Shown in pieces: positions 1 through 30,689 of a stretch of 30,689 nucleotides of DNA. The notes under the pieces are model-generated. The model worked only from the letters and a program-made list of their open reading frames with translations. It did no database searches and was not told where the DNA came from. The stretch lies in IMG/VR virus record IMGVR_UViG_3300035034_001796, positions 1 to 30,689 of that record. One strand, 5' to 3'. The stretch comes from a virus. Numbering within the stretch: position 1 is the first letter of the stretch; every line of letters starts with the position of its first letter. Position numbers and translations under genes: made by a program.

Positions 1-33
1 ATAATGTTTTGAATACTGTAAATAATGTTTTGA
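1..33. repeat. Terminal overlap, left copy
   Basis: These 33 bases are identical to 30657-30689. The sheath reading frame runs through the repeat in phase, so this is the overlap left when a circular or circularly permuted molecule is assembled, not a biological repeat inside a gene. Removing one copy leaves a circle of about 30,656 bp. Confidence 0.93.
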
Positions 34-1058
34 CTGGTGCCGTGATGAGCTATGTCAATAGTAGGTTCGTTATCACAAGTTCTACAACAGGCACATCTTC
101 AGCAGTTACTGCAATGACTTTGCCAGAGAATGGCACTGATATATCATATATTATGAATTTTGTTAATGGTGTTGACATAGTAGCAGGTCTTGATGCACAA
201 GTTTTAAGTGCTGAAACTAAAGAACAGTCTTTAATAGCTAATTACTCTGAAATAGTATTCAAGGGTGTAACATTTTTAGATCAAATGAATGATACTGAAC
301 GTTTAGCATGTGCATCTTGGTGTCAAGCAAATGATGTTCTTGGTTATGAAGTATATGATCAGCCAGTAAACTTAGATGTTAACCCAACCAATAATGTATG
401 GCAGATTATACTTAATAGTTACTCAAACTGGAGAATGTTTTATTCACCAACAAATCAGAAAAACTTGCCAGTAGTCTATATGTCAAGGCTTCATACAATG
501 AACTTAGAGGGTGATGGTACAGCTATTACCATGAACCTAAAAGAGTTGGTAGGTGTTTCTGCTGAGGACTATGATCAATCGACCATATTAAAAGCTGATA
601 GAGTTGGTCTGGATTTATATTCATCTTTAGAAAAGACAACTAAGACTGTTGTTAAGTCATCTAGTGGTAATGATTTTAGTGATAACAGATATTTTTCTAT
701 TGCTTTTGTTAATTCTTTGAAAACAGATATGTTTAATTTTTTGTCAAATACAAGTACTAAAATACCTCAAACACAGTCTGGGGTTAATCAAATTGCAGGA
801 CAAGTAGAAAAGACTATAGCTAAATATATTAGAAATGGTTTTGTTGCTGCAGGTACTTGGAACTCATCAACTAAGTTTGGTGACTATGAAGCTTTTGATA
901 GAGCTATTCAAACTCAGGGGTATTATGTTTATGCAGGTGACTTATCGGCTCAATCTCAAGCAGATAGAGAGGCTAGAAAATCAGTACCATTTCAAATAGC
1001 CGTTAAGCTTAGCGGAGCTACGCATTCGATCGAACTTATACTAACTATAGAAAAATAA
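1..1058 (+). CDS. Tail sheath protein, DUF3383 family (C-terminal part)
   Basis: This is the larger part of the contractile tail sheath. The gene starts at 30215, runs to 30656 and continues here, with codons in phase from base 3. The joined product is 499 residues, a normal length for DUF3383 sheath proteins. The segment with NDTERLACASWCQANDVLG and the C-terminal region with TQGYYVYAGDLSAQS are typical of the family. Sheath subunits form the outer contractile tube that drives the inner tube through the cell envelope. The tube gene follows 13 bases later, the standard sheath-tube order. There is no start codon of its own here; a TTG at base 9 is internal. Confidence 0.9.
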   Translation, partial: NVLNTVNNVLTGAVMSYVNSRFVITSSTTGTSSAVTAMTLPENGTDISYIMNFVNGVDIVAGLDAQVLSAETKEQSLIANYSEIVFKGVTFLDQMNDTERLACASWCQANDVLGYEVYDQPVNLDVNPTNNVWQIILNSYSNWRMFYSPTNQKNLPVVYMSRLHTMNLEGDGTAITMNLKELVGVSAEDYDQSTILKADRVGLDLYSSLEKTTKTVVKSSSGNDFSDNRYFSIAFVNSLKTDMFNFLSNTSTKIPQTQSGVNQIAGQVEKTIAKYIRNGFVAAGTWNSSTKFGDYEAFDRAIQTQGYYVYAGDLSAQSQADREARKSVPFQIAVKLSGATHSIELILTIEK

Positions 1059-1071
1059 GGGTACAAAAAAA

Positions 1072-1503
1072 ATGGCTTTAAAAACTAGTTTAATACCGAC
1101 AGAAGAAGCAACTGTGAATCTTTTTGGTACATCAATTACTGATTTTATAGCAGGCGATTACATTGAAATAACTATGCAAAATAATAAGAGTGAACAGAAA
1201 TTTGGCTCAAATACTACCGTTACTCAAAAAAATGTTACTGGTGATGCTGCTCAAATAACTCTTAATGTCATGATGTTGTCAGGTAGTGATGCTTTTTTAA
1301 ACAATACCTATAATCAGAGTTCGCCAGTAGTACAAGATGGTAGTATAAAACGTTTCTATACTAAAAACGGTATATCTAATGTTGAAACATTATCACTAAG
1401 TAATGCAACTATTCAAATGCGTAATTTGGCTAGTTATGGTAATCAAGCACCAAATGAGAGCATACAATATATTATCTCTTGTGAAGTTACAAGGCAGGTT
1501 TAG
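1072..1503 (+). CDS. Tail tube protein, DUF3277-like
   Basis: This 143-residue protein directly follows the sheath. Its size, beta-rich composition and position fit the inner tail tube of DUF3383-type myophages, where DUF3277 proteins occupy this slot. The tube forms the hollow channel for DNA. The stop codon TAG shares its last base with the upstream edge of the next gene, so the two are tightly coupled. The family call rests on position and general resemblance; no catalytic motif is expected. Confidence 0.78.
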   Translation: MALKTSLIPTEEATVNLFGTSITDFIAGDYIEITMQNNKSEQKFGSNTTVTQKNVTGDAAQITLNVMMLSGSDAFLNNTYNQSSPVVQDGSIKRFYTKNGISNVETLSLSNATIQMRNLASYGNQAPNESIQYIISCEVTRQV

Positions 1504-1505
1504 TG

Positions 1506-1802
1506 ATGTCTGATAAAAGTTTTATCGTTAATGATTTTAAGTTTGATCTTTATAACGACTCTATAAATAATAGTTTAAGGGTTGTTGGTTATTTTACAAA
1601 GATAGGTAAAATGGCTGAATTAGAAGACTATAGTTTTATAGGGACTAAGGAGCAGTTAGAGATAGCTAAATTAATGGAAGAAATGTATCAATATGACAAG
1701 GCTTTCATTTCTAAAATACCAATGTTTTGGGATGATAAAAAGAATATCTACCTGAGATGGTTTATGCAAGGAGGTGAGCTGATAGCTCGTCCATTTTTAT
1801 AG
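1506..1802 (+). CDS. Tail assembly chaperone, short (gpG-like) form
   Basis: The 98-residue product lies between the tube and tape-measure genes, where contractile and long-tailed phages encode the chaperone that coats the tape measure during tail assembly. I chose ATG 1506 over the adjacent GTG 1503 because an AGG purine run sits about eight bases before it. The 0-frame ends PFL at a TAG at 1800-1802. The sequence CCA TTT TTA TAG at the end, and a long open +1 frame beyond it, indicate that a fraction of ribosomes shift frame to make a longer gpGT-like form. No ATPase or other enzyme motif is seen. Confidence 0.72.
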   Translation: MSDKSFIVNDFKFDLYNDSINNSLRVVGYFTKIGKMAELEDYSFIGTKEQLEIAKLMEEMYQYDKAFISKIPMFWDDKKNIYLRWFMQGGELIARPFL

Positions 1803-2028
1803 AAAGAAATATATCTTAAATTTCTATACTAAAAACAATAATCATAATTATATTGGCTATACAAACGTATCAAATGCTAATCAATTTATATTCTATTTAG
1901 TCAAGAAAGGCTATGGTAAGTATAGTGATATAATTAATCTAAATACTAGCATCGTACTTGATATGCTTGAATATGAAAACATTAATAGTGATATTGAAAA
2001 TCATATAAGGTCTAATAATGATAGTTAA
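1795..2028 (+). CDS. Frameshifted C-terminal extension of tail chaperone (gpT-like)
   Basis: An open frame runs for 76 codons from TAT at 1798 to the TAA at 2026-2028, in the +1 (equivalently -2) frame relative to the upstream chaperone. It has no ATG, GTG or TTG in its first 55 codons, and a stop at 1783-1785 limits upstream extension to about 15 bases. It can therefore be made only by a shift within 1786-1800. The run TTTTT at 1794-1798 lets Phe-tRNA re-pair one base forward on TTT, giving a fused protein of about 173 residues. The extension overlaps the tape-measure start by 11 bases. A base-call error in the T run would be the trivial alternative. Confidence 0.7.
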   Translation, partial: FYRKKYILNFYTKNNNHNYIGYTNVSNANQFIFYLVKKGYGKYSDIINLNTSIVLDMLEYENINSDIENHIRSNNDS

Positions 2029-3337
2029 TGAAATTGTAAACAAAATAAAGTTTAGTGGTTCGCTATCACCTATCAAAGATTTAAATTCTAATCTTAAAGA
2101 TGCTACAACAAATATAAAAGATGTTGGTAAGGGTTTTCTAAAGATTGGTGCAGGTATCACTGGTGTTATAGGTGGTATTGCATTATTTACAAATAAAACT
2201 CTTGAGAGTAGACAGAATTTAATCAATCTATCGTCTCAAATTGGTGTATCTACAGATAAGATACAAGAGCTTGGTTATATTGCCAGTCAAACAGGTTCAA
2301 GTTTTGACACTATAGAAAATTCACTATCTGGATTAACAGATAGAATAAGCCAAGCCTTAATAACTGGTGATGAGGGATTTGCTCGATTAGGGGTATCTAT
2401 CCAAAAGTCTAACGGTGATATTAAGAAATCTGATGAACTATTATTAAACATTAGAGATAGGTTTAGTGATTTAAAATTATCTCAAGAACAAAAAGTAATG
2501 TTTGCTAATAATCTTGGATTAGATAGATCATTAATAGATATGCTATCTATGACAAATAAGCAGTTTGATGAAATACTCTCTAAGTCTACTGAGTTTGACA
2601 TAATCAGTAAAGAAGATCTTGATAAGGCTGCTGAATACAATAATACAATGCGAAGGTTAAAGACTACTTTTGCAGGGATAGCTACAGACTTAGCTATTCA
2701 ATTTGCACCAACATTTGAAAAAATGGCTAACGAGTTTGCATCTTGGGTTCGTGACAATAAAGAGTTTATCAAAGATACTGGGAAGAATTTAGGGATTACA
2801 TTAAAATATATAGCGTCAGGACTGACGGGATTAGTTAATGGTTTTAGTAGTGTTTTAAAAACAGCCAATGATTTCGGTTATTATTTAGATTCAGTTCTGG
2901 GCAGCTCTATAGACGATTTTGTAGGTGGCCTTACTAGTATATATGATATGTTTGCTAACATATTAGAAGTTGTATCGTCTGTTGGAAATAAGATAGGTAG
3001 TGTTTTTGGCTATCAAGATGATAACAAGGAAGATAGATCAAAAAAAAGAAAAGAATATTTTGATAATCTTCCTAAGGGAGTAACACCAGAAAATATACAA
3101 TATTTCACTACAAATGAAATAGAACAAATGAGGATGATGCAAGCCCCAACTCCAAGCATAAAAAATACAAATAATAGAAATACTAATAGTAGTACAAATA
3201 CTAATAATAGTACAAATAATAATATAAGTATAAATGTTCAAGGTAGTAATGCTAACGATATTGCTAAAAAAACTATGGATACTTTGAAAAGATATCTTGA
3301 TTCCACCGAGACACAAAACAAGAGTGTAATAATATGA
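2018..3337 (+). CDS. Tail tape measure protein
   Basis: This 439-residue protein has a hydrophobic glycine-rich segment near residues 40-60 (GAGITGVIGGIALF), followed by long helical stretches and a second glycine-rich patch near 265-275. It ends in an Asn/Thr/Ser-rich linker (about 385-410) before a short helical tail. That composition and its place after the chaperone identify the tape measure, which sets tail length and lines the tube before DNA ejection. It is short for a myophage; at the usual 0.15 nm per residue it predicts a tail of roughly 65 nm. ATG 2018 has AAGG eight bases upstream. It ends with a 4-base overlap into the next gene. Confidence 0.85.
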   Translation: MIVNEIVNKIKFSGSLSPIKDLNSNLKDATTNIKDVGKGFLKIGAGITGVIGGIALFTNKTLESRQNLINLSSQIGVSTDKIQELGYIASQTGSSFDTIENSLSGLTDRISQALITGDEGFARLGVSIQKSNGDIKKSDELLLNIRDRFSDLKLSQEQKVMFANNLGLDRSLIDMLSMTNKQFDEILSKSTEFDIISKEDLDKAAEYNNTMRRLKTTFAGIATDLAIQFAPTFEKMANEFASWVRDNKEFIKDTGKNLGITLKYIASGLTGLVNGFSSVLKTANDFGYYLDSVLGSSIDDFVGGLTSIYDMFANILEVVSSVGNKIGSVFGYQDDNKEDRSKKRKEYFDNLPKGVTPENIQYFTTNEIEQMRMMQAPTPSIKNTNNRNTNSSTNTNNSTNNNISINVQGSNANDIAKKTMDTLKRYLDSTETQNKSVII

Positions 3338-4161
3338 GTAGTGTAGCTAGTTATCTCATTAACAGAGTTAATAATGAAATACCTACTAATGATGATAAGT
3401 TAATATCAATAGGTGGGTTGACAGCTTTTGCAGATAATATCGTCAATACAACCCATTCAGCTCAAGCAACAGAGTATTATGTTGAAGATGGTAGTAATGT
3501 TTCAGATACTATAATACAGATGCCTACAGAGATAGAAATAGATGGGTATATTAGTGATAGTTTACTGTATAGGAAAAACCCTACTGTTTTTTCAAGAGTC
3601 ACAGGAGATGGCCTAGCTATTATTAGTAAATATACTAACAATAAAACTCAAGCTCAAATAAACAAAGCTTTAGCATTTGGTCAATCATTATCAGACATAT
3701 ATTCTCAATATGACCAGTTAGTTAGAGATGGTTTAAGTATTTTAGAAATATTTGAAAGAAATACTAAAGACAAGTACGTAGATAAATTTTATTCTGAAAT
3801 CAGAAGACTTCAAAGTACAGGTCAATTGATTAAAGTTAAAACTAAGAATACATCATATGAAAGTATGGCTATTGAATCATTTAATTTCATACAAGACTAT
3901 AACAACATTAATTCTGCAAGTTTTTCTATATCTTTGAAACAGGTCAGGTTAGTGTCAAGTAGGCAGTCTGATAAGTCTGATATGATAGGAAAAAATACTG
4001 CAAAGACTATAGCTGATCAAGTATCTACCAAATCATCGGAAGGGGTACAAACTGGGACAAAAATTCCAGTAGAAGAAATTTCTAATAATGCAATATTTAA
4101 CTCATCATTAGAAAAATTAATAAATAATAAAGAAACATTTCTATTTCAAGGGTCTCTTTAA
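3334..4161 (+). CDS. Dit-like baseplate/distal tail protein
   Basis: The 275-residue protein contains THSAQATEYYVEDGSNVSDT at residues 40-60, followed by PTEIEIDGYISDSL. This arrangement (H-A-x-TEY-VEDG-x-SD then a P-x-x-I-x-I-x-G strand) is characteristic of Dit-like N-terminal domains in compact myophage baseplates. The role is to join the tail tube end to the baseplate hub. The C-terminal third is Ser/Lys-rich and less conserved in appearance. It overlaps the tape measure by 4 bases and the plug gene by 1 base, consistent with translational coupling. Confidence 0.72.
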   Translation: MSSVASYLINRVNNEIPTNDDKLISIGGLTAFADNIVNTTHSAQATEYYVEDGSNVSDTIIQMPTEIEIDGYISDSLLYRKNPTVFSRVTGDGLAIISKYTNNKTQAQINKALAFGQSLSDIYSQYDQLVRDGLSILEIFERNTKDKYVDKFYSEIRRLQSTGQLIKVKTKNTSYESMAIESFNFIQDYNNINSASFSISLKQVRLVSSRQSDKSDMIGKNTAKTIADQVSTKSSEGVQTGTKIPVEEISNNAIFNSSLEKLINNKETFLFQGSL

Positions 4162-4499
4162 TGAAACTAATTAACAGCATTACAGATCAATCATATCAAG
4201 TGCACTTTATAAAGTTAGATATCGGTGAAATACAGTTAGTACTAAGGTATCATAATGTCATTCGTATGTGGTGCATGGATGTATTCTATGCTAATACTAC
4301 TATAAACGGAGTTAGATTATCTTTAGGTGTGCAACATATAAATCGTGAGAACTTACCATTTGATTTTATTGTAATTGACAATTCAAATATTGGTTTAGAC
4401 CCTTATAGAATTAAAGATTTCTCAGATGCAAGAGTACAGCTGTATATGCTTGAAGCTGATGATATGGAGGTTTTACGTGGCAGAGCAGTACAAGTTTAA
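4161..4499 (+). CDS. Baseplate plug protein (Pam3 gp18-like)
   Basis: A 112-residue protein with the general form of the baseplate plug family described in the cyanophage Pam3 structure: strands ending in IQLVLRYHNV, a tryptophan in the centre (MWCMDVFY) and a C-terminal AQLYMLE-like strand. Its position between the Dit-like and hub genes matches that simplified baseplate. Its 3' end overlaps the hub gene by 23 bases and contains the hub's Shine-Dalgarno sequence. Confidence 0.68.
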   Translation: MKLINSITDQSYQVHFIKLDIGEIQLVLRYHNVIRMWCMDVFYANTTINGVRLSLGVQHINRENLPFDFIVIDNSNIGLDPYRIKDFSDARVQLYMLEADDMEVLRGRAVQV

Positions 4500-5343
4500 T
4501 AGGTCTTATTTGCTAACATTTTCTTTCAACGATAGTAGAAATGATATAAATATAGAGCCACCATTAAATATTGAGTTTGAATGTACTAAGTACGATACAG
4601 GTTCCACTAGTAGTGCAATAATAAAAGTCTATAATCTTAATGTTAAAAATAGACTTCATATAGAAAAAAATGATACTGATACCTCAAAAATAATAAAAAT
4701 ATCTCTAAAGGTTGGTTATAAAAATAGTGATAGTTTAAACCTAAAAAATCTATTTATACAAAGTGTACTTAGAAGTTATACCTATAGAGATGGAGCTGAT
4801 TACATAACCATTATAGAGTGCAATAATAGCACAAACATTTTAGATAAACCTCTACCACCAACTGGTATAAAAAATCTCAATCAATTAATTAATTATTGTG
4901 CTGATGGAATGAAAGAGTTTGGTATAACAAAAGGTGCTGTCAACCAAAGAATAAATAATACTAGACCATTGGTTGCCTTTGGTAATGCGTATGATTTGTT
5001 GTTTGATCAAATACAAAAAAATGAAACCTTTTTTATAGATGATGAGCAGTTTTATATTTTAAAAAATAATCAAGTAGTTAGTAGATTTATTCCAATAGTT
5101 AGTGCTGATACTGGGTTATTAGATACCCCCATTATGCAAGATAGCCTAATAAATTTTAGTATGCTAATAAGCCCTGAAGTAAAACTTGCTAGACGATTCG
5201 AAATAATAAGTACAGTTAACAGCAAAGTAAATAATGTATATAAATGTATTCAAATTCAATATAGTGGTAATTATATGGGTGATAATTGGATACAAACAGT
5301 TACAGGAACACTAAGCAATAATTATGAGGTCATATCTAAATGA
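4477..5343 (+). CDS. Baseplate hub protein (gp27/Pam3 gp19-like)
   Basis: The 288-residue product begins at GTG 4477, chosen because a full GGAGG (4466-4470) lies six bases before it. The frame stays open upstream to 4426, but the extra residues are only the shadow of the plug gene. The protein is beta-rich, with IIKVYNLN near residue 48 and a block at about 115-125 (DKPLPPTGIKNLNQLI) typical of hub domains. A trimer of hub proteins would link the tube to the spike encoded next. It overlaps the spike gene by 4 bases. Confidence 0.72.
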   Translation: MAEQYKFNRSYLLTFSFNDSRNDINIEPPLNIEFECTKYDTGSTSSAIIKVYNLNVKNRLHIEKNDTDTSKIIKISLKVGYKNSDSLNLKNLFIQSVLRSYTYRDGADYITIIECNNSTNILDKPLPPTGIKNLNQLINYCADGMKEFGITKGAVNQRINNTRPLVAFGNAYDLLFDQIQKNETFFIDDEQFYILKNNQVVSRFIPIVSADTGLLDTPIMQDSLINFSMLISPEVKLARRFEIISTVNSKVNNVYKCIQIQYSGNYMGDNWIQTVTGTLSNNYEVISK

Positions 5344-5921
5344 TTACAAAAGAAACACCTTTTTTTGATATTATAAACTCAAGTATAAGCAAAGCTTTGT
5401 CTAATACGCACACAAGTATAATAGCTAAGATAGTTAAAGTTAATGTATCCACTATAGATTGCCAGCCAGTATTAAGAAGAAAAAAAACAGAAGATGAAAG
5501 TATAAAGCTACCTATCTTTACAGAGGTTCCGATCATCACCATGCAAGGTGGGAAAAGTAATATCCTTATGCCATTATCAATAGGTGACTATGTGCTATTA
5601 ATCGTTCATGAGCGTTGTTTTGACTATTGGTATACTTACGGTTACGATGATAATTTACCCCCTTTAAATAGAATGCATGACTATAGCGATTGCTTTGCTT
5701 TATGCGGTGTCAATACACAAGATAATGAACTACCTATACCGTCAGTTACAACGATTAACGGTGATCTTATTATCAATGGAGACGTAAATATACAGGGAAA
5801 TTTGACAGTTACAGGAAAAATAACAGCAGATGACTGTTTAACTACTAGTGGTGTAAGTCTCAAAAACCATATACATGGTGGCGTGCAAAGTGGAAGTGGC
5901 AATACAGGAACACCGAGTTAA
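5340..5921 (+). CDS. Membrane-puncturing spike, Gp138 family
   Basis: This 193-residue protein has an N-terminal OB-like domain (VNVSTIDCQPVLRR; VPIITMQGG; LPLSIGDYVLLIVHERC-like region) followed by beta-helical repeats (NGDLIINGDVNIQGNLTVTG). It ends with HIHGGVQSGSGNTGTPS; the HxH at residues 177-179 matches the metal-binding tip of phi92 gp138 spikes. The trimeric spike pierces the outer membrane when the sheath contracts. Gene order hub-spike-gp25-J is the compact baseplate cassette. Confidence 0.88.
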   Translation: MITKETPFFDIINSSISKALSNTHTSIIAKIVKVNVSTIDCQPVLRRKKTEDESIKLPIFTEVPIITMQGGKSNILMPLSIGDYVLLIVHERCFDYWYTYGYDDNLPPLNRMHDYSDCFALCGVNTQDNELPIPSVTTINGDLIINGDVNIQGNLTVTGKITADDCLTTSGVSLKNHIHGGVQSGSGNTGTPS

Positions 5922-5930
5922 GGATATAAA

Positions 5931-6287
5931 ATGTCAGTAAGAAAATTAAGTATTGATGGTGATTGGACTTTTGGACGTTCTTTAAGAGATTATTATAGAG
6001 AATCGGATGAAGTACATCAAAATGTGCGTACTAGGGTGAAATCATGGTTTAATGATTGGTTTTTAGGTGTTGATGAATATATTGATTGGGAAAATCTTCT
6101 AGGTAATAAAAATACTGAAGAAAATATAATCAAGCAGGTTGAAAGATGTGTGTTAAATACAAATGGTGTAGCAAATATAATATCTCTAGATATAAACACT
6201 GATACTACATCAAGAAATGCTACTATCAAGATCGAATATAACACTCTTTTTGATAAAAGTTTCAAAGGAGAGTTCAATATTTTGTGA
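5931..6287 (+). CDS. Baseplate wedge protein, gp25-like
   Basis: The 118-residue product carries the gp25-like pattern: an N-terminal strand with DGDWTFGRSLRDYY, a central amphipathic helix with WFLGVDEYIDWENLLG, and a C-terminal beta segment (TIKIEYNTLF). gp25/W-type proteins tie the sheath to the baseplate wedge and trigger contraction. AAGGA lies shortly before the ATG. A TGATATAAT promoter-like sequence follows the stop. Confidence 0.76.
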   Translation: MSVRKLSIDGDWTFGRSLRDYYRESDEVHQNVRTRVKSWFNDWFLGVDEYIDWENLLGNKNTEENIIKQVERCVLNTNGVANIISLDINTDTTSRNATIKIEYNTLFDKSFKGEFNIL

Positions 6288-6296
6288 TGATATAAT
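6288..6296 (+). promoter_or_regulatory. Candidate extended -10 promoter before baseplate J
   Basis: The 9-mer TGATATAAT is an extended -10 element (TGn + TATAAT). The same 9-mer occurs at 30176-30184 before the sheath gene. No convincing -35 is visible, as is allowed for extended -10 promoters. In AT-rich DNA chance matches are frequent, so confidence is low. Confidence 0.33.
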
Positions 6297-6325
6297 TATA
6301 TATATTGATTTTTATATATAGTTTT

Positions 6326-7492
6326 ATGTCTTTAGAATTCACTACATCAGGTTTAACAATAGATACCCTTAATGAGCTACTAATATCTTTAGAGGCTGGA
6401 TATAAATCTATATATGGTAGTGATATAGATGTATCTAGTAATACACCTGATGGTCAAAAAATAGGTATAGATGCAAAAAGTACGCAAGATATAGAGCAAC
6501 TAATACTTAATCTATATAACAATTTAGATCCTGACTTTGCACAGGGTATTTTTCTTAATGTTTTAACTAAGAACTGCGGTATTAAACGCATTGCTGGTAC
6601 ACAATCAAGTGCTTTAGTTAATATAGTAACGACTCAAAGCGTTACATTACCTTCAGACTATTCATTAATTGATATAAATAATAATGTTTGGTCGGTAGAA
6701 AAATCTCAAGTTATACCAATAGGTACTACAAGTATAAATTTTCTATGTACAACTTTTGGTGCTATAACTGCTAAAGCTGGTAATATTAATGAGCAAGATA
6801 CCATTATATTAGGCATAACTTCAGTTAATAATCCTGCTGATGCGAATGTTGGTACAGATGAAGAAACAGATGAAGATCTAAGAGTTAGAAGAATTAAGTC
6901 TACTGAATTTGCAGCCAATTCTACTATTGGATCAATATATGCTCAGCTTAATAATGTAAACGGTGTTTCAGATGCGTTGATAGATGATAATGATTCAAGT
7001 AAACAAAATATAGTTAAAGATATTGCACCAAATACCATATGGTGTGTTGTGGACGGGGGTAGTGATAATGATGTGGCACAAGCTATTTATAGAGATAAAA
7101 CAGCAGGATGTGGATTTAAAGGTAGTACAGTTATAACCATTCGTGAAAATACAGCGTTTGCAAATCGAGTTAATACAAAATTAGTAAGATTTGATAGAGT
7201 AAAAGACATCCCTCTGTATATAAAATTACAAGCCAAAAGAAAAGATGTAAACATACCCTTAGACTTAAATGCAATTAAGAATGCAATAGCTATAAAGTCT
7301 TATATAATTAATGAAACTTGTATTGTAAGTGCTCTATATGATTTTGCATATATGGCAGGTAATAACTTTTACTTATATGATATGCAAGCTAGTGCAGACA
7401 ATGTAACTTTTATCAATAGTTTTATTAATGCAGGTTACGATGAGAAATTTACTATTGATATTTCCAATATAACAATCACAGAAGTAGTTTGA
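6326..7492 (+). CDS. Baseplate J-like protein
   Basis: I start this at ATG 6326, giving 388 residues; a TTG at 6305 would add seven hydrophobic residues that look like leader translation. The N-terminus SGLTIDTLNELLISLEAGYKSIYG and the later ETDEDLRVRRIKSTEFAANSTIGSI block are hallmarks of the baseplate J family. J proteins form the wedge arms that attach fibres and transmit receptor binding. It is followed three bases later by the DUF2612 gene. Confidence 0.9.
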   Translation: MSLEFTTSGLTIDTLNELLISLEAGYKSIYGSDIDVSSNTPDGQKIGIDAKSTQDIEQLILNLYNNLDPDFAQGIFLNVLTKNCGIKRIAGTQSSALVNIVTTQSVTLPSDYSLIDINNNVWSVEKSQVIPIGTTSINFLCTTFGAITAKAGNINEQDTIILGITSVNNPADANVGTDEETDEDLRVRRIKSTEFAANSTIGSIYAQLNNVNGVSDALIDDNDSSKQNIVKDIAPNTIWCVVDGGSDNDVAQAIYRDKTAGCGFKGSTVITIRENTAFANRVNTKLVRFDRVKDIPLYIKLQAKRKDVNIPLDLNAIKNAIAIKSYIINETCIVSALYDFAYMAGNNFYLYDMQASADNVTFINSFINAGYDEKFTIDISNITITEVV

Positions 7493-7495
7493 TAG

Positions 7496-8125
7496 ATGGC
7501 TGATATAGGTATAAATCAAGAATGGATAAACCAATACAAAAATTTGTTAAGGTATCAGTATGTCAATAAGCCAAAAGCAAGTGCAGAAATTGAACTAAAG
7601 CTAAAGGATTTATCGAGAATATTCAATATAGTTCAAGTATTTATTAGTAAGCTAAATGTAGATACTGCAACTGGTGATCAACTTACAAAGGTTGGTAAAA
7701 TAATAGGGGTTAATAGAATTGTTGAATACCCAAGTTCAACTGTTACAATCACAGACGATAATCAATATAGAAAAATAGTAAAAGCAAAAATTATAAAAAA
7801 TGTAACTACTTCAAGAATGTACAACAAGGATCTTGAGAAGATAAATTTTTTTGATGCTTATACGCTCATATTTGATGGCAACGCTTTTGTTACTGATAAT
7901 CAAAATATGACTTTTTCAGTAATTGTTGATAGTACACAAATAACTCAATCTGATATAGAACTTTACTATTATGCAAATGTATTACCTAAGCCCCAAGGTG
8001 TTAAACTAAGGCGAGTTGCAGGATATGACCCTGGTGTTGGTTTTTTTTCATTTAGGAATGATCCCAATGCTAAAAGTTTTAGTGTTGGAACATGGTGTAA
8101 AGTCTATTTAAATTTTGGAAATTAA
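7496..8125 (+). CDS. DUF2612 baseplate/fibre-connector protein
   Basis: The 209-residue protein has KLNVDTATGDQLTKVGKIIGVNR at about residues 51-73, the signature of DUF2612, and a C-terminal beta domain containing YDPGVGFFSFRND. Family members follow baseplate J in compact myophages and act like gpI, completing the wedge and docking fibres. It lies between J and the tail fibre. Confidence 0.85.
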   Translation: MADIGINQEWINQYKNLLRYQYVNKPKASAEIELKLKDLSRIFNIVQVFISKLNVDTATGDQLTKVGKIIGVNRIVEYPSSTVTITDDNQYRKIVKAKIIKNVTTSRMYNKDLEKINFFDAYTLIFDGNAFVTDNQNMTFSVIVDSTQITQSDIELYYYANVLPKPQGVKLRRVAGYDPGVGFFSFRNDPNAKSFSVGTWCKVYLNFGN

Positions 8126-8134
8126 GGAATAAAA

Positions 8135-9313
8135 ATGGCTAAAATAAATAACTTGAATAAAAACTTTTTACCTTTTGGAATTAATGCATCTTCGGTAGAT
8201 AGAAAACCTATAGGTAGTGCAACTGATTCAAACACTCTAGATCTAAATATAAATAATGATTATTTTACAGGTTGGCGATCAGTTAGTAATGAAAATGACC
8301 CTGTACAGATGTTTGATATGAATGGTGCTATGTATGGTACTACTGCAATGCTTCAATATCAAAAACAAAGAGGTATAAGTGAATGGGTGACTACTCAAGA
8401 AATGTATTATCCTTGTATGGTTTTTGGATCAGATGGGCATATATATGCAGGTAAGCAAGATGGTTTTGATTTCACAAAAGATCCAACTACTGATGGAGGA
8501 ACTAACTGGGTTAGAATCGTTGATAAAAATGGTCCTAATTTAACAGGTTATTCTAGAATATACACAGCTTCTAATTTGACAAATATAGTACTAACAGCAA
8601 TTCCTCAGCAATCAAATCCTACTGCGTATTATGATGGTATGATAGTGGAGTTTATAGCTATAGGGACTAACGGTGCTGGCGTTACTTTGAATGTAAATGG
8701 ACTTGGAAATATACCACTTAAGAATCAAGACGGTAGCCCTATATTTAATGGAACTTTTGTTGCTGGAGATTTAGTCAAAGCTTATAAAGACGGTAGTATA
8801 TTTAAATATATTGACACTAGATTTGATAAAAACCCCACTGGTACCATCATAATGACTAATTCATTTACCAACGCTACTACGCCTTTAGGTTACATTCCTT
8901 TCTTCGATTACGAAGCTGATATAGTAACTTTTCAAAAATTATACGATACTTATGTTGCAAGTGGAGTAAGTTACGGAACAGCTACTGCAGGTAAATTTAT
9001 TGTAGGGGCAAAACAGGGTGATTTTTTACGTGTTACAGGAGGTAATGCAGGTTCTGCAGGTTTACATCAAGACGATGCTATTAGAGATATTCAAGGTCAA
9101 TTAAATATAGGTAATGACGGAGGAACTGGATCGGTTAGAGATGGCAATGGTGTGTTTTTAAAAGGTGGCCCAACAGCATTTAGAAGTAACGGAGGAGTTG
9201 GTAGTTCAGATAATTCATTAATAGGTTCCTTTGTTGCATCTAGAGTAGTTCCAGTAGCTACTGAAAACAGACCAGTAAATACAGCTTTTAGATTCTTTAT
9301 AAAATATAAATAA
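8135..9313 (+). CDS. Tail fibre protein
   Basis: The 392-residue protein has an N-terminal collar-like part, a middle domain with VTLNVNGLGNIPLKNQDG typical of phage fibres, and a C-terminal domain with HQDDAIRDIQG, glycine-rich loops and ASRVVPVATENRPVNTAFRF. That ending matches short tail-fibre tips in Gram-negative phages. It would bind the host surface receptor. AAGGA lies just before the start. No reverse transcriptase or template repeat is nearby, so a diversity-generating system is not indicated. Confidence 0.86.
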   Translation: MAKINNLNKNFLPFGINASSVDRKPIGSATDSNTLDLNINNDYFTGWRSVSNENDPVQMFDMNGAMYGTTAMLQYQKQRGISEWVTTQEMYYPCMVFGSDGHIYAGKQDGFDFTKDPTTDGGTNWVRIVDKNGPNLTGYSRIYTASNLTNIVLTAIPQQSNPTAYYDGMIVEFIAIGTNGAGVTLNVNGLGNIPLKNQDGSPIFNGTFVAGDLVKAYKDGSIFKYIDTRFDKNPTGTIIMTNSFTNATTPLGYIPFFDYEADIVTFQKLYDTYVASGVSYGTATAGKFIVGAKQGDFLRVTGGNAGSAGLHQDDAIRDIQGQLNIGNDGGTGSVRDGNGVFLKGGPTAFRSNGGVGSSDNSLIGSFVASRVVPVATENRPVNTAFRFFIKYK

Positions 9314-9322
9314 GGGTAAGAT

Positions 9323-9979
9323 ATGTTAGTTTATGAATACAATGATAATTTTAGATTTATTGGCACCTTCGATGCTCCTCTTTTACCTGATGGTAGTTAT
9401 GCAAAGCCAGTACAAAGTACTGAAATAGAAGTACCTTCAGATACACTATTAGAGGGTAATTCTTGGTTTTTTGATGTCTCCACAGAGCAATGGTATCAAG
9501 ATGAATATCTTGTCGGTATGTTAGTTTATGTTGATGAAGTTAGACAAGTTATTAATGAATATCAGTGGGTGAATAAGGATACTTTACTTGGTGGGGCTAT
9601 AATCCAGTTAGAGAAGCCAATAAGTGTAGCAACTAAAGAAAAAGAAGCTGAATTGTTGGCACATATACAAGTAACTAAGATTGATAACTTAATGGTTACA
9701 TCTAATGGTATAACTTTTAAACCAAGTGAATTTATGCAAGAAATAAATGAGCATTTAGAATTAGCTATATTGAATAATGTATTTGTCGTTATCGTTCCGA
9801 GTATTGCAAGTACACCTATAGATATTAAGCAAGTGATGATTGAGACATTACAGAATAAAATAAACTTTAATAATTTAAAAGAAGAGTTTTTAAAAACCCC
9901 ACTATTTACTGGTCTGACATTATCTCAAGTTGAAAGTACAGATATAGTATCTTTATTTGAAGCATTTTTACTTAATTAG
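9323..9979 (+). CDS. Tail fibre-associated protein, probable assembly or accessory
   Basis: The 218-residue product follows the fibre by nine bases. Residues 1-65 (YEYNDNF-F-GTFDAPLLPDGSYAKPVQST ... WFFDVSTEQWYQ) resemble the N-terminal module of phage fibre chaperones and DUF4376-like proteins. The rest is helical and unrecognised. Its position at the end of the late operon supports a role in fibre folding or as a fibre extension. The precise role is inferred. Confidence 0.55.
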   Translation: MLVYEYNDNFRFIGTFDAPLLPDGSYAKPVQSTEIEVPSDTLLEGNSWFFDVSTEQWYQDEYLVGMLVYVDEVRQVINEYQWVNKDTLLGGAIIQLEKPISVATKEKEAELLAHIQVTKIDNLMVTSNGITFKPSEFMQEINEHLELAILNNVFVVIVPSIASTPIDIKQVMIETLQNKINFNNLKEEFLKTPLFTGLTLSQVESTDIVSLFEAFLLN

Positions 9980-10077
9980 ATTAATAAGTATCATTCGTAA
10001 TTCATATTTTATAAGTATTTTGCTTTGGATAAATATTTATTTGGACACAAATACGGACACACAAAAACTATATTTTA
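9980..10077. other. Candidate attP / integrase control region
   Basis: This 98-base noncoding gap lies between the end of the late operon and the integrase start. It has two GGACACA copies at 10043-10049 and 10055-10061, twelve bases apart, and several A/T tracts. P4-type integrases usually have attP directly upstream of the gene, with short direct arm repeats. No 3' tRNA end is recognisable here, so the core cannot be fixed from this window alone. Confidence 0.45.
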
Positions 10078-11268
10078 ATGAAATTATCAGATTTAAAAAT
10101 AAAGAAACTTCAAGTAACAGGTAAGGATTATAGAGTACCTGATGGCAATAATCTATATGTAAGGGTAAATAAGACTGGCAACAAATCTTTTTTATTTAGG
10201 TTTTCTAATGATGGTAAGGAGAGGATTTTAACTATTGGTAAGTACCCAGAGATAAGCTTGTCAGATGCTAGACAAATATCATTAAATGTTAAGCGTGATA
10301 TATCTAATGGAATAACTCCAAGAGTAAGAAAAGATGATAAGTTTAAAAAATTCAAAAAGTTCGCTGATGAATGGATAGAGAATATAAAAAAAAGTGGTGC
10401 GAGCAAAAGACACATAGAATCATCAATATCTAGGCTTGATAAATATGTATATCCATCTATTGGGAATACAAATATTGATAAAATAGTACCCTTAGACATA
10501 GTTGATCTGTTAAGAAAAATGGAAACACTAGGATATTATGAACAAAGAGATAAAGTTAAATCTAATATAAATATGGTATTTAGATATGCTATTGCTAGTG
10601 GGATTTGTTTATATAACCCTGCTAGAGATATTTCAGCAGCACTTATAAAGCATAGTTCTCAAAATTTTGCTTTTATTGATCCAGTCAAACAAAGGCATGA
10701 TCTTAAGCAGTTATTTACAGATATATTTAATATGGATAATAAGGTATTAGAGAATGCATTTAAGATGTCTATTTATACAGCATTAAGACCTAGTGAATTG
10801 ATAAATCTTGAATGGAGTGAAATAGTTGGTAGTCAAATTATAATCCCTGCTAAAAGAATGAAAATGAAGAGAGAGCACATAGTACCACTATCTAGGCAAG
10901 CTTTAGACGCTATAACTACATTAAGAGAAATAAGCATCAATAAAACATACTTATTCCCATCTTATTCTATACATGGGCAAGCTATGAACAGAAATATTTT
11001 AAATCAGAATTTAGTTCGGTTAGGTTATGATGGTAAGGGAAATAAGCCAAAGCAAGTGGCTCACGGATTAAGACATTTAATATCTACTTCGCTATATGAG
11101 ATGGCAAACAAATATAAATGGAGGAGTGAGGCTATTGAGAAAATATTAGCCCATGAAGAAAGTAATAGGGTTAAATCTACTTACAATAAATTCGAGTATC
11201 TGGACGAAAGGGCGGATATACTGCAGAAATGGGCTAATCATATTGATAGTATTATTTCTCACAACTAG
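10078..11268 (+). CDS. int: Tyrosine integrase, P4 type with DUF4102 N-terminus
   Basis: The 396-residue protein has the DUF4102 DNA-binding domain (about 1-85; LYVRVNKTGNKSFLFRF, LTIGKYPEISLSDAR), a core-binding domain (about 90-190) and a catalytic domain. The catalytic residues are R237 in TALRPSE, H329 and R332 in AHGLRH, H359 in LAHE and the nucleophile Y369. All are present, so it should be active. It would recombine attP with a bacterial attB and, with an excisionase, reverse this. No good ribosome site precedes the ATG. Its 3' end overlaps the opposing excisionase gene by 17 bases. Confidence 0.95.
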   Translation: MKLSDLKIKKLQVTGKDYRVPDGNNLYVRVNKTGNKSFLFRFSNDGKERILTIGKYPEISLSDARQISLNVKRDISNGITPRVRKDDKFKKFKKFADEWIENIKKSGASKRHIESSISRLDKYVYPSIGNTNIDKIVPLDIVDLLRKMETLGYYEQRDKVKSNINMVFRYAIASGICLYNPARDISAALIKHSSQNFAFIDPVKQRHDLKQLFTDIFNMDNKVLENAFKMSIYTALRPSELINLEWSEIVGSQIIIPAKRMKMKREHIVPLSRQALDAITTLREISINKTYLFPSYSIHGQAMNRNILNQNLVRLGYDGKGNKPKQVAHGLRHLISTSLYEMANKYKWRSEAIEKILAHEESNRVKSTYNKFEYLDERADILQKWANHIDSIISHN

Positions 11269-11446
11269 GTAATTGTTCATAAAAATTGACTAAGTCTGAG
11301 TATCTGTAAAGTACACACTTACTACTTACTCTTTTGCTTTTAGGAAAAATTTCTTTATATTTTTTTCTCCAGTCACAAAATGTAGCCGAGCTTACACCTA
11401 GTTTTTTTGGTGCTTCTTCTGCTCTTACTGCTATCGTATCGTTCAT
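11252..11446 (-). CDS. AlpA/excisionase-like small DNA-binding protein
   Basis: This 64-residue protein contains a winged-helix/HTH pattern (RAEEAPKKLGVSSATFCDWRKKY) followed by a YRYSDLVNFYEQL tail, typical of AlpA/MerR-like excisionases. AAGGAG lies eight bases before the ATG. It converges on the integrase and overlaps its last 17 bases. It has no obvious promoter of its own; a terminator hairpin lies immediately upstream, so expression should depend on readthrough from the rha transcript. Its role in excision is inferred from size, motif and position. Confidence 0.75.
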   Translation of the reverse strand: MNDTIAVRAEEAPKKLGVSSATFCDWRKKYKEIFPKSKRVSSKCVLYRYSDLVNFYEQLPSCEK

Positions 11447-11479
11447 AATTATTTCTCCTTGTTATTTAAATTAAAACGT

Positions 11480-11513
11480 AAAAAAACCGTGATACCTTGG
11501 TAGATAGCACGGT
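11480..11513 (-). terminator. Rho-independent terminator after rha
   Basis: On the minus strand the arms ACCGTG and CACGGT form an outer stem with an inner TACC/GGTA helix, followed by a run of seven U residues. This is a leftward terminator at the end of rha and before the excisionase gene. Confidence 0.75.
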
Positions 11514-11545
11514 GTTGTTATTTAGTTTGTAGTTATTTTAGTTGG

Positions 11546-12364
11546 TTAGCAAAGACCGACTAGCTCATGATCATAGATAGTCTTTGTCATATTCTCTTCA
11601 AGATACATAACTTGATTAGCAACTCCAAACATCTTTTGAATATCGCCTTTTAGTACTCGTAAAAGTATCTTACTAGCCACCCAATCCATTGTAAGCGGTG
11701 TTAAGTCAAGAGTAGGGTGCAAGTCTCGCATACTCCTAAAGAAGCTATCTAGGTTGGTATCTTTTGAAGTAAGATAACTAAAATTAAACTCTTTGACTTT
11801 TCTAGTAGCTTGTAGATTTGGTATATGGCTACTGACTTGGCGTTTAGGTTGCTTATTCACTTTTTGAATAAGTGAGTTACATTCATAACGCCATTTCTCT
11901 ATTTGATTATCATAGTAGCTTTTAACTTCGCTTATCTCTTGCTCGTGGTATAGTTGCACTTCTTTGAGGCTATCACGCTCACTCTTGAATGCTCCAGCTC
12001 TTAGCTTTTCATTTTTGAGTTGACGAGCTTGCTCTTTGGATTGAGTATCTAGTATGTGCTGTTCCATAGAGTTAAAAGCATTAATGTAAGCTTCTTTGAA
12101 CTCACTCGCCTTTTTGCCAGTGAATCCCATTATCAAGAAAACTAAGCCATCTCTTGTGATGTTGTAAGATAATAATTCTCTACCTGATAGGTCTGTATAT
12201 TTACTCAACACAAAATTGTGTTTAGTGAAATTTTGACTACAATCTAAATCTTTTACCTTTCTCAATACTTGCTCATGTCTCTTACCGAAAACTTTGGCAA
12301 CATCATTGCTAGTAGTTACAAGTTGATTGTTTTTCACTTGAATTAAGTCTGTTATGTTTTTCAT
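11546..12364 (-). CDS. rha: Rha family phage regulatory protein
   Basis: The 272-residue product, read from ATG 12364 with AGAGGA upstream, begins with the Rha domain: TTSNDVAKVFGKRHEQVLRK, then LSGRELLSYNITRDGLVFLIMGFTGKKA and FKEAYINAFNSME (residues about 15-105). A coiled coil (about 105-165) and an unrecognised C-terminal domain follow. Rha proteins are prophage antirepressor-like regulators. The frame stays open for 43 codons upstream to a GTG at 12493, but that stretch contains the C4 RNA target and lacks a good ribosome site. The gene is preceded by a promoter and a C4-like RNA, and followed by a terminator. Confidence 0.88.
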   Translation of the reverse strand: MKNITDLIQVKNNQLVTTSNDVAKVFGKRHEQVLRKVKDLDCSQNFTKHNFVLSKYTDLSGRELLSYNITRDGLVFLIMGFTGKKASEFKEAYINAFNSMEQHILDTQSKEQARQLKNEKLRAGAFKSERDSLKEVQLYHEQEISEVKSYYDNQIEKWRYECNSLIQKVNKQPKRQVSSHIPNLQATRKVKEFNFSYLTSKDTNLDSFFRSMRDLHPTLDLTPLTMDWVASKILLRVLKGDIQKMFGVANQVMYLEENMTKTIYDHELVGLC

Positions 12365-12412
12365 TTTAATATTCCTCTTTATGTTTTGGTTATCAATCAA
12401 ATTGTCGGGTGG

Positions 12413-12434
12413 TTGATAACATGACACTTGCGGA
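12413..12434 (-). promoter_or_regulatory. Target site for the C4-like RNA in the rha leader
   Basis: On the minus strand this reads TCCGCAAGTGT, then CAT, then GTTATCAA. The two blocks are exact complements (11 and 8 bases) of ACACTTGCGGA and TTGATAAC in the upstream RNA, in the correct antiparallel order. The site is about 50 bases before the rha ATG and inside the upstream in-frame leader. A 17-codon leader ORF in another frame, with its own AGG-type site, also crosses it. Confidence 0.65.
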
Positions 12435-12529
12435 ATACACAAACATGCACTAAAGCCTTTCCTATTGCTAGGTATTGTATAGCTATAGTCCACCCAAACT
12501 CTTGAACAACAAAAGAAAGGATATATTTA

Positions 12530-12580
12530 ATGGAGTTATTTGAACTCCGCAAGTGTTATGGGTTATCAAGCCCAACACTT
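12530..12580 (-). ncRNA. C4-like antisense RNA upstream of rha
   Basis: On the minus strand the first hairpin pairs AAGTGT with ACACTT and TGGG with CCCA around the loop CTTGATAA. A second hairpin, GGAGTT-CAAAT-AACTCC, follows at once. This is the architecture of C4 antisense RNAs of P1/P7, which sit at the 5' end of antirepressor operons. The loop and the 3' side of hairpin I carry the sequences complementary to the rha leader at 12413-12434. A sigma70-like promoter places the transcript start at the base of hairpin I. In P1, C4 is cut from the same transcript and blocks leader translation and elongation; the same mechanism here is inferred. Confidence 0.66.
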
Positions 12581-12582
12581 AC

Positions 12583-12611
12583 AGAATAATAGAGAATTAT
12601 TTATTTGTCAA
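12583..12611 (-). promoter_or_regulatory. Leftward promoter for C4-like RNA and rha
   Basis: On the minus strand TTGACA (12606-12611) is separated by 17 bases from TATTCT (12583-12588). The -35 is a perfect consensus match. The predicted start, near 12577, coincides with the first hairpin of the C4-like RNA, which supports both calls. Confidence 0.65.
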
Positions 12612-12617
12612 GAAAGA

Positions 12618-13178
12618 TTAATTTTTATGAAACAATGTAATACTAGCTAACGCTAATGTGATAATAATAAAAACAGGGTTTAAGATAACAAGCCATTTAA
12701 GCGTATTTGCTTTCTTAGCATTGATTTTCATATTTTCATGCTTAGTCTTATCAGTCATAATTATATGAACCAATAAGTTAGTTTTATAATCTTGCTTCAA
12801 ATTTGTATTACATAACACTTCACTAGCCTGTATACCTTCAGCATAATAATAACTTGGTTTAAAGTTTAACCATATAACGATAATAAAAAAAACCAACTCT
12901 ATTATCGATAGTGCTAAAAATATTGATACTATGAATAAGTTATTGGACTGTAGATACCCATTAACCATAAAAGCTATGCAACCTAAACAAAATGTAGCGT
13001 ATATAAAGTATTTATTGCTTAACCTATCCTTGGATGCTGTTATTGCATTTAAATTTTCTTTTGCACCTTGTAATATCAGCTCTAAAACCTTAGGGTCTGA
13101 TTGCTTGAATATATCACTAGTATCACTTACTATCTCATCTTTTTGCATATCTTTAGTATTCAATATTATTTTAAACAT
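12618..13178 (-). CDS. Three-helix membrane protein, possible exclusion or defence factor
   Basis: I do not recognise this family firmly. The 186-residue product has a cytosolic helix (about 28-52), two close transmembrane segments (about 58-74 and 81-104), a helical cytosolic part (about 105-158) and a third transmembrane segment (about 160-182). The layout, a helix with conserved-looking KDRLSNK just before a hairpin of two membrane helices, recalls SLATT/Pycsar-type membrane effectors, but it could be an ordinary exclusion protein. Start is uncertain: ATG 13178 follows a TATAAT and has no ribosome site; ATG 13148 is possible. It lies between the recombination genes and the rha promoter, a common spot for accessory genes. 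Confidence 0.7.
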   Translation of the reverse strand: MFKIILNTKDMQKDEIVSDTSDIFKQSDPKVLELILQGAKENLNAITASKDRLSNKYFIYATFCLGCIAFMVNGYLQSNNLFIVSIFLALSIIELVFFIIVIWLNFKPSYYYAEGIQASEVLCNTNLKQDYKTNLLVHIIMTDKTKHENMKINAKKANTLKWLVILNPVFIIITLALASITLFHKN

Positions 13179-13219
13179 ATTATATCATCATGTGTGATCT
13201 GCATAGACCAACTCTTTTA

Positions 13220-13498
13220 TTAATCCTCCAAAATCACTGCATGAACAACTTTAACCTTTTGCAGCATCAGCAGAGTAAGCAGGTCGTTATTATCAACACA
13301 AATATACTCGTCAACTTCAAAACCAGTCTCGTCTACATAACTTTCTTTTCTAAGCACTATAGTCAGCAAATTAAGCTCATCTATACGACTTGTAAGCTCT
13401 GCTAATGTTTTGTTTACATAAGGCTTTATGATTTGAGCTACTGGGATTACTTTTATTTGTGAATGGCTATAGCCTTTTTGTTTTAAGTAGTTAGGCAT
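13220..13498 (-). CDS. Hypothetical protein, 92 residues
   Basis: The protein family is not recognised. It is a mixed alpha/beta, soluble protein with an acidic centre (VDETGFEVDEYICVDNNDLL). Its ATG overlaps the end of the YopX-like gene by eight bases, so it is translationally coupled within the leftward operon. The sequence looks protein-like and in step with its neighbours. Confidence 0.68.
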   Translation of the reverse strand: MPNYLKQKGYSHSQIKVIPVAQIIKPYVNKTLAELTSRIDELNLLTIVLRKESYVDETGFEVDEYICVDNNDLLTLLMLQKVKVVHAVILED

Positions 13499-13955
13499 TT
13501 CCTAAAATCTCGGGATTTTCGTAGATGTTGCTAGTAATCTCAATATTATTAATCTTAACAGTTCCTTCTTTTAAAAACTCCTCATTATCTATAGAATACC
13601 TCCCAACAAATGATCCATTTTCAAAACAAACTACACATTCAACTTCAACCCAATAAGTAACATTGGATGCGGTAGTCATTCCTTTTGGGACAAGTAGAAC
13701 CTCTTTTTTATAAATATCTCCCTCATATATTTCCTTACTCATAATATGTACTTGAGACTTATCAAAATAATCATCAAAGTTGTCTATGGTCTCAGTAAAA
13801 GTAGCAGGGTCTGTTTTAATTACCCCAAATAAAGATACAAACTTTTTCATCATATCTGAGGTTAAATTATATTCACCACTGTAGTACATTTCACTTTCTA
13901 TTCTAGGATCACCTCCTCCGTGTGACCAAGCTCTGAATTTAATTTCTCTTCTCAT
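13491..13955 (-). CDS. YopX-like protein carrying a duplicated DUF1071 tail
   Basis: The 154-residue product starts at ATG 13955 with AAGGAG upstream; a GTG at 13976 is less likely. The first residues (MRREIKFRAWS) and the end (KEIYEGDIYKKE ... SNIYENPEILG) are those of YopX-family phage proteins, of unknown function. The middle, about residues 27-73 (YNLTSDMMKKFVSLFGVIKTD ...), is not YopX but a near copy of the C-terminus of the DUF1071 protein encoded just upstream. The copy differs by two residues (T for I, S for F). The reading frame is intact, so this is a chimera and not a visible pseudogene. Confidence 0.8.
   Translation of the reverse strand: MRREIKFRAWSHGGGDPRIESEMYYSGEYNLTSDMMKKFVSLFGVIKTDPATFTETIDNFDDYFDKSQVHIMSKEIYEGDIYKKEVLLVPKGMTTASNVTYWVEVECVVCFENGSFVGRYSIDNEEFLKEGTVKINNIEITSNIYENPEILGNA
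13737..13875. repeat. 139-bp direct repeat, copy A (inside yopX-like gene)
   Basis: This segment matches 14183-14321 with three mismatches (at 13756, 13789 and 13857). The two copies are 446 bases apart in the same orientation. Copy A replaces what should be the middle of a YopX protein. Confidence 0.95.
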
Positions 13956-14172
13956 TTTTACTCTCCTTAACTTCACTAATAATAAACCTTATCAATATAT
14001 TTCGAAGGTCTCTCAAATTCCACCAAATGATAAATACGAAAAGAAATAATGCTTTTTGATAAATAGTCATTTCTTGAAAAGAAAAAACCTGTATAAGGAA
14101 TAAAATAAATAAAAATATAATTGATGCTTGCCAGTTACCACACTTATTCCATATTTTATGAATAATTTTCAT
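13939..14172 (-). CDS. Small membrane protein
   Basis: The 77-residue product, read from ATG 14172 (GTG 14184 is an alternative), has two hydrophobic helices (about residues 14-32 and 39-57) flanked by lysine- and arginine-rich ends, with a charged C-terminal tail (EVKESKNEKRN). No family is recognised. It overlaps the YopX-like start by 17 bases and lies exactly between the two copies of the 139-bp repeat. Confidence 0.62.
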   Translation of the reverse strand: MKIIHKIWNKCGNWQASIIFLFILFLIQVFSFQEMTIYQKALFLFVFIIWWNLRDLRNILIRFIISEVKESKNEKRN

Positions 14173-14176
14173 TGTT

Positions 14177-14827
14177 TTACTCACTCATAATATGTACTTG
14201 AAACTTATCAAAATAATCATCAAAGTTGTCTATGATCTCAGTAAAAGTAGCAGGGTCTGTTTTAATTACCCCAAATAAAGATACAAACTTTTTCATCATA
14301 TCGGAGGTTAAATTATATTCATCAAATTTTTCTTTTAAGTCTTTGACGGTATATTGCACTTGTTCTACATGATAAGCCTTTTGAGTATCAGATTGAATTT
14401 GAGTTTGTGGCTGTTTGGCATTGGTAAATATTTTAGGGGCTTCTTCAGTTGGCAAATCTTCACCTGCATATATGTATATCCCAAGACCGTGGCGAGCTAT
14501 AGCTTTTGTTAAAGCTCTTTGTATAGTCTTGTTAACATCAACACTTGTAACTGAATTAACTAATATTGATTTGTTTCTAGTATCCATGATAGGTAACATT
14601 TCTATATGCTCAATACTCTCAACAGTTACACCTACTTTAACCCAACAAGTCCTACCATCTGTAAAATAATTAATATCTTCTTTCTCATATATTTTGTAAG
14701 TAGATTTAGGATATATCTTCATTAAATTATCCCAAGCAAAAGACCAACTTAAGTACTTCAAACTACCTTTTGTTTTAATATGATCATTTACATTTATAGT
14801 ACTTAATTTTGCATAAACTTCACTCAT
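14177..14827 (-). CDS. DUF1071 single-strand annealing protein (Sak3-like)
   Basis: The 216-residue protein has the DUF1071 signature near the N-terminus (KYLSWSFAWDNLMKIYPKSTYKIYE, split here only for reading) and VNKTIQRALTKAIARHGLGIYIY at about 98-120, as in Rad52-like phage annealing proteins. These coat single-stranded DNA and anneal complementary strands during phage recombination. After residue 130 a low-complexity Gln/Thr linker leads to a small helical domain (about 160-212). That domain is the one copied into the YopX-like gene. It works logically with SSB and RusA from the rightward operon. Confidence 0.83.
   Translation of the reverse strand: MSEVYAKLSTINVNDHIKTKGSLKYLSWSFAWDNLMKIYPKSTYKIYEKEDINYFTDGRTCWVKVGVTVESIEHIEMLPIMDTRNKSILVNSVTSVDVNKTIQRALTKAIARHGLGIYIYAGEDLPTEEAPKIFTNAKQPQTQIQSDTQKAYHVEQVQYTVKDLKEKFDEYNLTSDMMKKFVSLFGVIKTDPATFTEIIDNFDDYFDKFQVHIMSE
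14183..14321. repeat. 139-bp direct repeat, copy B (3' end of annealing-protein gene)
   Basis: This copy encodes the last 45 residues of the DUF1071 protein and is the likely source of copy A at 13737-13875. The high identity (136 of 139) indicates a recent event or ongoing gene conversion. Confidence 0.95.
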
Positions 14828-14828
14828 A

Positions 14829-14951
14829 CTAAGACCCCCGATATTCCCTACATAGTTGATAAAACTCTAACCTAACTTTTTTAGGTATTTTTCGTAACTC
14901 ACTCAAACTAGGCATCACAAAATATGGAGATGCTGGGTGTTGTAATATCAT
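14829..14951 (-). CDS. Small hypothetical protein, 40 residues
   Basis: This small gene starts at ATG 14951 behind GTGAGGAAG and stops at TAG 14829-14831, two bases before the annealing-protein ATG. The product is basic in its second half (LRKIPKKVRLEFYQLCREYR) and proline-rich at the start. It fills the gap between the Gp157 and DUF1071 genes exactly, which supports it as a real cistron. No family is recognised. Confidence 0.62.
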   Translation of the reverse strand: MILQHPASPYFVMPSLSELRKIPKKVRLEFYQLCREYRGS

Positions 14952-14958
14952 AACTTCC

Positions 14959-15474
14959 TCACTTAATCATTAATCTTTTATCAGGTCGTACTAATCGAAC
15001 ACCATCTATTTCAATACCATCTTTCAAAGCTTTCTTTAGATCTGTTTTAGATGGCTCCACTTTTATCCTGCAATACTCTTGTGGGATATCAGCATCACCA
15101 TCAATCTCCACACTTTCAAGACCTGCTAAACAACTAAGCTTAATAGTTGTAAAGTCGAACTTCTCGCCTTTATCTACATTCTCTAGTATGTAGTTTTTCA
15201 TACGCTCTTTAGCATTCGTCTTAGTACGCTTTAAAGTTTGTAGTCGCTTGATTTCTTGACTAATAACATCTTCATCAAGTTCAAGGCTTTTAGTGTAGTA
15301 AACACAATTTTTTATCTTATCTTCACGAGATAATGAAAGGGCGTTTAAAGCCTTGTCGTATTCCTCTTGTGTGATAACTTCGCCAGTATTAGCATCAGCT
15401 ACATACTCCGCATCTAAACTAATCATATTGATTAATGCATTCTCAAATTCTTTGTTTAATAAATATAAATTCAT
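14959..15474 (-). CDS. Gp157 family protein
   Basis: The 171-residue protein has the Gp157 pattern: an N-terminal helix, AEYVADANTGEVITQEEYDKAL near residue 25, a long central coiled coil with ISQEIKRLQTLKRTKTNAKERMKNYI, and a C-terminal domain with CRIKVEPSKTDLKKALKDGIEIDGV. Gp157 proteins occur beside recombination genes in many phages; resistance or recombination roles have been suggested. Its stop overlaps the ribosome site of the next small gene. Confidence 0.86.
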   Translation of the reverse strand: MNLYLLNKEFENALINMISLDAEYVADANTGEVITQEEYDKALNALSLSREDKIKNCVYYTKSLELDEDVISQEIKRLQTLKRTKTNAKERMKNYILENVDKGEKFDFTTIKLSCLAGLESVEIDGDADIPQEYCRIKVEPSKTDLKKALKDGIEIDGVRLVRPDKRLMIK

Positions 15475-15477
15475 AAC

Positions 15478-15615
15478 TTATGACATCCTTTCTAATTTGA
15501 ACTTTTTAAATTTAGCTAAAAATTTAAACTTAAATTTTCTTTTATATATCACTGGTGTTGATATGTGTTCAAGAATCCAGTGATTGCGTACTTTATATAT
15601 TTTGTAACTGCTCAT
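15478..15615 (-). CDS. Small basic protein, 45 residues
   Basis: The gene begins at ATG 15615, preceded by a strong AGGAGG, and stops at TAA 15478-15480, three bases before the Gp157 ATG. The product is very rich in Lys and Phe (YKRKFKFKFLAKFKKFKLER) and probably binds nucleic acid or membrane. No family is recognised. The strong ribosome site and exact fit argue for a real gene. Confidence 0.66.
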   Translation of the reverse strand: MSSYKIYKVRNHWILEHISTPVIYKRKFKFKFLAKFKKFKLERMS

Positions 15616-15667
15616 TTTGTCCTCCTAGACTATTATTGATGTAATTATTTTAAGATTTTGTTTTAAT

Positions 15668-16138
15668 ATGCTTGTTGACATTAAGTTAATGGTTCCGATA
15701 CTTAGTAAAGTTGTAGAATATGTGTATGATTTCTTTAAATTTAAGAAAATGTATAACCTGTTGTTATCCACAAACGGTAAAGAAATGACTCTAAAAGATG
15801 GTGTTTATTACTTTAATTTGAAGTTTGAAAATAAAACTAAAGAAGAAATTAAGATTAAAGATATTTATGTTAAAAAAGGTAGCTTAAAAATAGGTAGAAA
15901 AATCTTAGTTAATCATTTTCCTGAAATTAAATACGATACGTTTAATGCTGAAAAGATAGATATAAAGCTAAATTCATTTCCACCCTTTGAAACAAGTGGT
16001 AATGAATGTATAGAATTATTAAGCTTCTTTGGTGCAAATTTCATTAAACTTTATGTTAAGTATCAATCTATCACTATAAAAAAAAGCATGATGAAGAGTG
16101 ATGTCAGAATCACATCCATTTATCTTAGTCTTGAGTGA
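15668..16138 (+). CDS. Hypothetical protein in reverse orientation within the leftward operon
   Basis: The 156-residue product is not recognised. The first 30 residues form an amphipathic or membrane-associated helix; the rest is beta-rich (VYYFNLKFENKTKEEIKIKDIYVKKG ...), like an Ig-like fold. It is the only rightward gene between 11269 and 16729. It has no clear ribosome site, and its last 120 bases overlap the end of a leftward gene. That arrangement is typical of an accessory gene (moron) with its own expression, for example an immunity or host-interaction factor, but function is unknown. Confidence 0.6.
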   Translation: MLVDIKLMVPILSKVVEYVYDFFKFKKMYNLLLSTNGKEMTLKDGVYYFNLKFENKTKEEIKIKDIYVKKGSLKIGRKILVNHFPEIKYDTFNAEKIDIKLNSFPPFETSGNECIELLSFFGANFIKLYVKYQSITIKKSMMKSDVRITSIYLSLE

Positions 16139-16336
16139 TGACTCATCCCCAAAATCTGTAACAATGGTTTTTACTTGCATAAGTTCTTTTATTTTATTAA
16201 TGTCTTGATAATTACTTTTTAGGATTTCATCTAAACACATTATGCGATCATAAATCATCTTATTCTCTGAATATGTCTGAAATGATACTATTACAAGCAT
16301 TACAAGTACTAATGATATTATTATTGTTAATAACAT
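16019..16336 (-). CDS. Small membrane-anchored protein, possibly with an altered C-terminus
   Basis: The 105-residue product has an N-terminal transmembrane helix (LLTIIISLVLVMLVIVSF), then a charged helical region to about residue 65. GAGAGGA lies seven bases before the ATG. The last 40 residues are antisense to the rightward gene at 15668-16138 and may be foreign sequence acquired when that gene was inserted. No family is recognised. Confidence in the N-terminal part is higher than in the tail. Confidence 0.55.
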   Translation of the reverse strand: MLLTIIISLVLVMLVIVSFQTYSENKMIYDRIMCLDEILKSNYQDINKIKELMQVKTIVTDFGDESSLKTKINGCDSDITLHHAFFYSDRLILNIKFNEICTKEA

Positions 16337-16338
16337 AA

Positions 16339-16443
16339 TTAAATCCTCTCTTTTTGTTTACTTTCTTTAATTTGCTCATCAAGATAATCTTTTACTTGAC
16401 CTGCAATCAATTGCATAAAATTTTGATACTGTGTATCTGTCAT
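16339..16443 (-). CDS. Small hypothetical protein, first gene of the leftward operon
   Basis: The 34-residue product starts at ATG 16443 with AAGGAG eight bases upstream and ends at TAA 16339-16341, two bases before the next ATG. It is a single amphipathic helix rich in Gln, Lys and Glu (QLIAGQVKDYLDEQIKESK). It is the first cistron after the structured leader. No family is recognised. Confidence 0.62.
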   Translation of the reverse strand: MTDTQYQNFMQLIAGQVKDYLDEQIKESKQKERI

Positions 16444-16469
16444 AACTATTCTCCTTGTTGTTTAACTAC

Positions 16470-16514
16470 ATTAGTTGATAGCTCGCACTGGGGAGTTACA
16501 AGCCATCAACTAAT
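16470..16514 (-). promoter_or_regulatory. Long RNA hairpin in the leftward operon leader
   Basis: ATTAGTTGAT (16470-16479) and ATCAACTAAT (16505-16514) are perfect inverted repeats of ten bases. On the minus strand the pairing continues inward through GGCTT/GAGCT (two wobble pairs) and ACT/AGT to a CCCC loop, giving a stem of about 20 pairs. No U run follows, so it is not an intrinsic terminator. The CUCC at the loop could pair with the GGAG of the first gene's ribosome site, which would make it a translational control element; that is inference. Confidence 0.6.
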
Positions 16515-16651
16515 ATAATTAGTCTGCTACTTCCACTTACCTATGCTGATACCCTCTATTACAGCTTTATGGTCTAGGTTTGTTTACCTTGCAGATTTGA
16601 ATATGTTTTTAAATATCTTCTTTGGTGGTCATCATTCGACCTTATGAAACT

Positions 16652-16669
16652 AGTATAAGCGCTTTTACT
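16652..16669. promoter_or_regulatory. Operator-like palindrome in the leftward promoter
   Basis: AGTATAAGCGCTTTTACT is an 18-bp palindrome with one mismatched pair. It covers the -10 and much of the spacer of the leftward promoter. Its half-site TTTACT recurs at 16690, 16723 and 16744 around the rightward promoter. It is a likely binding site for the Cro-like protein encoded at 16730. Confidence 0.62.
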
Positions 16670-16680
16670 TTTGTTGTCAA
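16652..16680 (-). promoter_or_regulatory. Leftward early promoter
   Basis: On the minus strand TTGACA (16675-16680) is followed after 17 bases by TATACT (16652-16657). This near-consensus promoter would start transcription near 16645, giving a leader of about 200 bases before the first leftward gene. Confidence 0.75.
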
Positions 16681-16689
16681 ACTATTATG

Positions 16690-16718
16690 TTTACTTTTTA
16701 TTGATTTATCTATATAAT
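16690..16718 (+). promoter_or_regulatory. Rightward early promoter
   Basis: TTTACT (16690-16695), a 17-base spacer and TATAAT (16713-16718) form a rightward promoter. The -35 coincides with one of the repeated TTTACT half-sites, so the regulator that binds them could control it. The predicted start near 16725 leaves almost no leader before ATG 16730. Confidence 0.6.
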
Positions 16719-16729
16719 TACTTTTACTA

Positions 16730-16942
16730 ATGACAAAAATAGTTTTACTTATGGAATTTAAGCCAGTATTTGAATACTACAGAAATGATAAGCAGAAAAT
16801 GATAGACACTTACAAGATAACGCCAGCTACTTTTTATAATTGGAAGAGATCTAACAAAATATCCTTAGGATATGAAAAAACTGTTCAGATACTAACAAAT
16901 GACAAGTTTATAGCTTCTGAAAAAGCTTTATTTGGGAGATAG
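16730..16942 (+). CDS. Cro-like transcriptional regulator
   Basis: The 70-residue protein (63 if ATG 16751 is used) has a helix-turn-helix in YKITPATFYNWKRSNKISLG (about 28-47), followed by the helix YEKTVQILTNDKF. That resembles Cro/C1-type small phage repressors. It is the first gene of the rightward early operon and sits on a divergent control region with repeated half-sites. There is no peptidase or dimerisation domain. With no CI gene visible, it could act as Cro or as the only repressor. The stop is one base before the initiator gene. Confidence 0.7.
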   Translation: MTKIVLLMEFKPVFEYYRNDKQKMIDTYKITPATFYNWKRSNKISLGYEKTVQILTNDKFIASEKALFGR

Positions 16943-16943
16943 T

Positions 16944-17897
16944 ATGAAAGCCTATATTAATATAAACCAAAGAGCATTTAATCAACTTTCTAATGCTAAG
17001 AGTATAAAAGTTGATTTGATTGATGCTACTATTTTTGAATTTGTATATAAATTCGCAATTTCTAATAATGCGATTAAACAACTTATCGACAATAAATTAC
17101 ACATATGGTGTAGTTATCAAAAGATTATTGATGATAATCCATTGCTTAATATCAAGAGTAAAAAAGCTATAGAAATAAGATTAAATAAGCTTTGTAAACT
17201 TGATCTATTACATAAGTTTACGGATAAGAAAAAAGGTAACAAGACATATTTTAATGTTACTGATTTAGCCTACACCTTAGTAATTGAAAATACTAACCTT
17301 AGTAATGAAGATTACCAACCCTTAGTAAACAAGGTTACTAACCTTAGTAATGAAGATTACTATAATAGTAAGTTAGATAGAGAGTTAATAGATAGTAAGT
17401 TAGATAAAGAAAAAATATATAAAGAAGATGCTGATGGTACAGGTGAGTATTTTATATACATACAGCCAAAAGTCGAAAACCAGCTTATGGATGAAGCCAA
17501 AAGTGGTAAACCCACATGTGGGAATCCACCTCCTATTAGTAATACTATAGATAGTAATACTATAAATAATAGTAATAAAGAAAATATAAAAGAAAAACCG
17601 ATTGATGTTTTATCAGAATCAAATCTAGCTGATGAAGTTAAGAGTTCACTAAATGAATTTTTTGAAAACAGAAAAGAGTTAGCAAAGTCAAACAAGAAGT
17701 TAATTCTCACTAGCAGAGCTATCAAGACAATAATCAGCAATATTGAATCAGATAGCTACACCGATGACAAACACCGTATTGAATCCATACAGAACGCTTT
17801 AGCTAGCGGGTGGGCAAACATCTACCCATCCAAGAAAGAAGCTATCAGCAAGCCTAGTATCGGAAAGAATGGCTATAACAACACATATTTTGATTAA
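16944..17897 (+). CDS. Replication initiator protein (O-like)
   Basis: The 317-residue protein starts at ATG 16944, with GGGAG upstream (GTG 16932 is less likely). Residues 1-120 look like a winged-helix DNA-binding domain (IDATIFEFVYKFAISNNAIK; KAIEIRLNKLCKLDLLHKF). A repetitive linker (about 118-215) is encoded by tandem DNA repeats. The C-terminal domain (NEFFENRKELAKSNKKLILT; IQNALASGWANIYPSK) resembles the helicase/loader-binding part of phage O-type initiators. It would bind the repeats inside its own gene and load the replisome with the next protein. Confidence 0.78.
   Translation: MKAYININQRAFNQLSNAKSIKVDLIDATIFEFVYKFAISNNAIKQLIDNKLHIWCSYQKIIDDNPLLNIKSKKAIEIRLNKLCKLDLLHKFTDKKKGNKTYFNVTDLAYTLVIENTNLSNEDYQPLVNKVTNLSNEDYYNSKLDRELIDSKLDKEKIYKEDADGTGEYFIYIQPKVENQLMDEAKSGKPTCGNPPPISNTIDSNTINNSNKENIKEKPIDVLSESNLADEVKSSLNEFFENRKELAKSNKKLILTSRAIKTIISNIESDSYTDDKHRIESIQNALASGWANIYPSKKEAISKPSIGKNGYNNTYFD
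17290..17580. other. Candidate replication origin: iterons inside the initiator gene
   Basis: A 25-bp direct repeat occupies 17291-17315 and 17336-17360 (45-base period). TTAGTAA or its complement TTACTAA occurs repeatedly between 17290 and 17350, and TTACTATAATAGTAA (17357-17371) is a perfect palindrome. ATAGTAAGTTAGATA is repeated at 17365 and 17392, and TAGTAATACTATA at 17537 and 17552. Dense AT-rich repeats within an initiator gene are how lambda-type origins are built. Confidence 0.62.
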
Positions 17898-17906
17898 GGA
17901 ATTATT

Positions 17907-18584
17907 ATGGATATGCAACAAATAAAAGATGTATTACAGAGAATAAAGGCTCATAAAGATTTTGCTTTCAAAAATAAATCAGAAGAAGATATGAAAGTTT
18001 TAGAATCTGATTGGCTATACCATTTCAAAGATTACACAGTTGATGATATGCGTAACGCTATCACAATGCACTTTGCTAACAGCGAAAAAGTTCCTATGCC
18101 GTTCCATATTAAGGACGAGCTACAGGCTATGAATGCTACTAAGCAAACAGAAATCGCTAATACCAAGCCAAAGCGTGAGATAGGTTTTCAGCCTATAACT
18201 TTTGAAACTCTTAAAGCACTTATGTATCGCCGTTATTGCCCAATAATAAAAATGGGTAATGTCAATATACCAAAACTTGATTATGAAGCAATGATAGGCT
18301 CATTTAATCACAACAAATTTAATAAAAGAGCCAGTGATTATTGGAAAAAAATACAGTTTCTTGATGTGCCAGAGGTTTATGTTGAAATTGTTATCAATGA
18401 AGCAAATCTAGGAATGATATCGCCACAAGAGTTTTTCAATCGTGTTAGCACTGTATTTGCAGATATGCACCCCAAAGTTCAAGAAGCTAATAAATTAAAA
18501 GGAAAAGATAAAATGAAATATTGGATAAAGACTTCTGGTTTTGGATCGGTAATAAACGATGTAGAACTAAAAAAAGTAGCATAG
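17907..18584 (+). CDS. Putative helicase loader (P/G39P-like)
   Basis: The 225-residue protein follows the initiator by nine bases, the position of the helicase loader in lambda-type replication modules. Residues 1-75 (IKDVLQRIKAHKDF ... WLYHFKDYTVDDMRNAITMHFANSEKVPMPFHIKDEL) match the helical N-terminus of G39P-like loaders, in which a D-Y-x-x-x-D block and a P-x-P-x-H-I motif recur. The C-terminal part is unrecognised. There is no Walker motif, so it is not a DnaC-type ATPase. Confidence 0.65.
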   Translation: MDMQQIKDVLQRIKAHKDFAFKNKSEEDMKVLESDWLYHFKDYTVDDMRNAITMHFANSEKVPMPFHIKDELQAMNATKQTEIANTKPKREIGFQPITFETLKALMYRRYCPIIKMGNVNIPKLDYEAMIGSFNHNKFNKRASDYWKKIQFLDVPEVYVEIVINEANLGMISPQEFFNRVSTVFADMHPKVQEANKLKGKDKMKYWIKTSGFGSVINDVELKKVA

Positions 18585-18594
18585 GAGCGAGATA

Positions 18595-18747
18595 ATGAAA
18601 AACAAAATAAATGTAACAAAATTATTAGATGGTGATGATGAGTTAGAACAAAGAGCAAAACAACGTTTAGAACAGCTTGATGAATTCATAGAAGCAATGC
18701 AAGAAGAAAAGCATGTAATTAATTCATTTTTAGCTTTAGGTATTTAA
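18595..18747 (+). CDS. Small coiled-coil protein, 50 residues
   Basis: The gene begins at ATG 18595 behind AGGAGCGAG and ends at TAA 18745-18747. The product is one long acidic helix (LLDGDDELEQRAKQRLEQLD; EAMQEEKHV). It lies eleven bases after the loader gene. No family is recognised; the ribosome site and placement support it. Confidence 0.62.
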   Translation: MKNKINVTKLLDGDDELEQRAKQRLEQLDEFIEAMQEEKHVINSFLALGI

Positions 18748-18770
18748 ATATTATGCGAGGTAATAAATAA

Positions 18771-19019
18771 ATGATAACCGAAAAACTAAACATAGCTCTT
18801 AGAATCTTAAAAGTTAATCCTGCAACACGTGGAGATGGAAACGGTGAGTTTCTTAATGCAGTTTCTAAAGAAGTAAATTTTGATGGTGACTTTAAAAATT
18901 TTGCAGTTGAAAGCTGGACAAGAGCAAAGCGTAAGATGCTAGAGAAACATCCAGAGCTAGACATGCGAACTTATAAAACTAGAAATGCTCAGTATCAAGT
19001 AGCAAGTGAGATGATTTAA
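18771..19019 (+). CDS. Hypothetical protein, 82 residues
   Basis: The protein is not recognised. It has an N-terminal helix (EKLNIALRILKVNPATRGDG) and a basic C-terminal half (WTRAKRKMLEKHPELDMRTYKTR). A GAGG precedes ATG 18771. Its stop overlaps the RusA start by one base, so it belongs to the replication operon. Confidence 0.68.
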   Translation: MITEKLNIALRILKVNPATRGDGNGEFLNAVSKEVNFDGDFKNFAVESWTRAKRKMLEKHPELDMRTYKTRNAQYQVASEMI

Positions 19020-19399
19020 TGAGTGAAATTATAATAGAAGTGCCAGCATATCCACCAAGTGCTAATGCTATTTGGAGAAATGGTAAGCATGGCACATATC
19101 TCACACAACAAGCAAAAGACTTTAATGCTTTAGTTCATATGAGTTGCAGACATCAGCTACCATCGTTTTTAAGTTATCCAGTTGAAATTGAAATACTTTT
19201 AACAATGAAAGACAGAAGGCAAAGAGACGTAGATAATGTCAACAAAGTTGTGGTTGATGCTCTTAGAAAAGCAAAGTTGCTAGAAGATGATTCATGGAAG
19301 TTTGTTAGACGCGTTTCTAGTGAGATAGAGAGAATATCTGATAACAACATAGGCACAACTATAATTAAGATAAAAAAATATAATGGTGATGATTTATGA
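19019..19399 (+). CDS. rusA: RusA family Holliday junction resolvase
   Basis: The 126-residue protein has the RusA fold: a start with VPAYPPSANAIWR, then RRQRDVDNVNKVVVDAL and LLEDDSWK. The catalytic acidic residues D70, D72 and D91 and the lysine K76 are all present, at the same numbers as in E. coli RusA. It cuts four-way junctions made during phage replication and recombination. The gene overlaps the upstream gene by one base and the next small gene by four. Confidence 0.93.
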   Translation: MSEIIIEVPAYPPSANAIWRNGKHGTYLTQQAKDFNALVHMSCRHQLPSFLSYPVEIEILLTMKDRRQRDVDNVNKVVVDALRKAKLLEDDSWKFVRRVSSEIERISDNNIGTTIIKIKKYNGDDL

Positions 19400-19500
19400 G
19401 TGAATACCAATTAATGAAACATATAGATGAATGTGGAGAAAGTGAAGTGTTGATAGAAGATTTAATATTGGATACAAGTGATCATGATAATAACTATTAA
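19396..19500 (+). CDS. Small acidic protein, 34 residues
   Basis: ATG 19396 overlaps the RusA stop as ATGA, and the frame closes at TAA 19498-19500. The product is acidic (MSEYQLMKHIDECGESEVLI). The coupled start supports translation, but the function is unknown. Confidence 0.5.
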   Translation: MSEYQLMKHIDECGESEVLIEDLILDTSDHDNNY

Positions 19501-19660
19501 AGACTTTTGTAAGGGTAAGATCGGTGTTACTTATAACATTCTATATGGTAGATGTTATAGGTTAGATATTCAGCCTAAAAGAATAGATAAGTCAAAGCAT
19601 TACCCAATTCATTATTACGATGAAAAAGATTTAATAAAATTAATGGAGATTAAATACTAA
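19484..19660 (+). CDS. Small HTH-like protein
   Basis: The product is 58 residues from ATG 19484, or 60 from GTG 19478. It has a MerR/AlpA-like arrangement: TIKDFCKGKIGVTYNILYGR, a short loop, then HYPIHYYDEKDLIKLM. It is probably a DNA-binding protein, though no family is firm. It overlaps the small acidic gene upstream and ends one base inside the SSB gene. Confidence 0.6.
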   Translation: MIITIKDFCKGKIGVTYNILYGRCYRLDIQPKRIDKSKHYPIHYYDEKDLIKLMEIKY

Positions 19661-20100
19661 TGGCTAAAGGAACAGTTAATAAATGTATATTTATTGGTAG
19701 GTTAGGAGATGATCCAAAGATCCATCAAACTCAAAACGGTAATGTTATCGCCAGTTTTTCTTTAGCTACAAATGATATAGATAAGGATAAAGAAACAATA
19801 TCTGATTGGCATAATATTAAAGCATTTGGTAAGACAGCTGAGCTAATACAAAAGTATGTAACAAAAGGGTCAAAACTTTATATTGAATGTAAGCATAAAA
19901 CTAGCAAGTATGATGATAAAAATGGTGTTACAAGATATTCAAGTGATTTCATAGTTATGCAAATGCAATTTTTAGGTGGTGGTAAAGAAACTACAAACTC
20001 AACTTACCAGCCACAACAAAAGCCAGTTCAAAGTTATAAAAATCAAGCACCTCAACCACAGTTTGATGCTAATAACTTTGATGATGATATACCTTTTTAG
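19660..20100 (+). CDS. ssb: Single-stranded DNA-binding protein
   Basis: The 146-residue protein has the OB fold of bacterial SSB (NKCIFIGRLGDDPKIHQTQNG; SDWHNIKAFGKTAELIQKYV; KGSKLYIECK), a Gln/Pro-rich linker (about 110-135) and the acidic tip DDDIPF that recruits replication partners. It would protect ssDNA during phage replication and work with the annealing protein and RusA. Confidence 0.96.
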   Translation: MAKGTVNKCIFIGRLGDDPKIHQTQNGNVIASFSLATNDIDKDKETISDWHNIKAFGKTAELIQKYVTKGSKLYIECKHKTSKYDDKNGVTRYSSDFIVMQMQFLGGGKETTNSTYQPQQKPVQSYKNQAPQPQFDANNFDDDIPF

Positions 20101-20119
20101 AAATAACTAGGAGTAATCT

Positions 20120-20509
20120 ATGAACTATGAAACTATGCTTGTTGATGAAATATTTAAATATCTTGACAATGAAATTGATGGTATGGGAGGTTTGACTGGC
20201 ACTGATATTATGGAGCAATTAAACATATCAGCATATGAAACTGTAAAAATGTTAGAGGAAGACGATGATATATTAATCTTAGAAAGATATTTAAAAAGTA
20301 TAATTCCTGAGATTGAAGATAAATTGCAGCTTAGAGATACAGTAAAAAATAGATACGATAAATTATTAGATACAGGTGAATATCCACACCTATGTGATAA
20401 ACCATTTTTTGTAGAAAGGGTAAAGATTCTTACAGAAAGAAATAGAATAAAAGAAGAAAATAAAAGAATAAAACTTAATAAAGCTTATGGGGGTAAGTCG
20501 TTAATATGA
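20120..20509 (+). CDS. Hypothetical protein, 129 residues
   Basis: The protein is not recognised. It is acidic and helical (MLEEDDDILILERYLKSIIPEIEDKL, shown in part), with a basic C-terminus (ERNRIKEENKRIKLNKAYG). AGGAG precedes the ATG. It is the last gene of the rightward early operon before an 81-base AT-rich gap. Confidence 0.68.
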   Translation: MNYETMLVDEIFKYLDNEIDGMGGLTGTDIMEQLNISAYETVKMLEEDDDILILERYLKSIIPEIEDKLQLRDTVKNRYDKLLDTGEYPHLCDKPFFVERVKILTERNRIKEENKRIKLNKAYGGKSLI

Positions 20510-20590
20510 TAAACATACCTTTAAAGACTTTTTTATTATAATTTATTAATGTATGATGAGATTATACTTATATTATAGGAATTTAAAGAT

Positions 20591-20929
20591 ATGGATGAAG
20601 CAACTTTAGCTATTTTTGTTGCAGTAATAGCGGCTGGATGGGCATATTATATAGCGGATAAGAAAGATCGATGTGCTGTGTGTTGGGCTTTTATATGCTT
20701 TATATTACCTTTAGCGATAATCATATTGTTTTTTCTTAAGAATGTGAAAGATAAAAATAATGATAAATCAATAATTATCCATAATATTGTGGGTGATAAT
20801 AATACCAGTTCAGATACATCATCTAAAAGTATAAATACACAAATTGAAGAATTGTATGAACTCAATAAGAAATCGATTATTACTAATGAAGAATTTAGAT
20901 TAAAAAAACAAAAATTGCTTGGACTATAA
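20591..20929 (+). CDS. Membrane protein with SHOCT-like domain
   Basis: The 112-residue protein has two transmembrane helices (about 5-22 and 29-48), a hydrophilic linker and a C-terminal SHOCT-like motif (IEELYELNKKSIITNEEFRLKKQKLLG, about 85-112). SHOCT domains are short oligomerisation modules in many membrane proteins. It begins a cluster of three envelope-associated genes just before the terminase genes, where a lysis cassette is often found. A holin-like role is possible but unproved. AGGAATTTAAAGAT precedes the ATG. Confidence 0.7.
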   Translation: MDEATLAIFVAVIAAGWAYYIADKKDRCAVCWAFICFILPLAIIILFFLKNVKDKNNDKSIIIHNIVGDNNTSSDTSSKSINTQIEELYELNKKSIITNEEFRLKKQKLLGL

Positions 20930-21015
20930 AGTCATATAAACACAAATATTTCTCACCACAATTATTCAAAATACATAAGTTATAATTAATCTAGTATATT
21001 CAAATGTATTAGATC

Positions 21016-21492
21016 GTGAAAAAGATAATTAAATTAATTACTATAACAATAGTAGCAATTTTATTACTCGATAGTTGTGAAGCATTAAGTGGTAAAATTC
21101 CAAATGGCTTATTATCAAAAACTAATTCAGCATCAGATAATTCACAGGCTCAAAATAGAGTTGATCCAAGTCTAGCAATAAGTGGCACAGGTGATAGTTA
21201 TAGCTCTAAAGGATCAGTACACGACGAAACTAGCACCAGTACAGATAACAATAATGATAATGAAACAGGTAACGGTGCTAAATCTCTTATAGGTGCTGAT
21301 GATAATTCAATCAACAATAATGAGAGTAATTCATTAACTCGCAATAGTTCAGACAATAATTCTTATCATGGTAGTGTCATTAATAATAACGATTCTACTT
21401 TTTGGTTTTATCTATGCTTAATCCTAATTATTACTAATATAGTCGGCTGGGTATTACCAACTCCTCAAGATATGTTTAGGAGTAAAAAATGA
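21016..21492 (+). CDS. Lipoprotein-like protein with C-terminal membrane helix
   Basis: The 158-residue product begins at GTG 21016. It has a signal peptide with a lipobox-like LLLDSC at about residues 16-21, a long low-complexity spacer rich in Ser, Asn and Asp (about 35-125), and a C-terminal transmembrane helix (FWFYLCLILIITNIVGWVL) with a short basic tail. A lipid anchor at one end and an inner-membrane helix at the other would span the periplasm, as u-spanins do. No family is recognised, and the Asp at the lipobox -2 position is unusual. It overlaps the next gene by four bases. Confidence 0.6.
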   Translation: MKKIIKLITITIVAILLLDSCEALSGKIPNGLLSKTNSASDNSQAQNRVDPSLAISGTGDSYSSKGSVHDETSTSTDNNNDNETGNGAKSLIGADDNSINNNESNSLTRNSSDNNSYHGSVINNNDSTFWFYLCLILIITNIVGWVLPTPQDMFRSKK

Positions 21493-21893
21493 GTGATGAT
21501 TTTAAATTAGTACTTAACCACCTCAAAAAGCAAGACGACAGATGGGATAAGACAGAAGAAACACTAACATCTATTGATAGACATATAATTAAGCAAGAAA
21601 TAATTAACGCCAATAATGATACTAAATTAAAAAATATAAATGAAAAAGTTAAACATATTTATGGAGACTATATAGGAAAGAAACTGCTTGCTAAATTAGT
21701 CATAGGCATAGTGTCTTTTTTGACTTTATTCGTCAGTTTTATGATGTGGGAGGTTGAACATAATAACTCTTTAATGGCTCAACAAGAAAAAGAAGCTCAA
21801 GATAAAGAAAAATATGCTTTATCAATTCCAAGTCCTGAACAAGAAAAAATAATCGAAGAGTTAAAGGCAAAGTTGGAGCAAAAGAATGGCTAA
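21489..21893 (+). CDS. Coiled-coil single-pass membrane protein
   Basis: The 134-residue product has an N-terminal coiled coil (about 1-60), one transmembrane helix (LLAKLVIGIVSFLTLFVSFM, about 66-86) and a second coiled coil (about 90-134). The arrangement is like hemolysin XhlA-type or holin-associated phage proteins. It overlaps the upstream lipoprotein-like gene by four bases and the small terminase gene by eight. With its neighbours it is the best candidate lysis or envelope protein. Confidence 0.65.
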   Translation: MSDDFKLVLNHLKKQDDRWDKTEETLTSIDRHIIKQEIINANNDTKLKNINEKVKHIYGDYIGKKLLAKLVIGIVSFLTLFVSFMMWEVEHNNSLMAQQEKEAQDKEKYALSIPSPEQEKIIEELKAKLEQKNG

Positions 21894-22311
21894 GCTAACC
21901 GCACAGCAAGAATTATTCGCTCAAGAATATATTAAGTGTGGTAATGCTACTCAAAGCTATAAAAAAGCTTATCCTAGGGCTTTAGAATGGAAAGATAGAG
22001 CTATATGGAATAACGCAAGTAAAATTTTAAATAATACTGGTGTAATGACTAGGGTAAAAGAATTACAAGAAGAAGCCAAAGAAAGAAATAAAATTACAGT
22101 TGATACTATTTTAGCTGAGCTAGAAGAGGCTAGGCAAAAGGCTATGGGAGATGAAAAGCCAAGCCATGCATCTGCTCAAATGATAAGTGCTAGCATGGGT
22201 AAGGCTAAGCTTTTAGGTTTAGACAAGCAAATAGTAGATCATCAATCAAGTGACGGTAGTATGTCGCCACAACCAACACTTACTTTAGGAGATTTTTATA
22301 AAGAGCAATGA
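21886..22311 (+). CDS. terS: Terminase small subunit
   Basis: The 141-residue protein has the TerS helix-turn-helix pattern (QQELFAQEYIKCGNATQSYKKAYP; NNASKILNNTGVMTRVKEL), matching Terminase_2-type small subunits. It recognises phage DNA and feeds it to the large subunit encoded next, with a 4-base overlap. C-terminal residues are low-complexity. Confidence 0.9.
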   Translation: MAKLTAQQELFAQEYIKCGNATQSYKKAYPRALEWKDRAIWNNASKILNNTGVMTRVKELQEEAKERNKITVDTILAELEEARQKAMGDEKPSHASAQMISASMGKAKLLGLDKQIVDHQSSDGSMSPQPTLTLGDFYKEQ

Positions 22312-23672
22312 AATTAAATCCATATCTAAAAGATTTTTGGACCACCAAAGCAAAAATAAAAATCTTGTATGGAGGTAGAGCCTCTTCAAAGACAGAAGAC
22401 ACAGCAGGTATATTGATATACCTAGCATCAAAATATAAGCTAAGAATAGCTTGTATACGTAAATTTCAAGCTAATATTAAGCAATCAGTATATTCAGTAA
22501 TTAAAAAAAAAGTTGAACTAGATCCTTATTTCAAAAAACAATATATATTTACAGAGACTAGTATTAAGACTGAAGTATGCAGTGAGTTTATGTTTTTGGG
22601 TTGGCAGAGGAACACTGACCAAATTAAAGGCCTTGATGATATAGATATTGTATGGTTAGAAGAAGGACATACCTTAACAAAAGAACAATGGCAGATCATA
22701 TCCGACACAGTGCTACTAAGAAAAGATGACACTATGGTTATAGTTGTATTTAACCCTTATCTGGATACTGATTTTATTTACAATAATTTTATAGTTAATA
22801 AAAAAGATGATGTTCTTGTAAAGAAAATAAACTACGTAGACAATTTGTTTTTACCAAAGACTGCTAGAAAGTTTATTGAAAATCAAAAAGTAAATATGGA
22901 AGATGAAGAATTCAACCATGTGTATATGGGCGAGCCTTTAGGTGAAAGCGAAGATGCATTTATTAAACGTGCTTGGATAGATGCAAGCATAGATGCCCAT
23001 ATTAAGCTTGATATAGAGATAGTAGGTACTAAGACAATTGGCTATGATGTGGCTGATAGTGGTGCCGACAAATGTGCCACAGTCATAAGACATGGAATAC
23101 TTACCACTAACATATTGGAATGGAAAGCCAAAGAGAATGAACTAGAAGAGTCAGCAGAGAAAGTTTACTATATGGCTAAAGATATAGGTGCAAATATTAA
23201 CTATGATTGTATCGGTGTTGGTGCTAGTGCAGGGAGTACATTTAGAAGATTAGGTAACGATAGGGGTTACATTGAATTTAATAAATTCGATGCTGGTGCT
23301 AAGGTCGATAATCCTGACAATGAGTATCAACCATTAAGAATGAACAAAGACCACTTTGAGAATTTAAAATCACAAGCTTGGCAAGACATAGCTGATAGGT
23401 TTAGATCAACATATAATGCTGTTGTTAAAGGAAAACAATTCAATGGTGATGAAATTATAAGTATATCTAGTGATTGTATCAATATAGATGAGCTCAAGAC
23501 TGAACTGTCAAGTCCAAAAAAAGATCGAAGTAAACGAGGATTAGTAAAGGTAGAAAGTAAGGAAGATATGAAAAAAAGAAATATATCTTCGCCTAATTTG
23601 GCAGATGCTTTCATAATGAGCTACTATAGAAATAGGTCATTTATTGACTATGATAAGTTGCTAAATGGCTGA
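22308..23672 (+). CDS. terL: Terminase large subunit
   Basis: The 454-residue protein has an ATPase domain with Walker A GGRASSKT (22-29) and Walker B VWLEE (115-119), and a C-terminal nuclease domain starting near GYDVADSGADKCATVI (about 246-261). It matches the Terminase_3 group. It packages DNA into proheads and cuts concatemers. The annotation is secure from motifs and neighbours. Confidence 0.95.
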   Translation: MKLNPYLKDFWTTKAKIKILYGGRASSKTEDTAGILIYLASKYKLRIACIRKFQANIKQSVYSVIKKKVELDPYFKKQYIFTETSIKTEVCSEFMFLGWQRNTDQIKGLDDIDIVWLEEGHTLTKEQWQIISDTVLLRKDDTMVIVVFNPYLDTDFIYNNFIVNKKDDVLVKKINYVDNLFLPKTARKFIENQKVNMEDEEFNHVYMGEPLGESEDAFIKRAWIDASIDAHIKLDIEIVGTKTIGYDVADSGADKCATVIRHGILTTNILEWKAKENELEESAEKVYYMAKDIGANINYDCIGVGASAGSTFRRLGNDRGYIEFNKFDAGAKVDNPDNEYQPLRMNKDHFENLKSQAWQDIADRFRSTYNAVVKGKQFNGDEIISISSDCINIDELKTELSSPKKDRSKRGLVKVESKEDMKKRNISSPNLADAFIMSYYRNRSFIDYDKLLNG

Positions 23673-23708
23673 TATATAATATTGTTATGTATATTTATTA
23701 AAGTTAAT

Positions 23709-24893
23709 ATGAAAACTCTTGACAGTATTAAGTCTCTAATAAACAATCTTAGAAATAGAAGAGAATCTTCATCTACGAACTATTTTAAATCAGATTCCAT
23801 ATTAACTTTTGAGACTTGTTATGCCTTGTGGCAATCTGCTATTGGAAGAAAAATAGTAAATATTAAATCACAGTACCCACTCAATAATACAATACAGTTT
23901 GACAATGAAGAAACTGAAATATTTTACAAAAATAAATTAGAGAAACACATTAGAAGAGCTGGTCAATATATGGTCGCGTATGGTCGTGGTGTGATCGTTG
24001 TAGTAAATAAAAATGAGCCTTTATCTCAACCATTGATGAAAACATCTAAGAATAGAAAGATGCTAAGGGTTTTTTCTGAATTAGATGTATCTGTTACTAA
24101 TGTTTCAAGAGATTGGTATTCAGATAGATTTATGGAGCCAGTATCATATTTGATCAAAGGTGAAGAAGTTCATCATACTAGGGTTATAGATTTTTCTTAT
24201 TATAAATTACCTGACACTAAAAGTGCCGAAGTAAGATACGGTGGTGCAAGTGAATTTCAATTCATAATCAATCAATTAATTAGTGACAATATAGTCACAG
24301 GCTCAAGCAGCGCTATACTTGAGAAAAGTTCTAGCTTGTATTACAAAATTAAAGATTTTAAATCATTAGCTATGAATAAAAATGCAGATGGAATCATTGA
24401 GTATGTAAGGGCTATGGAAGATGTAAGAGGTATATATGGTGCTGGTATTATTGATGCTGATGATGATGTTATCAATATCACTCAATCTATAAGTAACTTA
24501 CAAGAAGCAGATACTATATCACTACGAAGAATAGCTTTAGGCTCAAGTATACCTATGGCTTGGCTTATTGGTGAGAGTGCTAGTGGACTTAATGCTACTG
24601 GTAAGATAGAAAGCGAAACTTATCAATCAATGATAGTAGAAATGCAAGAAACTTACTACAAAGATAATATAAATAAGTTACTTAATATCTTTGGATATGA
24701 AAATATATCATTTAAGGATAACCAGTCTTTATCAGCTGAAGATAAAATCAAATATGAAACTCAAGTAATAAATAACGCACAAGTTTTATTTAACATAGGG
24801 CAAGATGAGAATCAGTATCTAGCTGATCATGACATAATCTTTAAAGATGATGAAAGTTATGAAAACTCATTTGATAATGAAGATGTTAGTTGA
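23709..24893 (+). CDS. Portal protein, DUF1073 type
   Basis: I start at ATG 23709 (394 residues); a TTG at 23682 would add nine residues. The protein has ALWQSAIGRKIVNIKSQYPL, a GRGVIVVV strand and the SGLNATGKIESETYQSMI block near residue 295-312 that marks DUF1073 portals. Twelve copies form the ring through which DNA enters. It overlaps the MuF-like gene. Confidence 0.88.
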   Translation: MKTLDSIKSLINNLRNRRESSSTNYFKSDSILTFETCYALWQSAIGRKIVNIKSQYPLNNTIQFDNEETEIFYKNKLEKHIRRAGQYMVAYGRGVIVVVNKNEPLSQPLMKTSKNRKMLRVFSELDVSVTNVSRDWYSDRFMEPVSYLIKGEEVHHTRVIDFSYYKLPDTKSAEVRYGGASEFQFIINQLISDNIVTGSSSAILEKSSSLYYKIKDFKSLAMNKNADGIIEYVRAMEDVRGIYGAGIIDADDDVINITQSISNLQEADTISLRRIALGSSIPMAWLIGESASGLNATGKIESETYQSMIVEMQETYYKDNINKLLNIFGYENISFKDNQSLSAEDKIKYETQVINNAQVLFNIGQDENQYLADHDIIFKDDESYENSFDNEDVS

Positions 24894-25719
24894 AAAAAAA
24901 CCAGTTAAGCATATAAAGAAATATGAGAAAGACTTTCAGAAGTTTACTGATTTTATTACTAGTTCAATTTTTGAACGTATGGAAAATAACACTATAAACA
25001 ATCTTAATAAATCAACAATAAAAAAGTTTGAAAAGTTCAATGAAGATGCACCGAATACTAATACTAGCGTTGGTAATCAAGTAGGTAACTATGCTGTTGT
25101 ATTTTTAGGGCTAGCTAAAACAGCTAAGAAACAACTAAATAAACAATTTTCTGATGAACGTATTGAGAAACAAGTAAGAAAAATATTATTAAAATCTGAT
25201 AGATATTATCAGAAAAAGACATATGAAAATATAGAAAGTGTGTTAGGTGTTCCAGTTAAACAATTAATAGCTCAAGAGGCCATTAAATCAAATACAAACG
25301 CTTTATTTTTAGAAACTAGTGAATGGGTTAAAACATTAAAAAATGATGCTATAGATTTTTTTACAAACAATAGTTTAAAGGTAATGGCACATAAGGCTAA
25401 CTTTGATGATCTGATTGAAGAGGTACGTAAGGGTTCCAAAAAGTTCAGAAATGATAGCAAGTTTGTGGCTCGCAATCAGCTTGCCAATTTCACTAGCACC
25501 ATGAATAAGATAAGACATCAAAATCTAGGCTTTACTAAAGCTATATGGGTTACATCACATGATGAGAGAGTAAGAGCCAGCCACAAGGCTAGAAATAATA
25601 AAGAATATGATGTTGATATTGGCTTATATTCTAGTGCTGATGGTATGACGCTTTTACCTGGTATTTATTTTAATTGCAGGTGTGTTGCAAAGTATATATA
25701 TGAATCTAAAGAGGAATAG
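24877..25719 (+). CDS. Minor head protein, MuF-like
   Basis: The ORF stays open from 24847, but the first residues duplicate the end of the portal gene in another frame. ATG 24877 (280 residues) or ATG 24883 are plausible starts. The C-terminal third has TSHDERVRASHKARNN and GIYFNCRCVAKYI, the Phage_Mu_F signature. MuF proteins bind inside the head near the portal and are often ejected. No toxin domain is attached. Confidence 0.85.
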   Translation: MKMLVEKKPVKHIKKYEKDFQKFTDFITSSIFERMENNTINNLNKSTIKKFEKFNEDAPNTNTSVGNQVGNYAVVFLGLAKTAKKQLNKQFSDERIEKQVRKILLKSDRYYQKKTYENIESVLGVPVKQLIAQEAIKSNTNALFLETSEWVKTLKNDAIDFFTNNSLKVMAHKANFDDLIEEVRKGSKKFRNDSKFVARNQLANFTSTMNKIRHQNLGFTKAIWVTSHDERVRASHKARNNKEYDVDIGLYSSADGMTLLPGIYFNCRCVAKYIYESKEE

Positions 25720-25720
25720 T

Positions 25721-26761
25721 GTGGAAATAGATAATATAAATAATTGCTGTAGTAGGTGTAACCCAAAGATAACATTCACCTTAGACTCTAAGACTAAAAA
25801 GGGTGTATCACTAAGAGATGGTTTTCAAGAATATTATGGTAGTGAGCTTGGTAAAGATTATGAGTCAAGCAAATTATATAAAGTGTATAGAAGTCCTGAA
25901 ACAGTCAAAAAGGCGTCTGATAAGCTTAATGATATTGATATTACAGATGAGCACGTAATAGATTTTGATAGTAATTTCAATGATCAGAAAATAGGTAAGA
26001 TAAGAGATTCAGCTATTGAAGATAATATAGATCCTTTAAGTGACAGTACTATCAAAGTTGTAAATGATTTTGATTACAGTAGTGATTTTGAAAAGTTATT
26101 AGAGAATGGAAAGAGAGAATTTTCTCTTGGTTATAATGCCAAATATATTAAGTCAAATGATGATCATTATGATTTGGAACAGGTAGACATAGAGCCTCAT
26201 CATTTAGCTTTAGTGGAGCGAGGAAGATGTGGAATTGCATGCAAAGTTCTCGATCAAAAAGGTAAAAAAAACAGTGATACAATTTATGGTGAAAGTTTAA
26301 CAAGTGATGATGGAGATAGTAAATTGGAAGTTAAAGATATTATAGAGGCAATTAATGCTCTTGAAGATGAAGAAAAGCTTGAAATCAAAGATAGTTGCTT
26401 TGTTGAAGAAGAGGTTGAAGACGAAGAAAAAGAGGAAGAAGAAGTTATTAAAGTTACTGACACTGCTGAATTTAAAAAGGCACTTGATGAAGCTATTTCC
26501 GAAAAAGAAAGTGAGATAAAAAAAGAAATGAAAGATGAAGAAAGTGTAAGAGAGAAAGCTAAAGAATTCTTGTCTGATGATTATGACTTTGATGGCAAGG
26601 ATACATTAGAAATAATGAAAGATGCAATCGCTACTGAAACTGATGAAGATTTAACTGATGAGGAGATACCAATAGCTTTTAAATTACTTAAAAAGACTCT
26701 TACAAAAGAATTTAATGATTCTGTAGATATATATGAAGAAGTAGGAAATAAAGAGTATTAA
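25721..26761 (+). CDS. DUF2213 prohead protease fused to acidic scaffold
   Basis: The 346-residue protein starts at GTG 25721, with GAGG six bases upstream; the frame is open further but that is MuF shadow. Residues about 30-185 are DUF2213: EYYGSELG, VYRSPETVKKA, the FSLGYNAKYI strand with the candidate serine, and EPHHLALVERGRCG with the histidine pair. The C-terminal half (about 205-346) is extremely acidic and helical, as in scaffold domains. Protease and scaffold in one chain is common in this lineage. Confidence 0.8.
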   Translation: MEIDNINNCCSRCNPKITFTLDSKTKKGVSLRDGFQEYYGSELGKDYESSKLYKVYRSPETVKKASDKLNDIDITDEHVIDFDSNFNDQKIGKIRDSAIEDNIDPLSDSTIKVVNDFDYSSDFEKLLENGKREFSLGYNAKYIKSNDDHYDLEQVDIEPHHLALVERGRCGIACKVLDQKGKKNSDTIYGESLTSDDGDSKLEVKDIIEAINALEDEEKLEIKDSCFVEEEVEDEEKEEEEVIKVTDTAEFKKALDEAISEKESEIKKEMKDEESVREKAKEFLSDDYDFDGKDTLEIMKDAIATETDEDLTDEEIPIAFKLLKKTLTKEFNDSVDIYEEVGNKEY

Positions 26762-26789
26762 TTTTAAATAAAAAAAAGGGAAAACAACA

Positions 26790-27290
26790 ATGGCTTTTAA
26801 TCCAAGTGCAGGAATAAATAGAATACCTAATGCTCCAGTAGGTACAACTGAAATAGGAAATTACAACCTAACATTAAACTTCTTTGATTTTGAAGATGGT
26901 TTGATAGCTGGTCGTTTTTGTAAAGTTATGGGTCCTGACAGTATTCTTTCTAATTTAGATGGAACTGCTACACCTTATAATTTTGATGGAACTGCTACAT
27001 CTTCTATTGTAGGAGTAGCTCTTAGAGAGGTAATTAATCCTGCTGAAGATGGTGACTTAATTACAAAAGCTAATAATCCAGAAGGTGCTCAAGCTTGCAT
27101 CAAAGGTATAGTTGTCGTCTCTGCAAAAAGTGGCGTAGTTCCTAGATTATGGGATCATATTTATGTAGATAATACAGATGTAGGTGATTATGGTAAGGCT
27201 ACTGTGATTCCAGGACCTCAGGATATTGCTATAAATGCAGTATTTGTAGCAGATATGGGTAGTAATAAATGGAAGATAGCAATCTTATAG
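26790..27290 (+). CDS. Head decoration/structural protein
   Basis: The 166-residue protein is beta-rich and begins with NPSAGINRIPNAPVGTTEIG. SIVGVALREVINPAEDGDLI and CIKGIVVVSAKSGV resemble capsid cement proteins (gp24-like). It sits between scaffold and capsid genes, the normal place for a decoration protein. AGGG precedes the ATG. Confidence 0.72.
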   Translation: MAFNPSAGINRIPNAPVGTTEIGNYNLTLNFFDFEDGLIAGRFCKVMGPDSILSNLDGTATPYNFDGTATSSIVGVALREVINPAEDGDLITKANNPEGAQACIKGIVVVSAKSGVVPRLWDHIYVDNTDVGDYGKATVIPGPQDIAINAVFVADMGSNKWKIAIL

Positions 27291-27302
27291 GAAGGTAAAG
27301 TC

Positions 27303-28268
27303 ATGAAAATAAATCAAATATATAACGTAAAATCATTTGAAAGTTCATTTAATAATGAACAAACACGTAAGGTATTGGATAGTGCAGTTGGTGGTGGCGG
27401 TCTCGTACATAATCTTACTAAGGTTGATCCAATAATTTTTGAACGCAAATTTCCAGAGGTAACTTTTGATAAGTTAGGTTTAAGAGTTGATAATAGCGGT
27501 GATCATGCTGATACTATTCAGTCTCTCAGAATTGATGGAGCTGGTGATTTCACTGAAACTCAAACAGGTATTCAAGAGGGTAAAGGTATTATCTCTCTAG
27601 CTGGTGAATTTAATGAGATTAAAGTAAGACAATATGCTGCAACTGCTAAATGGACCACTGCTGAGATTAGACAAGCATCTATGCAAAACTACTCTTTAGT
27701 AGATAAGTACATGAGCACAGTTCAAAGAAAATACATGCAGATTGTTGATTCAATAGTAATGATAGGTCATAGAAATATACCTAATAGTGGCATGCTTAAT
27801 AGTAGTGAAATTGACTTTACACCAGCATCTGGAACTATAAGTACTCTTACACCGCAACAAAAGTATGAAACAATTGCTGATCTTTTATCAAGTCAACAAA
27901 GTGCAGTTAACAATACTCTTGAGTATATGGCTGACACTTGTTTATTGCCTGTTAATGTTTTTAATGATTTGAGACGTACGCCTTTAGATACTGCATCTTC
28001 ACCGTCTAGTATACTAAGAGCATTAGAAGAAAACTTCCCAAATGTTGATTTTAAATCATCATGGTTATGTAATGAGAATAACGGCATACCATCAGTAACT
28101 ATGGTATTTAATAGATCTATGGAGACGTGTGCAATAAGAATACCTGTACCTCTTAACATAGGCGGTGTAGCAGAGATGTCACATAGCTATTTTGTTGATG
28201 GGTATGCTAGAGTGGCTGGCTTTGACTTATTAGAGCCAAGTGCGTTTAAAGGTTTGACTGGTCTATAA
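27303..28268 (+). CDS. Major capsid protein, DUF2184-like
   Basis: The 321-residue protein has the layout of DUF2184 HK97-fold capsids: an N-terminal arm, FTETQTGIQEGKGIISLAGEFNE near residue 80, a spine helix with LVDKYMSTVQRKYMQIVDSIV, and a C-terminal domain ending with MSHSYFVDGYARVAGFDLLEP. It forms the icosahedral shell. GGAAGG precedes the ATG. Confidence 0.87.
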   Translation: MKINQIYNVKSFESSFNNEQTRKVLDSAVGGGGLVHNLTKVDPIIFERKFPEVTFDKLGLRVDNSGDHADTIQSLRIDGAGDFTETQTGIQEGKGIISLAGEFNEIKVRQYAATAKWTTAEIRQASMQNYSLVDKYMSTVQRKYMQIVDSIVMIGHRNIPNSGMLNSSEIDFTPASGTISTLTPQQKYETIADLLSSQQSAVNNTLEYMADTCLLPVNVFNDLRRTPLDTASSPSSILRALEENFPNVDFKSSWLCNENNGIPSVTMVFNRSMETCAIRIPVPLNIGGVAEMSHSYFVDGYARVAGFDLLEPSAFKGLTGL

Positions 28269-28278
28269 GGATAATTTG

Positions 28279-28482
28279 ATGGAAGAAAAAAAATCTACTA
28301 AAGTTAAAAAAATTCTTATCACTAACAATACTGCTCACAAGTATATTGTTTGTGGTTTAGAATTGAAGCCAAAATCCACAAAAGAGATGGATACCAAAAC
28401 TTATAGCTATTATAAAAAACTTAATGAATTTGAAAGTAAGATTGCACGTGCAGTTGAGCTTAAAATATTAACTATTTCTTAG
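28279..28482 (+). CDS. Small head-associated protein
   Basis: The 67-residue product from ATG 28279 (AAGGA upstream; a TTG at 28276 adds one residue) is lysine-rich with TNNTAHKYIVCGLELKPKST. Small proteins of this size often follow the capsid gene in DUF2184 phages. Function is not known. Confidence 0.68.
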   Translation: MEEKKSTKVKKILITNNTAHKYIVCGLELKPKSTKEMDTKTYSYYKKLNEFESKIARAVELKILTIS

Positions 28483-28491
28483 TGTTATAAT
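28483..28491 (+). promoter_or_regulatory. Candidate extended -10 promoter before connector genes
   Basis: TGTTATAAT is an extended -10 match in a 40-base gap before the DUF4054 gene. No clear -35 is seen. Confidence 0.33.
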
Positions 28492-28522
28492 TAAATATAA
28501 GTACTAACTATAAATATTTCTC

Positions 28523-28885
28523 ATGTCTTTAATCAATGATTTTAAAATTAAATTTACTAATTTTGATACCTCAAAAGTTGATACTAATTTACCACAAATA
28601 ATAGATGACTATAAGTATTATTATGGAGCAGAATATGGCTCCAATTCTGGTGATAATACTATTATCTTATATCTATTGGCACACTTGTATTACACATATA
28701 TTGAAAGTTTAATATCTGCTGAAACTCCAAAAATAGAAAGCTCTAGAAGTGTTGGTAAAACATCTGTTTCATTTGATACGAGTATTATGGGTAAAGGCAA
28801 TGATGATGCCTTCTTTTCAAGTACTGTTTATGGCATGCAATACCTAAGACTAATTAGAAAAAATATTAGTATGTACTATGTCTAA
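28523..28885 (+). CDS. Head-tail connector, DUF4054 family
   Basis: The 120-residue protein has the DUF4054 pattern: an N-terminal helix, DNTIILYLLAHLYYTYIE, a middle RSVGKTSVSFDTSIMG, and SSTVYGMQYLRLIRKN at the end. It is the adaptor that binds the portal from below. It overlaps the next gene by eight bases. Confidence 0.83.
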   Translation: MSLINDFKIKFTNFDTSKVDTNLPQIIDDYKYYYGAEYGSNSGDNTIILYLLAHLYYTYIESLISAETPKIESSRSVGKTSVSFDTSIMGKGNDDAFFSSTVYGMQYLRLIRKNISMYYV

Positions 28886-29336
28886 AAATATGGACTCTGT
28901 TGAGTATGCTTCTTTTCTTAATGAATTGTTGAAAAAGAATGTCAAGGTTGGTTTGCCAGAGGGTACAGCCGATCAGAAATATCCTGATACTAATATTAGT
29001 GTATTAGAGGTTGGTGTAATAAATGAAAATGGTTTTGGTCAAAAACGACGTTCGTTTATAAAAGATACTTTTGAGATAAGAAACCGTGATCTGCAAAAAG
29101 ATATGGATAAGGTTTTAAATAATGAAGTTAAGAAAGGCTCTGATGTTAATAAGATAATGGATATCATCGGCTCAATATCACAAGGATATATATTTGATGC
29201 TTTTGATACTGGAGGATTTGGAAGGTGGGCACCTGATTCACCAGCGACTATTAAGGCAAAAGGAAGTAGTAAGCCATTAATAGATACAGGATTACTGAGA
29301 CAGTCTATAACGTGGGTTGTAGGAGATGATGATTAA
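28878..29336 (+). CDS. Neck/head-tail joining protein
   Basis: The 152-residue protein contains VKVGLPEGTADQKYP, the block VINENGFGQKRRSFIKDTFE and the C-terminal block WAPDSPATIKAKGSSKPLID with LLRQSITWVV, which together are typical of phage morphogenesis proteins of the HK97 gp10/virion-morphogenesis group. It joins neck and tail. Confidence 0.75.
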   Translation: MSKNMDSVEYASFLNELLKKNVKVGLPEGTADQKYPDTNISVLEVGVINENGFGQKRRSFIKDTFEIRNRDLQKDMDKVLNNEVKKGSDVNKIMDIIGSISQGYIFDAFDTGGFGRWAPDSPATIKAKGSSKPLIDTGLLRQSITWVVGDDD

Positions 29337-29348
29337 GTACAAGGAGTT

Positions 29349-29678
29349 ATGATGTCTTTACCCAATATGAGAAGAACAGTTCTATCGTTCGGTCAACAAG
29401 TTGTTCTGAGAAAACATACACAATCAATAGTAAATCATATTCCAACTTTTACATATGTTGATAGCGATATAGTAGCTGCAATACAACCTGCAAATGCTGA
29501 AGAATTAGAGCTAGATAATATAGATAAAAATAAAAGATATATAAGTGTTTTTAGTGTCAACCAAATCACTATTAATGATCTTATTGGTTATAAGGATGTT
29601 GATTACAAGATAATATCTAGTGAAGATTATTCTGATTATGGATATTATGAACTTATAGGTGCTGAGATTAAATTATGA
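29349..29678 (+). CDS. Head-closure-like protein
   Basis: The 109-residue protein (AAGGAG before ATG 29349) is a small beta barrel by composition (VVLRKHTQSI; DIVAAIQPANAEELELDN; YISVFSVNQITINDLIGYKD). This matches head-closure/stopper proteins, and its order before the tail terminator agrees. It overlaps the next gene by four bases. Confidence 0.65.
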   Translation: MMSLPNMRRTVLSFGQQVVLRKHTQSIVNHIPTFTYVDSDIVAAIQPANAEELELDNIDKNKRYISVFSVNQITINDLIGYKDVDYKIISSEDYSDYGYYELIGAEIKL

Positions 29679-30175
29679 GTTTAGTATTATTAGCAAATTA
29701 TATAGATGAAGTTCTCAACTTTGATAGTGTCATTATTGGAAGAGAAAATGCTCAGCTAACAGGTTCTTATAATCAAGATAAAATCGTACTTGATACAGTT
29801 TCTATAGACCAGGTAGGTAAATCAAGAGATTATGAAGTTGAGAAAGATAGTTCAGGAGCTTACATAAAAGAAGAGTTAACTAGATTATCAAAACATAAAA
29901 GCCTAGTAACTGTTGAATTCTTTGGATTGAACGGAGAAGATAACGCATATAAGTTGCTAAATAGCTTTGAGTTTGAAAAAGCTTATGACTTTCAAAGAGA
30001 TAACCAAATAAGTATATATTACCCAACTAATGTTCGTCGCTCCATGTTTTCTATTGGTGGTGAGTTTTATCCTAAGTATGAACTTTTATTCTACTATGAA
30101 TTTTATAGCTCATATAGTCAAAATATTAAGTCAGTTAAAACCTTTATTCTCGAAAAATTTCTAGCAAAAAACTAG
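29675..30175 (+). CDS. Tail terminator/neck protein, gp12-like
   Basis: The 166-residue protein resembles the phage neck terminator gp12-like group: an N-terminal helix, QDKIVLDTVSIDQVGKSRDY near residue 32, HKSLVTVEFFG, and a C-terminal YPKYELLFYYEFYSSY. It caps the tail tube and couples it to the head. It is followed by the sheath gene. Confidence 0.68.
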   Translation: MSLVLLANYIDEVLNFDSVIIGRENAQLTGSYNQDKIVLDTVSIDQVGKSRDYEVEKDSSGAYIKEELTRLSKHKSLVTVEFFGLNGEDNAYKLLNSFEFEKAYDFQRDNQISIYYPTNVRRSMFSIGGEFYPKYELLFYYEFYSSYSQNIKSVKTFILEKFLAKN

Positions 30176-30184
30176 TGATATAAT
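30176..30184 (+). promoter_or_regulatory. Candidate extended -10 promoter before the sheath gene
   Basis: TGATATAAT is an extended -10 element, identical to the one at 6288-6296. It lies in the 39-base gap before the sheath gene, whose Shine-Dalgarno AAGGA follows at about 30200. It may raise sheath and tube expression above other late genes. Confidence 0.38.
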
Positions 30185-30214
30185 TTATATAAATTAATAA
30201 AGGAATTTCAAGTA

Positions 30215-30689
30215 ATGTCTTTTAAACTAAAAAATTTTGTTACTGTTTCACTCAATGAAATAGCTAGCTCAATCGCTGAGGTAAATATGAATGCAGTAGC
30301 TATTGTTACTAGTGAGCAGACTGGAGTTAATAGTGATAATAGATATAAAATATACTATGATGCATCTAGCGTAGCTAATGATTTTGGTAGTAATTCTCAA
30401 ACATATACATATGCTAAAAAGTTTTTTGGAATATCTCCAAATCCTACAAATGCTAATGGATATCTTATAGTTTTATATTGGAGAGGTTCAGTAGAAAACA
30501 TACCAGCTAGTTCAGGTTATGCAGTTGGTGGGGATGTGGTTGATACTACGGTATTATCATCATTACAAACAATTACTGATGGTAGTTTTACGATTAGTAT
30601 TGATGGAACGGCTCAAAATGTTGTAGGGCTTGATTTCTCAACCAGTATAAGTATTGATAATGTTTTGAATACTGTAAATAATGTTTTGA
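30215..30689 (+). CDS. Tail sheath protein, DUF3383 family (N-terminal part)
   Basis: The gene begins at ATG 30215 behind AAGGA. Its first 147 codons reach the window end without a stop and the last 33 bases repeat bases 1-33, so the frame continues at 1-1058. The segment MNAVAIVTSEQTGV and the KIYYDASSVANDFGSNSQTY block are typical of DUF3383 sheath N-termini. The full product is 499 residues. Confidence 0.9.
   Translation, partial: MSFKLKNFVTVSLNEIASSIAEVNMNAVAIVTSEQTGVNSDNRYKIYYDASSVANDFGSNSQTYTYAKKFFGISPNPTNANGYLIVLYWRGSVENIPASSGYAVGGDVVDTTVLSSLQTITDGSFTISIDGTAQNVVGLDFSTSISIDNVLNTVNNVL
30657..30689. repeat. Terminal overlap, right copy
   Basis: Identical to bases 1-33; see the left copy. 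It marks closure of a circular contig inside the sheath gene. Confidence 0.93.

Follow-up and report, generated by a model that had tools for sequence, protein, structure and literature searches.

In a phage genome of 30,689 bases (IMG/VR record IMGVR_UViG_3300035034_001796, which over its full length is the window analyzed here), the gene for the tail assembly chaperone is best explained as part of a frameshifted chaperone pair, the long form of which would most probably arise from a −2 shift by Leu-tRNA at a TTA codon that is followed directly by the stop codon TAG, with stimulation by an internal Shine-Dalgarno (SD) sequence. Judged from its sequence, this is a tail assembly chaperone pair of the G/GT type in a myophage with a DUF3383 sheath. 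That a frameshift occurs, in which direction it runs, which tRNA is involved and what role the SD sequence has is what we infer in the following.

The pair lies between the tube gene and the gene for the tape-measure protein (Table 1), after which come baseplate genes, the integrase and regulators, and then terminase, portal and head genes. By its gene content the phage is temperate, with recombination genes of its own. The sheath gene runs in frame across the contig ends (30215-30689 joined to 1-1058) and encodes 510 amino acids without a stop, so that the contig, though classed as linear, is probably a complete circular map. On the minus strand, 10078-11268 and 11546-15474 hold an integrase, a Rha/Ant-like regulator, a Sak-like annealing protein and a Gam-like protein. 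The chaperone frame ends in ...GCT CGT CCA TTT TTA TAG, while the extension frame of 80 codons is open from 1786 to its stop at 2026-2028, overlaps the tape-measure gene by 11 nt and has no ATG, GTG or TTG start in its first part.

Table 1. Features of the tail chaperone locus, in positions of the window.
Feature	Position	Strand	Remarks
Sheath gene	3-1058		DUF3383
Tube gene	1072-1503		PHROG 280; equivalent gene in relative L006 annotated as tail tube protein
Tail assembly chaperone, short form	1506-1802	+	Start ATG 1506 or GTG 1503; stop TAG 1800-1802
Internal SD sequence AAGGAGGTGA, proposed stimulator	1768-1777	+	Best anti-SD match on the strand
Small hairpin GAGCT-GAT-AGCTC between SD sequence and site	1776-1788	+	Possible second element, weakly indicated
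Extension frame, C-terminal domain of the long chaperone form	1786-2028	+	+1 relative to the chaperone
Putative shift site CCA_TTT_TTA_TAG	1791-1802	+	From sequence and comparison with 29 relatives
Tail tape-measure protein, with its own SD-like sequence	2018-3337	+	Start ATG 2018

The original prediction, that the chaperone stops at TAG 1800 and that a frame without a start continues to the tape-measure gene, is confirmed by both sequence and homology. At the same base composition, 76 open codons would arise by chance with a probability of about 0.001. In tblastn the extension matches eight Vibrio phage records (38.6-42.5% identity, E 2e-11 to 1e-7), with about 35-43% identity overall to the frame behind the chaperone gene of Vibrio myophages, and the matched stretch always lies directly after the chaperone gene and directly before the tape-measure gene; the extension also matches PHROG 16793 (E 1.7e-10), and the first extension alignment has 20 invariant columns. 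Because of this homology to PHROG 16793 and to the C-terminal frames of Vibrio phage chaperones, for which the original prediction had proposed to search, the extension is coding. The second frame thus overlaps the chaperone end, has no start of its own and is conserved as protein. The chaperone part has no direct Pfam match; it can be aligned with the chaperones of the relatives, six of which match PF10876 (Phage_TAC_9), and it is found by an iterated profile with E 1.7e-28, a value from a profile that may include the window itself. Its last residues P-F-L are invariant in the chaperone alignment with the Vibrio relatives.

Loci of relatives were obtained by scans with tape-measure profiles, and iterated profiles for both parts yielded 29 distinct relatives that have both, among them eight Vibrio phage records, some of which are identical at the site, as well as a Methyloprofundus MAG. 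The extension lies in the −1 frame of the chaperone in 28 of these, and the site of the last one, L017 (C_CCT_TTC), also fits −1, giving 29/29, with L017 taken as supporting evidence only, since Ns and a change of frame interrupt its chaperone. Every one of the 29 has CCT at the corresponding Pro-Phe/Leu codons, with TTT, TTC or TTA next to it, mostly as C_CCT_TTT (CCT is preceded by C in 25 relatives, by T in 3 and by A in 1), and their continuous conserved block starts at the slip site. Since CCT makes up 31% of the Pro codons in the relatives' longest genes and is present at the site in every one of them, it is conserved as DNA, a formal p value for this being meaningless owing to the relatedness among the 29. 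In L016 (2249-2281) CCT_TTT is kept, but a TAA directly after the site closes the −1 frame, hence this relative must slip further 3', on a run of nine A.

The earlier claim that the phage studied here would need +1 or −2 instead of −1 is correct, and the uniform use of −1 among the relatives makes such a need unusual in this family. Homologues with both parts in one frame, named beforehand as the finding that would speak against a shift, were absent among the relatives collected. The site is carried by one contig population: searches of viral_contigs with proteins, with profiles and with the exact DNA pattern gave no closer relative that shares it, and neither did a search of genome_contigs with the extension profile. 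A DNA-level search of phage records gave short, unrelated matches only.

Compared with the 29 relatives, this phage alone has CCA instead of CCT, in the full context T_CCA_TTT_TTA_TAG, and it has one base fewer between the site and the conserved R-x-x-Y-x-L motif. The two changes fit together, as the T lost from CCT is the base that lets tRNA-Phe slip back by one, a direction that no longer serves to reach the extension; a single indel error would account for the missing base only. T_CCA_TTT_TTA, with the extension in the +1/−2 frame, does not form a canonical −1 heptamer of the type X_XXY_YYZ. Because of the sequence of the site and the base lost just behind it, only a +1 or a −2 shift reaches the extension; provided that the sequence is right this requirement is firm, and we consider it very probable overall. 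As read by eye, the feasible re-pairings in the sole possible stretch (1786-1802) are TTT to TTT for +1 and TTA to TTT for −2.

Ten bases of the proposed stimulator, AAGGAGGTGA, are complementary to the 16S rRNA tail, with −17.3 kcal/mol at 1768-1777 against −13.4 for the next best match on the whole plus strand and a median anti-SD value of −5.5 at the annotated starts of this phage. A match as strong was absent from five simulated sequences of equal dinucleotide make-up. It falls inside a coding region, away from gene starts, and no start codon stands behind it in the extension frame. Since AGGAGGT arises in about 9% of the synonymous codings of the peptide QGGE, the match taken alone is moderate evidence. 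The anti-SD complementarity of the relatives peaks at a single register, d=7, with a mean of −8.1 kcal/mol, and their mean best energy of −9.25 was reached by 0/500 synonymous shuffles (mean −6.97, sd 0.49). SD-like elements stand 5-25 nt before the CCT codon in L004, L016, L084, L085, L087, L089 and others. At d=7 the SD core of the relatives ends 10 nt before the C_CCT_TTN heptamer, which is within the reported range of 9-14 nt.

In this phage the SD sequence reaches −20.7 at d=12, and hence stands 5 nt further upstream than the family register. From the end of its core to the P-site codon there are 19-22 nt (19 nt to TTT), compared with 9-14 nt for stimulators of −1 shifts, as in dnaX, and 3 nt for those of +1 shifts, as in RF2 (PMC5009743). 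The spacing therefore exceeds that of −1 sites and is outside any that we found reported; because +1 stimulators sit at 3 nt, the more distant SD sequence suggests a backward shift rather than +1. We know of no spacing rule for stimulators of −2 shifts. The small hairpin between SD sequence and site could shorten the effective SD distance, and the folding energy of its region is no better than that of shuffles (z −0.37). A stem-loop or pseudoknot downstream of the site was rejected as a stimulator, the folding of 1800-1870 being no better than that of shuffles (z −0.07).

In the proposed −2 mechanism, most ribosomes would end at TAG 1800 and produce the short form, while a minority would shift and produce the long form. 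At the moment of the shift, the A site would hold TAG, a slow stop codon, and the P site TTA; peptidyl-tRNA-Leu would then slip two bases, from TTA (1797-1799) to TTT (1795-1797), probably stimulated by the very strong SD sequence 5' of the site, and reading would resume at TAT (1798-1800) to give ...RPFL-YRKKYILNF.... The predicted product P-F-L-Y-R-K-K-Y-I-L fits the spacing P-F-x-x-R/K-x-x-(Y/W/L)-x-(L/F) of 28 relatives, in which a basic residue (R, or K) is at position 5 from Pro and Y, W or L at position 8. The length of this linker is a strong constraint and not an absolute one, as L016 tolerates one extra residue.

The −2 shift is favored over +1, in which tRNA-Phe on TTT (1794-1796) would slip forward to TTT (1795-1797) and continue with TAT, and which we regard as unlikely, though it is the strongest of the alternatives. 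What counts against −2 is its re-pairing, as TTA to TTT leaves a U-U wobble mismatch, whereas TTT to TTT is perfect. Shifts of +1 are, moreover, known in phage structural genes, namely SPP1 gp17.1* (PMC6316719) and genes of Listeria phages (PMC5009743), as well as on UUU in influenza PA-X, as outlined in PMC3498833, and they can be stimulated by a hairpin directly upstream of the site (PMC6321510), such as that at 1776-1788, which however folds no better than expected by chance. The original prediction had envisaged a Phe-tRNA next to the stop codon; the slip itself is possible, but while TTT is in the P site, the A-site codon is TTA and not the stop. This codon is common in the phage (35.2 per 1000, against 33.0 for TAT), so that a +1 move would have to occur without a slow step. 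Also against +1 are the SD sequence, which is away from the 3-nt spacing typical of such sites, and the product RPF-YRKKYIL, which falls one residue short of the spacing kept by nearly all relatives. The predicted tryptic peptides across the junction differ, being ...GGELIARPFLYR for −2 and ...GGELIARPFYR for +1.

It is improbable that the site is an artefact or belongs to a defective copy, with a base missing in the assembly or in the phage and living phages using −1 like the relatives, even though it is precisely here that the sequence has one base fewer than all relatives, and the two records with this site begin at the same base and agree without a difference over 13,859 bases. The second of these, IMG/VR record 3300012147_000218, is not independent: it equals the first 13,859 bases from the same start, being the left-hand portion of that contig. 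An indel error would explain neither the change of CCT to CCA nor the SD sequence 5 nt further away, both of which argue against a simple sequencing error; in addition, five T in a row are not difficult to sequence, the remaining tail, head and integrase genes are full open reading frames with family matches, and the sheath frame stays open across the contig ends. Separate translation of the extension, by re-initiation or from a non-AUG start, could draw on the strongest SD match of the plus strand and is nevertheless very improbable: ATG, GTG, TTG and CTG are absent at a usable distance in the extension frame, which is closed by TAG at 1783-1785, the first near-start codon, ATC 1813, lies within the conserved Y-x-L motif, and conservation among the homologues is unbroken from the slip site onward. 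Equally improbable is transcriptional slippage on the T run or a short ribosomal hop. A transcript one base shorter would fuse the frames, but slippage runs of RNA polymerase usually have 8 or more bases, and five T are short for it. For a hop, there is a second TTA in the extension frame at 1816-1818, and take-off at TTA-TAG together with a 5' hairpin recalls T4 gene 60 (PMC5009743), yet a landing at 1816 would leave the conserved R and Y out of the product. Readthrough of TAG 1800 was rejected, as it would continue in the wrong frame.

The closest counterparts are the Vibrio myophages VBM1, Athena1, XM1, 1.154.O and 1.052.A, which have the DUF3383 sheath, and about 20 uncultured relatives. 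They share with this phage the order sheath, tube, chaperone, extension and tape measure, the homologous chaperone and extension, the shift at the same Pro-Phe codons and an SD-like element upstream; in contrast to their −1 shift on C_CCT_TTN, this phage has CCA_TTT_TTA_TAG with one base fewer and the stop directly behind, and its SD sequence is much stronger. Tail chaperones with −1, −2 or +1 shifts are known (PMC5009743; PMC2628397), and the precedent for −2 is the chaperone gp41 of Mu (Xu et al., 2004, as cited in PMC5009743). In Mu, as here, the frames of chaperone and extension are +1/−2 related, and its site, read from the sequence as CGG GGG CGA, would allow GGG to re-pair with GGG two bases back. 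The likeness is one of frame arrangement: in Mu the slip takes place on the glycine codon GGG while a sense codon stands in the A site, whereas the slip proposed here is on Leu TTA with a stop adjacent. An internal SD sequence upstream of the shift site is shared with E. coli dnaX (−1, SD stimulated) and RF2 prfB (+1), the latter also having a stop codon at the site. In Haemophilus phage Aaphi23, a DUF3383 phage, ORF54-54' is an annotated frameshift fusion between the tube and tape-measure genes; its extension frame is −1, and its match to the extension profile is not significant (E 3.7). A literature search on frameshifting in this DUF3383 phage group gave no paper.

Shifts of −2 are rare, the cases listed in PMC5009743 being Mu, arteriviruses and one protozoan virus. 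We tentatively propose, as a possibility somewhat short of even, that this lineage evolved a −2 shift within a −1 family through loss of one base and of the codon slippery for −1, with the SD sequence moved 5 nt further upstream, and that the shift may be stop-assisted, SD-stimulated and carried out by a single peptidyl-tRNA-Leu moving from UUA to UUU. One lineage in an otherwise −1 family would then have changed the direction or the step size of its shift and kept the protein product. The comparison also exposes an SD element across the family, and the long chaperone form of this phage would escape annotation tools that seek only −1 heptamers. The locus has the look of a naturally arisen switch from one mode of slipping to another, and the determinants of slip size, namely slippery codons, a stop in the A site and the distance of the SD sequence, become testable with 29 natural controls.

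Follow-up and report, generated by a model that had tools for sequence, protein, structure and literature searches.

The leader of the rha gene in the window (the whole stretch of viral DNA analysed here, 30,689 nt, IMG/VR record IMGVR_UViG_3300035034_001796) contains several short blocks that are complementary to each other, and the question it raises is which of them belong to a regulatory RNA and which to its target. The preliminary description saw a C4-like antisense RNA, made from a perfect TTGACA promoter hexamer and consisting of two adjoining minus-strand hairpins, with its target blocks in the rha leader about 50 bases before the gene, and suggested that it may be a main lysogeny control. 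The sequence observations behind this proposal, including coordinates, spacers and hairpins, were reproduced to the base: TTGATAAC (12569-12562) is exactly complementary to GTTATCAA (12420-12413) and ACACTTGCGGA (12556-12546) to TCCGCAAGTGT (12434-12424), the spacers between the two complementary blocks are 5 and 3 nt, and 48 nt separate the end of the supposed target from the rha ATG (12364). Three features had been overlooked, namely a second copy of TTGATAAC at 12396-12389, about 25 nt ahead of the rha start codon, the motif GGAATA on the rha Shine-Dalgarno sequence (12375-12370), which is complementary to TATTCC in the P3 arm described below, and a three-way-junction fold that contains the supposed target blocks. 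A C4-type layout ahead of an antirepressor-type gene is indeed present, but the roles had been swapped, as follows from the annotation of phage P1 (NC_005856) and a check of its sequence; the hairpins at 12582-12532 correspond to the a1b1-like copy, the C4-like RNA is the next element (12499-12404), and the predicted target is the rha ribosome-binding site (RBS). The features are as follows.

12606-12611, minus strand: -35 hexamer TTGACA of the promoter feeding the module
12583-12588, minus strand: -10 hexamer TATTCT (spacing 17; 10 of 12 matches over -35 and -10), ending 13 nt ahead of a1, a spacing that most relatives share
12586-12591, minus strand: alternative -10 hexamer TATTAT (spacing 14)
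12532-12582, minus strand: two adjoining hairpins (12582-12549 and 12548-12532) with the a1b1-like copy, minimum free energy (MFE) -21.7 kcal/mol (z-score -4.5, reached by none of 200 shuffles)
12562-12569, minus strand: a1 block TTGATAAC, complementary to J3/1 and placed in the hairpin 1 loop
12546-12556, minus strand: b1 block ACACTTGCGGA, complement of the P3 arm (13 pairs including one G-U)
12404-12499, minus strand: C4-like or sRNA-Xcc1-like RNA element, a three-way junction according to Rfam RF02221, model R1 and the MFE fold
12497-12490 with 12412-12405, minus strand: helix P1 of the junction
12480-12471, minus strand: core ATACAATACC of helix P2 of the junction
12448-12419, minus strand: P3 arm of the junction
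12424-12437, minus strand: P3 recognition block TATTCCGCAAGTGT, which contains the first of the formerly supposed target blocks
12413-12420, minus strand: J3/1 recognition block GTTATCAA, the second of them, between P3 and P1'
12389-12396, minus strand: a2 block TTGATAAC, the J3/1 complement within the rha leader
12369-12378, minus strand: Shine-Dalgarno region AGAGGAATAT, including the b2 block GGAATA(T), which is complementary to TATTCC in P3
11546-12364, minus strand: rha (272 aa), the predicted regulated gene (Pfam Phage_pRha, 6.7e-27; PHROG Rha-like and anti-repressor families)

The unconstrained MFE fold of the element 12499-12404 is the junction itself (-26.9 kcal/mol). A permissive scan of 341 bases with the Rfam model of sRNA-Xcc1 (RF02221) gave a full-length match at 12499-12396 with 28.2 bits and an E-value of 0.0053, a score below the curated cut-off of 53 for membership in that family; the family core, AUACAAUACC-loop-GGRAA in P2 within a closed helix P1, is present. 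Model R1, a covariance model made from 17 relatives with the window left out, had its sole match in the window at 12498-12403 (22.2 bits, E-value 7e-5, 30.7 kb searched). The scan with the Rfam C4 model (RF01695), which the preliminary description had proposed as a check, found no match in the window either at the gathering threshold or at E-values up to 10, the positive control, phage P1, scoring 68.8 bits; likewise, c4-2 (RF02944) had no match in the window at E-values up to 10, and neither isrK (RF01394) nor c4-a1b1 was matched there by its Rfam model. The architecture of C4 can nevertheless be traced, with a P1-P2-P3 three-way junction that carries recognition blocks in P3 and J3/1, and with complementary copies both upstream (a1b1) and near the RBS (a2b2), encoded on one transcript strand, the b2 match being short. 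The window element is a divergent member of the sRNA-Xcc1-type antirepressor leaders, with a P3 arm longer than usual among its relatives.

Within the window, the two-block complementarity of the element to the 260 bases upstream was reached in none of 2000 dinucleotide shuffles, and the pairing with the RBS, which comprises 6-7 contiguous pairs at b2, in 17 of 2000. Computed for isolated strands, leaving out kinetics and proteins, the duplex energies are -19.7 kcal/mol for the element with the RBS and -40.4 kcal/mol for the element with a1b1. In the 149-nt leader lacking a1b1, the GGAATA of the Shine-Dalgarno sequence is predicted to be unpaired with a probability of 0.01-0.06, and the full-length transcript is predicted to fold into the element-a1b1 duplex. 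A purely activating pseudoknot was considered and dropped, since the P3 complement sits on the Shine-Dalgarno sequence. Activating pseudoknots of this type are exemplified by repZ of ColIb-P9.

These data point, with a probability of roughly 0.8, to a C4-type antisense module in which the junction RNA silences rha at its RBS and the a1b1 copy competes for the junction RNA. The layout, the fold, its covariation and the overlap with the RBS, on which this reading stands, are established at the level of sequence. A transcript from the promoter at 12611 would run through the a1b1 hairpins, the junction RNA and rha, and the junction RNA would probably be freed by processing, as is C4 of phage P1; neither a promoter immediately ahead of the junction element nor a terminator behind the hairpins was found in the window, so its release depends on putative processing. 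It would then bind the a2 block TTGATAAC via J3/1 and the b2 block GGAATA via P3, and this pairing would hide the rha Shine-Dalgarno sequence, keep Rha off and favour the prophage state. The a1b1 copy, predicted to bind the same two blocks more strongly, could titrate the junction RNA and free rha.

The same observations can be read as a purely cis-acting leader switch, in which the element folds onto its own RBS, a1b1 offers an alternative partner and a free small RNA plays no part. The MFE fold of the leader lacking a1b1 already pairs the RBS with the element, and the missing internal promoter and terminator would suit such a switch. Yet cloning of sRNA-Xcc1 yielded an 88-nt RNA whose ends were mapped (PMC2996969), and both P1 C4 and STnc1160, which lies downstream of IsrK, are processed RNAs; moreover, the cis and trans modes are mutually compatible, and we regard an exclusively cis-acting switch as unlikely.

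The polarity of the preliminary description, where the hairpin RNA starting from 12611 acts as antisense RNA on the leader, some 50 nt upstream of the start codon, to repress rha, appears distinctly improbable. The pairing between hairpins and leader is real and strong, as the -40.4 kcal/mol of the duplex indicates. In most relatives, too, a promoter directly precedes the hairpins: one with at least 9 of 12 matches stands ahead of a1 in 37 of 62, as compared to 5.1 expected, and most relatives have a sigma-70-like promoter whose end is some 12-13 nt from the upstream copy, a distance that the window fits. The leader blocks, however, make no contact with the RBS, whereas the hairpin sequence recurs at the RBS itself, so that a hairpin RNA would compete for the element and free the RBS. 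The annotation of phage P1 assigns the opposite roles, and IsrK, whose Rfam match overlaps that of the c4-a1b1 family, activates its antirepressor (PMC4825925).

Relatives of the element were sought by scanning viral contigs for the core pattern ATACAATACC-loop-GGRAA; the scan listed many matches, many of them chance ones, and only loci with a closed helix P1 or a model match were used as relatives. Among the matches listed, the core of the closed-stem loci lies mostly 80-115 nt ahead of a gene of the Ant, ORF6N, Bro-N, KilA-N or Rha type; some of these genes are annotated, most of the unannotated ones were assigned by eye from sequence, and the gene behind the units is usually of the antirepressor type. 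Most of the relatives scanned with RF02221 score above its cut-off (53.8-80.3 bits), and the window differs from most of them in its 28.2 bits and longer P3. A search that detected the P1 control covered 28 records (viral, phage and plasmid) containing sRNA-Xcc1-type units and found no Rfam C4 in 26 of them. Over 67 distinct rows, 88.3% of the cells in the junction helices are paired, and double-sided changes occupy 302 cells, versus 85 in shuffles, while slid versions were at most 50% paired; since the rows had been fitted to the model, the slid and shuffled controls outweigh the raw percentage. Taken over the aligned family, the three-way junction is supported by covariation.

The recognition blocks vary in the same concerted manner. 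In the relatives, J3/1 and then the P3 arm, in that order, are complementary to two sites, one upstream and one close to the RBS; the blocks of one relative (L011) are CCTATGACGG and TCGTCATAGG, and two leaders that are otherwise alike carry CTTTAGG with CCTAAAG (L112) versus CTATTGG with CCAATAG (L117). In a permutation test, each element was scored on its own flanks and on the flanks of other elements, with 5000 permutations. For 70 distinct elements, the own blocks surpassed the swapped ones with Z-scores of 10.7 (RBS) and 16.5 (upstream), and for 38 clusters (80% identity) that did not include the window, with Z-scores of 6.4 and 10.5, respectively; none of the 5000 permutations reached the observed value in any of these comparisons. 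The window lies at quantile 1.00 both at the RBS and upstream, where its score of 52.5 is the top of the 70, meaning that its own J3/1 and P3 fit its own RBS and upstream copy better than those of other loci, one of the two properties by which membership of the model R1 family was judged. The end of the P3 complement is located, at the median, 8 nt before the start codon of the relatives, usually abutting AGGAG. The preliminary description had called for a search for compensatory changes in relatives, and the complementary blocks do vary together rather than independently; of the two results that it had jointly named as refuting, the absence of a C4 match and the independent divergence of the blocks, only the first was obtained. 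This covariation was measured in other phages, the sole other copy found of the window locus (L001) being identical.

Promoter-adjoining repeats can be operators, and DNA-level repeats, such as phage repressor operators, might mimic antisense complementarity; this is very improbable here, as one copy of each block is a reverse complement lying within a covarying three-way junction, the order of J3/1 complement followed by P3 complement scores above the reversed order, and the sequence varies between loci while the complementarity is kept. Chance matches in AT-rich DNA are a negligible explanation even for a block as short and AT-rich as TTGATAAC and an RBS pairing that alone arises in 17 of 2000 shuffles, given the 0 of 2000 shuffles for the upstream pairing, the model R1 match (E-value 7e-5) at precisely the place of the element, the repetition of the layout in dozens of unrelated phages and the covariation tests, which rule it out.

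Searches for DNA homologs of the window leader in phages and plasmids returned chance-level matches only, and the relatives of the Rha protein comprise one identical copy and distant ones. The element was not found at the Rha loci of cdtI, 118970_sal3, LP.2 and Rao1 and therefore does not invariably accompany rha. In a distant rha relative (L003, 2590-2680), the leader contains, immediately ahead of the gene, another closed stem, GGAACGGAC...GTCCGTTCC, which is unmatched by the model and is possibly another type of leader RNA. A further viral contig (L048) contains three CRISPR repeat matches (CRISPR-DR4) at 2202-2349, about 1 kb from an sRNA-Xcc1-type unit.

One 56.8-kb record (G001; locus L030, with loci L127-L132) contains 11 sRNA-Xcc1-type units, each ahead of its own gene. 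The best pairing of each unit was with its own upstream copy in 11 of 11 cases and with its own RBS in 10 of 11. All 11 block pairs are distinct and single blocks recur, for example GTTTCTTA with CTGTGTA, CTATGCA or CTATCGA; compared at the level of the blocks, this pattern looks like selection for orthogonality via two-part addresses. Multi-copy C4-like RNAs are already known in Acinetobacter (PMC5320573), so the multiplicity is not new; what is added is that each copy pairs with the gene it precedes.

Elsewhere in the window, a 156-nt direct repeat with 94% identity (13723-13878 and 14169-14324) represents the 3' end of the gene encoding the Sak single-strand annealing protein copied into the neighbouring YopX-like gene, so that the two proteins have about 47 residues in common (EYNLTSDMMKKFVSLFG...); it looks like a recombination scar. 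No gene for a CI-type repressor was recognised in the record of the window, including the vicinity of the early region 15474-16942; a small plus-strand ORF there (16730-16942) appears Cro-like by eye and has no Pfam or PHROG match.

Until now, sRNA-Xcc1 has been known only as an orphan bacterial small RNA, and a function is now proposed for a family that is annotated widely and has been taken for a trans-acting RNA related to virulence. Its annotation as virulence-linked in prophage-bearing genomes (Xylella, Haemophilus, E. coli, a Vibrio phage) is probably misleading. C4-type control would be widened from P1-like phages to many temperate phages, including Stx-converting and Rac-like phages of E. 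coli and phages of Vibrio, Mannheimia, Bordetella, Moraxella and Stenotrophomonas, and to Rha. A broader proposal, to which we would give somewhat less than even odds, is that all sRNA-Xcc1 RNAs constitute a second C4-type class, made up of addressable translational repressors on temperate phages and plasmids, whose two-part recognition codes would allow up to 11 paralogous antirepressor switches to operate alongside one another in a single genome, with a1b1 as a trans inducer. If so, standalone or integron copies, such as those in the symE cassettes of Xanthomonas, would be co-opted or decoy versions, which could set off or silence resident prophage switches sharing their address. The multi-copy two-part address code would represent a naturally occurring collection of orthogonal RNA regulators, and it predicts between which prophages cross-regulation can occur.

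In Xanthomonas, sRNA-Xcc1 is a real 88-nt RNA (PMC2996969), located upstream of symE (PMC12444791); the title of Chen 2011 (cited in PMC12444791) presents it as a trans-acting, integron-borne RNA. No element was found at the symE genes of five plasmids, and the link to symE in Xanthomonas is thus one drawn from the literature. In EDL933, sRNA-Xcc1 is listed as strongly transcribed and poorly translated (PMC5331693), and a stretch of about 400 nt in Xylella De Donno harbours C4, isrK and sRNA-Xcc1 together (PMC12189769). No paper treating sRNA-Xcc1 and an antirepressor together was found in the literature searched, the coverage of which leaves out most subscription journals. The window shares with sRNA-Xcc1 (RF02221) the common fold and core.

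Among the known systems, the CI RNA of satellite phage P4 (seqA-CI-seqC) is a processed antisense RNA with a complementary copy on either side (described in PMC4825925); the upstream and downstream copies resemble those of the window, but the P4 RNA causes premature transcription termination, instead of covering an antirepressor RBS. The IsrK-orf45/STnc1160-AnrP system of Salmonella Gifsy-1 is similar in that upstream RNA blocks complement a downstream processed RNA controlling an antirepressor, and there IsrK pairs in trans with the downstream RNA and raises anrP translation about 140-fold (PMC4825925). Unlike the window, Gifsy-1 has no RF02221 match, and it has features of its own, the upstream orf45 being translationally coupled to anrP and isrK having its own terminator. 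In one relative (L006), an isrK match overlaps that of c4-a1b1, and C4 follows; in the region 1900-600 (minus strand), isrK/c4-a1b1 and a genuine Rfam C4 precede an entire sRNA-Xcc1-type unit that has a TTGACA promoter to itself, which makes two stacked antisense systems in the leader of one ORF6N gene. The Group 1 C4-like small RNAs of Acinetobacter baumannii are present in many copies per genome, have varied recognition loops and are processed from longer transcripts (PMC5320573); in contrast to the window element, they belong to the Rfam C4 family, and their targets are not known.

The closest counterpart in layout is C4 of phages P1 and P7 (RF01695; targets c4-a1b1, RF03163), with the same order of promoter, a1b1, antisense RNA, a2b2/RBS and gene, the same helices P1, P2 and looped P3 with J3/1, and the same assignment of J3/1 to the first block and of P3 to the RBS block. 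RNase P processes C4 antisense RNA to a short RNA. In phage P1, the processed RNA occludes an RBS (described in PMC5320573). The GenBank annotation of P1 (NC_005856) gives the order a1, b1, c4, a2, b2, icd; in the sequence, J3/1 of C4 contains CTGTCAA, the partner of a1 and a2 (both TTGACAG), and the P3 loop contains TCACTAAC, the partner of b2 (GTTAGTGA). Because these partner blocks lie in C4, it is the three-way junction that acts as the antisense RNA, and its targets are the copies on either side. The window follows this order with a1 TTGATAAC, b1 ACACTTGCGGA, the junction RNA, a2 TTGATAAC, b2 GGAATA and rha; it differs from C4 in its other conserved core, ATACAATACC..GGAAA in P2, and from P1 in that rha is predicted to be controlled directly, in place of an icd-ant operon. 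The type of control is already known from P1/P7 C4, the P4 CI RNA and IsrK; the RNA class that carries it here is a different Rfam family.
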